Of a stretch of 64,000 bases of DNA, positions 1-64,000 are shown piece after piece. This DNA is from Phascolarctobacterium sp. Its GTDB lineage: Bacteria > Bacillota > Negativicutes > Acidaminococcales > Acidaminococcaceae. How positions within the stretch are numbered: position 1 is the first letter of the stretch; every line of letters begins with the position of its first letter. The position numbers and the translations under genes were made by a program. Under the pieces are notes generated by a model. It was not told where the DNA came from. It did no database searches and worked only from the letters and a program-made list of their open reading frames with translations. Location of the stretch: NCBI GenBank assembly GCA_030531205.1, contig JAUNOC010000002.1:62001-126000 (forward strand). The letters are read 5' to 3'.

Positions 1-200
1 ATGCCATTGAAAGGGAATTACGTCTGACTGGTGACAGCGAGGTAACTTCTAATGCCATTGGTGAAAAGGTTATGCAGTATCTGGAAAAGACGGATCAAAT
101 AGCTTATGTGCGTTTCGCCAGTGTGTACCGTCAATTTGCAGATGTGAATAATTTTATGCAGGAAATTCAAAAAATGATGAAAAGGAATGAAAAAAAATAA
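1..200 (+). CDS. nrdR: Transcriptional repressor NrdR, C-terminal end (partial)
   Basis: The reading frame enters from the left edge (first full codon at base 3) and runs 66 codons to a TAA at 198-200. The peptide contains YVRFASVYRQF near its end, the signature of the ATP-cone domain of NrdR, which represses ribonucleotide reductase genes in response to (d)ATP. The N-terminal zinc ribbon lies outside the window. A strong hairpin terminator follows after 12 bases, so this is the last gene of its transcript. Identification from the motif is secure; the start is not visible. Confidence 0.9.
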   Translation, partial: AIERELRLTGDSEVTSNAIGEKVMQYLEKTDQIAYVRFASVYRQFADVNNFMQEIQKMMKRNEKK

Positions 201-212
201 AAGTAATTTTTC

Positions 213-240
213 TTACCGCCTGAGGGCGGTAATTTTTTTT
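213..240 (+). terminator. Rho-independent terminator after nrdR
   Basis: TTACCGCC, loop TGAG, then GGCGGTAA gives an 8-bp perfect stem followed by eight T residues. Confidence 0.9.
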
Positions 241-251
241 TGTATATTTTG

Positions 252-280
252 TTGTATATAAATTAATTCTGTGCTAAAAT
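252..280 (+). promoter_or_regulatory. Promoter of the asp23-amaP-nusB operon
   Basis: TTGTAT at 252-257 and TAAAAT at 275-280 are separated by 17 bp. The -10 is preceded by TGC, giving an extended -10 box. It lies directly after the nrdR terminator and about 40 bp before the first gene of the operon. Confidence 0.7.
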
Positions 281-319
281 ATAACATTATATAAATAAAT
301 ACATTTATAGGATGGGTAT

Positions 320-898
320 ATGGGGTTTAGAAAAAAGATTTTGTCCGCTGTCCGTAAGGTACAAAAAACCTTTAACGAAGAGGCGGGGACAAAGGAACAG
401 AATAAGAATTTGCCTGAAGTTGAGGATCAAGTTACAACTAAGGATGAAAATTTGAATGTTGTGACGGATAATACTCAGCAGCAGGATGTTGGCGACATTA
501 AGATTGCCACAGAAGTAATTTGTGTTGTTGCTTCTATGGCGGCTCTGGAAGTTCCCGGTGTGCTGGAAATGAGTGGCGGTCTGGTGGATGATGTGGCAAA
601 ACTTATGGGTAAGGAAAAAACATCCAAGGGTGTGCGAGTGGATTTTGAAGGAAAATTATTGCACTTAACTTTGTATCTGGTGGTTGAGTTTGGCTGTAAT
701 ATTCCTGAACTGGCACTAAATGTGCAGGAGCATGTAAAGTCACAGGTTGAGGTTATGGCAGGTTACGAAGTGCAATCTGTGGATGTGCATATAGAGAATG
801 TGAAGAAAAAAATGGAAAAGGAATTAGAAGATACAAAGGAAGTTGAAGAAGTGAAGAATTTGGAAGACACGGAGGAGGAAAAGCATGAATCTGATTGA
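320..898 (+). CDS. asp23: Asp23/Gls24 family envelope stress protein
   Basis: The 192-residue protein has a charged N-terminal extension (about residues 1-60), a central Asp23/Gls24 domain (about 60-165, starting IKIATEVICVVASMAALEVPG) and a very acidic tail. Asp23 proteins are abundant soluble envelope-stress proteins held at the membrane by AmaP, whose gene follows with a 14-base overlap. The acidic extensions at both ends are longer than in the plain approx. 120-170 residue family members. An AGGATGGG stretch precedes the ATG. Function is by family; no enzymatic role is expected. Confidence 0.88.
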   Translation: MGFRKKILSAVRKVQKTFNEEAGTKEQNKNLPEVEDQVTTKDENLNVVTDNTQQQDVGDIKIATEVICVVASMAALEVPGVLEMSGGLVDDVAKLMGKEKTSKGVRVDFEGKLLHLTLYLVVEFGCNIPELALNVQEHVKSQVEVMAGYEVQSVDVHIENVKKKMEKELEDTKEVEEVKNLEDTEEEKHESD

Positions 899-1400
899 CA
901 GGATTATTCTCACAATATATACGGCTTTTATGGCCTGTGTTTCAGCGGTAACTGTGCTTTGCAGTTTGGATTTAATTCCTCACAGATTTATTGCATCTGT
1001 TATTGCAGGAATTCCTGGCAACACTATGTACTGCGTGGGCGGTGTGATTTTGTTGCTGGTCAGTGTAAGATTATTGATTGCCAATGTTAGTCCCAGCAGC
1101 AGTTCCTTGCTTTTGAATGATTCTGAAAATGGCAGGGTTCAGGTTGGCATTAGCGCCATTGAGGATTATGCGGCGGCATTGGCGCAGGAAATATACGGGG
1201 TGTTTAATGTGAAGGCGATTGCGGAACGGAAGGATGAAAAAATTTCTATCCGCATTAATGCCAGTATTGAACCGGGCGTAGTGATTCCCTCTGCCAGTGA
1301 GGATGTGAAAAACAACGTGCGTGAGGGTTTGAAGAAAGCTACTGCCATTGAAGTTGACGGTGTGGAAATCTACTTCAAGCAGATTAAGGCACAGGAATAA
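885..1400 (+). CDS. amaP: Alkaline shock response membrane anchor AmaP
   Basis: This 171-residue protein has two N-terminal hydrophobic segments (about residues 6-28 and 47-66) followed by a soluble domain resembling a degenerate Asp23 fold. It fits AmaP, the membrane anchor that recruits Asp23. The start codon has a strong GGAGGAGG site 7 bases upstream and overlaps the end of asp23. The order asp23, amaP, DUF2273, nusB is the usual Firmicute arrangement, which supports the assignment. Confidence 0.85.
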   Translation: MNLIDRIILTIYTAFMACVSAVTVLCSLDLIPHRFIASVIAGIPGNTMYCVGGVILLLVSVRLLIANVSPSSSSLLLNDSENGRVQVGISAIEDYAAALAQEIYGVFNVKAIAERKDEKISIRINASIEPGVVIPSASEDVKNNVREGLKKATAIEVDGVEIYFKQIKAQE

Positions 1401-1411
1401 GGAGGCGGAAG

Positions 1412-1639
1412 ATGTTTAATCAGATTTTAGCTGATTTGTGGAATAATTTTCGTGGTCGCCTTATTTGTTCATTGTTTGGGGCTTTCACAGGATTTATGTT
1501 CATTTGGTTGGGGGTATTGCAGACCCTGTTTTTACTTTTCTGTATTGGGTTTGGTTTCTTTTTGGGAAACAAACTTGATAAAAAGGAAGATTTGTTGGAA
1601 TGGTTGGATAGGTTGTTGCCGGCGGGTTATCACAGATGA
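1412..1639 (+). CDS. DUF2273 small membrane protein
   Basis: The 75-residue protein has two closely spaced hydrophobic segments (about 15-33 and 35-52) joined by a short turn, then a charged tail (KLDKKEDLLEWLDRLLP). Size, topology and position between amaP and nusB match DUF2273 proteins, assumed to belong to the Asp23/AmaP membrane complex. GGAGG lies 8 bases before the ATG. The stop overlaps the nusB start as ATGA, so translation is probably coupled. Confidence 0.82.
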   Translation: MFNQILADLWNNFRGRLICSLFGAFTGFMFIWLGVLQTLFLLFCIGFGFFLGNKLDKKEDLLEWLDRLLPAGYHR

Positions 1640-2064
1640 GAAGATTAGCAAGGGAATTGGCGTTGCAAGCACTTTTTCAAATTGAGTTTTCTCAAAAAGT
1701 TACTTTGGATTTGGCTTTAGATTGTGCTTTGGCAGCAGAACATAATAATAAAATCAATAAAAAACAAGAGGCAGATGTACTTGATTATGCCAAAATTTTG
1801 GTGGCAGGTGTAAAAGAACATTGTTCGGAAATTGATCAGATTATTTCTGTAGCATTGGAAAATTGGCGCATGGAACGGTTGGGAAATGCTGAGAAAATGA
1901 TTTTACGCCTGGCTGTTTATGAAATACAATTTGCTGTTGAAAAAGTACCTGCAGGAGTTGCGGTCAATGAGGCAGTAGAACTGGCTAAGATTTATGGTGA
2001 TGATGCGGCATCTAAATTTGTTAATGGAGTTTTAGGCAAAATTGTCAGGGCGGCAGGTCAGTAA
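1636..2064 (+). CDS. nusB: Transcription antitermination factor NusB
   Basis: The 142-residue all-helical protein begins MRRLARELALQALFQIEF, the RNA-binding N-terminus of NusB, and contains the conserved PAGVAVNEAVELAK...FVNGVLGKI block near the C-terminus. NusB pairs with S10 (NusE) on boxA RNA for rRNA antitermination. It overlaps the preceding gene by four bases and is followed two bases later by the TsaD-like gene. Confidence 0.95.
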   Translation: MRRLARELALQALFQIEFSQKVTLDLALDCALAAEHNNKINKKQEADVLDYAKILVAGVKEHCSEIDQIISVALENWRMERLGNAEKMILRLAVYEIQFAVEKVPAGVAVNEAVELAKIYGDDAASKFVNGVLGKIVRAAGQ

Positions 2065-2066
2065 AA

Positions 2067-2999
2067 GTGAAGGTCTATTTAGGTATTGATACCAGTTGCT
2101 ATACCACAAGTGTTGCGCTTTTGGACGAGCAGGGCAATTTAGTTGCGGATGAGCGGCGTATCCTAAAAGTTAAGCAGGAAGAATGTGGCTTGCAACAGAG
2201 CGAAATGGTGTATCAGCATGTGCGTGCTTTGCCGGACTTGTTGGAGAAAGCACTGGTGCCGTATTACGAAATTGTGGGTATCGGTGTCAGCGAAAGACCA
2301 AGAACTTTGGCAGACAGTTATATGCCGGCTTTCTTGGTTGGGTTAGGTACAGCAAAAACTTTGGCGCAAGCATTGCAAGTAAAATTGCATTTGCAAAGTC
2401 ATCAGGAAAATCATCTTTTGGCAGGGCTTTGGTCCGCAAAAGATTTTAAAAGTGACAGTTTTATTATGCTTCACGCATCGGGCGGCACGACGGATGTGCT
2501 GTTGGTGGAGAGCAAAGGAAAAAATTATTCTTTAACACAAATTGGTGGCAGCATTGATTTACATGCTGGTCAGTTTATTGACAGAGTGGGTGTGGCATTG
2601 GGATTGCAGTTCCCGGCAGGGGCGGCTTTGGAAAAATTAGCAGAGGATGCTCAGGCACCAGTCACTTTGCCCGTAAGTGTGAAAGATAACACTTGTTCTT
2701 TAAGCGGGCCTGCTACTCACGCCTTACGGCTCTTGGAAAAGGGCGAGGATAAATGCGGCATGGCTTTGGGTGTGGAAGAATGTTTGGGTAAGACATTTGG
2801 CAAAATGTTGGTGAACACGGCTAAAAGTAAAGATGTTCAGGATGTACTTTTAGTCGGTGGTGTAAGTGCCAATAATTATATTTGTGAGATTTGTAAAAAT
2901 ATTTTGGCAAAACAGGGAATTGGTTTTCATCGGGCAGAGGCAAAATACAGTTCCGACGGGGCTGTAGGTAATGCTTATGGGGCATTGAGGAATGCTTAA
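2067..2999 (+). CDS. TsaD/Kae1-like ASKHA protein (paralog of unknown substrate)
   Basis: This 310-residue protein starts with GTG two bases after nusB. It has the ASKHA fold marks of the Kae1/TsaD family: GIDTSCYTTSVAL at the N-terminus, HQENH at about residue 112 (matching the metal-binding HxxxH of TsaD), ASGGTTDVLLVE, SLSGPATHA and LLVGGVSANN. It lacks the canonical TSCDET start of true TsaD and is shorter, so it is probably a paralog rather than the t6A enzyme. In many Firmicutes this slot holds xseA-xseB; here it sits directly between nusB and ispA. Confidence 0.75.
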   Translation: MKVYLGIDTSCYTTSVALLDEQGNLVADERRILKVKQEECGLQQSEMVYQHVRALPDLLEKALVPYYEIVGIGVSERPRTLADSYMPAFLVGLGTAKTLAQALQVKLHLQSHQENHLLAGLWSAKDFKSDSFIMLHASGGTTDVLLVESKGKNYSLTQIGGSIDLHAGQFIDRVGVALGLQFPAGAALEKLAEDAQAPVTLPVSVKDNTCSLSGPATHALRLLEKGEDKCGMALGVEECLGKTFGKMLVNTAKSKDVQDVLLVGGVSANNYICEICKNILAKQGIGFHRAEAKYSSDGAVGNAYGALRNA

Positions 3000-3000
3000 A

Positions 3001-3876
3001 ATGGATTTTAAAGAATATTATGCAAAACAACTGAAATTGGTGGAAAATTATTTGGATCAACGGACTAAGAAAAAAGGTATCAGCCGTGTGGATGATGCTA
3101 TGCTTTACAGTTTGCAGGCAGGGGGAAAAAGGATAAGACCCATTCTTTTAATGGCTACAACGGAGGCACTTGGAGTCAAGGGATATAATTATTTGCCAGT
3201 GGCCTGCGGTCTGGAAATGATACACACCTATTCTTTAATTCATGATGATTTGCCCTGTATGGATGATGATGATCTGCGTCGTGGCAAACCTACTAATCAT
3301 AAAGTTTTTGGTGAAGCAATGGCGGTGTTGGCAGGGGACGGACTTTTAACTTTGGCCTTTGAAGTAATGCTGGAACAGAAAAATGTTGATGGTGCAGTTT
3401 TAGTTGATGCAGTACGGGAAATTGCAATGTGTGCCGGTAATTTTGGTATGGTAGGCGGTCAGGCATTGGATTTGGATGCGGAAGGAAAAAGTATTTCTGC
3501 GGAAGAATTGCGAAAACTTCATTCTGCTAAAACTGGTGCTTTATTTATCGGCGCTGTGCGTGCAGGGGCACGTCTGGCCGGTGCTAAGGATGCAGAACTT
3601 TTAGCATTAACGAAATTTGCGGATTTATTAGGTTTGGCTTTTCAAATTACGGATGATGTGCTGGATGTGGAGGGTGACACGGTGGCATTGGGGAAAAATG
3701 TTGGCAGTGATGAGAAAAATAAGAAAACCACTTATGTCACTCTTTATGGTTTGGAAGCGGCCAAGGAATTGGGAAAGAAGACCATTGCAGAGGCACTGGA
3801 GTGTTTGGAAATATTTGGTGAAAGGGCGGATGCCTTGCGCGGTATTGCCAGTATGATTACGGAGAGAAAGAATTAA
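3001..3876 (+). CDS. ispA: Farnesyl/geranyl diphosphate synthase (polyprenyl synthetase)
   Basis: This short-chain prenyltransferase has the first aspartate-rich motif as DDLPCMDDDDLRRGKPTNH and the second as FQITDDVLDVEGD, the Mg-diphosphate binding sites that condense IPP with DMAPP/GPP. An ATG at 2992 is in frame, but the only ribosome site (GAGG, 2987-2990) is spaced correctly for the ATG at 3001. The reading frame overlaps the TsaD-like gene if 2992 is used. It is adjacent to dxs, so two steps of isoprenoid supply are co-transcribed. Confidence 0.92.
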   Translation: MDFKEYYAKQLKLVENYLDQRTKKKGISRVDDAMLYSLQAGGKRIRPILLMATTEALGVKGYNYLPVACGLEMIHTYSLIHDDLPCMDDDDLRRGKPTNHKVFGEAMAVLAGDGLLTLAFEVMLEQKNVDGAVLVDAVREIAMCAGNFGMVGGQALDLDAEGKSISAEELRKLHSAKTGALFIGAVRAGARLAGAKDAELLALTKFADLLGLAFQITDDVLDVEGDTVALGKNVGSDEKNKKTTYVTLYGLEAAKELGKKTIAEALECLEIFGERADALRGIASMITERKN

Positions 3877-5750
3877 TGAGTGAGAATATTCTTGCGGGGA
3901 TTGATTCTCCGGAGGATGTTAAGAAATTAAATACGAAAGAACTTAAGCAACTGGCGCAGGAATTACGCCAATACATTATTGAGGTTGTAAGCAAAAACGG
4001 AGGACATCTGGCTCCCAGTTTGGGGGTGGTGGAGCTGACATTGGCTTTGCACAGGGTGTTTTCCACGCCTAAAGATAAAATTATTTTTGATGTGGGACAT
4101 CAAAGTTATGTGCATAAAATTATTACGGGGCGAAGGGAAAAATTTAAAATCCTGCGCCAATATGGGGGCTTAAGCGGTTTTCCTAAACGGACGGAATCGG
4201 AACACGACGCTTTTGGCACAGGACACAGTTCTACCAGTATTTCTGCGGCCTTAGGCATGGCGGTAGGACGTGATTTGCACAAGGAGGATGGTCATGTGGT
4301 GGCTGTCATTGGTGATGGTGCCATGACTGGGGGATTGGCTTTTGAAGGGCTGAATGATGCGGGCATTGCCAATAAAAATCTTATTGTTATTTTGAATGAT
4401 AACGAAATGAGTATTGACAAAAATGTTGGTGCTATGAGCGAATATCTCAGTGCTTTGCGTACTGGTGAGGTATATAATTCTGTTAAAGATACGCTTGCTA
4501 AACTTTTGAAAAGTATGGATGTGGGGGATGACCTTCTGCATTTTGTAAAGCGTTTGAAGGGCAGTGTAAAATATTTGATTGTGCCTAATTCCCTTTTTGA
4601 AGAATTAGGTTACACCTATTTAGGGCCTGTGGACGGACATGATATTAATACTTTGACGGATGTGTTGGAAGGGGCAAAAAAATTACATGGACCTGTGTTA
4701 ATTCATGTGCTGACCAAGAAGGGTAAGGGTTATGAACCGGCGGAAAAAAATCCTAACAGTTTTCACGGTACAGGACCTTTTGAAATTGCTACGGGGAAGA
4801 AAATTGTGGCAGAAAATGCTGTGCCATCTTATACAGAAGTTTTTGGCAAGGCATTGGTGGCTGAAGGAAAAGCGAATTCTGAAATTGTGACCATTACAGC
4901 GGCTATGCCGGAGGGTACGGGCTTAAATTATTTTGCCCAAGCATTGCCTGACAGATATTTTGATGTGGGCATTGCGGAGCAACATGCAGTAACTATGGCG
5001 GCCGGAATGGCTGCGAATGGTTTAAGACCAGTTGTGGCTGTATATAGTAGTTTCTTGCAAAGGGCTTATGATAATGTTTTACATGATGTATGTTTGCAAA
5101 ATCTCCCTGTGATTTTTTGTTTGGACAGGTCGGGATTAGTTGGTGACGACGGCTCTACCCATCACGGAGTTTTTGATCTTAGTTTTTTACGGAATATTCC
5201 GAATCTAAAAATATTGTCGCCTAAAGATGAAAATGAACTGGTGAGCATGTTGCACAGTGCGATTGTGTGGAAATGTCCTGTGGCTATCCGTTATCCTCGT
5301 GGCAGTGGTGTGGGTGTGCCAGTTGAGAAACCGCAACTTCTACTTTATGGTAAAGCGGAAGAATTACGTCAGGGTGAAAAACTTTGCCTGTGGGCGATTG
5401 GCAGTATGGTACAGACCGCATTGCAGGTGGCGGATGAATTGCAAGCCGAAGGTATGAATGTGGGTGTGGTAAATATGCGTTGTGCCAAACCTCTTGATGA
5501 AATGTTGCTTTTGAGTCATGCTCAAAAATACTCTCATATCGTGACCTTGGAAGAGGGAGTATTAAGCGGTGGCGTTGGCAGTGCTGTTTTGGAATGTTTG
5601 AATAAAAATGGAATGCTCGCAAATTGTCAGGTGCTGAATTTGGGAATTGGTGATGAATTTGTGCCTCACGGGGCAAAAAATATTTTGCTAAAGAATTTAC
5701 AGTTGGACAGTGAAAGCATTGTACAAAGGATTAGGAATTGGCTAAAATAA
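3876..5750 (+). CDS. dxs: 1-deoxy-D-xylulose-5-phosphate synthase
   Basis: The 624-residue thiamin-diphosphate enzyme condenses pyruvate and glyceraldehyde 3-phosphate in the first step of the MEP pathway. Visible marks are HLAPSLGVVELTLALH, GHSSTSISAALGMA, the ThDP motif GDGAMTGGLAFEGLND...ILNDNEMSI, and the transketolase pyrimidine domain with DVGIAEQHAVTMAAG. The length is normal. The ATG shares one base with the ispA stop (TAATG), which indicates coupled translation. The C-terminal transketolase domain is intact. Confidence 0.96.
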   Translation: MSENILAGIDSPEDVKKLNTKELKQLAQELRQYIIEVVSKNGGHLAPSLGVVELTLALHRVFSTPKDKIIFDVGHQSYVHKIITGRREKFKILRQYGGLSGFPKRTESEHDAFGTGHSSTSISAALGMAVGRDLHKEDGHVVAVIGDGAMTGGLAFEGLNDAGIANKNLIVILNDNEMSIDKNVGAMSEYLSALRTGEVYNSVKDTLAKLLKSMDVGDDLLHFVKRLKGSVKYLIVPNSLFEELGYTYLGPVDGHDINTLTDVLEGAKKLHGPVLIHVLTKKGKGYEPAEKNPNSFHGTGPFEIATGKKIVAENAVPSYTEVFGKALVAEGKANSEIVTITAAMPEGTGLNYFAQALPDRYFDVGIAEQHAVTMAAGMAANGLRPVVAVYSSFLQRAYDNVLHDVCLQNLPVIFCLDRSGLVGDDGSTHHGVFDLSFLRNIPNLKILSPKDENELVSMLHSAIVWKCPVAIRYPRGSGVGVPVEKPQLLLYGKAEELRQGEKLCLWAIGSMVQTALQVADELQAEGMNVGVVNMRCAKPLDEMLLLSHAQKYSHIVTLEEGVLSGGVGSAVLECLNKNGMLANCQVLNLGIGDEFVPHGAKNILLKNLQLDSESIVQRIRNWLK

Positions 5751-6532
5751 GATTGGATGTTCTTCTGGTGAACAGAGGACTTTTTGAAACCCGTTCCCGG
5801 GCCCAGGCAGAGATTATGGCAGGGAATGTGCTGGTAGATGAAGTGAAAATAGACAAGCCGGGTACGCCTACGAAAGAGGATGTAACCATCAGAATTTTGG
5901 GAAGTAAGATTCCTTATGTGAGCCGGGGTGGTTTGAAATTAGCGAAAGCGCTTGAGGTTTTTCCCATCAGCGTACAGGATAAGGTTGTGGCGGATATTGG
6001 TGCTTCTACAGGTGGCTTTACGGATTGTGCCTTGCAGAATGGTGCCCAAAAAGTTTTTGCAGTGGATGTGGGCTATGGACAGTTGGCATGGAAACTTCGT
6101 CAGGATGCACGGGTGGTGAATTTGGAAAGAACCAATGTGCGTTTTCTGAAACCGGAAGATTTGGGGGAACTGGTGGATGCGGCTACCATTGATGTGGCAT
6201 TTATTTCTTTAGGTTTAGTTTTGCCCGCAGTTTGGCAAATTGTAAAAGACAATGGTTTTGTTATTGCCCTCATAAAACCTCAGTTTGAGGCGGGAAAGGA
6301 AAATGTGGGTAAGAACGGCGTGGTGAAGGATGCTGCCGTGCATATTCAGGTTATAGAAAAGGTTATTGCCCAATCCAGAGATTTTGGTTTTTCAGTTCAG
6401 GGTTTGGATTTCAGCCCTATTAAAGGGCCTGAGGGAAATATTGAATATCTGCTCTACTTGGATAAGAGCGGGCAGGATAATTTTGCAGACGGTGAAACGG
6501 AAAAAATTGTGGAGAAAAGTCATCAGCTATGA
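5738..6532 (+). CDS. tlyA: TlyA family rRNA 2'-O-methyltransferase
   Basis: The 264-residue protein has an N-terminal S4 RNA-binding domain (RLDVLLVNRGLFETRSRAQA) and an FtsJ-like Rossmann methyltransferase with VADIGASTGGFTDCALQNGA as the SAM-binding loop. TlyA enzymes methylate ribose in rRNA. The start is a TTG lying inside the last codons of dxs, with AAAGGA about nine bases upstream; the S4 domain begins straight after it and there is no closer ATG. It is followed by nadK with an ATGA-type overlap. Confidence 0.9.
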   Translation: MAKIRLDVLLVNRGLFETRSRAQAEIMAGNVLVDEVKIDKPGTPTKEDVTIRILGSKIPYVSRGGLKLAKALEVFPISVQDKVVADIGASTGGFTDCALQNGAQKVFAVDVGYGQLAWKLRQDARVVNLERTNVRFLKPEDLGELVDAATIDVAFISLGLVLPAVWQIVKDNGFVIALIKPQFEAGKENVGKNGVVKDAAVHIQVIEKVIAQSRDFGFSVQGLDFSPIKGPEGNIEYLLYLDKSGQDNFADGETEKIVEKSHQL

Positions 6533-7380
6533 TTAAGAAAATTGGTATTTATCCCAACTTGAGAAAAGAAGTGGTTGTTAAGCAACTGGAGCATATTGTT
6601 ACTTTGGTGAAGGAGGCAGGTTTAGTGCCATATCTTCCCGAAGATGTTGCTGCCAAGTATGAGTGTCAGTCCTATGTGCCCGGAAACGAGGAAAGTTTGC
6701 GTCAGGTTGATGTTTTTATGTCTTTGGGCGGTGATGGGACTCTGCTCAGAATGGCAGATTTATTGGTGCGTATCAATATGCCGGCCTTCGGGGTGAATTT
6801 CGGGCATTTGGGTTTTTTGGCAGAGGTGGAAACACACGAATTGCCCAGTGCTTTGAAAATGATTGGGCAGGATTTTTACACGGTGGAAAATCGTTCTATG
6901 TTGAAGACCATGGTGTTACAGAACGGTAAAGAAATTAACAAGGCACATGCTTTGAATGATATTGTTGTGTCTAAAGCCAAGATTTCTAAGATGGCTCATT
7001 ACTTCATAGAGGTGAATGGAAAACAGGCCGCCTCCATTGCGGCGGATGGAATTATTGTAGCGACAGCCACAGGTTCTACGGCTTATTCTTTAAGTGCCGG
7101 CGGACCTTTGGTACATCCGGATGTGGATGCTATGGTGATTACCCCAATTTGTCCTCATTCAATTTCCAACCGTCCTTTGGTAATCCCGATGGATTCTATG
7201 GTAGAAATTTCAACGGAAAGAGATAGGGAACAGTTAATTTTGCAGGCGGACGGAAAAATATTAGGTCCCATTGAGGATGACTGTGTTGTGAAAATAATCA
7301 AGAGTAATTATAAAATGCAATTATTGCGGGTAACTACAGAAGATTATTACGATAATTTGCAGGAAAAACTGATGCGATAA
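6529..7380 (+). CDS. nadK: NAD kinase
   Basis: This 283-residue ATP-NAD kinase makes NADP. It has the GGDGTLLR motif at about residue 65, NFGHLGFLAE, the substrate loop NDIVVSK, and the conserved ATATGSTAYSLSAGGP block. Length and order (tlyA-nadK-recN) are typical of Firmicutes, although the arginine repressor gene that often lies between nadK and recN is absent here. Confidence 0.95.
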   Translation: MIKKIGIYPNLRKEVVVKQLEHIVTLVKEAGLVPYLPEDVAAKYECQSYVPGNEESLRQVDVFMSLGGDGTLLRMADLLVRINMPAFGVNFGHLGFLAEVETHELPSALKMIGQDFYTVENRSMLKTMVLQNGKEINKAHALNDIVVSKAKISKMAHYFIEVNGKQAASIAADGIIVATATGSTAYSLSAGGPLVHPDVDAMVITPICPHSISNRPLVIPMDSMVEISTERDREQLILQADGKILGPIEDDCVVKIIKSNYKMQLLRVTTEDYYDNLQEKLMR

Positions 7381-9095
7381 TGTTAGACACTTTGCATGTG
7401 CACAATTTTGCACTTCTGGAAGATGTTAAGGTTGATTTCACAAAGGGCTTTAATGTTTTCACGGGAGAGACAGGTGCGGGGAAATCCATATTGATTGATG
7501 CCTTGAGCGTGGTACTGGGAGGAAGAGCCAGTACGGATTTTGTGCGGGCAGATACGGACGGGTTTTGGGTGCAGGCGGTCTTTTCTTGTGATGGTAATGA
7601 AGAATTAAATGCAATTTTGGCAGAACAGGGCATTGAGCAGGAAGACAGTTTGTTTTTGAAACGGATGGTGTCTGCCAACGGCAAATCCAAGGCCAGTATT
7701 AACGGGGTGCAGGTGCCGTTGCAGGTGCTACGTCAGGTGGGTGCAATTTTAGTTGATATTCATGGTCAGCATGAAAACCAGTTGCTTTTGCAGGAAGATG
7801 CCGCCCGGATGCTTACGGATAAATTCGGTGAGCAGGAACTGGCATCTTTGTTGGAAAATTACGAGACGGATTATGAAACATATACAGCGCTTGTACGTAA
7901 GGTTAAAGAATTGCAGGCGGCGAATAATGACAGGGAACATCTTTTAGAGTTGTACCAGCATATTCAGGAAGAAATTGCGGCGGCGGAATTGCGTCCTGGA
8001 GAAGAGTACGAACTGAAAAGGGAAGCAACACTGATGCAGCATGGGGAAAAAATTGCTAAGAATGTGAATACGGCATATAACATTCTTGATGGTGAAAGCA
8101 GTGTACTTAGCATTTTGGCTGATGCCAAAAATCAGTTGGCGGAAGTGTGTGAATATGACGGAAGGTTGCAGGAATTATTTAACAGTTTGGAGTCCGCGTG
8201 GATTAACATTGATGAGTGCCGCTCGGAATTAGGTGATTATGCGGAGCAGATTGATTTTAATGAGGACAGGTTTAACGAAATCCAAAACCGTTTGGATTTG
8301 TTCTATTCTTTGGAGAAAAAGTATGGTAGCACCATTGAGGAAGTAATTGCCTATGGCGAAGAAATCAGCCGGAAGTATGAGGACTTGGAAAAGATTAGCG
8401 AAACCATTGCCAGAGCAGAGCAGGAATTACGGATGGCGGAAGACAAATTAGCCGTTACTGCCGCCAAACTGAGTAAGGCAAGGAAAAAGGTCGCTAAAGA
8501 ACTGACTGCCACTATAACAACGCATATTAGGGATTTGGCAATGCCGGAGGGCAGGGTGGAAATTGCTTTCGGTGAAAGTGAAAACTTCACGAAGTATGGC
8601 AAGGATGTAATGACTGTTCTTTTCAGTGCTAATAAGGGTGAACCACTTTTGGAACTGGTGAAGGTTGCCAGTGGCGGTGAACTGAGCCGTTTGGCTTTGG
8701 CGGTGAAAACCGTAATGTTGGGTAAGGAAAAAGTATCCTGCATGGTTTTTGATGAAATTGATTCCGGGGTGGGAGGTGTAACTGCAGAGCGGATGGCGGA
8801 AAAAATTGCCATGCTTTCCCAAACAGGACAAGTGCTCTGCATTACCCATTTGCCGCAGATTGCCGCTTTTGCTGACAGGCATATTTACATTCAAAAAATG
8901 GTGGCAAAGGAACGCACTATTACTAAACTGGATGTGCTTTTGGAAGCAGGCAGGGTGGAAGAATTAGTCAGAATGGCTGCGGGTTCCAATAAGACCATGG
9001 CGGCTATACAGACAGCGGAAGAAATGCTGAAAAAGGCAAGAGGATTCAAGAACAATATTAAGGAAAATGCAGGAAAGCCGAAAGCAAAAAAATGA
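7380..9095 (+). CDS. recN: DNA repair protein RecN
   Basis: The 571-residue SMC-like ATPase acts in double-strand break repair. It has Walker A GETGAGKSILIDAL near the N-terminus, a coiled-coil middle (about 150-380), the ABC signature ASGGELSRLALAVK and Walker B MVFDEIDSGVGG. The ATG overlaps the nadK stop by one base. Length is normal for the family and both nucleotide-binding halves are complete. Confidence 0.95.
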   Translation: MLDTLHVHNFALLEDVKVDFTKGFNVFTGETGAGKSILIDALSVVLGGRASTDFVRADTDGFWVQAVFSCDGNEELNAILAEQGIEQEDSLFLKRMVSANGKSKASINGVQVPLQVLRQVGAILVDIHGQHENQLLLQEDAARMLTDKFGEQELASLLENYETDYETYTALVRKVKELQAANNDREHLLELYQHIQEEIAAAELRPGEEYELKREATLMQHGEKIAKNVNTAYNILDGESSVLSILADAKNQLAEVCEYDGRLQELFNSLESAWINIDECRSELGDYAEQIDFNEDRFNEIQNRLDLFYSLEKKYGSTIEEVIAYGEEISRKYEDLEKISETIARAEQELRMAEDKLAVTAAKLSKARKKVAKELTATITTHIRDLAMPEGRVEIAFGESENFTKYGKDVMTVLFSANKGEPLLELVKVASGGELSRLALAVKTVMLGKEKVSCMVFDEIDSGVGGVTAERMAEKIAMLSQTGQVLCITHLPQIAAFADRHIYIQKMVAKERTITKLDVLLEAGRVEELVRMAAGSNKTMAAIQTAEEMLKKARGFKNNIKENAGKPKAKK

Positions 9096-9646
9096 TTAAG
9101 AAATTTTCTGACAAGGATTTGGACGAAATCCGTATCAGTGGAAAAGATATATATGACGGGTGTTTGCTTCATGTGATGAAAGACAGGGTAAAACTGCCGG
9201 ACGGAAAAGAATCAGAACGGGAATTTATCCGTCATCCGGGAGCAGTGGCAGTGGTGCCGGTTTTGGATGATGGCAGAATTGTTTTGGTTAAACAGTGCCG
9301 TTATCCCTTGAATACGGTAATGTGGGAAATTCCCGCAGGTAAACTGGATCACGGGGCAGAGAATCTGGAGGATTGTGCCCGCAGGGAATTGAGTGAGGAA
9401 ACAGGTTACGAAGCAAAGGAATGGCGGTTTTTGTGCAGCATAGCCACCACTCCCGGCTTCAGTGATGAAATCATCCATCTCTTTGAGGCAAAGGGACTTA
9501 CTGCCCATGCCCAGCATACGGATGAGGATGAATTTATAGGTGTACAGGCCTTTACCTGGGAGGAAATCAATAATATGATTTGTCGGGGAGAACTGTTTGA
9601 CGCTAAGTCCATTTGTGCGTTTCACGCACTGGAAATAAAAAAATAA
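9092..9646 (+). CDS. nudF: Nudix hydrolase, ADP-ribose pyrophosphatase type
   Basis: The 184-residue protein carries a full Nudix box (GKLDHGAENLEDCARRELSE continuing into ETGYEA, about residues 84-109). The N-terminal segment (REFIRHPGAVAVVPVLDDGRI) and the TTPGFSDEIIHLF block after the box are typical of the ADP-ribose pyrophosphatase subfamily, which hydrolyses ADP-ribose to AMP and ribose 5-phosphate. It overlaps recN by four bases. The exact substrate is inferred from the subfamily pattern. Confidence 0.85.
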   Translation: MIKKFSDKDLDEIRISGKDIYDGCLLHVMKDRVKLPDGKESEREFIRHPGAVAVVPVLDDGRIVLVKQCRYPLNTVMWEIPAGKLDHGAENLEDCARRELSEETGYEAKEWRFLCSIATTPGFSDEIIHLFEAKGLTAHAQHTDEDEFIGVQAFTWEEINNMICRGELFDAKSICAFHALEIKK

Positions 9647-9683
9647 CTGTGTGTTGTAGGCACATTATTTTAGGAGGAAAAAA

Positions 9684-11585
9684 ATGAAAGTAGCTTTGAA
9701 AGACGGCAATGTGAAAGAATTTGCCAACGGCATTTCCCTTTTGGAAATTGCCAAAAACTTGAACCAAAAATTAGGTAAAACTGCACTTTTGGCAGTGGTG
9801 GACGGTAAGAACAGGGATTTGACCGACACCCTTGACCATGATGCTACAGTGGAGTTTGTTACCCCGGATACACCGGAAGGATTACACGCCATCCGGCATA
9901 CTGCATCCCATGTGATGGCTCAAGCGATTCAACATCTGTTCCCGGATGTAAAATTTGCCATTGGGCCTGCCATTGACAATGGATTCTATTATGATTTGGA
10001 CAGCGAGCATGTGTTCACTCCCGATGACTTGGCGGCCATTGAAAAGGAAATGGCAAAGATTGTGAAGGCCAACCTTCCTTTGGTGCGTAGTGAAATTCCC
10101 AGAGCCGAGGCGTTGAAGAAATTTGAAGCTGCTGGGGAAAAATATAAAGTTGAACTGATTAACGATTTGCCTGAGGATGCAATTATCAGTACCTATACAC
10201 AGGGTGACTTTACTGACCTTTGTGCCGGCCCTCACTGCCCAAGTACAGGCAGAGTGAAGGCATTTAAGTTGCAAAGCATCAACGGCGCTTATTGGCGTGG
10301 CAATGAAAAAAATAAAATGTTACAACGTATTTACGGCACTGCTTTTAATTCCAAAGAAGAATTAGATGCCTATTTACATATGTTGGAAGAAGCGGCTAAA
10401 CGGGATCACCGCAAACTGGGAAAGGAATTGGATATTTTCTGTATTCTTGATGAAGGCCCCGGTTTCCCGTTCTTTATGCCCAACGGCATTATTATTCAGA
10501 ATGAATTGATAAATTATTGGCGTCAGGTACACCGCCGTTACGGTTATGAGGAAATCAAGACACCCATGATTTTGAACAGGGAATTGTGGGAACGGAGCGG
10601 TCATTGGGACCATTACAAAGAGAATATGTATTTCACTAAAATTGATGAGGGTGATTATGCGGTAAAACCAATGAATTGTCCTGGCGGTATGTTGGTGTAT
10701 AAACAACATCTCCATTCTTATAAAGAGTTGCCTATTAGGGCGGGGGAATTGGGCTTGGTACACCGTCATGAATTGAGTGGTGCCTTGCACGGTCTTTTCC
10801 GTGTGCGTTGCTTTACTCAGGATGATGCCCATATCTTTATGATGGAAAGCCAGATTAAGGATGAAATTCAAAATGTTATCCGCCTCTTTGACGAAGTATA
10901 TGCAACTTTCGGTTTGAAATATCATGCAGAACTTTCCACAAGACCGGAAAACAGCATGGGCAGTGCAGAAACATGGGAACGCACCACCAATGCTTTGAAA
11001 GCGGCTATGGAGGATTTCGGACTGGAATATGTCATTAACGAGGGCGATGGTGCTTTCTACGGGCCGAAGATTGACTTCCATTTGCAGGACAGCATTGGCA
11101 GGACTTGGCAATGTGGCACTATTCAGTTGGATATGCAGTTGCCGGAGCGTTTTGACTTGACATATACAGGCGAAGACGGACAAAAACATCGTCCGGTTAT
11201 GATTCACAGGGTTGTTTATGGTTCCATTGAACGCTTTATCGGTATTTTGATTGAGCATTACGCAGGAGCGTTCCCTGCTTGGTTGGCTCCCTGTCAGGTT
11301 AAAATTCTTCCCATTACGGATAAACATGCAGAATATGCAAAGAAAATTTATGATAAGTTCTTTGCATTGGGAATCCGTGCCAAACTGGATGACAGAAATG
11401 AAAAACTTGGTTACAAGATTCGTGAGGCACAAGTGCAAAAAGTGCCGTATATGTTGGTAGTTGGTGATAAGGAAGTGGAAGAAGGAACGGTTACTGTCCG
11501 TCATAGGGGTGAAGGAGACATCGGTTCAATGAAGATAGATGAATTTATTGCTAAATTGCAAAAGGAGATTGAGGAGAAAAAATGA
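9684..11585 (+). CDS. thrS: Threonyl-tRNA synthetase
   Basis: This 633-residue class II synthetase has an N-terminal TGS domain, the HxxxH editing domain (RHTASHVMAQAIQHLFP), the catalytic core with class II motifs (VHRHELSGALHGLFRVR, MNCPGGM) and a C-terminal anticodon-binding domain. AGGAGG precedes the ATG. Only 37 bases separate it from the Nudix gene and no T-box leader is present, so it appears to be read through from the upstream operon. Confidence 0.96.
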   Translation: MKVALKDGNVKEFANGISLLEIAKNLNQKLGKTALLAVVDGKNRDLTDTLDHDATVEFVTPDTPEGLHAIRHTASHVMAQAIQHLFPDVKFAIGPAIDNGFYYDLDSEHVFTPDDLAAIEKEMAKIVKANLPLVRSEIPRAEALKKFEAAGEKYKVELINDLPEDAIISTYTQGDFTDLCAGPHCPSTGRVKAFKLQSINGAYWRGNEKNKMLQRIYGTAFNSKEELDAYLHMLEEAAKRDHRKLGKELDIFCILDEGPGFPFFMPNGIIIQNELINYWRQVHRRYGYEEIKTPMILNRELWERSGHWDHYKENMYFTKIDEGDYAVKPMNCPGGMLVYKQHLHSYKELPIRAGELGLVHRHELSGALHGLFRVRCFTQDDAHIFMMESQIKDEIQNVIRLFDEVYATFGLKYHAELSTRPENSMGSAETWERTTNALKAAMEDFGLEYVINEGDGAFYGPKIDFHLQDSIGRTWQCGTIQLDMQLPERFDLTYTGEDGQKHRPVMIHRVVYGSIERFIGILIEHYAGAFPAWLAPCQVKILPITDKHAEYAKKIYDKFFALGIRAKLDDRNEKLGYKIREAQVQKVPYMLVVGDKEVEEGTVTVRHRGEGDIGSMKIDEFIAKLQKEIEEKK

Positions 11586-11947
11586 GAAAACATCAGGGTT
11601 TCAGCTTGTTGGAAGTAGTGGCTGCAGCCGCACTTATTGGCGTAGTCATGACTTTTATGGCACCGTCTATTAAAGGTGCTTATGGTAAGGTGAAAGACAG
11701 CAAATTAAGAAATGATTTGACTGCAGTGGGGCAGGCAGTTCAGGTATATCACATGGAACACCAGGCATATCCCGATTCTTTGAGCAAACTTTTTGAGGAC
11801 AAATATATTAACACGGATGAGTTTAAGGATGCCAAAGGTGCAGATATGACTTATGATTCTTCTACGGGTGAAGTATCCGGGGAAAAATATGATGGAGGTT
11901 CGTTAAAGTTTAACGGGTATAAGTTGGTTGAAGTTAGTGGAAGCTGA
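11582..11947 (+). CDS. Lone type II/IV pseudopilin-like protein (GspG-like)
   Basis: The 121-residue protein has a prepilin leader MRKHQG, then FSLLEVVAAAALIGVVMTFM, i.e. the G|FxxxE cleavage/methylation site followed by the hydrophobic stalk. The rest resembles GspG-type pseudopilins (KLRNDLTAVGQAVQVYHMEH, AYPDSLSKL). It overlaps the thrS stop (ATGA). No other secretion or pilus genes are near it, so its assembly machinery would have to be encoded elsewhere. Repeats begin 24 bases downstream of the stop. Confidence 0.8.
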   Translation: MRKHQGFSLLEVVAAAALIGVVMTFMAPSIKGAYGKVKDSKLRNDLTAVGQAVQVYHMEHQAYPDSLSKLFEDKYINTDEFKDAKGADMTYDSSTGEVSGEKYDGGSLKFNGYKLVEVSGS

Positions 11948-11970
11948 TTGTATAACGGGTAAAAAAATTT

Positions 11971-12016
11971 CTGTAACCTACTTTTTGCTGTTTTTGGGAC
12001 TCCTTTTATATATAGG
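11971..12016 (+). repeat. 46-bp dispersed repeat module C, copy 1
   Basis: A 46-bp stretch starting CTGTAACCTACTTTTT and ending CCTTTTATATATAGG recurs at 35486-35531 with about three mismatches. In both places a TAATGCG/TAATTAG microrepeat follows. No coding potential is seen. Confidence 0.75.
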
Positions 12017-12017
12017 A

Positions 12018-12277
12018 GGACATAATGCGTAATGCGTAATTCGCAATGCGTAATTATGGTAAGATGTTCCTGTGATTATAATTTAGGCTTTAGGTTATAG
12101 GAAAGTCAGCATAGTGTGAACTCTTGCCTCCCAGTTAGGGGAGGTGGCTTGCCGATAGTTTTTAGGTGGGCAAGACGGAGGGGTTATAAGTAAAAAGACC
12201 AAATAATCAAAGAGCAAAGACCAAATGTGGTAAAAAGTTCCTGTGATTAGAAATAGTCACAGGATTTTTTCATTTAG
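12018..12277 (+). repeat. Mosaic repeat cluster 1 (modules B, A, D, A)
   Basis: This gene-free stretch holds, in order: a microrepeat of AATGCGT/AATTCGC units (12024-12055); an A core with GTTCCTGTGATTATA (12053-12080); a G-rich segment with GGGCAAGACGGA; a D module containing CAAATAATCAAA (about 12199-12228) that recurs at 61806-61835; and a second A core (12225-12250). The last A core flows into a hairpin, CCTGTGA...TCACAGG followed by ATTTTTT, that could act as a terminator. No gene is seen. Confidence 0.75.
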
Positions 12278-12317
12278 AACAGCAAAATCTCAATTTCAAA
12301 ATGGCGACATTTTATAT
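12278..12317 (+). repeat. Left part of hairpin repeat, interrupted by IS30
   Basis: ACAGCAAAATCTC followed by the arm AAAATGGCGACATTTT (12298-12313) matches 35798-35837. The partner arm AAAATGTCGCCATTTT lies at 13414-13429, on the other side of the insertion sequence. Confidence 0.85.
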
Positions 12318-13410
12318 CTTGAATTGTCAAACTAAGTGCAACGATTTGGAATAAAACACTTCAAATGGTGTTCTGAAATTAAGACATTTTCTCGGACGTA
12401 AATTTAATTCATCAAATATTTTCTGAACATAGTCGTCCGTTATATCCGTCAAGTCCTTACCTTTAGGGAAAAATTCCCCTAACAAGCCATTTATATTTTC
12501 AACGGTTCCCTTTTGCCAAGGATGGTGCGGTAGCGGAAAATAGAAAGGTACATTGCCGAGGGCTTTTGAAACTTCCCTGTGTTTGGCGAACTCATGCCCC
12601 CTGTCTGGGGTTATGGACCTTAAGGGCATACCGGAAAGTTTGAGTATCATTACTTGGTTCACATATCCTGCCTCTTTGTTTTGTGCCTTGCCGCCACACA
12701 GGAAACGGCTTTTCCTGTCCACCATTGTTACAAGACATGCTTTTTTAAGTTTCCCCAACATTGTGTCACTTTCCCAATGCCCTATACAAGAACGTTGTTC
12801 TGCTGACAACGGCCGGTCACAGATATTATTGCTTATGATTATTTTCCCCCTGCGTTCCTCATAATTTTTTGAATGCCGTTTTTTCCCGTGATGCCTGAGT
12901 TTGTGAAGCACAGCATGAAATGCTTTCTCTGATGTACCGACATTGAGCAGTCCTTTATATATGGCACGGTATATTGTGTTATAACTTATCAAATTTTTGT
13001 TGTTTTCCTCCGCAAGTCTTCCCGATATTTGTTCGGGGGACCAGTTATGGTTAATGATTTTATCCCTGACAATGTTGAGCAGTGACAAATTTGCGAGTTT
13101 GTTTTTGGGTTTGCATGCTTTACGACGTTGTTCATACATATTTTGTGCCTTTACTGGGATATATTGTTCCTTTGAATTACGTCGGATTTCCCTGTAAATT
13201 GTCGACCTGTTTCTTGACAGAAATATTGCTATTTGGGAAACGGGATAATGTTTTGCCAAAAAAAACATTAGCTTTTCCCTTTCAATTAGTGTAAGATGTT
13301 TATAATGGCACATGGCTACCTCCTGTTTTATGTTGTCTTTTGCAAACACCATTTTAACAGAAGTTTCTGTGTGTCATTTTATTTTGTTGCACTTAGATTG
13401 TACATTCGCC
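12318..13410 (-). mobile_element. IS30-family insertion sequence, about 1093 bp
   Basis: One transposase fills the element. The ends are imperfect inverted repeats: GAATTGTCAAACTAAGTGC... from 12321 inward, and the complement of the other end reads GAATGTACAATCTAAGTGC from 13407 inward (about 18 of 22 match). A 2-bp duplication AT (12316-12317 and 13411-13412), or 3-bp ATC if the boundary is moved one base, flanks it. The uninterrupted sibling at 35818-35854 defines the junctions. The transposase is intact, so the copy may be active. Confidence 0.88.
12327..13313 (-). CDS. IS30-family transposase
   Basis: The 328-residue protein has an N-terminal helix-turn-helix (HLTLIEREKLMFFLAKHYPVS, then SRNRSTIYREIRRN) and a DDE catalytic core with GHWESDTMLGK, TPDRGHEFAKH and KGTVENINGLL carrying the D, D and E residues. 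An upstream in-frame ATG at 13352 exists, but AGGAGG lies 7 bases before the ATG at 13311-13313, which decides this start. There is no frameshift or internal stop. The protein ends nine bases from the element boundary. Confidence 0.93.
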   Translation of the reverse strand: MCHYKHLTLIEREKLMFFLAKHYPVSQIAIFLSRNRSTIYREIRRNSKEQYIPVKAQNMYEQRRKACKPKNKLANLSLLNIVRDKIINHNWSPEQISGRLAEENNKNLISYNTIYRAIYKGLLNVGTSEKAFHAVLHKLRHHGKKRHSKNYEERRGKIIISNNICDRPLSAEQRSCIGHWESDTMLGKLKKACLVTMVDRKSRFLCGGKAQNKEAGYVNQVMILKLSGMPLRSITPDRGHEFAKHREVSKALGNVPFYFPLPHHPWQKGTVENINGLLGEFFPKGKDLTDITDDYVQKIFDELNLRPRKCLNFRTPFEVFYSKSLHLV

Positions 13411-13790
13411 ATCAAAATGTCGCCATTTTGAAATTAACTTTTCACGATTTTAATTGCATTTTAGTGACGAGTAAAAATAGAAATGTGTCTGAAATGATAT
13501 AAGACCGCATCAGTATGATATCATTTTGACACTGTAACAAAAAGCAAAATGAAAAACTATTTTGATTAGAATTGGGAAGTTAGATGAAAGCGAAAGTAAC
13601 TCTCTCCTTGGGGAGAGAGTACCCGTAGGGGGAGTGTGGAGAAACATTTGATTAGGTTGTTACTTTCTGTTGAAATTGTGAAAAGTGCGGAATTTTCCCC
13701 ACACCCTTTTATTCCCTCTCCCCAGGGAGAGGGGCAGTCAGCATCAAGCGGACTTTTTTTTAATCACAGGAACATTTTACCATAATTATT
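13411..13790 (+). repeat. Right part of compound repeat with palindromes
   Basis: From 13411 to about 13735 this matches 35836-36158 nearly base for base. It contains the right hairpin arm (13414-13429), an imperfect hairpin around GAAATGATAT...ATATCATTTTGAC (about 13484-13533), two CCTCTCC-type palindromes (about 13600-13620 and 13712-13733), and ends with an inverted A core (13761-13787, complement reads GTTCCTGTGATTA). No gene is seen in 13411-13870. Confidence 0.82.
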
Positions 13791-13871
13791 CATTATTATT
13801 TACTAATTATCCATTGCTAAAGACCGTTTCGGCTTTTGCTTTGGCGTAATGAAAAATAATTAACATTTCTC

Positions 13872-13902
13872 TTGCCAAAACAAGACGGGGGGGCGGTATA
13901 AT
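13872..13902 (+). promoter_or_regulatory. Autotransporter promoter with G7 tract in the spacer
   Basis: TTGCCA (13872-13877) and a consensus TATAAT (13897-13902) are 19 bp apart. The spacer contains seven consecutive G residues (13887-13893). The long spacer with a homopolymer resembles phase-variable promoters of surface proteins; this is an inference. Confidence 0.6.
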
Positions 13903-13953
13903 GTTAATCAAAAATCGGATTAAACAATATTTGTTTTTCAGGAGGAAATTAAA

Positions 13954-15720
13954 ATGAAAATCAATTTGAAGAAAAAGGTTGTGCTGGCGGTGCTGGCAGG
14001 CGGTATGTTATGCGCCAATGGGGCATTTGCGACGACATGGTATGGTTCAAGTAGTGATGCTACTATGTGGACAAGTAATTTTAATGAAGGGCGTACAACA
14101 GGGGCAAATCTTATTTTGGACGGAACTGCCAGCCAGGGTTTAACATCAATAAGTAACGGTGATCAATTTTATGCCGGTTTTGGTTATTCAGCAGTTTCTG
14201 GTAATAATTTAAGTATCACCGCTGGCAATTATACGAGCAACTCGTTTTATGCCGGTAAAAACAACAGCAATGAAGGGGGTGCAAGTAATAATCATATTAT
14301 GGTTACTGGAGGATCCATATATGGCGGTGATGGTGGTAGTCATGATGGTTATGTTGCGGAGAATACAATAGAAATTAATGGGGGAGAATTTACAAATGTT
14401 AAAATTTGTGGCGGAAATTCCGGAGGTATGATGTCTGGTGGATGTGTTAATAATGAAGTGACTATTGTGGCTGGAACTTTTCACGACGGAAATCAGTTTT
14501 ATGGTTATGATAGTTCATATGGTGGTAGTCCGTCAGGTAATACATTAAATTTAAAAATCAAGATGGGAGGGAAGGCGCAAAGCGTTAACCATTTTGAAAA
14601 AATAAATTTCACTTTGCCAAGTGATATTGCAGATGGTGACATTATGTTGCATACAACTGATGTGTGGTATAGTGATACTTTGATAGGCGTTGAAGCTGCT
14701 GATGGGGTTACTTTAAAAAAAGATGATGAAATTTATTTGATCAAAGCAGATAGCGGAAGCGGCAGTATAAGCAATAATGGAGCAACGGTACTTGGGGGTG
14801 CGGGGCAAATTAGTTTAGATGGTGTTAATTTGATTTTAACTATGTTACAGAATTACGGAGGCGGTGGCGGTAGTGAAGACCAACAGAAAGCCCCCGTTGA
14901 AGGTGTGGCTGCGGCTGCGGCTATGGTGAATGCCAGTGCGGATTTGGCAAGCGGTGAAGGCATGAGCAGTTTGGTTGCCAATACAGCTGGCGGCGGGACT
15001 GACACCTTCGGTGCCATGAGTGCGGGCAGCAGCAAATACAAGACCGGCAGCCATGTGGATGTGGACGGCTGGGGCGTTATTGTGGGTGCTGGCAATACGA
15101 AAAAATGGGATAACGGCAATGCCACAACCTACGGACTGTTCTTTGAATACGGCAAAGGGGACTTTGACACCTACAACGGCAATGTACACGGTGACGGCAA
15201 TTCCGAGAACAAGGGTGTGGGTATTATGATACGCCATCAATTAGCGAATAATACTTACTTCGAAGGTAATGTTCGCTATGGCAAGCAGGAAACGGAATGG
15301 AGCGAAAGTGATTTAGGCGGTTATGAAACCGACAGCAAATATCACGGAGCAATGGTAGGTTTTGGCAAGATTTACAAAAAAGGTAATAACAAACTGGACA
15401 CATATTTGAGATATGCTTACGGTCATGTGGGGGCATGCGATGCAACACTTAAAGACGGTACAGAATATCACTTTGAGAGCGTGAAGAGCCACAGGGTGCG
15501 TACGGGTGTAAGATATACGTTCGGTCAGCGTGAAACGGGCTTCAAACCCTATATTGGGGCGGCGTGGGAACATGAGTTTAACGGTGAAACAAAGGCAAGC
15601 ATATCGGGCATAGGAGAAGCACCAGCACCGACGTTAAAAGGTAATACAGGAATATTTGAACTTGGTTTTGACTGGGATGATGGCTCCAAATGGGTTTTAG
15701 AAATTATAATTAAAAATTAA
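13954..15720 (+). CDS. Autotransporter with C-terminal barrel, end replaced by repeat
   Basis: The 588-residue protein has a signal peptide (MKINLKKKVVLAVLAGGMLC, cleavage near ANGAFA), a glycine/asparagine-rich passenger with recurring NxIxIxGGxF-like units (about 110-180), a GGGGGSEDQQ linker near 310 and a type V autotransporter barrel from about 325. The barrel should end in a strand finishing with phenylalanine. Instead, after GFDWDDGSKW the frame enters AT-rich repeat sequence and ends VLEIIIKN. The last strand therefore looks lost, so outer-membrane insertion may be impaired. AGGAGG precedes the ATG. Confidence 0.8.
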   Translation: MKINLKKKVVLAVLAGGMLCANGAFATTWYGSSSDATMWTSNFNEGRTTGANLILDGTASQGLTSISNGDQFYAGFGYSAVSGNNLSITAGNYTSNSFYAGKNNSNEGGASNNHIMVTGGSIYGGDGGSHDGYVAENTIEINGGEFTNVKICGGNSGGMMSGGCVNNEVTIVAGTFHDGNQFYGYDSSYGGSPSGNTLNLKIKMGGKAQSVNHFEKINFTLPSDIADGDIMLHTTDVWYSDTLIGVEAADGVTLKKDDEIYLIKADSGSGSISNNGATVLGGAGQISLDGVNLILTMLQNYGGGGGSEDQQKAPVEGVAAAAAMVNASADLASGEGMSSLVANTAGGGTDTFGAMSAGSSKYKTGSHVDVDGWGVIVGAGNTKKWDNGNATTYGLFFEYGKGDFDTYNGNVHGDGNSENKGVGIMIRHQLANNTYFEGNVRYGKQETEWSESDLGGYETDSKYHGAMVGFGKIYKKGNNKLDTYLRYAYGHVGACDATLKDGTEYHFESVKSHRVRTGVRYTFGQRETGFKPYIGAAWEHEFNGETKASISGIGEAPAPTLKGNTGIFELGFDWDDGSKWVLEIIIKN

Positions 15721-15838
15721 AAACGAAAAATTAAAAATTGTGGTAAAGAGTTCTGGTGATTAGATTTTGGGAAGTTCGATGTAAGCGAGGGTCAGTCAGC
15801 ATCAAGCAAACTTCCCCTTACATCTGAAACCTCAAACC
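15701..15838 (+). repeat. Mosaic repeat between convergent genes
   Basis: An AT-rich TTAAAAATT microrepeat leads into an A core variant (TGGTAAAGAGTTCTGGTG, 15742-15759) and a GAAGTTCGATG segment. It ends with CATCTGAAACCTCAAAC (15821-15837), which matches 63169-63185 with one mismatch. It overlaps the 3' ends of both the autotransporter and rqcH. Confidence 0.75.
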
Positions 15839-17343
15839 TCTATAACTGGTTCTACATAACTTGTTTTGTTGTTGGTGAAGATGACGAAACCGGGTTTGGA
15901 GCCGTTGGGCTTTCTTACATATTTTCTCAAAACCATATCCACCGGTATATTGCTTGAGTTGCGTGCTTTGGAATAGTAAGCCGCATACTGCATTGCCAGT
16001 TGGATATTTTTTTCACTCTGCTCCCCGCAAAGAATCACATGACTGCCGGGGATATCTTTAGTATGAAACCATAAATCAGTGGGTTTTGCCAGTTTGAAAG
16101 TAAGATAGTCGTTTTGTCGGTTATTTTTACCGATATAAATGACAGCATCCGGCAGGATGATTTTCAGCGGCTCGCTTGGGGGCGTGTGCTGTTTTTTGTT
16201 TTTCTTTTTCTTCAAGATTCCGGCATTAATCAGTTCCTGATTGATTTCTTCAATTTCATTCCGTTTCAGGGGCAGGGAGAGAGCGGTTTCAATACTGTCC
16301 AGATATTCCAGTTCTTCCTCAGTTAAACTGATTTGTTTTGCCAGTTCCTTCTGCGCCCTTTGATACTTGTTATAGCGTTTGTAATATTGTTGGGCATTCT
16401 CGGCAGGTGTAAAACTTGGGTTTAATGTAATTGCTAATGTCTTACCGTCATAAAGATTGGGCAAGGTAATATTTTCTTGCCCTTTTTTTATTTTAGTAAG
16501 GTTGCTCATAAGGGTGTCCGCCTTAATGCGGTATTCATCTGCATTTTTTGCTGTGGCAAGTTCCTCTTTAAGTGCCTGTAATTTTTTTGTATTCTTATTT
16601 ATTTCCCCTTTGATAATTCCCTGTAAATTTTTTTGTAAATCAATTTGCAGGGGTGTGGCAGCAATTTTCTCAATAATTAAATCATTGATACGGCTGTCAG
16701 CCGGTGCAGAATATTTATCCTGTAATTTTAGCAGTGCGGTGGTCAAGTCTTCTGCCTGTGCTAAAATTTCCGCCGTATGATTGCCTATGCCCAGCAAAGT
16801 AGCGGTGATTTTTTGTTTCAAAGTCGGTGCGGTGTTGGCTTGAACGGCTTGTGCGAGTTTGCCCGCCTCAATAGCCAGGGGATGTAGCCCTTTTTGTTCC
16901 ACAGGTGTAGCGTGAATTTTTCTTAAAGAGCCAAGTATTTTTTCTTCCTGACGCAGAATAATATTGTTGTTGCGTCCCATCAGTTCAAAAATCAATACTT
17001 TAGGAGTTGTTTTATCCCCGGGAATGGGAGCATTGACGGTCATTTCTATAATTCTGTCAAAGTTTTTTTGCTCTAACATAACAATATGGCCGTCTTCCAA
17101 ATGCTTGCGTAACAGCATACAGAAATTCAAAGGACTGTCAGGAGTTTGTGGCAGTTCTTTAGGAAGATAAAGGGCGGGCCCGTTCTGTCCCAAATCACAA
17201 AGCAAATACAGGTTTTTATCTTTGTGGCATTGCAATAAAAGAGATGTGGGGGTGGGCATATAAATTTTTTGGATACGCGCTCCTTCCAATTCCTTGTGCA
17301 AATATTTAGTTTGGACAAATAAATCAATGGCTTCTAAATTCAT
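15832..17343 (-). CDS. rqcH: Ribosome quality control protein RqcH (NFACT family)
   Basis: The 503-residue protein begins NLEAIDLFVQTKYLHKEL (NFACT-N), has two helix-hairpin regions and a coiled-coil middle (about 240-370), and ends with the NFACT-R domain (DYLTFKLAKPTDLWFHTKDI, PGSHVIL). RqcH binds obstructed 50S subunits and recruits tRNA-Ala for C-terminal tailing. The C-terminus stops at SYVEPVIEV, where relatives continue a few residues (a TPDEEL-like tail). The stop TGA and last codon coincide with repeat sequence, so the end has probably been trimmed. Confidence 0.88.
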   Translation of the reverse strand: MNLEAIDLFVQTKYLHKELEGARIQKIYMPTPTSLLLQCHKDKNLYLLCDLGQNGPALYLPKELPQTPDSPLNFCMLLRKHLEDGHIVMLEQKNFDRIIEMTVNAPIPGDKTTPKVLIFELMGRNNNIILRQEEKILGSLRKIHATPVEQKGLHPLAIEAGKLAQAVQANTAPTLKQKITATLLGIGNHTAEILAQAEDLTTALLKLQDKYSAPADSRINDLIIEKIAATPLQIDLQKNLQGIIKGEINKNTKKLQALKEELATAKNADEYRIKADTLMSNLTKIKKGQENITLPNLYDGKTLAITLNPSFTPAENAQQYYKRYNKYQRAQKELAKQISLTEEELEYLDSIETALSLPLKRNEIEEINQELINAGILKKKKNKKQHTPPSEPLKIILPDAVIYIGKNNRQNDYLTFKLAKPTDLWFHTKDIPGSHVILCGEQSEKNIQLAMQYAAYYSKARNSSNIPVDMVLRKYVRKPNGSKPGFVIFTNNKTSYVEPVIEV

Positions 17344-17489
17344 TTACAAAATACTTAAAAAAAAGAAAGATAATCTTAAACAAATGCAATGATTTTTGAG
17401 AAAATTAAAAATAATGTCTTTTTTCCTTTATATTATACTACAAATTTTAGTAGAATGTTTCCTGCACGTTAAAAATTTTAGGAGGAATT

Positions 17490-18389
17490 ATGTTAAAAAG
17501 TATGACCGGTTTCGGCCGAGGTGAATATGACAGCGAAGAATTTACCATCAGAGTAGAAATTAAGAGTGTCAACAGCCGTTATACTGATTTGAATGTTAAA
17601 TTGCCAAGATTTCTTAATCCTTTGGAAGACCGTATCCGTAAAGAGATTATCAAAAACATCAATCGTGGCAAGATAGATGTTTTTATTACTGCCGCTTATG
17701 AAATGGGCGATAACTGCACCTTGAAGGTGGATGGCGCTTTGGCAATGGCTTATCACAAGGCATTGGCAGAGATTGGCACAGCTATTGGTGCAGACAGCGG
17801 CACTATCAACAAGGCACAGGAAATTTTGTATTTGGCAAAGACACCAGATGTTATCAATGTGAAAGAAGCACTTTTTGATGTGGAAAGTGTGTGGCCTTGC
17901 GTACAGGGGGCAGTAACGCAGGCATTACAGGGACTTATGGAAATGCGGAGCAAGGAAGGGGAAAACATTAAGCAGGATTTTATCCGACGGGAGGAGATTA
18001 TTTCAGGTCTTGTGGATGAAATTGAAAAACGCAGTCCTCTTGTGGTGTCAGAGTATCAGGAAAAATTGCATCAGCGTTTGTCGGAACTTCTGGAAAGTGA
18101 AAAAATCAAAGTGGAGCCTGAGCGAGTTTTGCAGGAAGTGGCAATTTTTGCCGACCGTACTGCGGTAACGGAAGAAATTACCCGTCTGCGTAGTCATCTT
18201 AAACAGTTTCGGGAGATTTTGGAGAGCAAGGTTCCTGTGGGGAGAAAATTAGATTTTCTCATTCAGGAATTTAACCGTGAAGTTAATACCATTGGTTCTA
18301 AGGCAAATGATTATGCAATGGCACAGATCGTAGTTGATCTGAAAGCGGAGATAGAAAAAATCCGTGAACAGGTACAAAATATTGAATAG
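17490..18389 (+). CDS. YicC/YloC family endoribonuclease
   Basis: The 299-residue protein begins LKSMTGFGRGEYDSEEFTIR and ends with the conserved GRKLDFLIQEFNREVNTIGS and a KAEIEKIREQVQNIE tail, defining the YicC family, RNA endonucleases involved in sRNA and mRNA turnover. GGAGG lies seven bases before the ATG. It opens the yicC-gmk-rpoZ-coaBC gene cluster common in Firmicutes; the 146 bp upstream are AT-rich with no clear promoter boxes. Confidence 0.92.
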   Translation: MLKSMTGFGRGEYDSEEFTIRVEIKSVNSRYTDLNVKLPRFLNPLEDRIRKEIIKNINRGKIDVFITAAYEMGDNCTLKVDGALAMAYHKALAEIGTAIGADSGTINKAQEILYLAKTPDVINVKEALFDVESVWPCVQGAVTQALQGLMEMRSKEGENIKQDFIRREEIISGLVDEIEKRSPLVVSEYQEKLHQRLSELLESEKIKVEPERVLQEVAIFADRTAVTEEITRLRSHLKQFREILESKVPVGRKLDFLIQEFNREVNTIGSKANDYAMAQIVVDLKAEIEKIREQVQNIE

Positions 18390-18397
18390 GAGATATT

Positions 18398-18967
18398 ATG
18401 AAAAAAGGTTTATTGATTGTTTGCAGCGGTCCCAGCGGTGTGGGAAAGGGCACTGTGCTTGCCAAAGTTTTGAAGAAAAATCCTAATATGCAATATTCTA
18501 TCAGTATTACAACCCGTGAACCACGTTCTGACGAGGTGGAGGGTATAAATTATTTTTTCAAAAGCAAGGTGGAGTTTTTGAAAATGATAGATGCTGATGA
18601 AGTTTTAGAATATGCAGAAGTATTTGACAATTTCTATGCCACACCGAAGGCCTATGTGGAGGAAAAATTGCATGAGGGCAAGGATGTGGTTTTAGAAATT
18701 GATGTGCAGGGGGCAATGCAGATAAAGGAAAAAATGCCTGAGGCAGTGTTAATTTTTCTCGCACCACCCAGTTTTGAAGAATTGGAACGGCGATTGCGCG
18801 GCAGGGCGAGCGAAAGCATAGAAGTGATTAGCAGACGGTTGCAGGATGCGCATGGTGAACTTGCCCAACAGGACAAATATGATTATGTAATTGTTAATAA
18901 GACGGTGGACGAAACCGTCAAAGAATTTATGGCTATTGTTGAAAAAGAAAAGGAGAAAAGAAAATGA
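18398..18967 (+). CDS. gmk: Guanylate kinase
   Basis: This 189-residue kinase converts GMP to GDP. It has the P-loop GPSGVGKGTVL, the GMP-binding segment SITTREPRSDEVEGINYFF and the EIDVQGAMQIKEKMPEAVLIF core. It starts eight bases after yicC with an AGGAGA site and overlaps rpoZ by four bases. Confidence 0.96.
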   Translation: MKKGLLIVCSGPSGVGKGTVLAKVLKKNPNMQYSISITTREPRSDEVEGINYFFKSKVEFLKMIDADEVLEYAEVFDNFYATPKAYVEEKLHEGKDVVLEIDVQGAMQIKEKMPEAVLIFLAPPSFEELERRLRGRASESIEVISRRLQDAHGELAQQDKYDYVIVNKTVDETVKEFMAIVEKEKEKRK

Positions 18968-19176
18968 GCATGATTGACCCTTCCATTGATGAATTGGCAA
19001 AGAAGGCGGACAGCAAGTACACTTTGGTTATTTTGGCTGCCAAGCGGGCAAGAGAGATTACCAAAGAACATCCTAATGAAAACCTTAGGGAACGTGAAGT
19101 TTCCACTTCCTTTAAGGAGATTATGGAAGATTTGATTACCTATGACAGGAAGAAAAACTTGACTATAGAGAGGTAA
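18964..19176 (+). CDS. rpoZ: RNA polymerase omega subunit
   Basis: The 70-residue protein has DPSIDELAKKADSKYTLVIL and AAKRAREI, the conserved RpoZ core. Omega aids folding and assembly of beta-prime and contributes to (p)ppGpp binding. It overlaps the gmk stop and is followed four bases later by coaBC. Confidence 0.93.
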   Translation: MSMIDPSIDELAKKADSKYTLVILAAKRAREITKEHPNENLREREVSTSFKEIMEDLITYDRKKNLTIER

Positions 19177-19180
19177 TTTT

Positions 19181-20407
19181 ATGCTGAAGAACAAGAAAAT
19201 TTTGGTGGGGGTTTCCGGCGGGATTGCCATCTATAAGGCACTTGATTTAATCAGTCGTTTGCGAAAGCAGGGGGCTGAAGTGCGGGTGGTAATGACGGAA
19301 CATGCCACAAAATTTATTAATCCGACTTTGTTTCGGGAGATTAGTTGTAATCCGGTGGCGGTAACCCTTTGGGATGAGCAACCGGAGTTTTATGCCGAGC
19401 ATATTAAATTGGCAGAGTGGGCGGATATTTTGGTGGTTGCCCCTGCAACTGCCAATGTGGTGGGAAAAATGGCACATGGCTTGGCGGATGACTTGCTCAG
19501 CAGTGTGGCTTTGGCAATTCCTGTTACCAAACCCATTTTGCTTTGCCCGGCCATGAATTCAAATATGTATGCCAATGTGGCAGTTCAAGACAATTTGGAC
19601 GAATTGCTCGTAAGAGAAAATTATTTTGTGGTGGAACCGGCGGAAGGCGTTTTGGCCTGTGGTACAGTGGGACTGGGGCGTTTGCCTGAACCACAAGAAT
19701 TGTTGGAACATATTGATGCCACTTTGGGGGAATGGTACGGCGATTTGGTCGGCAGACACATTTTGGTTACCGCCAGCGGTACACGGGAAGCCATTGACCC
19801 GGTGCGTTACATCGGGAACAAGTCCAGCGGCAAGATGGGCTTTGCAGTTGCAAGGGCGGCACTCAGCCGGGGTGCCTTGGTAACTTTGATTGCCGGCCCT
19901 ACAAAAGAGGTTGCACCAGTGGAGGCAAATGTAATTAATGTGCAGTCCACACAGGAAATGTATGATGCCTGTTTGGAAGCATATCCCAAAGTGGATGTGG
20001 TTATCAAGGCGGCGGCGGTGGCGGACTATGCTCCGGCTAAAGTGGCGAAAGAAAAAATAAAGAAGAACAATGAAAAATTAGATTTGACTTTGAAGAAAAA
20101 CCCGGATATTTTGAAAGAACTGGGCAGACAAAAGAAAAAACAGATTTTGGTTGGCTTTGCGGCAGAAACTACCAAAGTTTTAGAATATGCAAAAAAGAAG
20201 ATTAAAGAAAAAAATCTTGATTTTATTGTTGCAAATGATGTTTCCCAGCCAGGAGCAGGGTTTGATGTTAATACTAATATCGTGAAACTCATAGATAAGG
20301 CGGGAAAGGTTGAGGAATTGCCGCAACTTACTAAAGATGAAGTTGCTCACAGAATTTTGGATAAGGTTTTGAAAATAGAAAAACAAAATGTTTCCCGGAA
20401 AAAGTAA
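19181..20407 (+). CDS. coaBC: Bifunctional phosphopantothenoylcysteine decarboxylase/synthetase
   Basis: The 408-residue fusion makes 4'-phosphopantetheine for coenzyme A. The N-terminal flavin decarboxylase half (CoaC) shows GVSGGIAIYK, PATANVVGKMAHGLADDLLS and PAMNSNMY. The C-terminal CTP-dependent synthetase (CoaB) shows SGTREAIDPVRYIGNKSSGK and AAAVADYAP with the lysine-rich KEKIKKNN segment. It overlaps the next gene by 20 bases. Confidence 0.95.
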   Translation: MLKNKKILVGVSGGIAIYKALDLISRLRKQGAEVRVVMTEHATKFINPTLFREISCNPVAVTLWDEQPEFYAEHIKLAEWADILVVAPATANVVGKMAHGLADDLLSSVALAIPVTKPILLCPAMNSNMYANVAVQDNLDELLVRENYFVVEPAEGVLACGTVGLGRLPEPQELLEHIDATLGEWYGDLVGRHILVTASGTREAIDPVRYIGNKSSGKMGFAVARAALSRGALVTLIAGPTKEVAPVEANVINVQSTQEMYDACLEAYPKVDVVIKAAAVADYAPAKVAKEKIKKNNEKLDLTLKKNPDILKELGRQKKKQILVGFAAETTKVLEYAKKKIKEKNLDFIVANDVSQPGAGFDVNTNIVKLIDKAGKVEELPQLTKDEVAHRILDKVLKIEKQNVSRKK

Positions 20408-21974
20408 TGTCTTTGATTTTGTAAACGAATTTTATGAACAGGACCCTGAATGGAACAGCATTATGCAAAGAAATGTCTGCGAAACATTTTTGCGTAAGGA
20501 AAGTTGGGACGGACGTTCGGATGAAGAACTGATTAAAATATGGAATCATATTTTAATGTTTATTCTTTACTGCGGTCATGCAGAAACCATGCCGGGGGAC
20601 ATGACGGTGGATGACTGTATTCAATGTGTGGGGTGGTGCAGCCGTAACATTGGGGAATTTGAACCGCAAGGGGAATACATTAAGGACTTTTTAGATTCTT
20701 TGATATTGTTTTATAAACACCTTGTAAAGAGCAAAGTTGTGATGCCGACAGAATCTTTTAGCATTGCCAAAGAAAAACTTTTTGCCAAAGATAAATTCAC
20801 GGCAATGGGCGTGGATGGCTATTTTACAGGCAAATTTGAGCGTTTTAACAATCAGGGAATCCCCAACCTGCCGTCAAAAATATTCATTGATGTTGGCGAA
20901 CAGATGGTCAAGTTCACCGATTTGATGAAGATAGAGTTTATGAAAAAAAACTATCCCCATGATTACAAAAGAGCAAGGCATATCTATGACAGCGTGTCGG
21001 GGGACGGCGTTGATTGGCGTTCCAGTCCGGAACAAATGGAACAGGCATTTGCGGACTATTTCTTTTTTGATTACAAATTGTTGAAAACCGGCAAACCTGT
21101 TATAGAAGATTTGGTAGAGCAGATTGAGGGGGATATCAGCGGCAAATATTCCCGTGCCTTCATCCAGTTAATGAAAGAATTAACCAAGGTAAAGTTACTG
21201 CTTTTTAAGGTGAAAAAAGACCTTGGGGACGGTGTATATAGTGTTATTGATGTTTTGCGAAACCAAAGTTATGTTTTGATGTTGCCGTTGGAAGCGGATG
21301 CCGATGTGGAAAATGTGTTGTTTTGCGGACATGCTTTTAATGACGACACCATGATTGTGAATTTCTTGCGGGGAACGATTTTTTCGCAGGAGCAGTTAAA
21401 AAAATTAAAAGACATTTTGCGAAATGCCAAACAATACTATGCCGTGCGTCAGGGCGGCAAATGCACTTGGGATGACTTTATTCAGAACAATCAATTGTTG
21501 GTGCGCAGTTTGCCAATGCTTATTGTTACAGGCATACCCTTGATTGAGAATTTTACAACTAATATCACTGGTTATAAGAAAGCCAAATTGGCAGAGGACG
21601 ATTTTGTGGTGCCGGTATTGCCAAAACTTTTTCCGAAGGAATTATTCAGCGTGAAAGATGTGGAACTGGCTTTACAAATGTGGGCGGATGTGCAGGCGAT
21701 TGATACGGAGGATGGTGAGGAGAAGGAAGAAGACCCCACCATTTTGGCAATTGCCTTAAGCAGAATATATATTAACCTTTGCGGAATATACAGTTTTCAC
21801 AATCCCCCGCCTGATACAGAGGAAATGCGAGAAATGAAAAAGGATATTGACAGGGTTACTAAGGAAATTACGGAATTGTTACAAATTGAGAAATATGACC
21901 CACGCTATGTAAATGAAGAAGGTCTTTTTATGGCACATATTGCGGAAGCAAGGGAGAAATATCATGGATGGTGA
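20388..21974 (+). CDS. Unrecognised 528-residue soluble protein
   Basis: I do not recognise this protein. It has no signal peptide or membrane segments, is rich in aromatic and acidic residues, and has an N-terminal region with spaced cysteines (C at about 25, 59, 74, 79, 83) ahead of a long mixed region. The ATG lies inside the last codons of coaBC in another frame, without a clear ribosome site, suggesting coupled translation. It is followed, with overlap, by a small membrane protein. A conserved accessory role in this lineage is possible but not shown. Confidence 0.6.
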   Translation: MFPGKSNVFDFVNEFYEQDPEWNSIMQRNVCETFLRKESWDGRSDEELIKIWNHILMFILYCGHAETMPGDMTVDDCIQCVGWCSRNIGEFEPQGEYIKDFLDSLILFYKHLVKSKVVMPTESFSIAKEKLFAKDKFTAMGVDGYFTGKFERFNNQGIPNLPSKIFIDVGEQMVKFTDLMKIEFMKKNYPHDYKRARHIYDSVSGDGVDWRSSPEQMEQAFADYFFFDYKLLKTGKPVIEDLVEQIEGDISGKYSRAFIQLMKELTKVKLLLFKVKKDLGDGVYSVIDVLRNQSYVLMLPLEADADVENVLFCGHAFNDDTMIVNFLRGTIFSQEQLKKLKDILRNAKQYYAVRQGGKCTWDDFIQNNQLLVRSLPMLIVTGIPLIENFTTNITGYKKAKLAEDDFVVPVLPKLFPKELFSVKDVELALQMWADVQAIDTEDGEEKEEDPTILAIALSRIYINLCGIYSFHNPPPDTEEMREMKKDIDRVTKEITELLQIEKYDPRYVNEEGLFMAHIAEAREKYHGW

Positions 21975-22281
21975 TAATAGCAAGATTTTAAGTGAGGAAG
22001 AAAGAGATTCCTTCACAGGTACAACTATAGATGAAAACGGCAATGCCCATACTTATGAGGACAAGCAAAGGGATGTCTTCCGTGACAGGGTGGAGCAGGA
22101 GGCAAATAGCGGCGGATTTCGGGTTTATACTACCCGGGGTAGTGGCTGCGGTTGGCTTTTGTTTTTGGCATTAATTGTTGGCTGTATGTTCTTGGGAATG
22201 TTTATATTTGTTTTGCCTTGGTTCATTATTGCCGCAGTTGTGGCGGCACTTATTGGGGCAGTGATGAGATATTTTAGGTAA
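21964..22281 (+). CDS. Small membrane protein, unknown
   Basis: The 105-residue protein has a polar N-terminal half (MDGDNSKILSEEERDSF, ENGNAHTYEDKQ) and a strongly hydrophobic C-terminal half forming one or two membrane spans (about 62-100). An in-frame ATG at 21913 exists, but AAGGGAG (21949-21955) is placed for the ATG at 21964. It overlaps the preceding gene by 11 bases and closes the operon before a shared terminator. Function unknown. Confidence 0.65.
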   Translation: MDGDNSKILSEEERDSFTGTTIDENGNAHTYEDKQRDVFRDRVEQEANSGGFRVYTTRGSGCGWLLFLALIVGCMFLGMFIFVLPWFIIAAVVAALIGAVMRYFR

Positions 22282-22344
22282 TTTTAATATTGAAAATGCT
22301 TTTAGTGTGAAGAAAACGTTTATTTATTGTCAATGCGATAACAT

Positions 22345-22381
22345 AAAAAAAACTCCCGTGCTTTGCACGGGAGTTTTTTTA
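22345..22381. terminator. Bidirectional terminator between convergent genes
   Basis: CTCCCGTGC, loop TTT, GCACGGGAG with an A-run before and a T-run after. It can stop both the coaBC operon and the minus-strand NSS transporters. Confidence 0.92.
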
Positions 22382-22390
22382 TACTCAATT

Positions 22391-23761
22391 TTACTTAAAG
22401 AATATTGATATATAACCTTGAATGTAGATTGCTAATATTCCCAACGGTAAAATGTAGGTGAGGTAAAAGCGTGTGTTTTCAGGCAGGCGTAATCCTTTGC
22501 CTTCATTGGCTTCCTTAATAAAATTATCCCATCCCCAACCGCTTTTTCTTGTGCAGAAGAGAATAAAGAGCAATGAGCCCAAAGGTAATACATTATTGGA
22601 AACAATAAAATCCTCCAAGTCCAAAACGCAGGAACCGGGACCAAAGGGCTGGAATCCGCTCCAAATGTTGAAACCGAAAATGCAGGGCAGGGAGAACAGC
22701 ATCAGCAGGGGAGCCAAAATTTTAATGGCCTCTTTCCGTTCCAAATTAAAAATATCAATGCTGGCAGCCACGATGCCTTCAAAGACAGTAATAACTGTAC
22801 TCAAAGCGGCAAAGAACATAAAAAGGAAGAAGAGTGAACCCCAGAACTGTCCGCCGGGCATGGCGGCAAAAATATTGGGCAATGTAATGAAGAGCAGGAC
22901 GGGACCTGCCGCAGGGTCAACACCGAAAGAACTGCAGGCGGGGAAAATAATCAGTCCTGCCATAATGGCAATGAATGTATCAAGTGCAATCACCCAGATT
23001 GCTTCGTTGGTAAGTGAATGTTTTCTGTCTATATAAGAACCGAATACCATGAGAGAACCCTGACCTACACTTAAAGTAAATACGGCTTGTCCCATGGCGG
23101 CGAAAATTACTTCACCTGGGTTGCCACTGAACAATTTGCCAAAGTCCGGCATAAGGTAATATTCCAGACCTGCGGCTGCGTTGGGTAAGGAACAGGAGCG
23201 GAGGGCAAGGGCAACAATAAGAAGAAAAAGAACCAGCATCATGGGTTTGGTAATGCGCTCCACACCTCTTTGAATACCCGAATAGCAGGTGCCGAAGCCA
23301 AGGGCAGTAACCAACACCATACAAATGATTTGTATCGTGGGGTCACTTACCATATTGCCAAAGCCCGCACCGATTTGCTCCGGGCTAAGATTCATAAAGT
23401 CCCCCTTAACCATTTTGTAGAGGTAGTTCAAAATCCAGCCGGAAATATTGGCATAGAAAGCCATAAGAATAATGGTGCCGGCATAAGCAATATATTTGAA
23501 CCAATGCCATTTGGTGTTTGAATTTTGCAGAACATCCAAGGATTTGCCGATACTGAAAGCACTGGCACGGCCAATACTGAACTCCGCAATGACGATGGGG
23601 AGACCCAAAGCCACTAAGAAAAATAGATAAATCAGTACAAAGGCGGCACCGCCATATTTTCCCGTAATATAGGGAAAGCGCCAGACGTTTCCCAAACCGA
23701 TTGCACATCCGGCGCTTAACAGTATAAATCCAAGTCGTGAAGATAAATTTTCCCTATTCAT
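22391..23761 (-). CDS. Sodium-dependent NSS transporter, copy 2
   Basis: The 456-residue membrane protein has the neurotransmitter:sodium symporter start SSRLGFILLSAGCAIGLGNVWRFPY (split here only in reading), which includes the Na/substrate site residues of helix 1, and about 11 hydrophobic segments. Bacterial members import amino acids with Na+. It lies 11 bases downstream of a close paralog with which it shares most residues throughout. Substrate cannot be told; amino acids such as tryptophan, tyrosine or branched-chain are known for the family. Confidence 0.88.
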   Translation of the reverse strand: MNRENLSSRLGFILLSAGCAIGLGNVWRFPYITGKYGGAAFVLIYLFFLVALGLPIVIAEFSIGRASAFSIGKSLDVLQNSNTKWHWFKYIAYAGTIILMAFYANISGWILNYLYKMVKGDFMNLSPEQIGAGFGNMVSDPTIQIICMVLVTALGFGTCYSGIQRGVERITKPMMLVLFLLIVALALRSCSLPNAAAGLEYYLMPDFGKLFSGNPGEVIFAAMGQAVFTLSVGQGSLMVFGSYIDRKHSLTNEAIWVIALDTFIAIMAGLIIFPACSSFGVDPAAGPVLLFITLPNIFAAMPGGQFWGSLFFLFMFFAALSTVITVFEGIVAASIDIFNLERKEAIKILAPLLMLFSLPCIFGFNIWSGFQPFGPGSCVLDLEDFIVSNNVLPLGSLLFILFCTRKSGWGWDNFIKEANEGKGLRLPENTRFYLTYILPLGILAIYIQGYISIFFK

Positions 23762-23772
23762 TGTTGCACCTG

Positions 23773-25143
23773 TTACTTAAAGAAAATGGAAATGTAGCCC
23801 TGAACATAGATGGCCAAAATTAACAGGGGCAGTATATAAGTCAGGTAGGCCTTAGTTCCTTCAGGGAAAAGCAGACCCTTACCGTCATTGGCTTCTTTAA
23901 TGAATTTATCCCAGCCCCAACCTTTTTTCTGGGTACAGAACAAGAGATAGAGTAAGGAGCCCAAAGGAAGAATATTGTTGGAAACAATAAAGTCCTCCAA
24001 GTCCAATACGCAGGAACCGGCACCCATGGGTTGGAAACCGCTCCAAATGTTAAACCCAAAAACACAGGGCAAGGAAAGCACAATCAGAAGTGGAGCCAAA
24101 ATACGGATGGCATTATTCCGTTGCATATTGAACATATCAATGCAAATGGCAATGATGTTTTCAAATACTGCAATAATAGTACTGAGAGCAGCAAAGAGCA
24201 TAAAGAGGAAGAACAATGCTCCCCAGAACTGGCCGTTGCCCATAGCCGTAAATACATTGGGCAGAGTGATAAAGAGCAGTACGGGACCTGCTGCCTGGTT
24301 AATGCCGAAGGCGGAGCAGGCGGGGAAAATAATCAGGCCTGCCATCAGGGCAATGAAAGTATCAAGCACGATAACCCAAATTGCTTCGCCGGTCAGGGAA
24401 CGGTCCTTGCCGATGTAGGAACCGAAAATTGCCAAAGCACCAACACCTAAACTCAAGGTGAAGAAGGCCTGACCCATAGCGGCAAAAATAACTTCACCGA
24501 TACCTGCTTTGAACAGACGGTCAAAATCCGGTAACAGGTAGTAACGCAGTCCTTCCAGTGAACCGTCAAGGGTGCAGGAACGCATTGCCAAAGCGAAAAT
24601 CAGGAAGAAAAGGCAAATCATCATGGGTTTGGTAACCCGTTCAACGCCTTTTTCTACACCAAAATAGCAAATGCCAAAACCGATTAATGTCATCAGTACC
24701 ATATAAATAATTTGTTGGGTGGGGTCGCTGACCATGCCACCGAAAGCCGCTCCGATTTGGTCAGGTGTAAGTCCGACAAAATCACCCTTCAGCATTTTTA
24801 CAAAATAATTGCAAATCCAACCTGATACGGTGGTGTAGAACATCATTAAAGTGGTACAACCGATGAGGGCGGCCCATTTATAAAGATGCCAGGAAGTTCC
24901 CGGCGGTTCCAAAACATCCATGGATTTGCCGGCGGATTTTTGGGAAGCACGCCCAACAGAGAATTCCATTACCATAATTGGCAAGCCCATGAGTATCAGG
25001 AATGCCAAATATATTAATACAAACGCTGCACCACCGTAAGCACCGGTGATGAACGGAAATCGCCATACGTTCCCCAAGCCGATTGCACATCCGGCGCTTA
25101 ACAAAATAAAACCAAGACGGGAAGATAAACTTTCTCTATCCAA
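23773..25143 (-). CDS. Sodium-dependent NSS transporter, copy 1
   Basis: This 456-residue NSS symporter has the same helix-1 motif (AGCAIGLGNVWRFPF) and overall layout as its downstream neighbour, and is the promoter-proximal member of the pair. The start is TTG (complement of 25141-25143) with GGAGG about eight bases upstream; no in-frame ATG is near. Identical length and alignable sequence point to a tandem duplication that has since diverged. Substrate unknown. Confidence 0.88.
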   Translation of the reverse strand: MDRESLSSRLGFILLSAGCAIGLGNVWRFPFITGAYGGAAFVLIYLAFLILMGLPIMVMEFSVGRASQKSAGKSMDVLEPPGTSWHLYKWAALIGCTTLMMFYTTVSGWICNYFVKMLKGDFVGLTPDQIGAAFGGMVSDPTQQIIYMVLMTLIGFGICYFGVEKGVERVTKPMMICLFFLIFALAMRSCTLDGSLEGLRYYLLPDFDRLFKAGIGEVIFAAMGQAFFTLSLGVGALAIFGSYIGKDRSLTGEAIWVIVLDTFIALMAGLIIFPACSAFGINQAAGPVLLFITLPNVFTAMGNGQFWGALFFLFMLFAALSTIIAVFENIIAICIDMFNMQRNNAIRILAPLLIVLSLPCVFGFNIWSGFQPMGAGSCVLDLEDFIVSNNILPLGSLLYLLFCTQKKGWGWDKFIKEANDGKGLLFPEGTKAYLTYILPLLILAIYVQGYISIFFK

Positions 25144-25193
25144 GATATGTACCTCCTTTCTTTATAGTAATACAACAATCTCAGATAGCGAAA

Positions 25194-25222
25194 ATGTTAC
25201 TACATTTGCAGATTTTATGCAA
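25194..25222 (-). promoter_or_regulatory. Promoter of the NSS transporter pair
   Basis: On the minus strand TTGCAT (25217-25222) and TAACAT (25194-25199) are 17 bp apart, about 50 bp before the TTG start. Confidence 0.5.
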
Positions 25223-25250
25223 GAAATTTTTTAGGAATCAAAAATTTCTC

Positions 25251-25279
25251 TTTACAAATTTTGAAAAGTGTAATAAAAT
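25251..25279 (+). promoter_or_regulatory. Promoter of the structured RNA
   Basis: TTTACA (25251-25256) and TAAAAT (25274-25279) with a 17-bp spacer lie just before the structured RNA. It points away from the NSS promoter. Confidence 0.7.
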
Positions 25280-25285
25280 AACAAT

Positions 25286-25464
25286 GTTTTGAAAGGAAAG
25301 AAAGAGATTGTTTATTAGTGTCAGTGCACAAGTTAATTGCTGTTGTTGTGAAGCATCCTGCTGTGATGCTTGTTTAGTGTGCAATTAATGTGTTCTGACC
25401 ATAGTTTGAGATAATCTGTTTCTTGTGTGGAAATTTGTATCGGGCTATGGGCCCGATTTTTTTT
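25286..25464 (+). ncRNA. ssrS: Free-standing structured RNA, probable 6S RNA
   Basis: No reading frame fits here, yet the stretch has its own promoter and terminator. It folds as a long rod. AGAAAGAGATT (about 25299) pairs with AATCTGTTTCTT (about 25413-25424); open internal regions follow; GTCAG.GCACA..TTAATTGC (25320-25340) pairs with GCAATTAATGTGTTCTGAC (25381-25399); AAGCATC/GATGCTT form an inner hairpin (25351-25371). Length of about 180 nt, rod shape and internal bubbles match 6S RNA, which binds sigma-70-type holoenzyme. The name rests on structure only. Confidence 0.55.
25439..25464 (+). terminator. Terminator of the structured RNA
   Basis: ATCGGGC, loop TATGG, GCCCGAT, followed by a run of eight T residues. 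Confidence 0.88.
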
Positions 25465-25469
25465 ATATT

Positions 25470-25715
25470 TTGGCAAGTTAAAAATTATAAGTTAAAAGCT
25501 AAAAATTATGGTGAGATGTTCCTGTGATTATAGCGGGAAAGTTAGCATAGTGGTAAAGTAACCCTCTCCCCGGGGAGAGGGGCAGGGGTGTGGGGAAAAG
25601 TACGATAGCAATTAGAAATGTGAAATGATGGTAGGATGTTCAGGTGATTATGGCAGAGAAGATGGAATAAAGCGAAAGTTTCTGATTTTAATCGAAGGAA
25701 CATTTCACCATAATT
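25470..25715 (+). repeat. Mosaic repeat cluster 2
   Basis: This gene-free stretch has an AT-rich microrepeat (AAGTTAAAAATTATAAG...), an A core (25505-25532), a CCCTCTCCCCGGGGAGAGGG palindrome (about 25561-25580), a second A core variant (25625-25652) and an inverted A core (25689-25715), followed by 44 bp before the transporter genes. No gene is seen in 25465-25759. Confidence 0.78.
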
Positions 25716-25759
25716 GGTCTTTGATCTTTGATATATTGATGAATTGAGAAAAGTTTATT

Positions 25760-26428
25760 ATGGATTATGATTTTATCGTCAACAGCATACCGCTTTATGT
25801 GAAGGCCGCAGAGTTAACCTTAGTACTGAGTTTTTGGGGTATTCTTTTCAGTATGATTTTAGGTATTGTCTGTGCGGTGGTGGAGTTCTACAAAGTTCCC
25901 GTACTGAAAACCATTGTAAAAGTTTATGTGGAAATCAGCAGAAATACACCCTTGCTCATTCAACTGTTTTTCCTCTACTATGGCCTGACTCAGTTCGGTA
26001 TCCGTTTGGAAGCAGAAACCTGTGCCGTTGTGGGGCTGACTTTCTTAGGCGGTTCCTACATGGCGGAGGCCTTGCGGAGCGGTTTGGATGCAGTCCAGAA
26101 AATTCAGATTGAATCCGGCTTGTCCATTGGGTTAACCAAAATACAGTTGATGCGTTATATTATTCTGCCTCAAGCAGTTGGTGTGGCAGTGCCTTCTATA
26201 GCAGCGAATGCCATATTCCTGATGAAGGAAACCAGTGTGGTGAGTGCGATTGCTCTGGCGGATTTAATGTTTGTGGCTAAAGATTTAATCGGGATGTATT
26301 ACAGGACCAGCGAAGCACTTTTAATGCTGGTCATAGCATACTTAATTATTTTATTACCGATCAGTATTGCTTTTACTCTCCTGGAGAGGAGGTTGCGACG
26401 TCATGGACTCGGCACTAATAATATTTGA
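25760..26428 (+). CDS. Amino acid ABC transporter permease (first)
   Basis: The 222-residue inner-membrane protein belongs to the polar amino acid permease family. It has about five membrane segments and the cytoplasmic coupling loop EALRSGLDAVQKIQIESGLS followed by GLTKIQLMRYIILPQA, the EAA motif that contacts the ATPase. It is the first gene of a permease-permease-ATPase-binding protein cassette and overlaps the second permease by 26 bases. A ribosome site is weak. The pairing of two permeases suggests a heterodimeric channel. Confidence 0.9.
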   Translation: MDYDFIVNSIPLYVKAAELTLVLSFWGILFSMILGIVCAVVEFYKVPVLKTIVKVYVEISRNTPLLIQLFFLYYGLTQFGIRLEAETCAVVGLTFLGGSYMAEALRSGLDAVQKIQIESGLSIGLTKIQLMRYIILPQAVGVAVPSIAANAIFLMKETSVVSAIALADLMFVAKDLIGMYYRTSEALLMLVIAYLIILLPISIAFTLLERRLRRHGLGTNNI

Positions 26429-27083
26429 CGGCGCCAACTTCAGCCGGCTTTTGGGTGGCTTGGGAGTAAGTTTGCGCATTGCAGTTCTGGCAGTTGTTAT
26501 TTCCCTTTTTGGCGGTGTACTTTTCGGAATGCTGATGAATTCAAAAAATGTTTTCATCCGTGCCTGCTGCCGTGTAATTTTGGAAACTGTGCGGATTGTC
26601 CCCCAACTGGTGTGGCTTTTCGTGTTTTATTTTGAAATGACGAAGGCTTTTCATATTCATTTGGATGCTAAAGTGGCAAGTATTATAGTCTTCAGTTTGT
26701 GGGGCATAGCGGAAATGGGGGATTTGGTGCGGGGGGCTATCACTTCATTACCCTTACATCAATGGCAGTCCGGCAGGGCGATTGGCCTGACTAAAACTCA
26801 GTTATACCGATATATCATTCTGCCCCAGGCGGTACGGCGGCTCCTGCCACCGGCCATCAATCTTGTAACCCGTATGATTAAGACCACTTCTTTAGTGGTG
26901 CTGATTGGTGTAATTGAAGTTTTGAAGGTAGGGCAGCAGGTGATTGAGGTGAGCATTTTCAGTGCGCCCTCAGCCGCATTTTGGGTCTATGGTTTTATTT
27001 TCTTTTTGTATTTTATCGTTTGCTGGCCTGTGTCTTTGGCAGCAAAAAAATTAGAACAATACTGGGCTCGTAGAGGAGTATAA
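26403..27083 (+). CDS. Amino acid ABC transporter permease (second)
   Basis: This 227-residue permease has the EAA loop RGAITSLPLHQWQSGRAIGL then TKTQLYRYIILPQAVR, and about five membrane segments. An in-frame start further upstream (26367) is possible, but AGGAGG at 26387-26392 serves the ATG at 26403. It probably forms the heterodimeric membrane pore with the first permease. It is one base from the ATPase gene. Confidence 0.9.
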   Translation: MDSALIIFDGANFSRLLGGLGVSLRIAVLAVVISLFGGVLFGMLMNSKNVFIRACCRVILETVRIVPQLVWLFVFYFEMTKAFHIHLDAKVASIIVFSLWGIAEMGDLVRGAITSLPLHQWQSGRAIGLTKTQLYRYIILPQAVRRLLPPAINLVTRMIKTTSLVVLIGVIEVLKVGQQVIEVSIFSAPSAAFWVYGFIFFLYFIVCWPVSLAAKKLEQYWARRGV

Positions 27084-27084
27084 A

Positions 27085-27834
27085 ATGGTTGATGAAAAAA
27101 TTCTTTTGGAAGTAAAACATTTGCAAAAAAAATACGGAGGTAATGAGGTGCTGAAGGATGTATCTCTAAGCATCCATCAGGGAGAGGTCATTGTTCTTGT
27201 GGGCCCCTCCGGTTGCGGCAAGTCCACCTTTTTACGATGTATGAACGGACTTGAGCAATATCAGGGCGGGGAAATACTTTTGGACGGTGTGCCTGTGCCG
27301 CGGGAGGAAAAGGATTGGCCTGTCATCCGGCAGAAGATTGGCATGGTGTTCCAGTCCTACGATTTGTTCCCTCATATGACGGTTTTGGAAAATGTTTTGC
27401 TGGGACCGATGAATGTGCAGAACCGCAGCCGTGAGGATGCTCTGAAGGAAGCACAAGCCCTTTTGGAAAGAGTTGGTCTTTGGGAAAGGCGTGATGCTTA
27501 TCCTGCGGAGTTGTCCGGCGGGCAAAAACAGCGTATAGCTATTGTGCGTGCACTCTGTATGAATCCTGAGATTATGCTCTTTGATGAAGTCACTGCATCC
27601 CTTGACCCGGAAATGGTACGGGAGGTCTTGGATGTAATGCTGGAACTGGCAAAACAGGGTATGACCATGATTATTGTGACCCACGAAATGAGTTTTGCCA
27701 AAGCGGTGGCGGACAGGGTACTTTTCCTTGACGAGGGGATTGTGGTTGAGGAAAACAGTGCTGAAGAATTTTTTGACAATCCCCAAACAGAGCGTGCCCA
27801 AAGGTTTTTGGACACATTCAATTTTGAAAAGTAG
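27085..27834 (+). CDS. Amino acid ABC transporter ATP-binding protein (GlnQ-like)
   Basis: The 249-residue ATPase has Walker A GPSGCGKSTFLRC, Q-loop VFQSYDLFPHMTVLENV, signature LSGGQKQRIAIVRAL, Walker B IMLFDEVTASLD and the H-loop TMIIVTHEMSFA. The sequence pattern is that of polar amino acid importers. It follows the permeases directly and precedes the binding protein. Confidence 0.93.
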   Translation: MVDEKILLEVKHLQKKYGGNEVLKDVSLSIHQGEVIVLVGPSGCGKSTFLRCMNGLEQYQGGEILLDGVPVPREEKDWPVIRQKIGMVFQSYDLFPHMTVLENVLLGPMNVQNRSREDALKEAQALLERVGLWERRDAYPAELSGGQKQRIAIVRALCMNPEIMLFDEVTASLDPEMVREVLDVMLELAKQGMTMIIVTHEMSFAKAVADRVLFLDEGIVVEENSAEEFFDNPQTERAQRFLDTFNFEK

Positions 27835-27857
27835 GAAAGTAGGAAGGAGAATTTAAA

Positions 27858-28694
27858 ATGAAAAAATTCGTGAAGTTTTTAGCAGTAGGTCTTTTGGCGG
27901 TAGTCGGTGCTTTGGTACTGACCGGCTGTGGCAGTGAGAAAAAAGCCAACGGGCCTGAAGAATTGAAAAAAATAGGAAAAATCCGTGTAGCGGTTTTCAG
28001 CGATAAAATTCCTTTTGGTTATGTGGATAAAAATGGTGTGAACAGGGGTTATGATGTGTATTTTGCCCGCCGCATTGCCAATGATTTGTTGGGTGATGAA
28101 AACAAGGTGGAATTTGTTTTGACAGAGGCGGCTGCCCGTACAGAAGTTTTGGAAGCGGATAAGGTGGACTTGGTTTTGGCCAATTTCACGGTTACCAAAG
28201 AGCGGGCAGAGCGGGTTGATTTTGGTCTTCCTTATATGAAATGTATGTTGGGCGTTGTTTCAAAAAGTGGTATAATAACAGATGTAAATCAGTTAAAAGG
28301 AAAAAAACTGATTGTGAACAAAGGCACTACGGCAGAAATTTATTTCACTAAGAAACATCCTGAGGTTGAACTTTTGAAATATGACCAGAATACTGAGGCC
28401 TTCCAGGCATTGAAGGACGGACGTGGTGTGGCTTTGGCACATGACAATACGGAAGTATTTGCCTGGGCAAACAGGAATCCTGGCTACAAGTGCGGTATTG
28501 AGAATTTAGGTTCTTTGGATGCCATTGCACCGGCGGTAAAAAAGGGAAACAAAGCACTTTTGGACTGGGTAAATCAGGAAATTATTGCTTTAGGTAAGGA
28601 AAACTTTTTCCACAAGGCCTTTGATGCGGAATTGAAAGTGGATTTCGGCTCCGTAAGTCCTGAAAGCGTTGTGGTTGAAGGCGGCAAGATGTAA
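27858..28694 (+). CDS. Amino acid ABC transporter substrate-binding lipoprotein
   Basis: The 278-residue protein has a lipoprotein signal with lipobox LTGC at residue 24, then a type 2 periplasmic-binding fold (IRVAVFSDKIPFGYVDKNG, RGYDVYFARRIAND, ADKVDLVLANFTVTKERAER, VDFGLPYM, LKGKKLIVNKGTTAE). The pattern resembles cysteine/glutamate-type binding proteins such as CjaA and PEB1; the ligand is not certain. GAAGGAGAA lies before the ATG. It completes the transporter cassette. Confidence 0.88.
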   Translation: MKKFVKFLAVGLLAVVGALVLTGCGSEKKANGPEELKKIGKIRVAVFSDKIPFGYVDKNGVNRGYDVYFARRIANDLLGDENKVEFVLTEAAARTEVLEADKVDLVLANFTVTKERAERVDFGLPYMKCMLGVVSKSGIITDVNQLKGKKLIVNKGTTAEIYFTKKHPEVELLKYDQNTEAFQALKDGRGVALAHDNTEVFAWANRNPGYKCGIENLGSLDAIAPAVKKGNKALLDWVNQEIIALGKENFFHKAFDAELKVDFGSVSPESVVVEGGKM

Positions 28695-28698
28695 AAAT

Positions 28699-29415
28699 AT
28701 GCACAGATTTTTTGTTGAAGAAGATTATGCGAAAACAATAACTTTGAAGGGCAAACTGGCACATCATATCGGTGTTGTTTTGCGTATGACTGTGGGCGAA
28801 GAACTGGAACTGGTCTTTGATGATGGTGTGATTGCCAGATGCACTTTGCAAAGTTTTGAAAAGAACAGGGTAACTGTTGCAGCCCGGGAAATTCTTGCGC
28901 AAGGCAATGAACCGTCTGTACAGGTAACATTGGGACAGGGACTTGCCAAGGGTGAGAAAATGGATTTGGTGGTGCAGAAAGCCGTAGAGGTTGGTGCCAC
29001 TACGATTATTCCCTTGGCATTGGAAAACAGCGTGGCACGCTTTGATAATGAGCGTTCCCAAAAGAAGGTGGAACGCTGGCAGAAGATTGCTTTGGAAGCG
29101 GCCCAGCAGGCCAAGCGGGATGTGATTCCTAAAGTTGAGCCGGTACAGGATTTGCAACAGGCATTGACAAAAGATTATGATTTGATTATTATGGCTTATG
29201 AAGGGGAAACCCAGGTTACGCTGAAAGATATTTTGGCAGGGCAGAAGTACGGGAAAATACTTTTGCTGATTGGCCCCGAAGGTGGTTTTGCGGAAGAAGA
29301 AGTAGAACTTTGCCGCAGTAAGGGAGCAAGAACTGTGACCTTAGGCAGCCGTATCTTACGTACAGAAACAGCAGGAATTGTGGCCATAAGTTGCATATTC
29401 TACGAATACGAGTGA
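28699..29415 (+). CDS. rsmE: 16S rRNA m3U1498 methyltransferase RsmE
   Basis: The 238-residue protein begins MHRFFVEEDY, has an N-terminal PUA-like domain (KLAHHIGVVLRMTVGEELEL) and a SPOUT knot with LLIGPEGGFAEEEVELC and LGSRILRTETAGIVAIS, typical of RsmE. The ATG at 28699 fits the family N-terminus; an upstream in-frame start would lie inside the previous gene. It normally precedes mtaB; here a palindromic repeat separates them and an ABC transporter occupies the upstream side. Confidence 0.93.
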   Translation: MHRFFVEEDYAKTITLKGKLAHHIGVVLRMTVGEELELVFDDGVIARCTLQSFEKNRVTVAAREILAQGNEPSVQVTLGQGLAKGEKMDLVVQKAVEVGATTIIPLALENSVARFDNERSQKKVERWQKIALEAAQQAKRDVIPKVEPVQDLQQALTKDYDLIIMAYEGETQVTLKDILAGQKYGKILLLIGPEGGFAEEEVELCRSKGARTVTLGSRILRTETAGIVAISCIFYEYE

Positions 29416-29420
29416 TAGGG

Positions 29421-29540
29421 GAATTAGCAATTAGTAATGAGTAATTAGTAATTATGGTAAGATGTTCCGATGATTATAGCTGGAAAGTTGGCATAAAGCG
29501 GACTTTATAATTTTAATCAAGGGAACATATCACCACAGTT
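29421..29540. repeat. Minimal palindromic copy of repeat A
   Basis: A TAATTAG/TAATGAG microrepeat (29421-29453) leads into an A core (29451-29478), a short internal stem AAAGTTGGCATAAAGCGGACTTT-like loop (about 29485-29507) and an inverted A core (29514-29538). The whole unit of about 90 bp is one imperfect inverted repeat and looks like the simplest complete form of the family. Confidence 0.82.
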
Positions 29541-29591
29541 TTAAGCTTCAAGTTTTTAATTTTTAGCTTATTTTCTAACATCCGACAAGAA

Positions 29592-30884
29592 ATGAAAACT
29601 ATCGCATTTTACACCCTTGGCTGCAAGGTGAATCAGGCGGACACGGCCAGTATGGAAACCTTGTTCAGACAGGCGGGGTACACAGTTAAAGATTTTGCAG
29701 ATAAAGCTGATGTGTATTTAATCAACACCTGCGTAGTCACCAATATGGGTCAGCGGAAAAGTCGGCAAATCATTAACCGTGCCATCCGTTCCAATCCCAA
29801 TGCGCTCATTGTGGTTACGGGCTGTTATGCCCAGATTGCTCCTGAAAAACTTGAGCAAATAGAGGGTGTGGATGTAATTGTCGGGAACCAGGACAGAAGC
29901 AAGATTGTTGAACTGGTGTCTAAAAAACTAAATGCAGTAAAGTCCTTTGACAAACCTTGTTTTGAGGAACTTCCTACGGGGGATGTGGGGGGCAGAACCC
30001 GTGGCTTTTTGAAAATACAGGAAGGTTGTAACCAGTTCTGCACCTATTGCATTATTCCTTATGCCCGTGGCCCTCTGCGCTCCCGCAGTTTGGCGAATAT
30101 TAAGGAAGAAATTACCAAACTGGTGGACAAGGGATACCGGGAAATTGTGCTTATCGGTATTCATCTTGGCTGTTACGGCAAGGAAGACGGGACGAAAACT
30201 CTTTTCAATGCAGTTGAAACTGCTCTTGCAGTATCCGGCCTGACACGGCTCCGCTTGGGTTCTTTGGAGTCGGTGGAAGTGGAGGATGCCCTGCTGGATT
30301 TAATGAGTAAGTCGGACCGGCTCTGTCATCATCTCCATTTACCCTTACAGAGTGGCTGTGACAAGATTTTGGCAGCCATGCACAGACCCTATGACACGAA
30401 AAAGTTTCAGGCATTGATTGAAAACGTTCGTAAGAAAATACCGGATATTGCCATTACCACGGATGTGATTGTGGGCTTTCCCGGGGAAACGGAAAAGGAT
30501 TTTGCTGATACCTGTGCCTTTGTACAAAAGATTGGTTTTGCAAAAATGCACATTTTCCCCTACAGCAAAAGGGAGGGTACTCCGGCGGCGGCCATGCCTA
30601 ATCAGTTGACGGAAGCGGAAAAGGCGGAACGGGCGGAACAGCTGGCGAAAATTGATGCCACCATGCAACAGAATTTTGTGAAAAAAATGGTGGGCACGGA
30701 GGTTACAGTTCTTTTTGAAGAAACTGCGGGGGATGGCTGTATGGAAGGGTTGAGCAGTAATTATCAAAGAGTGAAGTGTCCCGGCGGCAAAGAATTAAAT
30801 AATCAAATTGCCCGAGTGAAAATCACAGGTATGGAAGGTGAATTTTTGACGGGTGAAATAAAAGAAATTATGAGAAAGGAATGA
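29592..30884 (+). CDS. mtaB: tRNA t6A37 methylthiotransferase MtaB
   Basis: The 430-residue radical SAM enzyme converts t6A to ms2t6A in tRNA. The UPF0004 domain (FYTLGCKVNQADTASMETLF, INTCVVT, GCYAQ) supplies three cysteines for one cluster; GCNQFCTYCIIPYARG is the CxxxCxxC radical SAM site; a C-terminal TRAM domain follows. The absence of a strong ribosome site suggests modest translation. It is followed four bases later by the HIT gene. Confidence 0.94.
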   Translation: MKTIAFYTLGCKVNQADTASMETLFRQAGYTVKDFADKADVYLINTCVVTNMGQRKSRQIINRAIRSNPNALIVVTGCYAQIAPEKLEQIEGVDVIVGNQDRSKIVELVSKKLNAVKSFDKPCFEELPTGDVGGRTRGFLKIQEGCNQFCTYCIIPYARGPLRSRSLANIKEEITKLVDKGYREIVLIGIHLGCYGKEDGTKTLFNAVETALAVSGLTRLRLGSLESVEVEDALLDLMSKSDRLCHHLHLPLQSGCDKILAAMHRPYDTKKFQALIENVRKKIPDIAITTDVIVGFPGETEKDFADTCAFVQKIGFAKMHIFPYSKREGTPAAAMPNQLTEAEKAERAEQLAKIDATMQQNFVKKMVGTEVTVLFEETAGDGCMEGLSSNYQRVKCPGGKELNNQIARVKITGMEGEFLTGEIKEIMRKE

Positions 30885-30888
30885 AAAA

Positions 30889-31224
30889 ATGAGCGATTGT
30901 ATCTTTTGTAAAATCATTAAGGGTGAAATTCCCTGCGACAAGGTTTATGAAGATGACAAGATGATTGCCATTAAGGATGTGGCTCCCGTGGCACCGGTAC
31001 ATGTTTTACTGATTCCCAAAAAGCATGTTCCCAACATTTTGGCAACGGAGGCGGATTTGCGTTTGCATTTGTCCAGCAAAATGAAAGAACTGGTAAAAAA
31101 ATTAGGAGTTGAGGAAAAGGGCTTCCGCCTGGTAATCAATACAGGTGTGGATGGCGGACAAACCGTTGAACATTTGCACATTCACCTTATTGGCGGAAAA
31201 ATTTTAGGTTGGCCTCCCTGTTAA
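30889..31224 (+). CDS. HIT family (HinT-like) nucleotide hydrolase
   Basis: The 111-residue protein begins CIFCKIIKGEIPCDKVYEDD and ends with the histidine triad HLHIHLIGGKILGWPP. HinT-type enzymes hydrolyse AMP-lysine-like phosphoramidates. The order mtaB-hinT-rpsU-yqeY is a standard Firmicute arrangement. Confidence 0.94.
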   Translation: MSDCIFCKIIKGEIPCDKVYEDDKMIAIKDVAPVAPVHVLLIPKKHVPNILATEADLRLHLSSKMKELVKKLGVEEKGFRLVINTGVDGGQTVEHLHIHLIGGKILGWPPC

Positions 31225-31227
31225 TAC

Positions 31228-31256
31228 TTGACAAGACATCCAATAGGATATATAAT
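31228..31256 (+). promoter_or_regulatory. Consensus promoter of rpsU-yqeY
   Basis: TTGACA (31228-31233) and TATAAT (31251-31256) are both perfect consensus with a 17-bp spacer. It starts four bases after the HIT stop and leaves a leader of about 75 nt before rpsU. Confidence 0.88.
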
Positions 31257-31336
31257 TTACTAGTCAATTTTTTGCGAAAAGTGAAAATGAGATAATTTTA
31301 TTGGAAAATACCCCAAAGACGGAAGGGGGGATAGAG

Positions 31337-31513
31337 ATGACTGAGATTAAAGTTGGTAAGAACGAAAACCTTGAGAGCGCATTACGCCGTTTCAAGAGAG
31401 CGACCCAGAAGGCAGGTATTCTTTCCGAATTAAGGAAACGTGAACATTACGACAAACCCAGTGTTGCCCGTAAGAAAAAATCTGAAGCAGCAAGAAAACG
31501 CAAGTTTAAGTAA
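31337..31513 (+). CDS. rpsU: Ribosomal protein bS21
   Basis: The 58-residue, highly basic protein reads [20 protein letters not shown] and ends [12 protein letters not shown], the bS21 pattern. An in-frame start 36 bases upstream would add a non-family extension; GGAAGGGGGG before the ATG at 31337 supports this start. It has its own consensus promoter. Confidence 0.95.
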
Positions 31514-31527
31514 TGGAGGCGGACTGA

Positions 31528-31977
31528 ATGTCTATCAAGGAACAGTTGACTGAAGATATGAAAACTGCCATGAAGGAACGTGAGGCGGGGAAACTTCGCC
31601 TGAGCGTTATCCGTATGGTACGTTCTAATATCAAAAACACCGAAATTAACGAGAAACGGGAACTGAATGATGATGATGTTCTGGCAGTGTTAATGAAGGA
31701 AGTCAAAATGCGTCAGGACTCTTTGGAAGAGTTCAAAAAAGCAGACCGACAGGAGTTGGTTGCCCAGGCAGAAGAAGAAATTGCGATTTTGAAAAAATAT
31801 CTTCCTGCCGCATTAAGTGATGAAGAACTGAAAGCGATTGTTGCTGAAGTTATTGCTCAGACCGGTGCTGCCGGCCCCAAAGATATGGGAAAGGTAATGC
31901 CCGAAGTAATGGCAAAAACCAAAGGCCGTGCTGACGGCAAACGCATCAGCGCTATGGTTCGTGAGTTGCTGAAATAA
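31528..31977 (+). CDS. GatB/YqeY domain protein
   Basis: The 149-residue protein begins [20 protein letters not shown] and contains the YqeY block ([50 protein letters not shown]). It resembles the tail domain of the amidotransferase GatB and is thought to bind tRNA; a precise role is not established. It is co-transcribed with rpsU and followed by a terminator. Confidence 0.93.
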
Positions 31978-31981
31978 TCTT

Positions 31982-32010
31982 AACCGTGCCAAGTGGCACG
32001 GTTATTTTTT
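31982..32010 (+). terminator. Terminator after yqeY
   Basis: AACCGTGCC, loop AAGT, GGCACGGTT, then ATTTTTT. No clear new promoter lies between it and floA, so partial read-through is likely. Confidence 0.88.
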
Positions 32011-32029
32011 ACTGAAAGGAGATTTGATT

Positions 32030-33019
32030 ATGACACAATTTTTGAATGAAGTACTAAATGGTGGTGGAATCTATATCATCGGTTTCATTTTCCTCATTAT
32101 TTTTCTGAATTTTGTTCCTGTAAGATTGTGGATTACTGCTATTGCGGCAGGTACCAAGATTTCCATTGTTGATTTAATCGGGATGCGTTTGCGTCAGGTT
32201 ACACCGGAACGCATTGTCTATCCGTTGATTGAGGCAAACAAAGCAGGACTGGATATTAAGAGCAACCAGTTGGAGGCACATTTGTTGGCCGGTGGCAGGG
32301 TTGACCAAGTTGTAAATGCTTTGATTGCTGCCAACAGGGCACAAATTGATTTGAGTTTTGAACGTGTCTGTGCCATTGATTTGGCAGGACGTGATGTGCT
32401 GGAAGCGGTGCAACGCAGTGTTAATCCTGAAGTTATTGAAACACCTGTTGTTTCCGCTGTTGCGAAAGATGGCATTGAACTTAAAGTAAAAGCAAGGGTT
32501 ACTGTCCGTTCCAATATTGACAGATTGGTAGGTGGTGCCGGAGAGGCCACTGTGCTTGCCCGTGTTGGTGAAGGCATTGTAACTACTGTAGGCAGCAGCA
32601 GCACCCACAGTGATGTGTTGGAAAACCCCGACTACATTTCTAAAACAGTTTTGAACAAGGGATTGGACGCCGGTACTGCCTTTGAAATTCTTTCCATTGA
32701 TATTGCGGATATTGATGTGGGCAGGAATATTGGCGCATCTTTGCAGATTGACCAGGCGGAAGCGGACAAGCGGATTGCCCAGGCAAAAGCGGAAGAACGG
32801 CGAGCTATGGCGGTTGCCAAAGAACAGGAAATGAAAGCATATACTCAAGAAATGCAGGCAAAAGTGGTGGAGGAACAGGCGAAAGTTCCGGAAGCACTTG
32901 CCAAGGCGTTGCGGGACGGAAATTTGGGTGTGATGGATTATTACAAAATGAATAACATTAACGCCGATACTAAAATGCGAAAAAATATTGCTTCTAACAG
33001 TACCGTAACAGAGGAGTAA
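32030..33019 (+). CDS. floA: Flotillin-like protein FloA
   Basis: The 329-residue protein has one N-terminal membrane segment (about 10-32), then the SPFH-like FloA body ([28 protein letters not shown]-like [20 protein letters not shown]) and a coiled C-terminal stretch rich in A, E and K. FloA forms membrane microdomain scaffolds. AAAGGAGA is placed for this ATG; a TTG six bases upstream is less likely. The NfeD partner usually encoded next to it is absent here. Confidence 0.92.
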
Positions 33020-33020
33020 G

Positions 33021-33602
33021 ATGGATTTTTTTGATGATGTTTTAGGCAGGATTATTCCTTTAATAATTGTTTTTGTCATTTTCCGTAACCTGCTGACAGT
33101 GATTTTTGGTGGCAGGCGTGGCAATGATAGCGAAACTGAAGAAGAACCAGTAGAGTATGATGAAACGGGAAATCCTGTAGAAACAGAACCAATTGAAGAC
33201 GAGGGAGAAGACCCTGTAGAAGCGGAAAAACGAAAGATTTTGGAAGAGTTTGAACGGGTGATGAAACTTCCTAAAGAGCCGTTGCCCTATGACCCGGAAC
33301 TGTCGAAGCCACAACATCCGGCCAAAAAAGAACAGAAAGTTATTCGTGACAGTGACTTGACTATCCACAGGGAAAATGAAACACTTACCCATGATACCAA
33401 AGGCATTATCCACAGGGACGGGGAAACTTTGGAACATGACAAATCAAAGATTTATACGGAAAAACCTCTGATTGAGGAAGAACAGATTGAGCATATAGAG
33501 GTTACGGAAAAACACCCCGTGCAACGAAAATGTCCTGCCCGTCCCCAATTAGTGAATGCGGTAAAATGGATGGAAATTTTAGGCAAACCTAAAGGGTTTT
33601 GA
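33021..33602 (+). CDS. Acidic membrane-anchored protein with short repeats
   Basis: I do not recognise a family. The 193-residue protein has one N-terminal membrane span (about 9-29), an acidic low-complexity stretch (about 37-75), then two 14-15 residue repeats (TIHRENETLTHDTKG and IIHRDGETLEHDKSK), and a conserved-looking C-terminus VNAVKWMEILGKPKGF. It starts one base after floA, with GAGG upstream, so a role with flotillin microdomains is possible. It is not NfeD: there is no OB-fold and only one membrane segment. Confidence 0.6.
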   Translation: MDFFDDVLGRIIPLIIVFVIFRNLLTVIFGGRRGNDSETEEEPVEYDETGNPVETEPIEDEGEDPVEAEKRKILEEFERVMKLPKEPLPYDPELSKPQHPAKKEQKVIRDSDLTIHRENETLTHDTKGIIHRDGETLEHDKSKIYTEKPLIEEEQIEHIEVTEKHPVQRKCPARPQLVNAVKWMEILGKPKGF

Positions 33603-35264
33603 TTGTTTATGCACAGTTATCTTGTGAGAAAATCTTTAATTAAAAAAGCCGCCGCTGAATGTGGCGGCGTAAAGTTTCAGGCCGGCTTACGTAAGCCGGT
33701 TGCTTTTGTTTATCCTAATTTGTATAAGGTTGGGATGAGTAATTTGGGCTTGCAGATTTTGTATAAGATTTTGAACGACCGGGGAGATGTGGCTTGTGAG
33801 CGTTATTTTTTGCCTGAAAAGGAACTGATTGCCGAACACAAACGCACCCGTACTCCTTTGCTGAGTGTGGAAAGTCAGCGGCAGTTGGCAGATAATGACA
33901 TAATTTTTGTAATGCTCAGTTTTGAAATGGATTATGATAATCTCCTGACGGTTTTGGATTTGGGGAATATTAAACTCCGTGCTAAGGAGCGGAACGGGAA
34001 AGAACCTTTAATTATTATCGGAGGCCCATGTGCTACCTTTAATCCCCTGCCTCTGAGCAGGGTTGCAGATGCCTTCGTTATTGGCGAAGGGGAAGAAATT
34101 ATCAATAAAATTATTGAAACAGATACGGGCGATAGGACAGAAGTTTTAGACAGGTTGGCAAAGATTGAAGGGGTCTTTGTGCCAATGCGTAATGAGCAAT
34201 GCGTAATGCGGAATTGGCATAAGGATTTGGAAGCGTATCCACACACCTCTGCAATTTTGGCGGAGCATACTGAGTTCAGTAATATGTACGTTGTGGAAGT
34301 GGCAAGGGGCTGTGGCAGGCATTGCCGTTTCTGTATGGCAGGTTATTGTTTCCGCAAACCCCGTCCCAGACCGCTGGCAAATATTATCCGTGATATAGAA
34401 AACCGGCCTGAAGGTACGGAAAAGATTGGTCTTATGGGTGCGGCGGTGTCCGATTATCCCCAAATTGAGGAACTGACGGACTATTTGGTGGAGCATAAAA
34501 TAAAGTTTTCTGTGGCATCCTTACGGGCGGATACTCTGACGGAAAAAATGTGTTCTGCTTTGGTGGCAAGCGGTCAGCATACCTTGACTGTGGCACCGGA
34601 GGCAGGAAGCGTAAAACTGCGGAATTTGATTAACAAAGGCATTACGGTGGAACATATTTTTCATGCTTTGGAATTAGGCAACAGGGCAGGGATTGATAAT
34701 TTTAAGTTATATTTTATGATTGGACTGCCCGGTGAAGATGACGGTGATATTCAAGCCATTGTTGATTTAGTGTTGAGAATCAGAAAGAAGATGGATGAAC
34801 AGGGGAATAAGGGAGAACTGATTGTCAGTGTTAATGCCTTTGTGCCGAAACCCTTTACCCCTTTCCAATGGTGCGGACTGGAAAAACCCACTGTGTTACG
34901 CCACCGTTTTAAGATGTTGAAGGATGGCTTTAATGGTGATAAGCGGATAAAATTATTGTTGGAAAGTTTGAAAGAAACCTTAGTGCAGACCTATCTTGCC
35001 AAGGGGGATGTGGAGGCAGGAGAATATTTACTTCTCAGTCACGAAAAGCAAAAACCGCTGAAATATCTTTTGCAGGAAAAGAATATGAATATGGAAGATA
35101 TTTGTACTCAAACTTTGGCATTGGATGAGGAATTGCCCTGGGATTTCCTGGATATGGGTTTTAGCAAGGCCTATTTGCAGCAGGAATGGCAAAAAGCACA
35201 GAATCAGGAATATACAAAACCTTGTTTTGAAGGGTGCAAGAGATGCGGAGTATGCTTAATTTAA
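33603..35264 (+). CDS. Radical SAM protein (TIGR03960-like) with repeat-derived insert
   Basis: The 553-residue protein has an N-terminal cobalamin-binding-like region (FVYPNLYKVGMSNLGLQILY, IIIGGPCATFNPLPL) and a radical SAM site RGCGRHCRFCMAGY (CxxxCxxC), ending in a cysteine-rich tail GCKRCGVCLI. The start is TTG at 33603 or ATG at 33609. Residues about 195-206 (MRNEQCVMRNWH) are encoded by a copy of the genome's AATGCG microrepeat. Two hairpins lie within codons 16-33. The stop TAA coincides with the start of another repeat. Substrate unknown. Confidence 0.8.
   Translation: MFMHSYLVRKSLIKKAAAECGGVKFQAGLRKPVAFVYPNLYKVGMSNLGLQILYKILNDRGDVACERYFLPEKELIAEHKRTRTPLLSVESQRQLADNDIIFVMLSFEMDYDNLLTVLDLGNIKLRAKERNGKEPLIIIGGPCATFNPLPLSRVADAFVIGEGEEIINKIIETDTGDRTEVLDRLAKIEGVFVPMRNEQCVMRNWHKDLEAYPHTSAILAEHTEFSNMYVVEVARGCGRHCRFCMAGYCFRKPRPRPLANIIRDIENRPEGTEKIGLMGAAVSDYPQIEELTDYLVEHKIKFSVASLRADTLTEKMCSALVASGQHTLTVAPEAGSVKLRNLINKGITVEHIFHALELGNRAGIDNFKLYFMIGLPGEDDGDIQAIVDLVLRIRKKMDEQGNKGELIVSVNAFVPKPFTPFQWCGLEKPTVLRHRFKMLKDGFNGDKRIKLLLESLKETLVQTYLAKGDVEAGEYLLLSHEKQKPLKYLLQEKNMNMEDICTQTLALDEELPWDFLDMGFSKAYLQQEWQKAQNQEYTKPCFEGCKRCGVCLI
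34185..34215 (+). repeat. AATGCG microrepeat inside a coding region
   Basis: About 31 bp built from AATGCGTAAT and GCAATGCG units match the intergenic B modules at 12024, 35264 and 61634. It is read in frame without a stop. Confidence 0.8.
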
Positions 35265-35330
35265 TGCGTAATGCGTAATTCGCAATGCGTAATTATGTAG
35301 GATGTTCCTGTGATTAAATTTTAGGTTTCA
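35262..35330 (+). repeat. Mosaic repeat cluster 3, first B-A unit
   Basis: TTTAATGCGTAATGCG units start at the radical SAM stop codon and lead to an A core (35291-35317). A G-rich segment (35370-35450) without a gene follows. Confidence 0.78.
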
Positions 35331-35485
35331 GGAAAGAAGTTAGCATAATGCGAACTCTTGCGTCCCCTTGCGAGGGGAAGAGGGCCGATAAGGGAGCATG
35401 GAGCGGCGAAGGGGTAGTTTGCGGCAGCAAGTTAGGTTGATACTTTTAAGTTACAAGTTATAATCTATTTGAAAAAATATTTTGT

Positions 35486-35531
35486 CTGTAACCTACTTTT
35501 TACAGTTTTTGGGACTCCTTTTATATATAGG
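35486..35531 (+). repeat. 46-bp dispersed repeat module C, copy 2
   Basis: Matches 11971-12016 with about three mismatches; here the inner CTGTA...TACAG could pair as a short hairpin. Confidence 0.75.
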
Positions 35532-35539
35532 GGTAGGTA

Positions 35540-35590
35540 AAATTAGTAATTAGTAATGAGTAATTGTGGTAAGATGTTTCTGTGATTATA
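35540..35590 (+). repeat. Second B-A unit of cluster 3
   Basis: AATTAGTAATTAGTAATGAG units followed by an A core variant with GATGTTTCTGTGATTATA. Confidence 0.75.
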
Positions 35591-35604
35591 TAGTTAAATT
35601 TTGT

Positions 35605-35749
35605 TTCTTTGTCGCAATTAGGGAAATACCTGAATTTTCTTTGGGAAATTCAGGTATTTCCCCAGTTTAGAATTTTACCGGACTTTTTCTCTTTGTTGTC
35701 GCAAGTCGGGAAATTTAGTCATTTTCATAAGAAAATGACTAAATTTCCC
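35605..35749. repeat. Two consecutive perfect hairpin units with shared head
   Basis: Unit 1: head CTTTGTCGCAA, then arm GGGAAATACCTGAATTT (35621-35637), 8-base loop, perfect complement (35646-35662). Unit 2: head CTTTGTTGTCGCAA, then arm GGGAAATTTAGTCATTTTC (35708-35726), loop ATAA, perfect complement (35731-35749). The arms share GGGAAAT but differ inside, while pairing is perfect in both. An 86-codon frame across them (35609-35869) has no coding character. Confidence 0.85.
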
Positions 35750-35797
35750 TGTTTTTATTTTTGTTTCGCTTTTAACTCATCGTTGAAAAGTATTCAA

Positions 35798-36158
35798 AAC
35801 AGCAAAATCTCATTTCTAAAATGGCGACATTTTATATCAAAATGTCGCCATTTTGAAATTAACTTTTAACGCTTTTAATTGCGTTTTAGTGACGAGTAAA
35901 AATAGAAATGTGTCTGAAGTGATATAAGACCGCATCAGTATGATATCATTTTGACGCTGTAACAAAAAGCAAAATGAAAAATTATTTTGATTAGAATTGG
36001 GAAGTTGGCATAAAGCGAAAGTAACTCTCTCCTTGGGGAGAGAGTACCCGTAGGGGGAGTGTGGGGAAACATTGGATAAGGTTGTTACTTCCTGTTGAAA
36101 TTATGAAAAGTGCGGAGTTTTACCCACACCCTTTTATTCCCTCTCCCCAGGGAGAGGG
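35798..36158. repeat. Uninterrupted copy of the compound hairpin repeat
   Basis: Starts ACAGCAAAATCTC, then a perfect hairpin AAAATGGCGACATTTT / ATATC / AAAATGTCGCCATTTT (35818-35854), an imperfect hairpin (about 35909-35958), and two CCTCTCC-type palindromes. It is the sibling of 12278-12317 plus 13411-13735 and is the empty site of the IS30 insertion. The 36159-36234 tail carries a module (GCTGACACCTGATACTT) also seen near 63164. No gene is seen in 35265-36303. Confidence 0.85.
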
Positions 36159-36234
36159 TTAAGTTCGCATAAAACTAACTTTTGGCTGACACCTGATACT
36201 TAACTTCTAATCGCTAAAAAATCTCATTTCCCTC

Positions 36235-36264
36235 TTGCAATATATCTTTATAAAGTATTATAAT
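36235..36264 (+). promoter_or_regulatory. Promoter of lapA-like/recJ
   Basis: TTGCAA (36235-36240) and TATAAT (36259-36264) with an 18-bp spacer, 40 bp before the first ATG. Confidence 0.75.
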
Positions 36265-36303
36265 ATTGATTATCTATTTTTACGTATAGAAAGGGGTACG
36301 GTT

Positions 36304-36702
36304 ATGCCTTATTTGATTTTGACGAGTGTTATCAGTATTATTGTGGCTTTGTTGGCTTTGCAAAATGGTGCCAATACTTCTTTGAATTTTATTTTGTGGC
36401 AATTTGAGATTCCTTTGATTTGTGTAATTTTAGGTTCTTTCTTGGCCGGGGCTTTGGTGTCCAGTTTGATTTTGATGTACAGCAAACTGCAACATTTGGT
36501 AACCAACTACAAAAATAATCAGGAAATTAAGCGTTTAAATAAGCAGGTGGATGATTTGAAGGCCAATATTGCTCTTTTAACTGAACCTGTGCATACGGTG
36601 AATGTGGAGAGTGAAGAAGTGAAAGTGGAGGATGCTACCACTACTCCGGTGGATAAACCCGCAGAGGAGAAGAAGTCAGAAGAGGTAGTTAAAGTTCAAT
36701 AA
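36304..36702 (+). CDS. LapA-like (DUF1049) membrane protein
   Basis: The 132-residue protein has two N-terminal membrane segments (about 2-19 and 35-58) with the LALQNGANTSLNFILWQFEIP loop of DUF1049/LapA between them, then a coiled coil (about 68-95) and an acidic tail. LapA proteins assist lipopolysaccharide assembly in other diderms. GAAAGGGG precedes the ATG. It overlaps recJ by one base. Confidence 0.8.
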   Translation: MPYLILTSVISIIVALLALQNGANTSLNFILWQFEIPLICVILGSFLAGALVSSLILMYSKLQHLVTNYKNNQEIKRLNKQVDDLKANIALLTEPVHTVNVESEEVKVEDATTTPVDKPAEEKKSEEVVKVQ

Positions 36703-39020
36703 TGATTTTCAAAGAGAAGATTTTAGAGATTAGTGAAATAGATAGTCCAAAGGCAAGGCAACTGGCGGATGTTCTTGGTGTCAGTTCTTTGGTTACAGGT
36801 GTTCTGCTTTCAAGAGGTTTTGCAGATGTGGCCGCTATGCGGGATTTTTTATTTGGAAAAGAGAAACCTTTTTATGATCCTTTTTTGTTAAAGGATATGG
36901 ATTTGGCATGTGACCGTATTGAAAGGGCTCTTGCCAATAATGAGAAGATAACAGTTTATGGTGATTATGATGTGGATGGGATTACGGCTTCCAGTTTGCT
37001 GATTCAATATTTGCGGAGCCGTTCTGCCAGGGTGGAGAGTTATATTCCACAAAGAAAGAATGAGGGGTATGGTCTGAACGGTGCCGCTTTGGAAAATATT
37101 GTTGCGGGTGGGACAACTCTTTTGATTACGGTGGACTGCGGTATCAGCAATCATGTTGAGATTGCCGGTTGTCCTAAGAGCATGGATGTGATTGTAACTG
37201 ACCATCATACGGTGCCGGAAACTATTCCTGTGGCAGTGGCGGTAATTAATCCCCATCGGCCTGACTGCATTTATCCTTTTAAGGAATTGTGCGGAGTTGG
37301 TGTGGTATTTAAGTTGTGTCAGGCGCTGGCACAAAGACAGGGCAAGGAGTGGCAGGAGTATTTGGAATTTGTCACTTTGGGCACTGTGGCGGATATTGTT
37401 CCTCTTTTGGATGAGAACAGGGAGATTGTACGCTGTGGTCTGAAAAATTTTGTTAATACTAAGTCCGTGGGGTTAAGGGCTTTGGTCAATAAGTCCCTGC
37501 CGGATAATGCTAAGGTTAATGCGGACAGGATTGCTTTTACTTTGGCACCCCGTTTGAATGCGGTGGGCAGGTTGGGAAACGCCAGTTTTGCGGTGGAACT
37601 TTTGACAACGGAGAATGAGGAACGGGCAGTGGAACTGGCTAATTTATTGGACAGCGAGAATTTGGAACGGCAACAAATCAGCACTGGGATTTTGGAAAAG
37701 GCGGAGCAACTTTTGTCCCAGGAAGAGCATGTGGATACTGCCATCATTTTGAAGTCACCTAACTGGCATCAGGGGGTTATTGGTATTGTTGCTTCCCGTC
37801 TGGTGGAGAGGTATCATTTGCCGGTAATTTTGTTCAGTGAGGATGGTGATGTCTGCAAGGGCAGTTGCCGCAGTATCGCGCCTTTGAATATTTATGATGC
37901 TCTTTGTGCTGTGGCTGGGGATATTGAGAAGTTTGGCGGTCATAAGCAGGCGGCGGGGCTTTCCATTAAGACGGAAAATTTTTCTGCGTTCAAGCAGCAT
38001 TTTAAGGAATATGTGGCAAAAACTTTGCGGCCTGAGGAGTTCCGTCATGTGCAGCATGTTGATGTTGAGCTTAAGGACAAGTACATTACCATCAGGGATG
38101 TGGAACAGATGAGTTTGCTGGAGCCATACGGTTGTGATAATTCTGCGCCTATTTTTGCTTACAGAGATGTGAAAATACGCAATTACCGCTATATGGGAGC
38201 GCAAAAAAATCATCTGAGTTTTGATGTTGCCAAGGGGGAGTCGGCTTATCGTGGTGTGGTTTGGCATCAGCCGGAGTTTGCCAAGGTGTTGGATACTCAG
38301 GGGACGGTAGCGGATGTAGCTTTCCAACCTTTTGTTAATGAGTGGAACAACAGTGTTTCGGTGCAGTTGAATGTTTTGTCCATGGTTCCCCGGCTGGCGG
38401 TTTTTGATTTCCGTCACGGTGAAAAAGATAAATTAAAGACCTTGGTGGAACTGGTGCATGGGGAGAGCAATCTGGAAGTTCTTGTCAATGGTGATAAGAA
38501 TGTGTGCCGTGATGTGTTTGCCAGCCACTTGGGGAATAATCTGCAATATTTGAGTATTCGCAATTATGACGAACTTGATGCAGTCAGCGGTACAACGGTG
38601 GTGTTGTATGATTTGCCAAATGTGAGGGTTAAGGAACTTATCCAAAGTTTGCCGGCACAGGTTAAGCGGATGATAATTCTCTACAACAACGAGGATTACA
38701 AACTGTTTTTTGCCAGTCATCCGGATTTGAATTCTATGCGGAGTATTTATTTGTTTTACAGGAGCATTTTTGATAAGAACGGCAGTTTTAATTACAAATC
38801 GCTCATAAATGAAAACTCCAATCTACATATTGCCAGTATGCAGGTTTTGCAGGAATTGGGACTGGTGGAATTGGACGGGGATATAGTGAAGGATATGAAA
38901 TTTGTCAAGGTGGATATTGCTTCTTCCCCCCTGTTCGTATCTTTGAATGAGATAAGACAGAAATATTCTAAAATTTGTTCAGAAAATTTGCGCATCAGCC
39001 GTTATGATATGTTACGGTGA
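36702..39020 (+). CDS. recJ: Single-stranded-DNA exonuclease RecJ
   Basis: The 772-residue DHH-family nuclease has VYGDYDVDGITASSLL, VDCGISNH, VTDHHTVPE and the GHKQAAGLSI block of the DHHA1 domain, followed by an OB domain (PIFAYRDVKIRNYRYMGAQK) and a long C-terminal region seen in Firmicute RecJ. It degrades 5' ssDNA in recombination and repair. It is coupled to the LapA-like gene. Confidence 0.95.
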   Translation: MIFKEKILEISEIDSPKARQLADVLGVSSLVTGVLLSRGFADVAAMRDFLFGKEKPFYDPFLLKDMDLACDRIERALANNEKITVYGDYDVDGITASSLLIQYLRSRSARVESYIPQRKNEGYGLNGAALENIVAGGTTLLITVDCGISNHVEIAGCPKSMDVIVTDHHTVPETIPVAVAVINPHRPDCIYPFKELCGVGVVFKLCQALAQRQGKEWQEYLEFVTLGTVADIVPLLDENREIVRCGLKNFVNTKSVGLRALVNKSLPDNAKVNADRIAFTLAPRLNAVGRLGNASFAVELLTTENEERAVELANLLDSENLERQQISTGILEKAEQLLSQEEHVDTAIILKSPNWHQGVIGIVASRLVERYHLPVILFSEDGDVCKGSCRSIAPLNIYDALCAVAGDIEKFGGHKQAAGLSIKTENFSAFKQHFKEYVAKTLRPEEFRHVQHVDVELKDKYITIRDVEQMSLLEPYGCDNSAPIFAYRDVKIRNYRYMGAQKNHLSFDVAKGESAYRGVVWHQPEFAKVLDTQGTVADVAFQPFVNEWNNSVSVQLNVLSMVPRLAVFDFRHGEKDKLKTLVELVHGESNLEVLVNGDKNVCRDVFASHLGNNLQYLSIRNYDELDAVSGTTVVLYDLPNVRVKELIQSLPAQVKRMIILYNNEDYKLFFASHPDLNSMRSIYLFYRSIFDKNGSFNYKSLINENSNLHIASMQVLQELGLVELDGDIVKDMKFVKVDIASSPLFVSLNEIRQKYSKICSENLRISRYDMLR

Positions 39021-39035
39021 ACTGAGGTTTTTTAG

Positions 39036-41249
39036 ATGCATAATGTTGCCGGTATTGTTGCTTTAGACGATATTTTCTCAACAATTGAACAATATATGAC
39101 GGATGAGCAGATTGACTTTGTGCGTAAGGCCTTTGAACTGGCACAGGAAGCGCACAAGGACCAGATGCGGATGTCGGGTGAACCTTACATTACTCATCCT
39201 GTTGGGGTTGCAGGGATTCTGTCCGGTCTTAGGATGGATGAAAAATGTTTGGCAGCGGCTTTTTTGCATGATGTGGTGGAGGATACTTCTTTTCCCATTG
39301 AGGATATTAAGCAGAAGTTTGGGGACGAGGTTGCCCTCTTGGTGGACGGCGTTACCAAACTTGGAAAGATTGCTTATGTCAGCACGGAAGAGCGGCAGAT
39401 TGAAAATTACAGAAAAATGTTCTTGGCCATGGCCAAGGATATCCGGGTGGTGCTGATTAAATTGGCGGACCGGCTGCATAATATGCGTACTATTAAATAT
39501 TTGCCGGAGTATAAGCAAAACAGAATCTCTGAGGAAACTTTGGAAATTTATGCTCCTTTGGCAAATCGGCTTGGTATTCATGCTATTAAGTGGGAACTGG
39601 AAGATTTGGCGTTTCGTTATACTCAACCGGAAATTTATGCCCAGTTGCAACAGGGTGTAAAGGTTAAGCGTCAAGAGCGTGAGGCAATGGTCTTTGCGGC
39701 CATGGAGGTTCTGAAAAAGAAACTGGACGAGGCCGGTATTCACTATGAAATTCAGGGGCGTCCGAAGAACTTCTATAGCATTCACAGAAAAATGCTGAAA
39801 TATAGGACTACGGATATTAATGAGATTTATGATTTGCTGGCAGTTCGGGTTATGGTGGATACGGTACAGGACTGTTATGGGGTTCTCGGTATGGTACATA
39901 CACTTTGGAAACCCATTCCCGGTAAATTTAAGGATTATATTGCGGTGCCTAAATCTAATGGTTACCAATCATTGCACACAACAGTGGTGAGCAATGGAGG
40001 ACAACCTTTGGAAATTCAGATTCGTACCTTTGAGATGCACAGGGTCAGTGAATATGGTGTTGCTGCCCATTGGCGTTACAAGAAACAAGGTAATTCTGAA
40101 GGGGGCAGGGACAGCAAGTTTGATGTGAAGTTAAACTGGATCCGTCAACTTTTGGAATGGCATAAGGAAGTTAATGATGCCAATGATTTTGTGGATACGG
40201 TAAAGACGGATATTTTTGGTGATGAGGTTTTTGTTTTCACTCCCCGTGGAGATGTTATTGATTTGCCGCAGGGTGCTGTGCCTATTGATTTTGCTTACCG
40301 TATTCATACAGATGTGGGTAACCGTTGTACTGGTGCCAAGATTAATGGGCGTATTGTACATCTTGATACCAAGTTGAAAAACGGTGATATTGTGGAAGTT
40401 ATTACTTCCAAGACGGCTAATGGCCCCAGTCGGGACTGGATGAAGATTTGTGGCAGTAATGATACTCGTAACAAAATCCGCAATTGGTTCAAAAAGGAGC
40501 GGCGGGAAGAAAATATTGTTAAGGGCAGGGAAATGCTTGAGGATGAAATCAAGCATTTGGGCTATGATGTAAAGACCTTTGCCGCTGCTGAAAAATTAGA
40601 AAAAATCTATACCAAACTGCATATTGATAATGAAGAAAATATGTATGCGGCCATTGGCTATGGTGGTTTGACTGTTCATACAGTTATAACCAAACTTGTT
40701 GATTTTTATAAAAAAGAGCAACAGGTAAATAATTCCAAGGACTTAACCACCCTTTTGGCTGGGCTTAAGCCACGTGTTTCAAAATCTGCTTCCAGTCATG
40801 GAATTTTGGTGAAGGGTGAGGGTGGTATTATGGTAAAGTTGGCCCGTTGCTGCAACCCTATTCCCGGTGATGCTATTGTGGGGTATATTACCCGTGGCAG
40901 TGGTGTCAGTGTGCACAGAAAAGATTGTGTGCATGTTTTGAAAAATAATTTTTCTGAGCAGGAACGGATGATAGACGTTTCCTGGGATGTCAGTTTGGAT
41001 AAGATTTACAAAGTCAATATTATCATTGTTTCTGAAAATAAGCCGGGAATGATGGGAGATATTATGACCATTACCACGGATGCTAAATTAAATTTGTACA
41101 GCGTGAATTGCCATATTGAGAACGCATCCAAAAACGCTATTACTACTTTAGGTATTGAGATTACCACTTTACAACAATTAGAGTATGTTATGAACCGTAT
41201 TCGCAGGGTAAGGGGCGTATTCAGTGTGGAAAGGGCAACCTTTGTTTGA
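39036..41249 (+). CDS. relA: Bifunctional (p)ppGpp synthetase/hydrolase Rel
   Basis: The 737-residue alarmone enzyme has an HD hydrolase domain with an intact HDVVEDT, a synthetase domain (RPKNFYSIHRKM, AVPKSNGYQSLHTTVV), TGS domain (DEVFVFTPRGDVIDLPQGAV), a zinc-finger-like region (LARCCNPIPGDAIVGY) and a C-terminal ACT domain. Both catalytic halves look intact. It sits between recJ and a metallo-hydrolase gene as in many Firmicutes. Confidence 0.95.
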   Translation: MHNVAGIVALDDIFSTIEQYMTDEQIDFVRKAFELAQEAHKDQMRMSGEPYITHPVGVAGILSGLRMDEKCLAAAFLHDVVEDTSFPIEDIKQKFGDEVALLVDGVTKLGKIAYVSTEERQIENYRKMFLAMAKDIRVVLIKLADRLHNMRTIKYLPEYKQNRISEETLEIYAPLANRLGIHAIKWELEDLAFRYTQPEIYAQLQQGVKVKRQEREAMVFAAMEVLKKKLDEAGIHYEIQGRPKNFYSIHRKMLKYRTTDINEIYDLLAVRVMVDTVQDCYGVLGMVHTLWKPIPGKFKDYIAVPKSNGYQSLHTTVVSNGGQPLEIQIRTFEMHRVSEYGVAAHWRYKKQGNSEGGRDSKFDVKLNWIRQLLEWHKEVNDANDFVDTVKTDIFGDEVFVFTPRGDVIDLPQGAVPIDFAYRIHTDVGNRCTGAKINGRIVHLDTKLKNGDIVEVITSKTANGPSRDWMKICGSNDTRNKIRNWFKKERREENIVKGREMLEDEIKHLGYDVKTFAAAEKLEKIYTKLHIDNEENMYAAIGYGGLTVHTVITKLVDFYKKEQQVNNSKDLTTLLAGLKPRVSKSASSHGILVKGEGGIMVKLARCCNPIPGDAIVGYITRGSGVSVHRKDCVHVLKNNFSEQERMIDVSWDVSLDKIYKVNIIIVSENKPGMMGDIMTITTDAKLNLYSVNCHIENASKNAITTLGIEITTLQQLEYVMNRIRRVRGVFSVERATFV

Positions 41250-41260
41250 GGGAGGATTTT

Positions 41261-41881
41261 ATGAAGGTACATCATGTGGAAGTTGCTCCCATTGGCACTA
41301 ATTGCTATGTTGGGGTGAATGAAAAAACTAATGAAGCCGTTGTGGTTGACCCGGGGGGCAGTCCTGAGTTAATCATTGGTCTTTTGAAGCAGTTGAATGT
41401 GCAGGTTAAGGCAATTTTTCTGACTCACGGTCACATGGATCATATTGGGGCATTGAACGAAATCAAGGAATATACAGGAGCAAAGGTTTATGTCAGCAAG
41501 GAAGATGCACCTATGCTGAAAAATCCTCAGAGCAGTTTGGCAGCGTTTTTCGGCACGGATTTGGTCTGCCCTGACCCGGATAAGTTTTACGGGCAGGGGG
41601 ATGAGGTTACAGAGGCAGGTATGACCTTCAAAGTGTTGGCAACTCCCGGACATACTCCCGGAGGTGTTTGCCTTCATTCCGGGGATGTGGTTTTCTGCGG
41701 GGATACCATTTTTTGTGAATCTGTTGGCAGAACAGATTTTCCGGGTGGGTCTTACAAGCAACTTTTGCAAAGCATAAAAGAGAAACTTTTGATTTTAGAC
41801 GATAAAACCAAATTATTGCCCGGTCATGGGCCGTCCACCACTGTGGATTGGGAAAAGCGGAGGAATCCATTTTTGCAATGA
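41261..41881 (+). CDS. Metallo-beta-lactamase fold hydrolase (glyoxalase II-like)
   Basis: The 206-residue protein has the metal motif THGHMDHIGAL, GHTPGGVCL, FCGDTIF and LLPGHGPSTT. These are the marks of the YcbL/glyoxalase II-like group; the true substrate is unknown. GGGAGG six bases before the ATG fixes the start at 41261 rather than a TTG at 41246. It ends with ATGA overlap onto the next gene. Confidence 0.9.
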   Translation: MKVHHVEVAPIGTNCYVGVNEKTNEAVVVDPGGSPELIIGLLKQLNVQVKAIFLTHGHMDHIGALNEIKEYTGAKVYVSKEDAPMLKNPQSSLAAFFGTDLVCPDPDKFYGQGDEVTEAGMTFKVLATPGHTPGGVCLHSGDVVFCGDTIFCESVGRTDFPGGSYKQLLQSIKEKLLILDDKTKLLPGHGPSTTVDWEKRRNPFLQ

Positions 41882-42939
41882 TTACTTTTTCACAATTTCG
41901 TAAAAGTGTAGTTTTCAAATTGTTTGTTGCAGTAGCCGGTTCATACTTTTTGTATGTAATTAGCGGTTTTTTGTTTCCGTTATTTTTGGCTTTGGCATTG
42001 AGTTTTCTTTTGGCGCCCATTGTACGGTTTTTTGAAAAACTGACTATGGGACAGGGAACGATTCACATTTCCCGTGGTGTAGCTATTTTTTTGAGTTTTG
42101 TGGTTTTCGCTCTTTTTATAGCCATATTAGTTGCAGTAATTGCGCCCCCGTTGCTTGACCAGGTTAATGAATTAATCAGTCATTTTCCTGAGTATGCCCA
42201 AAGGGCGCATGTTCAGGACTGGCAGAGTATTCTTCGGGACGGTAATTACCCCACATTGCCCAGTAATTTAAATAACATTGCGGACAGTTTAGTGGGCTGG
42301 ACTATGGGAATTATCGGTAATATGCTCCGCCGTCTGATTTCTTCCAGTATGGATATTGTGGCCAATATTGTGGGACTTATTGTGGTTCCGTTTTTGAGTT
42401 TCTATTTTCTCAAAGATTGGCGGGAACTTTGCCAAATGTTTGTGAATCTTTTTACCCCTGAGGTACGTCCCAAAGTTGAGGATATTTTGAAAAATTTGGG
42501 GGAAACTTTAGGAAATTATGTCATTGGCTTGGGAAAACTTTGTCTTATTTCCGGAATTGTTGTAATGTTTGGCACTTTTTGCATCGGCATCGGTTATCCT
42601 TTAGTATTTGGCTTTGTGGCGGTTTTGTCAGAAACAATTCCTATTTTCGGGCCTGTTTTTGGTGCTGCGGCAGCGATTTTCACGGCTTATGATTTGAGTA
42701 TTACTCACGCAATTTATACAGCCCTTTTCTATGGCGTGTACTATTTGCTTGATGCTAATGTGCTGATGCCGAAAATCATGGGTAAAACCATTGATTTGCC
42801 GGCGGTAGTATTATTGATTTCTTTGATGATTGGTGGTAAACTATTTGGCATTTTAGGTATGCTTTTTGCAGTACCTGTGGCAGGGGTTTACCGTGTACTG
42901 TATAAAGAATTGTGGCATGAGGAGGAGAAAAAATGCTGA
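41878..42939 (+). CDS. AI-2E family transporter
   Basis: The 353-residue membrane protein has about eight hydrophobic segments and the family blocks PLFLALALSFLLAPIVRFFE, VVPFLSFYFLKDW and SETIPIFGPVFGAAAA. Family members export various small molecules; the autoinducer role suggested by the name is shown in few. GGAGGA precedes the start. It overlaps hisS by seven bases. Confidence 0.9.
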   Translation: MITFSQFRKSVVFKLFVAVAGSYFLYVISGFLFPLFLALALSFLLAPIVRFFEKLTMGQGTIHISRGVAIFLSFVVFALFIAILVAVIAPPLLDQVNELISHFPEYAQRAHVQDWQSILRDGNYPTLPSNLNNIADSLVGWTMGIIGNMLRRLISSSMDIVANIVGLIVVPFLSFYFLKDWRELCQMFVNLFTPEVRPKVEDILKNLGETLGNYVIGLGKLCLISGIVVMFGTFCIGIGYPLVFGFVAVLSETIPIFGPVFGAAAAIFTAYDLSITHAIYTALFYGVYYLLDANVLMPKIMGKTIDLPAVVLLISLMIGGKLFGILGMLFAVPVAGVYRVLYKELWHEEEKKC

Positions 42940-44195
42940 CAACTGCTCCCAGGGGAACGAAGGATATTTTGCCGGAGGAGGTTGGTTCCTGGCGTTATTT
43001 GGAAAATATTTTGCGTCAGGTCAGTGCATCTTACGGCTTCAAAGAAATACGTACTCCTATCTTTGAACATACGGAGTTGTTCAAGAGGGGAATTGGAGAT
43101 GCTACGGATGTGGTGGAAAAAGAGATGTACACTTTTTTAGACAGGGGAGAACGTTCCGTCACATTAAGGCCTGAAAATACGGCCAGTGCTATGCGTGCTT
43201 ATGTAGAGCATAAACTTTACGGAGAGCAACAGGCAACCAAATTGTTTTATATCGGCAGCATGTTCCGTTATGACAGGCCTCAGGCAGGGCGGCTTCGTGA
43301 GTTCCACCAATATGGAGTGGAATCCATCGCTTCAGCAAGTCCCAGTGCGGATGCGGAAACTATTTTGCTGGCTTTGGAAATTTTAGAAAAATTGGGACTG
43401 AAGGACTGGGAGCTGAAAATTAATTCCGTTGGTTGTCCGAATTGCCGTCCCCAATACGGGGAAAAATTGAAAGAATATTTCCGTCCGCATTTGGATAAAC
43501 TTTGTAAGGACTGTCAGGAAAGATTTAACAAAAATCCTTTGCGTTTGTTAGATTGTAAAAATGATGCCTGTCATGCTGTGGCAGTTGGGGCACCGGCTTT
43601 GGAGGAATGTTTGTGCCCTGAATGTGCAGAGCATTTTGCAGGGGTGAAAAAACTTTTGGATGCAGCAGGAGTACCTTATACGGTTGACCATAGTTTAGTA
43701 CGCGGGCTTGATTATTACACTAAAACTGCCTTTGAAGTGCAATATCCACCTTTAGGTGCGCAGAGTGCAGTGCTGGGGGGGGGCAGATATGATGGCTTAA
43801 TTGAGCAGATTGGCGGCCCACCTACACCGGGAATTGGATTTGCCATGGGTATGGAACGTGTGCTTTTGGCATTGGAAAAGCAAAATCTTTTGCCTTCCCA
43901 ATCAGATGGGGCTGACGTATTCGTGGTGGCAACCGGTGCAGAGGTTTTCCCTGCGGCCTTCAAAACTGTTGCCCGGTTGAGGCACGGGGGATTAAAAGTG
44001 GAGTTTGATTTGGCTCAGGGAAGTATGAAGTCCCAGATGAAAAAAGCCAATCGGGCTCAGGCAAAACAGGTTCTTATTTTTGGCGAGGAAGAATTGGCAC
44101 GTGGTTCCGTGATTCTCAGGAATATGGCAACTGCTGAACAGAAAGAAATCGCCGTAGAGAATATTATAAAAGAACTAGGAGAGGTGGAAAAATGA
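42933..44195 (+). CDS. hisS: Histidyl-tRNA synthetase
   Basis: The 420-residue class II synthetase begins APRGTKDILPEE, has motif 2 in FRYDRPQAGRLREFHQYGVE, and the histidine motifs GLDYYTKTAFEV and GGGRYDGL. The glycines of the latter are encoded within a run of nine G residues (43775-43783). A C-terminal anticodon domain follows. GAGGAGGAG precedes the ATG. It overlaps aspS by four bases; no T-box leader is present. Confidence 0.96.
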   Translation: MLTTAPRGTKDILPEEVGSWRYLENILRQVSASYGFKEIRTPIFEHTELFKRGIGDATDVVEKEMYTFLDRGERSVTLRPENTASAMRAYVEHKLYGEQQATKLFYIGSMFRYDRPQAGRLREFHQYGVESIASASPSADAETILLALEILEKLGLKDWELKINSVGCPNCRPQYGEKLKEYFRPHLDKLCKDCQERFNKNPLRLLDCKNDACHAVAVGAPALEECLCPECAEHFAGVKKLLDAAGVPYTVDHSLVRGLDYYTKTAFEVQYPPLGAQSAVLGGGRYDGLIEQIGGPPTPGIGFAMGMERVLLALEKQNLLPSQSDGADVFVVATGAEVFPAAFKTVARLRHGGLKVEFDLAQGSMKSQMKKANRAQAKQVLIFGEEELARGSVILRNMATAEQKEIAVENIIKELGEVEK

Positions 44196-45970
44196 TTAGT
44201 GCAAAGAGAAATGCCCATTGTGGCAAATTGACCGCGGAGCAAGCGGGGCAAAGTGTTGTTTTGTGTGGTTGGGTATCCAAACGGAGAGATCATGGAGGTC
44301 TGATTTTTGTGGACTTGCGTGACCGTAGTGGTATTGTGCAAGTGGTTGCAGACCCTGATACAACTGCCAAGGATTTCAAGGTGGCAGAAGATATTCGCAA
44401 CGAATATGTCATTAAGGTCAGCGGTAAGATTCGTCTGCGTGATGAAGCAACTGTTAACCCCAATATCCCCACTGGTAAGATTGAAGTTGTAGCAGATGCC
44501 ATTGAGGTTTTGAATGCGGCTAAAACACCGCCTTTCTACATTCAGGACGGTATTGATACGGATGAGAACTTGCGTCTGAAATATCGTTATTTGGATTTGC
44601 GCAGACCGGAAATGCAGAAGAACTTAATTTTGCGTCATAAAGTTACCAAACTTATGCGTGACTATTTTGACAGCAGGGGCTTTATTGAAGTGGAAACTCC
44701 TATGCTTTGCAAATCTACGCCTGAAGGGGCAAGGGATTATCTTGTGCCAAGCCGTGTGAACCCCGGCAAATTCTTTGCTTTGCCCCAATCCCCACAAATC
44801 TTCAAGCAAATTTTGATGGTGGCAGGCATGGAAAGATATTTCCAAATAGCCCGTTGCTTCCGTGATGAGGATTTGCGTGCAGACCGTCAGCCAGAATTCA
44901 CTCAACTGGATATTGAAATGAGCTTTGTTGAGGTTGATGATATTCTGGATATGATGGAAGGCCTGATGCAACATATTTTCAAAGGTGCGTTGGACAGAGA
45001 TATTAAGGCACCTTTCTTACGTATGACTTGGGATGATGCCATGAATACCTATGGCAGTGATAAGCCGGATATGCGCTTTGAAATGCCCCTTTTTGATTTG
45101 AGTGAAACTGTGAAGGGCAGTGACTTTAAGGTCTTCAACTCTATTCTTGAGTCCTGCGGTGTTGTTAAGGGAATTACCGTCAAAGGCGATGCAGGCATTG
45201 CTCGCAGGGAATTGGACGGTTTAGTTGAGTTTGTTGGTATTTATGGTGCAAAAGGGTTGGCATGGATTCAGGTACAAGGGGATGGCAGTATTAAGAGTCC
45301 TATTGCCAAGTTCTTCAGTGAAGAGCAAATGGCAAAGATTGTGGCTGCAGCAAAGGCAGAAGCTAATGATTTGATTTTGATGGTGGCCGATAAATGGGCA
45401 ACTACTGTGCAAGCATTGGGTGCATTGCGTATTGAAATGGCAAAGCGGATGAACTTGATTGACCCGGATAAATTGGCATTCCTTTGGGTAATTGATTTCC
45501 CAATGTTTGAATATAGTGAAGAAGACAAACGTTGGGTTGCTATGCATCATCCGTTTACTATGCCGAGAGAAGAAGACCTGGATAAGTTAATGACTGACCC
45601 TGGCAAGGTTTATGCTAAGGCCTATGATATGGTATTGAATGGTACAGAAATTGGCGGCGGTTCCATTCGTATTCACAGAAGGGATATTCAAAAGAAAGTA
45701 TTTCAGGCCATTGGTCTTTCTGATGAAGAAGCAGAAACTAAGTTTGGCTTTATGATGGGTGCCTTTGAATATGGTGCACCTCCTCATGGAGGTCTGGCTT
45801 TTGGTTTAGACAGATTAATTATGATTATGGCAAAACGCAGTTCTATTCGTGATGTTATTGCTTTCCCGAAGACCAAGGATGCATCCTGTCTCATGACCGG
45901 TGCTCCTGATTTGGTTGTGGAAAAACAAATGCGTGAACTCCACATTAAGACAGTGGGGCTGAAAAAATAA
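44192..45970 (+). CDS. aspS: Aspartyl-tRNA synthetase
   Basis: The 592-residue bacterial-type synthetase has an N-terminal OB anticodon domain (GWVSKRRDHGGLIFVDLRDR), class II core (RCFRDEDLRADRQPEFTQLD), the GAD insertion domain and the C-terminal GLAFGLDRLIMIM motif 3. Together with hisS it forms a two-synthetase operon end, closed by a hairpin terminator. Confidence 0.96.
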   Translation: MISAKRNAHCGKLTAEQAGQSVVLCGWVSKRRDHGGLIFVDLRDRSGIVQVVADPDTTAKDFKVAEDIRNEYVIKVSGKIRLRDEATVNPNIPTGKIEVVADAIEVLNAAKTPPFYIQDGIDTDENLRLKYRYLDLRRPEMQKNLILRHKVTKLMRDYFDSRGFIEVETPMLCKSTPEGARDYLVPSRVNPGKFFALPQSPQIFKQILMVAGMERYFQIARCFRDEDLRADRQPEFTQLDIEMSFVEVDDILDMMEGLMQHIFKGALDRDIKAPFLRMTWDDAMNTYGSDKPDMRFEMPLFDLSETVKGSDFKVFNSILESCGVVKGITVKGDAGIARRELDGLVEFVGIYGAKGLAWIQVQGDGSIKSPIAKFFSEEQMAKIVAAAKAEANDLILMVADKWATTVQALGALRIEMAKRMNLIDPDKLAFLWVIDFPMFEYSEEDKRWVAMHHPFTMPREEDLDKLMTDPGKVYAKAYDMVLNGTEIGGGSIRIHRRDIQKKVFQAIGLSDEEAETKFGFMMGAFEYGAPPHGGLAFGLDRLIMIMAKRSSIRDVIAFPKTKDASCLMTGAPDLVVEKQMRELHIKTVGLKK

Positions 45971-46004
45971 GAATAAAAATTTTGTAAGGCTTAAGAGAGC
46001 ATAA

Positions 46005-46034
46005 AAAAACACCTGAATTATTTCAGGTGTTTTT
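46005..46034. terminator. Bidirectional terminator between aspS and virK-like gene
   Basis: AAACACCTGAA, loop TTAT, TTCAGGTGTTT, flanked by A and T runs. The stop codon of the minus-strand gene lies within it. Confidence 0.92.
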
Positions 46035-46911
46035 GCATATTTAAATGTATTTGATTATCGATATCGTCCAACTTTTCAAAGCGCCGTCTGTGCTGGGCCC
46101 GTTTTGAAGGTTTCAGTTCTTCCATAGATTTGCGGTGCTCAGCAATGGGCATTTTATAAAAACGTTTGTCTTCAGAAACTTGACCTTCACATTCAGTCCA
46201 AAACTCTTTGAAATCTGTTTTCAATTTTCTGTCAATGCGGATACCATTCATGGCATAATATCCGTCATTGGTAACTCCGTAAATGGCATCACAGTCAAGT
46301 ACTTTTGCGAAAGCACGCAGGCAATAGAAAATAAGGTTTTTGGTTCTGTAACCAAAATATGCTTTGGTAAGTTCTTTTATGATGCCTGTACCATTGGGGA
46401 GTCCTTGAATAGCACCAATGTAGATGTTGGGGTGGGATGGGCTGTCTCCGAACCAAAAAATAATCTGATAGAGAGGGTCACCATCATCCAAGTATAGATT
46501 CAAACTCAGGCATCCTTCTTTTCTTTGACCGCCGTTAAAGCTGATTTTAGCAGATAATTTCTGTTCTTGATATTCGTCTTCCCAAATGGTGATGGAATTA
46601 TTTGTATAAAAATCTTTAATTGTATTCGGAACAAACTTGTTTTCTAAGATTTCAATATGTTTTTGAATAAGAGCAATACGCTCCTGCCATGTGGAATGGT
46701 AATAAAAAAAACTTCTAGTAACCTGCTCCAAAAAACAAGGATTAGCCAGTAAGAGTTCCTGCCTGAATGAGGACTCATCAAAGAATTTCAAAAAATTATC
46801 TATTTCTTTTTTATGCCACCAGCAACGGAAACGGAAAAACAGATAGCGTTTCTTTCCTTTCCAGCGGTAAAGATGATAAAGTTTTTTACCAGTATACTCA
46901 ACCATATTCAT
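46018..46911 (-). CDS. VirK/YbjX family (DUF535) protein
   Basis: The 297-residue protein matches the DUF535 pattern: NLYLDDGDPLYQIIFWFG, PNIYIGAIQGLPNGTGIIKE, LRAFAKVLDCDAIYGV and a basic C-terminus (KPSKRAQHRRRFEKL). In enterobacteria VirK is linked to surface-protein and envelope functions; the biochemical role is unknown. A near-perfect promoter places the predicted transcription start at the A of the ATG, so the mRNA looks leaderless; no ribosome site is seen. A second ATG lies six bases in. Confidence 0.85.
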   Translation of the reverse strand: MNMVEYTGKKLYHLYRWKGKKRYLFFRFRCWWHKKEIDNFLKFFDESSFRQELLLANPCFLEQVTRSFFYYHSTWQERIALIQKHIEILENKFVPNTIKDFYTNNSITIWEDEYQEQKLSAKISFNGGQRKEGCLSLNLYLDDGDPLYQIIFWFGDSPSHPNIYIGAIQGLPNGTGIIKELTKAYFGYRTKNLIFYCLRAFAKVLDCDAIYGVTNDGYYAMNGIRIDRKLKTDFKEFWTECEGQVSEDKRFYKMPIAEHRKSMEELKPSKRAQHRRRFEKLDDIDNQIHLNMQKHLK

Positions 46912-46917
46912 GGGTGC

Positions 46918-46946
46918 ATTATACTATATATTAAAAAAATTTTCAA
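46918..46946 (-). promoter_or_regulatory. Promoter of the VirK/YbjX gene
   Basis: On the minus strand TTGAAA (46941-46946) and TATAAT (46918-46923) with a 17-bp spacer. The -10 ends six bases before the start codon. Confidence 0.8.
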
Positions 46947-46974
46947 ATTATTGCTACACAAAGTATTGTGGTTA

Positions 46975-46983
46975 TGCTATAAT
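46975..46983 (+). promoter_or_regulatory. Extended -10 promoter of the envelope/heptose operon
   Basis: TGCTATAAT is an extended -10 with consensus TATAAT at 46978-46983, about 35 bp before the ATG at 47018. No good -35 is seen at the right distance. Confidence 0.55.
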
Positions 46984-47017
46984 ATATCCATACATTTAGT
47001 ATTATAGGAGGAAAATT

Positions 47018-47956
47018 ATGAAAAAGTTTTTCAGTTTATTGACTGCTCTGGTATTCAGTTTTGTGATGTTTGCTCCAGGTTTTGCGCTGGCGGCTGATAA
47101 TGCGGCTCTTTCTACCAGCCAAAAATTAGAAAAGGTTGAACAGATGCTTTATGGCAATACCCAAGGTGGCAGTTTGATTCAACGGATGGATATGATTGAG
47201 AATGATGTTTATGGTATTGCTACTGATGACCCTGTATTGGGTAGAGTAACAAGAATGTATGACTATTTGGTGGGGATTCCCTCCAATGGTGAAGCAAGCT
47301 TCGCTACCAAGTTGAATATGGTGGAATGGCGTTTGAAAGAAAGTATGAGTGGGGACCCTGCCAGAAGCAGAATTGAGGAAGCGGAAACTATGTTGAATGG
47401 TACACCATCAACAGGCGCTTTTGCCATTCGTTTGGAAAATTTATTGAAATTAACTGCTTATGCAGATGGGGTTGTGCCTGTGCAGATTGTTACTTTGCCG
47501 AAAGACAGCTTGCTTAAGATTACTTTTACCGAAGAAATCAGCAGCCGTAACAATAAAAAAGGTGATGAAGTACGTTTCAAAGCAGCAGATAATCTTTATG
47601 TGAATGATGTACTGGTATTGCCTAAGGGAGCTAATGGCATTGGTACTATTAAGAAGATTCGTAAGCCCAGCGCCTTTGGCCGTGATGCTCGTGTTGATAT
47701 TGAATTCATGTATGTTTATGGTATTGATGGAACAAAGATTCCTATTTATGTAGGTGAACTGGCTGAACAGGAAGCAAAGACTATTGCAGGTGCTGCAGGT
47801 GCCAGCATTGCTGGGTGTATTGCATTGGGACCGGTTGGTCTGATTGGTGGTGCATTTATAAAGGGGAAACAAGTTGTAATTCCTGCAGGTACTTTGAGTG
47901 TGGTACAAACTTCCGCTGACAAAGAGGTCCAGGGTGCAATTTATCAGGGCCAATAA
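47018..47956 (+). CDS. Secreted repeat-containing envelope protein, unknown
   Basis: The 312-residue protein has a clear signal peptide (cleavage after FALAA), then about three degenerate 32-residue repeats (LEKVEQMLYGNTQGGSLIQR, MYDYLVGIPSNGEASFATKL, IEEAETMLNGTPSTGAFAIR; residues about 34-150), a beta-rich domain (KITFTEEISSRNNKKGDEV) and a glycine-rich hydrophobic stretch (about 250-285). It opens the operon containing the LptD-like protein and heptose genes, which suggests an outer-envelope role. AGGAGG precedes the ATG. Confidence 0.7.
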   Translation: MKKFFSLLTALVFSFVMFAPGFALAADNAALSTSQKLEKVEQMLYGNTQGGSLIQRMDMIENDVYGIATDDPVLGRVTRMYDYLVGIPSNGEASFATKLNMVEWRLKESMSGDPARSRIEEAETMLNGTPSTGAFAIRLENLLKLTAYADGVVPVQIVTLPKDSLLKITFTEEISSRNNKKGDEVRFKAADNLYVNDVLVLPKGANGIGTIKKIRKPSAFGRDARVDIEFMYVYGIDGTKIPIYVGELAEQEAKTIAGAAGASIAGCIALGPVGLIGGAFIKGKQVVIPAGTLSVVQTSADKEVQGAIYQGQ

Positions 47957-47979
47957 TTGAAAGACAGAGGAGAGTTATA

Positions 47980-49521
47980 ATGACTAAATCAGTTGTAATG
48001 TCAATGATTGTGTGTGCTTTAATGAGCAGTGTTTATGCCGCCAATGGTGTTCCCAATGAATATGGCGGTGGGGATGTGCGTTCAATTCCTAATCAAAATG
48101 CTGCAAAAGAAGAAGTTGGGGAAGCAAAGATAACGCCTAAAAAAGCTGAGAGTGCTGCTCCAATGAAATTGGATGCGGATAAGGCAGAGTATGACCAGGA
48201 AACAGGCGACTTTTTTGCTCAAGGCAATGTGGTGTTAAGACAAAATGGTCAGGTAATTCGTACGGATTATGCTGAAGGAAATATGAAGACAGGTCAGGTT
48301 TTCTTAAAGCAGGGTGGCGAGTTGTCTGAAAATGGTGTGGTAATGCATGCCGACTGGGCATACTATAATTTTCTTAGTAAAACAGGAGAATTGCAAAAGG
48401 TATCTGGAACTAATTACACTAAGCAGGAATGGTATCAGGCACCTGATGCAGTGATTAAGGATGGTAAGATGGTTGCAGAACATGGTGCTACCATGAGCCG
48501 TTGTCCTTCTGTAAAACATCCGCCTTGTCTTAGTGTGGTTGCTAAATCCTTCGAAGTTATTCCTAATGATAAGATGATTGCTAAGGATTGTTGGGTAAAA
48601 GTCCGTGGTGTCAAAATTTACCATAAGGACAGATGGGAAAATGATTTAACTAACAGGCATCAATCTAAATATATGCCCCATATTGGTTATGACAGTGATA
48701 AGGGTATTAAGCTTGAGTTGGATATTGAGCATCCTTTGTGGGAAGGTGGCACAGCGGGTGCTGACTTGCATTATTATGGTCATGACCATTGGAAACCTAA
48801 TTTCTGGATTAAACAGGATTTCAAAGATTTTGTTGTGGGTGTAAGTGACGGTTGGCAGGAAGATGACGATGACTGGTACAGGAAGGATACAAATTGGACT
48901 TTTAATTGGAAACGTCATCGTCTGATTAAGGGATTGCCTTTGACTTACAGTGCCTATGCAGAGCATGGTTTGTGGAAACGTCGTTATGATGATCCGCAAC
49001 CAGGTCAATCCCGTTATAGTGACCGTAGTTGGCATACAGAGTATGGTGGTTATATTTACCATGATCCTATTCATTTCTTCGGCAGTAAACGTAACAGTTT
49101 GAATCTTTATGTTGGCAAAAAGTACACAAGGGAATCTTTGACAGATGAACATACCAGTTCCAATCTCTATGGTGCAACTTTATCACAAAAGATTGGCAGT
49201 AATTTAGATGTTTGGATTGGTTTCTATGATGAAAAAGTTAGTGATGATCGGCTCTTTGATATCGGACAAGCGGATATGAGCAGGGAATGGCGTCCTGGGT
49301 TTAGATATATCACTCACAACAAGCGGGATGAAATCACGGGTGTGTACCGGCTGAATGCTAAGCAGGGAGTGTATAATAATCGTGAATATGGTCACCGTTA
49401 TGAATTTGATTTGACTTGGACTCACCATTTCTGTTGTTGGGATTTAGAGTTCCGTTACGAGAAGGAATTCTACAAGAATGATCACAAGTTCACCGTTCAT
49501 TATTATTTCAATTTCTTCTGA
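47980..49521 (+). CDS. LptD/OstA-like outer membrane protein
   Basis: The 513-residue protein has a signal peptide (cleavage near SSVYA), an OstA/LptA-like domain (LDADKAEYDQETGDFFAQGN, VRTDYAEGNMKTGQ-like; about 60-200), and a C-terminal region of alternating aromatic strands ending in FNFF, as expected for an outer-membrane barrel. It is shorter than proteobacterial LptD (about 780) but similar in layout. It probably inserts or exports lipopolysaccharide and precedes the core heptose genes. A second lipid A export role cannot be excluded. Confidence 0.75.
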   Translation: MTKSVVMSMIVCALMSSVYAANGVPNEYGGGDVRSIPNQNAAKEEVGEAKITPKKAESAAPMKLDADKAEYDQETGDFFAQGNVVLRQNGQVIRTDYAEGNMKTGQVFLKQGGELSENGVVMHADWAYYNFLSKTGELQKVSGTNYTKQEWYQAPDAVIKDGKMVAEHGATMSRCPSVKHPPCLSVVAKSFEVIPNDKMIAKDCWVKVRGVKIYHKDRWENDLTNRHQSKYMPHIGYDSDKGIKLELDIEHPLWEGGTAGADLHYYGHDHWKPNFWIKQDFKDFVVGVSDGWQEDDDDWYRKDTNWTFNWKRHRLIKGLPLTYSAYAEHGLWKRRYDDPQPGQSRYSDRSWHTEYGGYIYHDPIHFFGSKRNSLNLYVGKKYTRESLTDEHTSSNLYGATLSQKIGSNLDVWIGFYDEKVSDDRLFDIGQADMSREWRPGFRYITHNKRDEITGVYRLNAKQGVYNNREYGHRYEFDLTWTHHFCCWDLEFRYEKEFYKNDHKFTVHYYFNFF

Positions 49522-49531
49522 TGAGGTTAAA

Positions 49532-50095
49532 ATGCGAAAATTAATTGGTTCCAAAATAGCGGAACATATTGTTTTGGCTGATGCTCTTGGCAAAGGAAAA
49601 ATTCCTGAACAGATAGAGAGTATTGCCAAAAAGATTAGAGCAGCGTTGAAAAACGGTAATAAGATACTTTTCTGTGGTAATGGTGGCAGTGCGGCAGACA
49701 GTCAGCATTTGGCAGCGGAGTTTGTTGGCCGTTTTCAAAAAGAGCGGAATGGTTTGCCTGCTATCGCCTTGACCGTGGACACCAGTATTCTCACGGCGGT
49801 TGGTAATGACTATGGTTTTGAAAAAGTTTTTGCGCGTCAGGTAGATGCTTTAGGTAACAAAGGTGATGTACTTATTGGTTTTAGTACCAGTGGCAATTCT
49901 AAAAATGTTTTGTTGGCTGTTGCTTTGGCTAAAGAGAAAGGTCTTTTCACAGTTGGCTTTACGTCAAACAGTGGAGGACAGATGGCAAAAGAATGTGATA
50001 TTAATGTAAATGTGCCTACTAAGGTTACGGCAAGGGCACAGGAAATGCATATTTTGTTAGGACATATTTTGTGTGAATTAGTGGATGGTGAATGA
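49532..50095 (+). CDS. gmhA: Sedoheptulose-7-phosphate isomerase
   Basis: The 187-residue SIS-domain protein has CGNGGSAADSQHLAAEFVGR and GFSTSGNSKNVLLAVALA, typical of GmhA, which makes D-glycero-D-manno-heptose 7-phosphate. An upstream in-frame ATG (49478) would lie inside the LptD-like gene; the ATG at 49532 with GAGG upstream fits the family N-terminus. It overlaps hldE by four bases. Confidence 0.94.
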   Translation: MRKLIGSKIAEHIVLADALGKGKIPEQIESIAKKIRAALKNGNKILFCGNGGSAADSQHLAAEFVGRFQKERNGLPAIALTVDTSILTAVGNDYGFEKVFARQVDALGNKGDVLIGFSTSGNSKNVLLAVALAKEKGLFTVGFTSNSGGQMAKECDINVNVPTKVTARAQEMHILLGHILCELVDGE

Positions 50096-51573
50096 TGGCA
50101 AATATTGCGGTTACCACCTTTTTGACAGATAGAGTTCAAAAACTTAAGATTGCGGTTATTGGAGATGTAATGTTGGACCGTTATTTCCGTGGTGAAGTTA
50201 AACGGATTAGTCCTGAGGCGCCTGTACCCATCAATAAGATTAGTGACACTAAATCTGTTTTAGGTGGTGCAGCCAATGTGGCAGCAAACTTAGCCGGATT
50301 GCAGTGCAAAGTATTTATGGGGGGCGTTACAGGTGATGATGACAACCGTAAATTGCTCCTTGAGATTATGCGTGATGCAGGAATTAACTGTAAGGGACTG
50401 GTAAAATCCAAAGCACGGAAAACTATTACAAAACTTCGTGTTGTGGGTGGTGCCCAACAGATGTTGCGTATGGATTTTGAAGAAACTGGTGAACTGCTGC
50501 CTGGAGAGGTTAAAGCATTGCAGAACTGGCTTCTTGATTTACTGAATGATGGTCTTGATGGCATCATCATCAGTGACTATGCAAAGGGAGTTTGTGCTAA
50601 GGATTTTACTCAATGGATTATTGCTCAGGCACATAAAGCAAAAATCCCTGTTTTGATTGATCCTAAAGGAAATGACTGGCGGAAATATCGTGGCTGTGAT
50701 TTTATTACTCCTAATGTGAAAGAAATGAACGAGGCATTGGGGAAAAATAAAGCTAATGAAGATACAGAAATTGTGACCATGGCCCGTCAGGCAGTAAAAA
50801 AATTTGGCATTAAAAATGTAGTGGTTACACGTTCGGAAAAGGGTATGAGTTTGGTGAACAGTAAGCAAGTAATTCATAGTCCTGCAACTGCTATTGAAGT
50901 GTTTGATGTGAGCGGTGCCGGAGATACGGCTGCTGCAACTTTGCTGGCGGCGGTAGCAGGTGGTATGAGTAAAGAACAGGCGGTATATATGGCTAACCGT
51001 GCCAGTGGTATTGTGGTCGCTAAAGTTGGTACCTACGCTGTGCACCGTAACGAACTTTTAAAAGATGTCTTGGAAGAGGAACGAAAGGAAGGCAAGGGGT
51101 ACCGTACTTTAAGTTGGGAAGAAATAGCCAATTTGGCAGCAACATGGCACGCCTGCGGGGAAACCATTGTTTTCACTAATGGTTGTTTTGATTTGCTTCA
51201 TGTGGGGCATGTAACTTATTTGGAGAAAGCAAAGGCCTTGGGCAAACATTTAGTTATTGGTTTGAACAGCGACAAAAGTGTTCGCCGGTTGAAGGGCAAA
51301 ACAAGACCTTTGGTACACGAAATGGATAGGGCAAGAGTGTTGGCGGCTTTAGGGTGTGTGGATGCAGTTGTTCTTTTTGAACAGGACACTCCAACAGAGT
51401 TGGTTAAGTTAATTCGTCCTGATATCTTGGTTAAGGGCGGTGATTACAAGGCATCGCAACTTGCCGGGCGGCAGTATGCCGGTAAAGTGGAAATTTTGAG
51501 TTATGAAAAAGGTTATTCCACTACAGGGGTTGTGGAGAAGATTGCAAAACTTGCTAAGGAGGGTAAAATATGA
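50092..51573 (+). CDS. hldE: Bifunctional heptose 7-phosphate kinase/heptose 1-phosphate adenylyltransferase
   Basis: The 493-residue fusion has an N-terminal ribokinase-like domain (GGAANVAANLAGL, DVSGAGDTAAATLLAA) and a C-terminal nucleotidyltransferase (FTNGCFDLLHVGHVTYLEKA, LNSDKSVRRLKG). The two steps flank the GmhB phosphatase in ADP-heptose synthesis. Full length; overlaps hldD by four bases. Confidence 0.95.
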   Translation: MMANIAVTTFLTDRVQKLKIAVIGDVMLDRYFRGEVKRISPEAPVPINKISDTKSVLGGAANVAANLAGLQCKVFMGGVTGDDDNRKLLLEIMRDAGINCKGLVKSKARKTITKLRVVGGAQQMLRMDFEETGELLPGEVKALQNWLLDLLNDGLDGIIISDYAKGVCAKDFTQWIIAQAHKAKIPVLIDPKGNDWRKYRGCDFITPNVKEMNEALGKNKANEDTEIVTMARQAVKKFGIKNVVVTRSEKGMSLVNSKQVIHSPATAIEVFDVSGAGDTAAATLLAAVAGGMSKEQAVYMANRASGIVVAKVGTYAVHRNELLKDVLEEERKEGKGYRTLSWEEIANLAATWHACGETIVFTNGCFDLLHVGHVTYLEKAKALGKHLVIGLNSDKSVRRLKGKTRPLVHEMDRARVLAALGCVDAVVLFEQDTPTELVKLIRPDILVKGGDYKASQLAGRQYAGKVEILSYEKGYSTTGVVEKIAKLAKEGKI

Positions 51574-52583
51574 TAATTGTTACTGGAGGTGCAGGTTTTA
51601 TTGGCAGTAATATTGTACGGGCTTTGAACGAAGAAGGCCGCAGCGATATTTTGGTTGTGGATAATCTGACTAAGAATGAAAAATTCAAAAATATTCAAAA
51701 CCTTCAAGTGATTGATTACATTGATAAGGTGGATTTTCGTGATGCTTTATTGATGGGAGATTTTGATGATAAGGACATTGAGGTTGTTTTCCATGAGGGA
51801 GCTTGCAGTGATACAATGGAATATAATGGCAAGTACATGATGGACAACAATTTCACTTATACAAAGTTGTTGTTTCATTTTTGTCAGGAGCACAAAATTC
51901 CTTTTCTTTATGCCAGCAGTGCTGCGACCTATGGCGCAGGCATTAAAGGATTTAGGGAAGAACATGAATGTGAAGGGGCATTGAATGTCTATGGGTTTTC
52001 TAAACTTTTCTTTGATAATTATTTCAGAAAATACCGGGAAAATCACAAATTGACGGCTCAAGTAGTTGGCCTGCGTTATTTTAATGTTTATGGGGCCCAG
52101 GAAAATCATAAAGGTAAGATGAATTCTTTGGTTTATCAGATGTGGAATCAGTATAAGGCGGAAGGTAAAGTCCGTCTGTTCGGTGCTTACGGAGGTCCCG
52201 GACCGGAGGGAAAATTTGTGGATTATGGCCCCGGTGAACACACACGGGATTTTATTTATGTAAAAGATGTAGTGAAAGTTAATTTGTGGTTCTGGCGGCA
52301 TCCGGAGAAAAGCGGTATTTTTAATTGTGGCACGGGTAATGCCCATCCTTTTAAAACTTTGGCTGAAGGAGTTTTGAAACATTTTGGTGCACCCATGAGT
52401 AAGTTGGAGTTTATTGATTTTCCGGAAGCTCTTAAAGGCAAATATCAGTGTTATACTCAAGCAGATGCTACCAAACTTTTAGCCGCCGGCTATGATGGCG
52501 GTTTTACACCCATTGAGGAGGCCATAGAAGAATATTGTACCCTCTTGGATAAAACAGGGGGATTTTACGAATATGCCAAATAA
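51570..52583 (+). CDS. hldD: ADP-glyceromanno-heptose 6-epimerase
   Basis: The 337-residue SDR enzyme has the NAD-binding GGAGFIGSNIVRAL, the catalytic YGFSKL (YxxxK) and the HTRDFIYVKDV block. It epimerises ADP-D,D-heptose to the L,D form used by heptosyltransferases. It overlaps gmhB by 11 bases. Confidence 0.95.
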   Translation: MIIVTGGAGFIGSNIVRALNEEGRSDILVVDNLTKNEKFKNIQNLQVIDYIDKVDFRDALLMGDFDDKDIEVVFHEGACSDTMEYNGKYMMDNNFTYTKLLFHFCQEHKIPFLYASSAATYGAGIKGFREEHECEGALNVYGFSKLFFDNYFRKYRENHKLTAQVVGLRYFNVYGAQENHKGKMNSLVYQMWNQYKAEGKVRLFGAYGGPGPEGKFVDYGPGEHTRDFIYVKDVVKVNLWFWRHPEKSGIFNCGTGNAHPFKTLAEGVLKHFGAPMSKLEFIDFPEALKGKYQCYTQADATKLLAAGYDGGFTPIEEAIEEYCTLLDKTGGFYEYAK

Positions 52584-53073
52584 GGCGGTTCTTTTTGACA
52601 GGGACGGTACATTAAATATTGATACAGGATATCTTCATAAAAGGGAGGAGTTCCGTTGGACGCCGGAAGCGCCTTTGGCTTTGGTTTGGCTTAAGCAACA
52701 TGGTTATGATATCTATGTAATTACCAATCAAAGCGGTATTGCCAGGGGATATTTTACCTTAGAAGATATGCAGAGTTTGCATCAGTTCATGAATGATGAT
52801 TTAAGTCATAAGGGAGTGGAAATTAAAAAGTTTTATTTTTGCCCTCATTACAAAGAAGGCAAAGTGCAGGAATATGCGGTTGATTGTGAATGCCGTAAGC
52901 CAAAACCGGGGTTGGTATTGCAGTGTTTAAAGGAAAATAATTTAGCGCCAGAAAATTGTGTTATGATAGGAGATATGCCTAAAGATGTGGAATGTGCAGA
53001 AGCGGCAGGCATCAAGGGTTATCAGTATCAGGGTGGCAGCTTACTGGAGTTTGTGAAAAAAATTGGACTATAA
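52573..53073 (+). CDS. gmhB: D,D-heptose 1,7-bisphosphate phosphatase
   Basis: The 166-residue HAD phosphatase begins with FDRDGTLNIDTGYLHKREEF, has ITNQSGIARGYF and the cysteine/histidine zinc loop CPHYKEG...CECRKPKPG. It supplies the middle step between the HldE kinase and adenylyltransferase reactions. It overlaps the next gene by 11 bases. Confidence 0.93.
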   Translation: MPNKAVLFDRDGTLNIDTGYLHKREEFRWTPEAPLALVWLKQHGYDIYVITNQSGIARGYFTLEDMQSLHQFMNDDLSHKGVEIKKFYFCPHYKEGKVQEYAVDCECRKPKPGLVLQCLKENNLAPENCVMIGDMPKDVECAEAAGIKGYQYQGGSLLEFVKKIGL

Positions 53074-54091
53074 AAACATTCTCTTAATTAAAATGAGTTC
53101 TTTGGGGGATGTAATTCATACACTGCCTTTTGTGCATGAATTGCGTAAATTGTATCCGCATGCCAAAATTACTTGGCTGGTACATCCTCAGTTCAGTGAC
53201 TTCATTCCCATGCAGGTGGTGGATGAGGTTATTTATTTTGACAAAGTAGCTTTTAATAAGGAATCCATTTGGGCAGAAATTAAAGACTTCTTTGCCATGC
53301 GCAAAAAATTGCATGCTTGTAAATTTGATTTAGTTATTGATTTGCAAGGCCTTTTCAAGTCTGCAGTTTTGGCTTTTATCAGCGGCTGTTCCAACCGGTT
53401 GGGCTATGCAGAAATGCGTGAAGGAAGTGGTCTGGTAAGCAAAGTGATTAAAGGCGAGCATGTACATGACCACGTGGTGGAACGGTATTTGGATGTGGCA
53501 AGATATTTAGGTGCAAAGGTGGAGAGTGTGGAATTTCCTTTGCCTGATTTGCATGTGGAAGAAGCAAAAATTTTACATAAATTAGAAAGCTATAATTGCA
53601 AGGACTATGTTGTGATGGTACCAGGTGCCCGTTGGGAAACCAAGTGCTGGCCGGTTGAACACTATATTGAATTGTCAAAGCGGATTACTTTGGACGGTAA
53701 ATTTGTAGTTGTGGCGGGGGGACCTGATGATATGGTGAAGGGGTCTCAAATTGCTACAGCAGTGGGAAATGACAAAATTATTGATTTAACAGGTCAAACT
53801 ACTTTGAAAGAATTGGTTGCCTTAATCAAACATAGCTCCGTATATATCAGTGCGGATACGGGCCCATTGCATTTTGCCGCTGCCTTGAAAAAGCCATTGG
53901 TATGTATGTATGGTCCTACGAAAGCGTACCGTACGGGACCTTACGGGGGAGTTAATCAAGCCATTATTCATAGTAGTGCCAAATGCGCCGGCTGTTTAAA
54001 AAAACATTGTCAGGACTGGCATTGTATGTATGATATTAGTGTGGATGAGGTTTATGCTGCCTATAAAAGCAAATTGCTGAATGAAAATTGA
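53063..54091 (+). CDS. Heptosyltransferase I-like (GT9)
   Basis: The 342-residue glycosyltransferase begins LLIKMSSLGDVIHTLPFVHE, has the GT9 donor site region (MVPGARWETKCWPVEHYIEL) and SADTGPLHFAAALKKPLVCMYGPT. Its pattern is closest to WaaC-type enzymes, which add the first heptose to Kdo. The start is TTG inside gmhB. A cysteine-rich C-terminal segment (CAGCLKKHCQDWHC) is present in both tandem enzymes. The acceptor is inferred. Confidence 0.88.
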   Translation: MDYKNILLIKMSSLGDVIHTLPFVHELRKLYPHAKITWLVHPQFSDFIPMQVVDEVIYFDKVAFNKESIWAEIKDFFAMRKKLHACKFDLVIDLQGLFKSAVLAFISGCSNRLGYAEMREGSGLVSKVIKGEHVHDHVVERYLDVARYLGAKVESVEFPLPDLHVEEAKILHKLESYNCKDYVVMVPGARWETKCWPVEHYIELSKRITLDGKFVVVAGGPDDMVKGSQIATAVGNDKIIDLTGQTTLKELVALIKHSSVYISADTGPLHFAAALKKPLVCMYGPTKAYRTGPYGGVNQAIIHSSAKCAGCLKKHCQDWHCMYDISVDEVYAAYKSKLLNEN

Positions 54092-55109
54092 ACTGGATAA
54101 CAAAAAAATATTGGTAACATTTTTAATGCATTTGGGGGACTTGATTTTAGCAACCCCCTTTATTCATGCCTTGCGCAAGGCCGCACCCCATGCGAAAATT
54201 GCTTTTCTTTGTGATGAAAAATTAAAGGAAGTATTACAGGGGAATCCTTATTTGGATGAGGTGTTGACCATTGACCGTTATGGCATGGATAATAATATTC
54301 CTGCTTTGTGGCAATGTGCCAAAAGATTAAGCAAGGGTAATTATGATGTGCTGATTAATCTGCATCCCAATGAGCGTTGCAGTTTTATTGCGGCTTTTAC
54401 CAAAACGAAACGGAGGGTGGGTACAAGTCATTTTCTTTTCAAATGCTTTTGGGATTATTTCGCTCCTCTTAACCGTGAACTTCATGCAGCTACCATGTAT
54501 TTAGATGTTCTGAAACAGTTGGGGGTGGAAAAAATTGAAGATGAGGGGTTGGAAATATTTCCGTTGCACGAGCATTTTGAGGCAGTACAAAAATTTTGGG
54601 ATAAAGTAAATGTTAGGGAAAGTGATAAACTTATTGGCTTTAACATTGGCAGTGCAGTACTGACGAAGCGTTGGGCACCTGAACGGTTTGCAGAAGTTGC
54701 AGATACCTTGGCAGGAAATGGTTATAAAATAATTTTCTTTGGTGGCAGTATGGATAAGGAACTTGTTAATGAGGCAGTAAGCAAAATGCAGACAAAGCCC
54801 ATTATTGCCACAGGGGAATTTTCTTTAGGACAACTGGCGGTGGCCATGAAGCGTTGTTCTTTAATTATTACCAATGATTCCGGGCCTATGCATGTAGCCA
54901 TCAGTCAAAAAGTTCCCGTTGTGGCGCTTTATGGTCCCAGTCGTGTGGACCTTTATGGGCCTTATAAGGCAAATGCCACTGTGGTAAGGGCGGATCCGCC
55001 ATGTGATGGATGTAGTGCCAGAATGAAACACAAATGTGATGATATGCGTTGTATGAAAAATTTGACTGTGGAACAGGTGCTTAAAGCGGCTTTAGGCAAA
55101 ATTTCATAA
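54081..55109 (+). CDS. Heptosyltransferase II-like (GT9)
   Basis: The 342-residue GT9 enzyme begins ILVTFLMHLGDLILATPFIH, and has FNIGSAVLTKRWAPERFAEV and TNDSGPMHVAISQKVPVVAL, resembling WaaF/ADP-heptose:LPS heptosyltransferase II. It overlaps its GT9 neighbour by 11 bases and ends the heptose operon. The C-terminal CDGCSARMKHKCDDMRC shows the same cysteine pattern as the neighbour. The exact acceptor is not known. Confidence 0.88.
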   Translation: MKIELDNKKILVTFLMHLGDLILATPFIHALRKAAPHAKIAFLCDEKLKEVLQGNPYLDEVLTIDRYGMDNNIPALWQCAKRLSKGNYDVLINLHPNERCSFIAAFTKTKRRVGTSHFLFKCFWDYFAPLNRELHAATMYLDVLKQLGVEKIEDEGLEIFPLHEHFEAVQKFWDKVNVRESDKLIGFNIGSAVLTKRWAPERFAEVADTLAGNGYKIIFFGGSMDKELVNEAVSKMQTKPIIATGEFSLGQLAVAMKRCSLIITNDSGPMHVAISQKVPVVALYGPSRVDLYGPYKANATVVRADPPCDGCSARMKHKCDDMRCMKNLTVEQVLKAALGKIS

Positions 55110-55125
55110 TTTTATTAAAAATATA

Positions 55126-55153
55126 TTGATTTAATATTTTAATATGCTATAAT
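55126..55153 (+). promoter_or_regulatory. Promoter of tRNA-Ser
   Basis: TTGATT (55126-55131) and TATAAT (55148-55153) with a 16-bp spacer; the -10 is extended by TGC. It begins 16 bases after the preceding stop codon. Confidence 0.75.
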
Positions 55154-55176
55154 ATTACACATAATTTATGACTAAT

Positions 55177-55266
55177 GGAGTGGTACCCAAGCTGGCTGAA
55201 GGGGACGGTTTGCTAAATCGTTAGTCGAGTGATCGAGCGTGGGTTCGAATCCCACCCACTCCGCCA
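55177..55266 (+). tRNA. tRNA-Ser(GCU)
   Basis: The 90-nt class II tRNA has acceptor arms GGAGTGG/CCACTCC, anticodon loop TTGCTAA (anticodon GCT, reading AGC/AGU), a long variable arm (GTCGAGTGATCGAGC region), T-arm GTGGGTTCGAATCCCAC and an encoded CCA end. Confidence 0.97.
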
Positions 55267-55321
55267 TGGGATTTATGCGCAGGTGCGCATCGTGATATAA
55301 GAAAAAAGAGGAGGGTAGAAA

Positions 55322-55543
55322 ATGCCAAAAGAGTTTACGTATGAAATCGTAAAGAACATTGGTGTGCTGAGCGAGTCCACCAAAGGATGGCGCAAAGAGT
55401 TGAACGTAGTGTCCTGGAATGGAGGCAAACCTAAGTACGATATTCGTGACTGGGCTCCGGAACATGATAAGATGGGCAAGGGCATTACTTTGAATGAAGA
55501 AGAACTTCAACTCTTGAAAGATTTCATAAAAGGTATTGAATAA
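55322..55543 (+). CDS. YdbC/PC4-like single-strand DNA-binding protein
   Basis: The 73-residue protein reads FTYEIVKNIGVLSESTKGWR, ELNVVSWNGGKPKYDIRDWA and GKGITLNEEELQLLKDFI, the compact YdbC form of the PC4 coactivator fold that binds single-stranded DNA. GAGGAGGG precedes the ATG. It lies between the tRNA and a strong terminator and may be co-transcribed with the tRNA. Confidence 0.88.
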   Translation: MPKEFTYEIVKNIGVLSESTKGWRKELNVVSWNGGKPKYDIRDWAPEHDKMGKGITLNEEELQLLKDFIKGIE

Positions 55544-55560
55544 TCAGGTAGGATGACATG

Positions 55561-55590
55561 AACGGCGGCGCTCTTGCGCCGCCGTTTTTC
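55561..55590 (+). terminator. Terminator after the YdbC-like gene
   Basis: AACGGCGGCGC, loop TCTT, GCGCCGCCGTT, then a T run; an 11-bp perfect stem. Confidence 0.92.
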
Positions 55591-55607
55591 TTTATTACTT
55601 TTTAAAT

Positions 55608-56462
55608 ATGAAAATAATAGAAATTTTAGCAAATGGGAAATTAAATATTTCTTGCGAACTTTTTCCGCCCAAGCAGGGCAGTGAACTGGAGAATATGCGG
55701 CAGATTGTGGCGGAAATTGCGGGTTTAGCACCTTCTTATATGAGTGTGACCTATGGGGCAGGCGGTAATACTGTTGGTACTTCTGTGGAAGTTGCAGAGA
55801 CCATTGAAAGTTTGGGTATTCCCAGTTTGGCACATCTTACTTGCGTTGGGGCGGATGACCAAAGCATTACACGGGTACTGCAAAAATTACAGGTGGCCAA
55901 GGTGCAGAATATTTTAGCATTGCGCGGGGATTTGCCGGACGGTGATGCGTTGGGAACATTTCGTCACGCCAGCGATTTGGCTTGCTTTATTAAAAAGCAG
56001 GGAAATTTTTGTTTAGGCGGTGCGGCCTATCCTGAAGGTCATCCTGAATCCGGTTCCTTGAATGAAGATATTGAAAATCTTAAATATAAATTGGATGCAG
56101 GGGTGGATTTTTTAGTTACCCAAATGTTTTTTGACAATACTATTCTTTATAATTATTCTATGCGGCTTATGCAGGCGGGAATTAATGTACCATTGGTGCC
56201 TGGAATTATGCCGGTAACCAATGCCTTGCAGATTAAGCGTATTTGTGCTTTGAGCGGTACTAAATTGCCTGTGAACTTCAGCCGGATGGTGGAAAAGTTT
56301 CAGCAGAAGCCGGCTGCTCTTAAACAGGCGGGAATTGCCTATGCCACGGATCAGATTATTGATTTGTTTGTGAACGGTTTTCACAATGTACATATTTACA
56401 CTATGAATAAGCCGGACATTGTGGGTGGCATTATGAAAAATCTTTCGGAGATTTTAGGATGA
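55608..56462 (+). CDS. metF: Methylenetetrahydrofolate reductase
   Basis: The 284-residue flavoprotein begins ISCELFPPKQG, and has MSVTYGAGG, HLTCVGADDQSI, LALRGDLP and DFLVTQMFFDN, the MetF signature. It supplies methyl-THF to MetH two genes downstream. Only 18 AT-rich bases separate it from the preceding terminator and there is no visible ribosome site, promoter or S-box, so expression depends on read-through or an unseen signal. It overlaps the next gene by four bases. Confidence 0.94.
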   Translation: MKIIEILANGKLNISCELFPPKQGSELENMRQIVAEIAGLAPSYMSVTYGAGGNTVGTSVEVAETIESLGIPSLAHLTCVGADDQSITRVLQKLQVAKVQNILALRGDLPDGDALGTFRHASDLACFIKKQGNFCLGGAAYPEGHPESGSLNEDIENLKYKLDAGVDFLVTQMFFDNTILYNYSMRLMQAGINVPLVPGIMPVTNALQIKRICALSGTKLPVNFSRMVEKFQQKPAALKQAGIAYATDQIIDLFVNGFHNVHIYTMNKPDIVGGIMKNLSEILG

Positions 56463-57073
56463 TTTATAATCAAAAGGAAGCCCTGCGGCTTATGTGTGCA
56501 AAAGAAGATGACAGGGAGGCGGCTAATCTTTGTGATTTGGTCTATCTCAAACTGCGTAATGAAGTACAGGTACGTCATCTGATTAAACGCATGGATTGTG
56601 ATATTTGGCCGGACGGAGTGCAGGTTGGGGAAATCTTTTTCAAATCCACATCTTTGGCAGAATACTTAAAGGGATGTGAAGAAGTTTTACTCTTTGCCGC
56701 AACTCTTGGACCAAAGGTGGATAGGGCATTGAAACGGATTGTGTTAGCTTCTTTGGCAGAGGGCAATGCGGCGCAGGCAGTGGCAGCATCCCTTATTGAA
56801 AACTATAGTAATCAGGTGTTAGAGGATTATATTACGGAAGGACAGGTACAACTGCCAAGATTTTCTCCCGGTTACGCTGACTGGGATTTGACGGAACAAA
56901 AGAAATTTTTTCAAATTATGGATTGTGCCAAAATCGGCTTAACCCTGACGGATTCTTGTATGATGGTACCCATGAAAAGTATTACGGCGGTGGTGGGACT
57001 CAGCAGGGAAAAAAGCAGTGTACATTCCAGTTGTGAAATTTGCGGTTTGGAAAATTGTATATACAGAAAATGA
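56459..57073 (+). CDS. MetH reactivation domain protein (separate polypeptide)
   Basis: The 204-residue protein has RFSPGYADWDLTEQKKFF and a C-terminal CEICGLENCIYR cysteine pattern. It matches the stand-alone form of the MetH activation domain, which binds SAM and reductively remethylates inactive cob(II)alamin. It lies between metF and a metH that lacks this domain, so the two should work as a split enzyme. Confidence 0.88.
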   Translation: MIYNQKEALRLMCAKEDDREAANLCDLVYLKLRNEVQVRHLIKRMDCDIWPDGVQVGEIFFKSTSLAEYLKGCEEVLLFAATLGPKVDRALKRIVLASLAEGNAAQAVAASLIENYSNQVLEDYITEGQVQLPRFSPGYADWDLTEQKKFFQIMDCAKIGLTLTDSCMMVPMKSITAVVGLSREKSSVHSSCEICGLENCIYRK

Positions 57074-59424
57074 AATTAACAGATTTAACTGGTAAAAAAA
57101 TATTGTTTTTTGATGGTGCAATGGGAACAGAACTGCAAAAGCAGGGTCTGAAACCCGGTGTCATTCCTGAAACTTGGAATGTTTTGCATGCGGATGTGGT
57201 GCAAAGTATTCACAAGGAATATTTGCAAGCAGGGGCAAGGTTGCTTAAAACTTGTACCTTTGGTGCCAACGATTTGAAATTTCAAGGTACGGAATATAAT
57301 TTGCAGGAAGTGGTACAGGCGGCCATTCACAATGCCCGGATGGCAATGCAGGATTATCCTGATGCTTTTCTTTTTTTGGACATAGGCCCTTTGGGAAAAC
57401 TTTTGCAGCCCTATGGAGATTTGCCATTTGAAAAAGCAGTGGAACTCTTTGGTGAAGTGGTGCGTGCAGGTGCAGCAGGGGCGGATGCAGTGCTCATTGA
57501 AACAATGGGTGACACCTTGGAAATGAAGGCAGCAATTTTGGCGGCTAAGGAAAATTGTTCCCTGCCTGTTTTTGCCACTTTCACTTTTGATAATGACGGA
57601 AGGATGTTGAATGGGGCGGATGCAGTAACTGCTTGCTGCCTGGCTGAAAAACTTGGAGTGGTGGCTGTGGGCTTTAACTGCGGTGTTGGCCCGGCACAGG
57701 TGAAGAATCTTGTGGCACAAATTGCGGATAAGGTCAACATTCCTATTATCGTTAATCCTAATGCGGGACTGCCTAAAGAAGTTAATGGCAAGACCGTTTA
57801 TGATGTAGAACCCCAAGAATTTGCACTCTTGAGCAAGGAACTGGTGTCATTAGGTGTCAGTATTTTGGGCGGCTGTTGCGGCACTAATCCACACTATATT
57901 GCGGAATTGGTGCAAACCTGTAAAGATTGTTCACCTGTTGTACGAAAAGTAAATAAAGTTACGTCTTGCAGCAGTTTTGCCAAGACCGTTGTGATTGATG
58001 ATGATCCGAAAATTGTTGGGGAGAGGATTAACCCGACGGGAAAAAAGACCCTGCAGGCCGCTTTGAAGAATAAGGATTTAGATTATATCTGCCGGCTGGC
58101 TTTGGAACAGGGTAATGCAGGTGCGCACATTCTTGATGTGAATGTGGGGATGCCCGGTATTAATGAGGAAGAATTATTGCCGCAGGTGGTGCAGGCCTTG
58201 CAGGGCATTACGGATATCCCTTTGCAAATTGACACGGCTAATCCGGTGGCGGCGGAGAAGGCATTGCGGATTTATAATGGCATTCCGCTTTTAAATTCTG
58301 TTAATGCCAGTGCCAAAAGCTTGGATGCAGTGTTGCCCCTTGTTGCCAAATATGGCGCAACTGTAATTGCGCTCACTCTTGACGATAAGGGTATACCGGC
58401 TACGGCTGAGGGACGGCTAGTCCTGGTGGATAAAATTTTGGCAAGGGCGGCTGAGTATGGCATTGGTAAGGAACGGATTATTGTGGATCCATTGGCGCTC
58501 ACCATCGGTGCAGACCAGAACAATGCTAAAATAGTTTTAAGTGTGTTAGGAATTTTGAAAGAACGGGGTATACGTTCTTTGCTGGGAGTTTCCAATATCT
58601 CTTTCGGTTTGCCTAACCGGGCTCAGGTGAACAGCACTTTCTTTGCCCTGGCATTGCAGGCGGGTCTGTCTTTAGGCATTGTCAATCCGCAGACACAAAT
58701 GATGCTTGACACCTATTATGCTTATCGGGCATTGGGGGGACAGGACAAAAATTTACAGGATTTGACCAATAAATTAGGAGAACAGAAAAATATACCGGTG
58801 ACACAGGTACAGGATATATCCTTATATGATGCCATTGTACAGGGGCTGGTGGATTCGGCGAAAACTGCCACTGCTAAAGAACTGGGCGTAACTGCGCCTA
58901 TGGATTTGGTGAACAACAGTTTAATTCTTGCACTTAATAAGGTGGGGGATGGATTTGAACAGAAAACTGTCTTTTTGCCCCAGTTGCTGATGAGCGCGGA
59001 TGCTGCCAAAGCGGCTTTTGAAATTATTAAACAGCAGGTGGGCGGTACGAAGGCGGAAGGACCTACAGTGCTTTTGGCTACGGTGGAAGGTGATATTCAC
59101 GACATTGGCAAAAATATTGTTAAAGCAGTAATGGAAAATTACGGCTTTCGGGTTGTAGATTTGGGCAAGGATGTGCCGGTGGAAAAAGTAGTACAGGTGG
59201 CACAAGCGGAAAAGCCATTGGTAATAGGCCTCAGTGCCCTTATGACAACCACTGTTCCTGCTATGGAAAAAACTATTGCAGCCCTTAAAAATGCCACTAT
59301 AAATAGTAAGGTTTTAGTTGGCGGGGCAGTGCTGACGGCGGAATATGCGGCTAAAATCGGTGCGGATGCCTATGCCCCTAATGCGGTTGCTGCGGTAAAT
59401 TTTGCAAATAGTCAAAAAAAATAA
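57070..59424 (+). CDS. metH: Cobalamin-dependent methionine synthase (lacking activation domain)
   Basis: The 784-residue protein has the homocysteine-binding domain (FFDGAMGTELQKQG, ILGGCCGTNPHYI), the pterin-binding domain (ERINPTGKKTLQAAL, VGMPGINEE), and the B12 domains with the cobalamin histidine motif DIHDIGKNIV. The C-terminal SAM-dependent activation domain of the 1200-residue form is missing and is encoded just upstream. The ATG at 57070 overlaps the preceding stop; a further upstream start is less likely. Confidence 0.94.
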   Translation: MKLTDLTGKKILFFDGAMGTELQKQGLKPGVIPETWNVLHADVVQSIHKEYLQAGARLLKTCTFGANDLKFQGTEYNLQEVVQAAIHNARMAMQDYPDAFLFLDIGPLGKLLQPYGDLPFEKAVELFGEVVRAGAAGADAVLIETMGDTLEMKAAILAAKENCSLPVFATFTFDNDGRMLNGADAVTACCLAEKLGVVAVGFNCGVGPAQVKNLVAQIADKVNIPIIVNPNAGLPKEVNGKTVYDVEPQEFALLSKELVSLGVSILGGCCGTNPHYIAELVQTCKDCSPVVRKVNKVTSCSSFAKTVVIDDDPKIVGERINPTGKKTLQAALKNKDLDYICRLALEQGNAGAHILDVNVGMPGINEEELLPQVVQALQGITDIPLQIDTANPVAAEKALRIYNGIPLLNSVNASAKSLDAVLPLVAKYGATVIALTLDDKGIPATAEGRLVLVDKILARAAEYGIGKERIIVDPLALTIGADQNNAKIVLSVLGILKERGIRSLLGVSNISFGLPNRAQVNSTFFALALQAGLSLGIVNPQTQMMLDTYYAYRALGGQDKNLQDLTNKLGEQKNIPVTQVQDISLYDAIVQGLVDSAKTATAKELGVTAPMDLVNNSLILALNKVGDGFEQKTVFLPQLLMSADAAKAAFEIIKQQVGGTKAEGPTVLLATVEGDIHDIGKNIVKAVMENYGFRVVDLGKDVPVEKVVQVAQAEKPLVIGLSALMTTTVPAMEKTIAALKNATINSKVLVGGAVLTAEYAAKIGADAYAPNAVAAVNFANSQKK

Positions 59425-59431
59425 AAAATGT

Positions 59432-59460
59432 TTGACTTTTTGACTTTAAGCGATTATAAT
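59432..59460 (+). promoter_or_regulatory. clpB promoter
   Basis: TTGACT (59432-59437) and TATAAT (59455-59460) with a 17-bp spacer. A second TTTGACT overlaps the spacer eight bases downstream of the first, giving a direct repeat reminiscent of, but not spaced like, CtsR sites. Confidence 0.8.
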
Positions 59461-59487
59461 AAGGTTGTGGTCAGAAACCACAACCTT
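59461..59487 (+). promoter_or_regulatory. Perfect inverted repeat at the clpB transcription start
   Basis: AAGGTTGTGGT, five bases, ACCACAACCTT. It begins directly after the -10 and spans the predicted +1. It may be an operator; as RNA from metH read-through it would also make a terminator-like hairpin with TTTT after it. It is not CIRCE. Confidence 0.65.
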
Positions 59488-59516
59488 TTAAATTGAGAAT
59501 GAATGAGGTGATGAAA

Positions 59517-61637
59517 ATGGCACAAGAATTAACTAATGAACAAAAGCAACAGATTATGGAAAAATTTGGTCAGGATTTGACGCAAAGAGCAAAGGACGGC
59601 AAACTGGACCCGGTGATTGGCAGGGATGAAGAAATCCGCCGGGTGGTGGAAATTTTAAGCCGTAGGAAAAAGAATAACCCGGTGCTGATTGGGGAGCCGG
59701 GGGTAGGTAAAACTGCCATTGTGGAAGGATTGGCAAGAAGAATTATTGCTGGGGATGTGCCGGAAGGATTGCAGAATAAAACCCTTTATGCCCTTGATTT
59801 GGCGGCATTGGTGGCGGGTGCAAAGTTCCGGGGTGAATTTGAGGAACGGCTGAAACTGGTTTTGAAAGTGGTAACGGAAAGTGCAGGGCAAATCATTATG
59901 TTTATTGATGAACTGCATACTGTTGTCAGTGCGGGTGCCGCAGAAGGAGCAATGGATGCGGGGAACATTTTGAAACCCATGCTGGCAAGGGGTGAACTCC
60001 GTTGCATCGGTGCCACAACTTTGAATGAATATAGAAAATATATTGAAAAGGACAGCGCTTTGGAACGGCGTTTTCAACCCGTGCTTGTCAATCCCCCCAG
60101 CGTGGAGGACACCATCAGCGTGCTTCGTGGTCTGCGTGAGCGCTATGAAGTGCATCATGGGGTCAGAATTAAGGACGCGGCTTTGGTATGTGCGGCAGTG
60201 CTTTCCGACAGATATATTAATGATCGTTTTTTGCCGGATAAAGCCATTGACCTGGTGGATGAGGCAGCGGCACGTTTACGTACAGAAATTGACTCTTTGC
60301 CCGCAGAACTTGACGAAGGCAAACGGAGAATTTTGCAACTGGAAATTGAGGAACAGGCACTGCAAAAAGAAGAAGATGCGGCCTCCCGTGACCGGCTTGT
60401 GAAATTGCAGGACGAGCTGAAAAAAATGCGCAGTGATACGGAAGAACTGGTAAAACGTTGGGAAAGCGAAAAGCAGGGTATTACCCGTGTCCGGGAAGTG
60501 AAACGCCAGATTGATGCGGTAAAACAGGAAATGGAAACCGCAGAGCGGGAATATAATTTGAATAAACTTGCAGAATTACAATATGGCAAACTTCCCGCCT
60601 TACAAAAAGAATTGGCAGAGTTGAGCGGAGGCAGCGGCGGCAACAAACTGCTCCGTGAAGAAGTGGATGAAGAGGATATAGCAAGAGTTGTGGCTACCTG
60701 GACGGGTATTCCCGTAAGCCGTTTAGGGCAGGGGGAAAGGGAAAAACTTTCTCATTTGGAAGAAATTTTGCACGAACGGGTTATTGGTCAGGACGAAGCC
60801 ATTAATGCGGTTAGCAAGGCGGTTATCCGTGCCAGGGCAGGGATTAAAGACCCAAACCGTCCAATTGGTTCTTTTATATTCTTGGGGCCTACGGGTGTGG
60901 GAAAAACGGAACTTGCCAAAACCTTGGCAGAGGTGCTTTTTGACGATGAACGTAATATGGTACGCATTGACATGAGTGAGTATATGGAAAAGTTCAGCGT
61001 TACCAGATTGATTGGCGCACCTCCGGGCTATGTCGGTTATGAGGAAGGGGGCCAGCTGACGGAAGCAGTCCGCCGCCATCCTTACAGCGTAATTTTGTTG
61101 GATGAAATTGAAAAGGCCCATGCTGATGTATTTAATGTACTTTTGCAGGTGTTGGATGACGGACGACTTACGGACGGGCAGGGCCGTATTGTGGATTTCA
61201 AGAACACAATTATTATTATGACCAGTAACCTTGGCAGTCAGGAGATTATGGCACAGGGACTGATGGGCAGGGAAAAAATTCAGCAGATGCTGATGCAGTT
61301 CTTCCGTCCGGAATTTCTGAACCGGGTGGACGATATCATTACCTTTAACGCTTTGGGTGAAAAAGAGATTAAGAATATTGTACAGCTCATTTTGAAGGAA
61401 TTGGGAGTACGGCTGGCAAAGCAGACCCAAATCAAACTTGGAGTAACGGATGAGGCAGTGGCATATTTGGCAAAGACCGGCTTTGACCCGGCATTTGGGG
61501 CAAGACCATTGAAACGGCTTATTGTTCACACAGTGGAAAATATTTTAGGCAAAAAAATCATCTCCGCCCAGATTAAGGCAGGGGATGAAGTTCAGGTTGT
61601 ACTTGACCATGATAATGTGGATGTGGTGGTGATTTAA
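59517..61637 (+). CDS. clpB: Chaperone ClpB without N-terminal domain
   Basis: The 706-residue disaggregase has two AAA+ modules ([34 protein letters not shown]) and the ClpB middle coiled coil (about 245-370). The about 145-residue Clp_N domain is missing: the protein starts just before [29 protein letters not shown] at 59505-59513 is placed for the ATG at 59517, and promoter and leader lie immediately upstream, so the short form is the encoded form, not a truncation. The TAA stop coincides with the start of a repeat. Confidence 0.93.
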
Positions 61638-61905
61638 TGCGTAATTCGCAATGCGGAATTATGGTAAAATGTTCCTGTGATTATATTTTAGGTTTTAGGT
61701 GTGCGGTGTTATGCGATTTTTTTCCGCCCCAGGCGTGGGGCGGGGGACCGTCTAAAGGAACATAGAAGGACGGTGGTGGGGTCGCTCGGTACGATAGAAA
61801 TAAAGAACAAATAATCAAATAGCAAAGACCAAATATGGTAGGATGTTCTTGTGATTATGCTTAAGAATGAAGAATTAAGGCAAAAAGTTCCAGTGATTAT
61901 AATCG
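61635..61905 (+). repeat. Mosaic repeat cluster 4
   Basis: TTTAATGCGTAATTCGC units begin at the clpB stop. They lead to an A core (61658-61684), a CCGCCCC/GGGGCGG hairpin (61721-61742), an ACCGTC/GACGGT pair, a D module with CAAATAATCAAA (61806-61835), an A variant (61833-61859) and a third A variant (61876-61902). No gene is seen in 61638-61945. Confidence 0.78.
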
Positions 61906-61945
61906 GTAATTTTTGCGAGGTGAAAATTGTCCATAATTATTCATT

Positions 61946-61973
61946 AAAAAATCCGCCTTACGGCGGATTTTTT
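61946..61973. terminator. Bidirectional terminator
   Basis: AAAAAATCCGCC, loop TTAC, GGCGGATTTTTT; serves the minus-strand unknown gene and possibly clpB. Confidence 0.9.
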
Positions 61974-61974
61974 G

Positions 61975-62685
61975 TTACTTATCTTCTTCCAACTCCTCTT
62001 GCATAGCGTTCTTAATCATCTCTCCACGCATATCAAGATAATGTTTCTTTTGCAGGGCATCCTTTATAGTGCTTATAAACTTGTTGAAATCCTGACCTTT
62101 GTATTTTTCGTAGAGCAGGTTCAAGAGTTCCTTGTTCAACCACTCCGGTACGGTGAACTGCATATTCTGTGTCAAAAAGCAAAGTGCCATCTCCGGGCTT
62201 GGTTCAACCGTGTCACCATTATGCAAAAAGAGTTCCTGTGTTTCGTTACGCAAAAGATGCAGGGCATATTGTACCCTTGTTTTGGCATCAAGATTGGCGG
62301 CGGTCATGGTGTTATGAAAATTATCCAGCATAAGTTTTTTGTCCGCCGGCACATCTTCATAGTTCCGTTCCAAAACCTCAACCTCTAAATCCTTTAACCT
62401 TCTCCAGGCACGCTTTAAGTCCTTGTCCGTCCAACGGTAGGGGAGATTAAGTATCTGGTGCAGAATACCGTTAATGTGGATAATATCAATGCGTTGCAGT
62501 TTCAGACCTTTGGTGGTTTGCATACGGCTGATAAACTTTGCCGCCGCATCTTTTAACTTGCGCCGTTTTTGAAAACGCCTTTGATGTTCCTTGTAGTATT
62601 CTCTTTTTTCCTTTAATTTTCCATCAGTTTTATTTTGTTCGTCATTTTCCTGATTTGTTATTTTTTCGTTCATAATTTCATCCAT
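61975..62685 (-). CDS. Unrecognised charged 236-residue protein
   Basis: I do not recognise a family. The protein has a highly charged N-terminus (about 1-60, rich in K, E, R), a region with KGLKLQRIDIIHINGILHQI, RWTDKDLKRAWRRLKDLEVE and an acidic end (EELEEDK). No signal peptide or membrane segment. GGAGGG before the ATG at 62685 is preferred over a TTG 15 bases upstream. It has its own promoter and tandem operator-like repeats, and repeat clusters lie on both sides, so it looks like an accessory gene. Confidence 0.65.
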   Translation of the reverse strand: MDEIMNEKITNQENDEQNKTDGKLKEKREYYKEHQRRFQKRRKLKDAAAKFISRMQTTKGLKLQRIDIIHINGILHQILNLPYRWTDKDLKRAWRRLKDLEVEVLERNYEDVPADKKLMLDNFHNTMTAANLDAKTRVQYALHLLRNETQELFLHNGDTVEPSPEMALCFLTQNMQFTVPEWLNKELLNLLYEKYKGQDFNKFISTIKDALQKKHYLDMRGEMIKNAMQEELEEDK

Positions 62686-62720
62686 GATTTTTCCCTCCAA
62701 TTTGCGTTGAAAAATATGAC

Positions 62721-62760
62721 AAGTTTTTATATAAAAATCGGAGTTTTTATATAAAAACCG
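62721..62760 (-). promoter_or_regulatory. Tandem 20-bp palindromic operator-like repeats
   Basis: Two adjacent 20-bp units (62721-62740 and 62741-62760) match at 18 positions. Each contains the perfect palindrome TTTTTATATAAAAA. They lie just downstream of the predicted transcription start of the unknown minus-strand gene. Confidence 0.7.
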
Positions 62761-62765
62761 CCCCT

Positions 62766-62794
62766 ATTTTATAGAATTTTCTTTTTTAAGTCAA
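62766..62794 (-). promoter_or_regulatory. Promoter of the unknown minus-strand gene
   Basis: On the minus strand TTGACT (62789-62794) and TAAAAT (62766-62771) with a 17-bp spacer. Confidence 0.75.
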
Positions 62795-62837
62795 GAGTTT
62801 CAATGAATACAGATAATTTTTTTATGGATAAAATTAT

Positions 62838-63190
62838 AGGTTCAGATTTAAGGTTACGGGGGAATGAGTAATTAGTAAATGCGCTAGAAAGTTTCTGTGA
62901 TTAGAATTATGAATTAAGAATGCAAAATTAAGAATGATGGTAAATAGTTCCTGTGATTATAGCAGGGAGGTTTGAGGTTATGCGAAAGTCACATCCCCTT
63001 GATAGAGAATGTGGATTGCTGATAGGAACATAAGTGTGCAAGACGGATGAGTAGAAAAGTAGAGAGTTATGCTTGGTTATGTTTAGTAGCAGTTTCGGGT
63101 TTCCTACTAACCCCTGCTCATCCTGAGCAAGGAGAGGGTTAGTTCGCATTAAACGAACTTTTTGCTGACATCTGATACCTCAAACATGAC
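62838..63190 (+). repeat. Mosaic repeat cluster 5
   Basis: Contains TAATTAG-like units, an A variant (62881-62907), an A core (62933-62962), a GATTGCTGATAGGAACAT...GGATGAG segment resembling 12148-12182, a GGAGAGGG piece, and the F module GCTGACATCTGATACCTC ending near 63185. No gene is seen in 62795-63252. Confidence 0.72.
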
Positions 63191-63252
63191 ACCTGTAATT
63201 CGTACTGATACGAAGATTTTTAGAAAATTGGTAAAATATATTCGTTTTCTTG

Positions 63253-63281
63253 TTGAGTTATGCCTTTTTTTTTAGTAAAAT
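63253..63281 (+). promoter_or_regulatory. Promoter of the purine operon
   Basis: TTGAGT (63253-63258) and TAAAAT (63276-63281) with a 17-bp spacer, 57 bp before purE. No purine riboswitch is visible in the short leader. Confidence 0.65.
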
Positions 63282-63338
63282 AAACATATAAGATAATTGG
63301 CTGTGGCTTTTGTTCATGGTCTTTTAGGGGAGGGTTTG

Positions 63339-63830
63339 ATGAAGGTTGCTATCATTATGGGCAGTAATTCCGATTGGCCGATTTTAGAGCCGGCGGAAAA
63401 GACCTTAAAAAGTTTTGGAGTTGAAGTGGAAGTTGTGGTTGCCAGCGCCCACCGTACTCCTGATTTGGTTCAAAAATTTGCTTCCACCGCCCGTGAACGG
63501 GGTGTGGAAGTTATTATTGCGGCGGCTGGTGCGGCGGCTCATTTGGGCGGTGTGGTAGCGGCTTATACTACTTTGCCAGTAATTGGTATTCCTATTAATG
63601 CAACTCCTTTGGCGGGTATGGATGCCTTGTTGAGTTTTGTGCAGATGCCATCCGGCGTGCCTGTGGCTACCATGGCGATTAACGGTGCCAAAAATGCGTC
63701 TTTGTTCGCTTTGCAGATTTTGGCTACGGGTCATAAAGAACTGGTTGAGAAACTTGCTTTGGACAGAGTTAAAATGCGTGAAGAGGTTGCGGCTAAGGCG
63801 GCCAAGTTAAAGGAAGTGCGTGGGGAATAA
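63339..63830 (+). CDS. purE: N5-carboxyaminoimidazole ribonucleotide mutase
   Basis: The 163-residue protein begins VAIIMGSNSDWPILEPAEK, and has VASAHRTPD and AAAGAAAHLGGVVAAYTTLP with GMDALLSFVQMPSGVPVATM, typical of class I PurE. An in-frame TTG at 63297 is possible, but GGGGAGGG lies before the ATG at 63339. It shares one base with purF (TAATG). Confidence 0.95.
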   Translation: MKVAIIMGSNSDWPILEPAEKTLKSFGVEVEVVVASAHRTPDLVQKFASTARERGVEVIIAAAGAAAHLGGVVAAYTTLPVIGIPINATPLAGMDALLSFVQMPSGVPVATMAINGAKNASLFALQILATGHKELVEKLALDRVKMREEVAAKAAKLKEVRGE

Positions 63831-64000
63831 TGAAAGACGAGTGTGGTGTTTTTGGTATTTTTAATCCTAAAGTGAATGTTGCCCAATATACTTACTGGGG
63901 GCTTTTCAGTTTGCAGCATCGGGGTCAGCAGTCCGCCGGTATTTGCGTTGCGGACGGGAAAAAGATGCGTAGCAAAAAGGGCAAAGGTCTGGTGTCTGAG
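63830..64000 (+). CDS. purF: Amidophosphoribosyltransferase, N-terminus (partial)
   Basis: The visible 57 codons read MKDECGVFGIF and later LFSLQHRGQQSAGI, the class II glutamine amidotransferase N-terminus of PurF. Cys5 is the expected nucleophile exposed after loss of a four-residue propeptide. The gene runs off the right edge. It is coupled to purE. Confidence 0.93.
   Translation, partial: MKDECGVFGIFNPKVNVAQYTYWGLFSLQHRGQQSAGICVADGKKMRSKKGKGLVSE

Follow-up and report, generated by a model that had tools for sequence, protein, structure and literature searches.

The window, i.e., the whole 64,000-nucleotide stretch of DNA analyzed here, contains an insertion sequence (IS) lodged in the loop of a hairpin. 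This raises the question of whether the element was directed to that position and, if so, whether the hairpin itself or a shorter feature of the target was recognized.

Insertion Sequence and Family Assignment

The element is complete and occupies positions 12319–13410 on the minus strand (1092 bp), as delimited by its sequence, the NCBIfam profile NF033563 and its ends. It carries an intact transposase of 341 aa (12327–13352, minus strand) that matches NF033563 (transpos_IS30) with 268.8 bits against a cut-off of 80, together with an HTH_38 match and a weak rve match. The end at 13410, on the transposase start side, reads GGCGAATGTACAATCTAAGTGCAAC on the minus strand and pairs with TTGAATTGTCAAACTAAGTGCAAC as terminal inverted repeats of the IS30 type (about 25 bp). 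In addition, ATC is doubled at the junctions, within the 2–3 bp usual for this family, and the targets are symmetric according to the class-wide junction profile and flank complementarity described below. The transposase is 50.6–50.9% identical (about 51%) over 95% of the protein to those of ISApl1, the mobilizer of the mcr-1 colistin-resistance gene; both elements have the ends GAATNTACAATNNAAGTGCAAC and GTTGCACTTNNTTTGACAATTC in common and both make short duplications. On sequence grounds, the element is a member of the ISApl1 group of the IS30 family, an already known kind of IS.

A pattern derived from the ends matched 53 of the 380 genomes of the class. In a tree built from the elements of the class and cyanobacterial IS30 relatives, without ISApl1 itself, the former split from the latter with full support. 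The cyanobacterial relatives, at about 38% identity, have other ends and no clear T-tract. Neither protein search nor the end pattern found a relative in viral contigs.

Insertion Site and the Dispersed Hairpin Repeat

The IS30 element inside a hairpin loop, as described in the initial annotation, was confirmed by direct reading of the sequence. On the plus strand, the left arm AAAATGGCGACATTTT (12298–12313), whose TTTT is one half-site of a symmetric target, is followed by the loop ATATC (12314–12318) and then by the IS, while the right arm AAAATGTCGCCATTTT (13414–13429) supplies AAAA as the other half-site. Comparison with an uninterrupted repeat identified ATC as the target duplication (12316–12318 and 13411–13413), which settles the proposed 2- or 3-bp duplication at 3 bp. 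The element is thus located in a hairpin loop of 5 nt flanked by 16-bp arms, and the site reads CATTTT-GATAT-AAAATG on the other strand. Its flanks were the most symmetric among 41 junctions with both flanks (arm score of 21, the 99th percentile of the null being 8). The insertion lies one base off the exact center of the loop.

An uninterrupted hairpin at 35818–35854 (plus strand), identified by sequence, BLAST and folding, belongs to the same repeat family and has a folding energy of −19.6 kcal/mol, whereas shuffled versions average −3.3 (z of −8.8), a high stability for its composition. It had been regarded as the empty site, 23 kb away. The hairpin is there, but it is a paralogous copy of the repeat and not the pre-insertion allele, since the two places are 93% alike over the following 300 bp (13402–13701, plus strand, and 35827–36126 in pairwise comparison). 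A search of the thrS region in two relatives of the genus found no allelic empty site, because synteny beyond thrS was lost or not covered.

A 261-bp repeat query (35780–36040) gave 63 BLAST matches in the 1.33-Mb genome, corresponding to fewer than 63 copies since several places matched on both strands. Twenty hairpins were compared (18 from the same genome and two from the sister species; among the twenty, the one from L006 is a neighboring hairpin of another kind), and 11 different left arms were found, most arms being nearly palindromic themselves. Several pairs showed changes on both sides, which makes the hairpin a dispersed repeat in which pairing has been kept. No Rfam match was found at the hairpins in the window.

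Some further features of the repeats were observed. The repeat at 35764–35908 and at the G000 loci L004–L028 consists of two near-palindromic, covarying 16-bp arms with cores such as GGCGAC, CTCGCG, GACGTC and CACGTG around a 5-nt loop, and the hairpin sits within a longer imperfect inverted repeat. RAYT-driven mobility was considered for the hairpin repeat and rejected, as no Y1 transposase (PF01797) was found in G000 and one in G001. A second repeat family, GGTAAGATGTTCCTGTGATTA, fills intergenic regions, often as inverted pairs and preceded by strings of TAATGCG/TAATTAG units; in the window it is found at 12023–12249, 15707–15762, 25475–25530, 35297–35588, 61628–61857 and other places.

Target Preference across the Group

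Target choice was studied on 130 R-end junctions of ISApl1-group elements from one bacterial class, 41 of them with both flanks; at many junctions, roughly 50 of them in g52 genomes, only one flank is seen because they are contig ends. Junctions were picked by an R-end pattern, which favors elements with similar ends and makes no selection on flanks, and the class- and genus-level groups rest on the kinship labels of the genomes. One own-genus junction of the set, L041, falls within a coding region at the start of a contig.

T was found at positions −8 to −6 in 78–83% of the 130 R-end junctions (background 28%) and A at +6 to +8 in 66–76% of the 41 L flanks (background 26%), so that the insertion falls between a T-tract and an A-tract half-site. 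The T frequency was 0.95 in the genus-level group g52, 0.81 in the own genus and 0.80 in G344, and the preference was weaker in the subgroups g63/64 and G329 (about 0.52). T-tract enrichment gave Fisher p values of 6e-4 for the own genus, 2e-10 for the others and 1e-38 for g52. Flank complementarity at positions 4–20 was 0.39, compared with 0.26 ± 0.017 for random centers and 0.35 for swapped partners, indicating that the symmetry is mostly the shared T/A consensus and, to a smaller part, a site-specific palindrome. The preference of some IS30-family elements for symmetric targets, invoked in the initial annotation, is therefore general in this ISApl1-group set.

The T/A rule was kept at sites without a long hairpin, as in G344 (TTTTTTCACC/CCACATAAAATTT), and over the whole junction set hairpins immediately upstream of the T-run were not enriched relative to other nearby T-runs. 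The determinant is thus the short T-tract/A-tract symmetry, and a long hairpin is a suitable target when its loop lies between TTTT and AAAA. With TTTT-GATAT-AAAA at the hairpin tip, the loop in the window is a good instance of this general rule. Of the six non-coding own-genus junctions, five lay in a hairpin or at most 20 nt from one, compared with 14% of T-run sites, a baseline from the non-coding DNA of the window, hence one genome only and with small n (binomial estimate of about 3e-4). Hairpins may therefore matter beyond the T-tract.

Copies in the Same Genome and in the Sister Species

The two other copies in the genome of the window, B1 and B2, are not at palindrome tips: B1 has no T/A symmetry and B2 has the T half only. 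Four of the five non-tip copies, namely B1 and three sister-species junctions, lie about 12–18 nt outside hairpin repeats, the distance being about 13–18 nt for the sister-species junctions. Since B1, B2 and these three junctions lie elsewhere, the strong claim that all insertions sit at palindrome tips is refuted. In this genome, one of the three copies is inside the palindromic repeat family, so that REP targeting in the sense of most copies entering one such family is not observed here.

Two 1094-bp IS copies, L002 (G000:C6:236261–237355) and L003 (C12:66202–67295), are 100% identical, with different flanks and the same break in the transposase frame, which indicates that a broken copy moved recently, perhaps in trans or through frameshifting. 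Immediately after the left end of the IS30 copy at L068 (G001:C110:192–216) comes sequence resembling the start of a different mobile element that carries its own gene.

Insertion into Palindromic Repeats in Group g52

As a rule, insertions in g52 fall into loops of palindromic repeats. Of 67 junctions, 46 end in half of the palindrome CTACTTTTTCTTTG-nnnn-CAAAGAAAAAGTAG, a half found at 2.3e-4 of control positions, and these 46 are independent since all outer flanks differ. Without an IS, the whole palindrome occurs 39 times as an exact copy in G198 and 22 times in G156. In the two-flank cases, the other half was present on the far side at L124, L188 and L189 and absent at L127 and L148, which may reflect deletions. 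Most copies of this group are therefore inside one palindromic repeat family (46/67), as expected for REP targeting. The palindrome-tip idea, contradicted by the non-tip copies of the own genome and sister species, holds for these repeat loops; it is right in kind and fits best in relatives of the window element.

Short derivatives of the IS (about 290–680 bp), with both ends kept and most of the transposase gone, were observed in G198 (L123–L129) and G156 (L148–L152) and are possibly non-autonomous elements.

Mechanism of Target Selection

Direct observation covers the IS itself, the target duplication and the T/A symmetry seen in the targets of the group. Very probably, a complete ISApl1-group IS30 element entered a double-stranded symmetric target, TTTT-N5-AAAA, by reading its half-sites. 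Paste-in steps are known from IS30 (PMC9333248). By analogy with IS30 and ISApl1, the transposase would bind a circular form of the IS in which the ends are joined, the helix-turn-helix part of the protein would read both T/A half-sites of the near-palindrome, and strand transfer would take place at the target center, 2–3 bp apart. The target here would be the loop and inner stem of the dispersed hairpin repeat, chosen for the TTTT and AAAA bounding the loop rather than for extrusion. In other hosts, the same rule would send the element to different host palindromes or T-tracts, for example repeats or the T-tracts found in some terminators.

Recognition of structure, in which the element would read an extruded hairpin or cruciform and insert at its tip, would agree with the symmetry of the window site, the highest of 41, with the 46 of 67 g52 junctions in repeat loops and with the clustering of own-genus junctions at hairpin repeats. 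It is nevertheless unlikely, as many sites, for instance in G344 and G138, lack a hairpin and show only the short T/A symmetry, B1 as well as the copies of the sister species are found outside the stem, and hairpins show no overall enrichment beyond T-runs.

Slightly less probable still is that the group aims at Rho-independent terminators (hairpin plus T-tract) as safe sites downstream of genes. In G200, G125, G128, G132, G098 and G204, junctions were found directly after terminator-like hairpins, the transposase being oriented away from them, but the frequency of such hairpins at T-run junctions (9/56 in g52 and 4/27 in the others) did not differ significantly from the 9% of control T-runs. 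As a general rule, terminator targeting was rejected for want of statistical support, and it may hold for one subgroup only (3/6 in G200 by the strict rule).

Coincidence, i.e., an IS that merely avoids genes in a small genome with repeat-rich intergenic DNA, would suit the abundance of the hairpin repeat and the position of the other copies away from tips, the initial annotation having named copies in non-palindromic sites as its sign, yet it is highly improbable given that T/A symmetry over 130 junctions is far from chance and that the g52 half-palindrome is so rare at control positions.

Relation to Known Systems and Significance

IS30 of E. coli belongs to the same family and also uses symmetric sites; the comparison covers the symmetry of these sites. 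Insertion next to its own ends is a second mode of IS30. Its natural hot spots follow a 24-bp symmetric consensus (PMC12445084), the central 2 bp being where it inserts (PMC9333248, PMC12445084). IS30 transposases, that of ISApl1 included, target imperfect palindromes with a GC-biased center and AT-rich distal parts (PMC9927407). ISApl1 (PMC9927407) and the window group share the imperfect palindrome, GC-leaning center and AT flanks, whereas in the window group the half-sites resolve to T-tract and A-tract and repeat loops are used in some hosts. The T/A rule is the known IS30/ISApl1 target rule. For the IS30-type element IS1630 of Mycoplasma fermentans, flanking duplications of 16–26 bp are reported (PMC3317919), in contrast to the 3 bp found here, where ATC alone was doubled and not an inverted repeat.

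Dispersed extragenic palindromes (REP/PU elements) are likewise used by IS1397 and ISKpn1 (IS3) and IS621 (IS110), which belong to other IS families. REP targeting has been listed for IS3, IS110, IS4, IS256 and IS5, a list from which IS30 is absent (PMC1525189). Tentatively, and with much less confidence than in the half-site reading, ISApl1-group elements of the class may have specialized repeatedly on the abundant palindromic repeats of their hosts as intergenic landing pads, with half-site reading co-evolving.

The target rule of ISApl1 has so far been described loosely (GC center, AT flanks), and the junctions of many independent relatives sharpen it to T-tract/A-tract half-sites at a fixed distance. 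They also show that palindromes scattered through host genomes serve ISApl1 relatives as natural hot spots and, if this is confirmed, the IS30 family would join the IS families that use REP-like repeats as targets.
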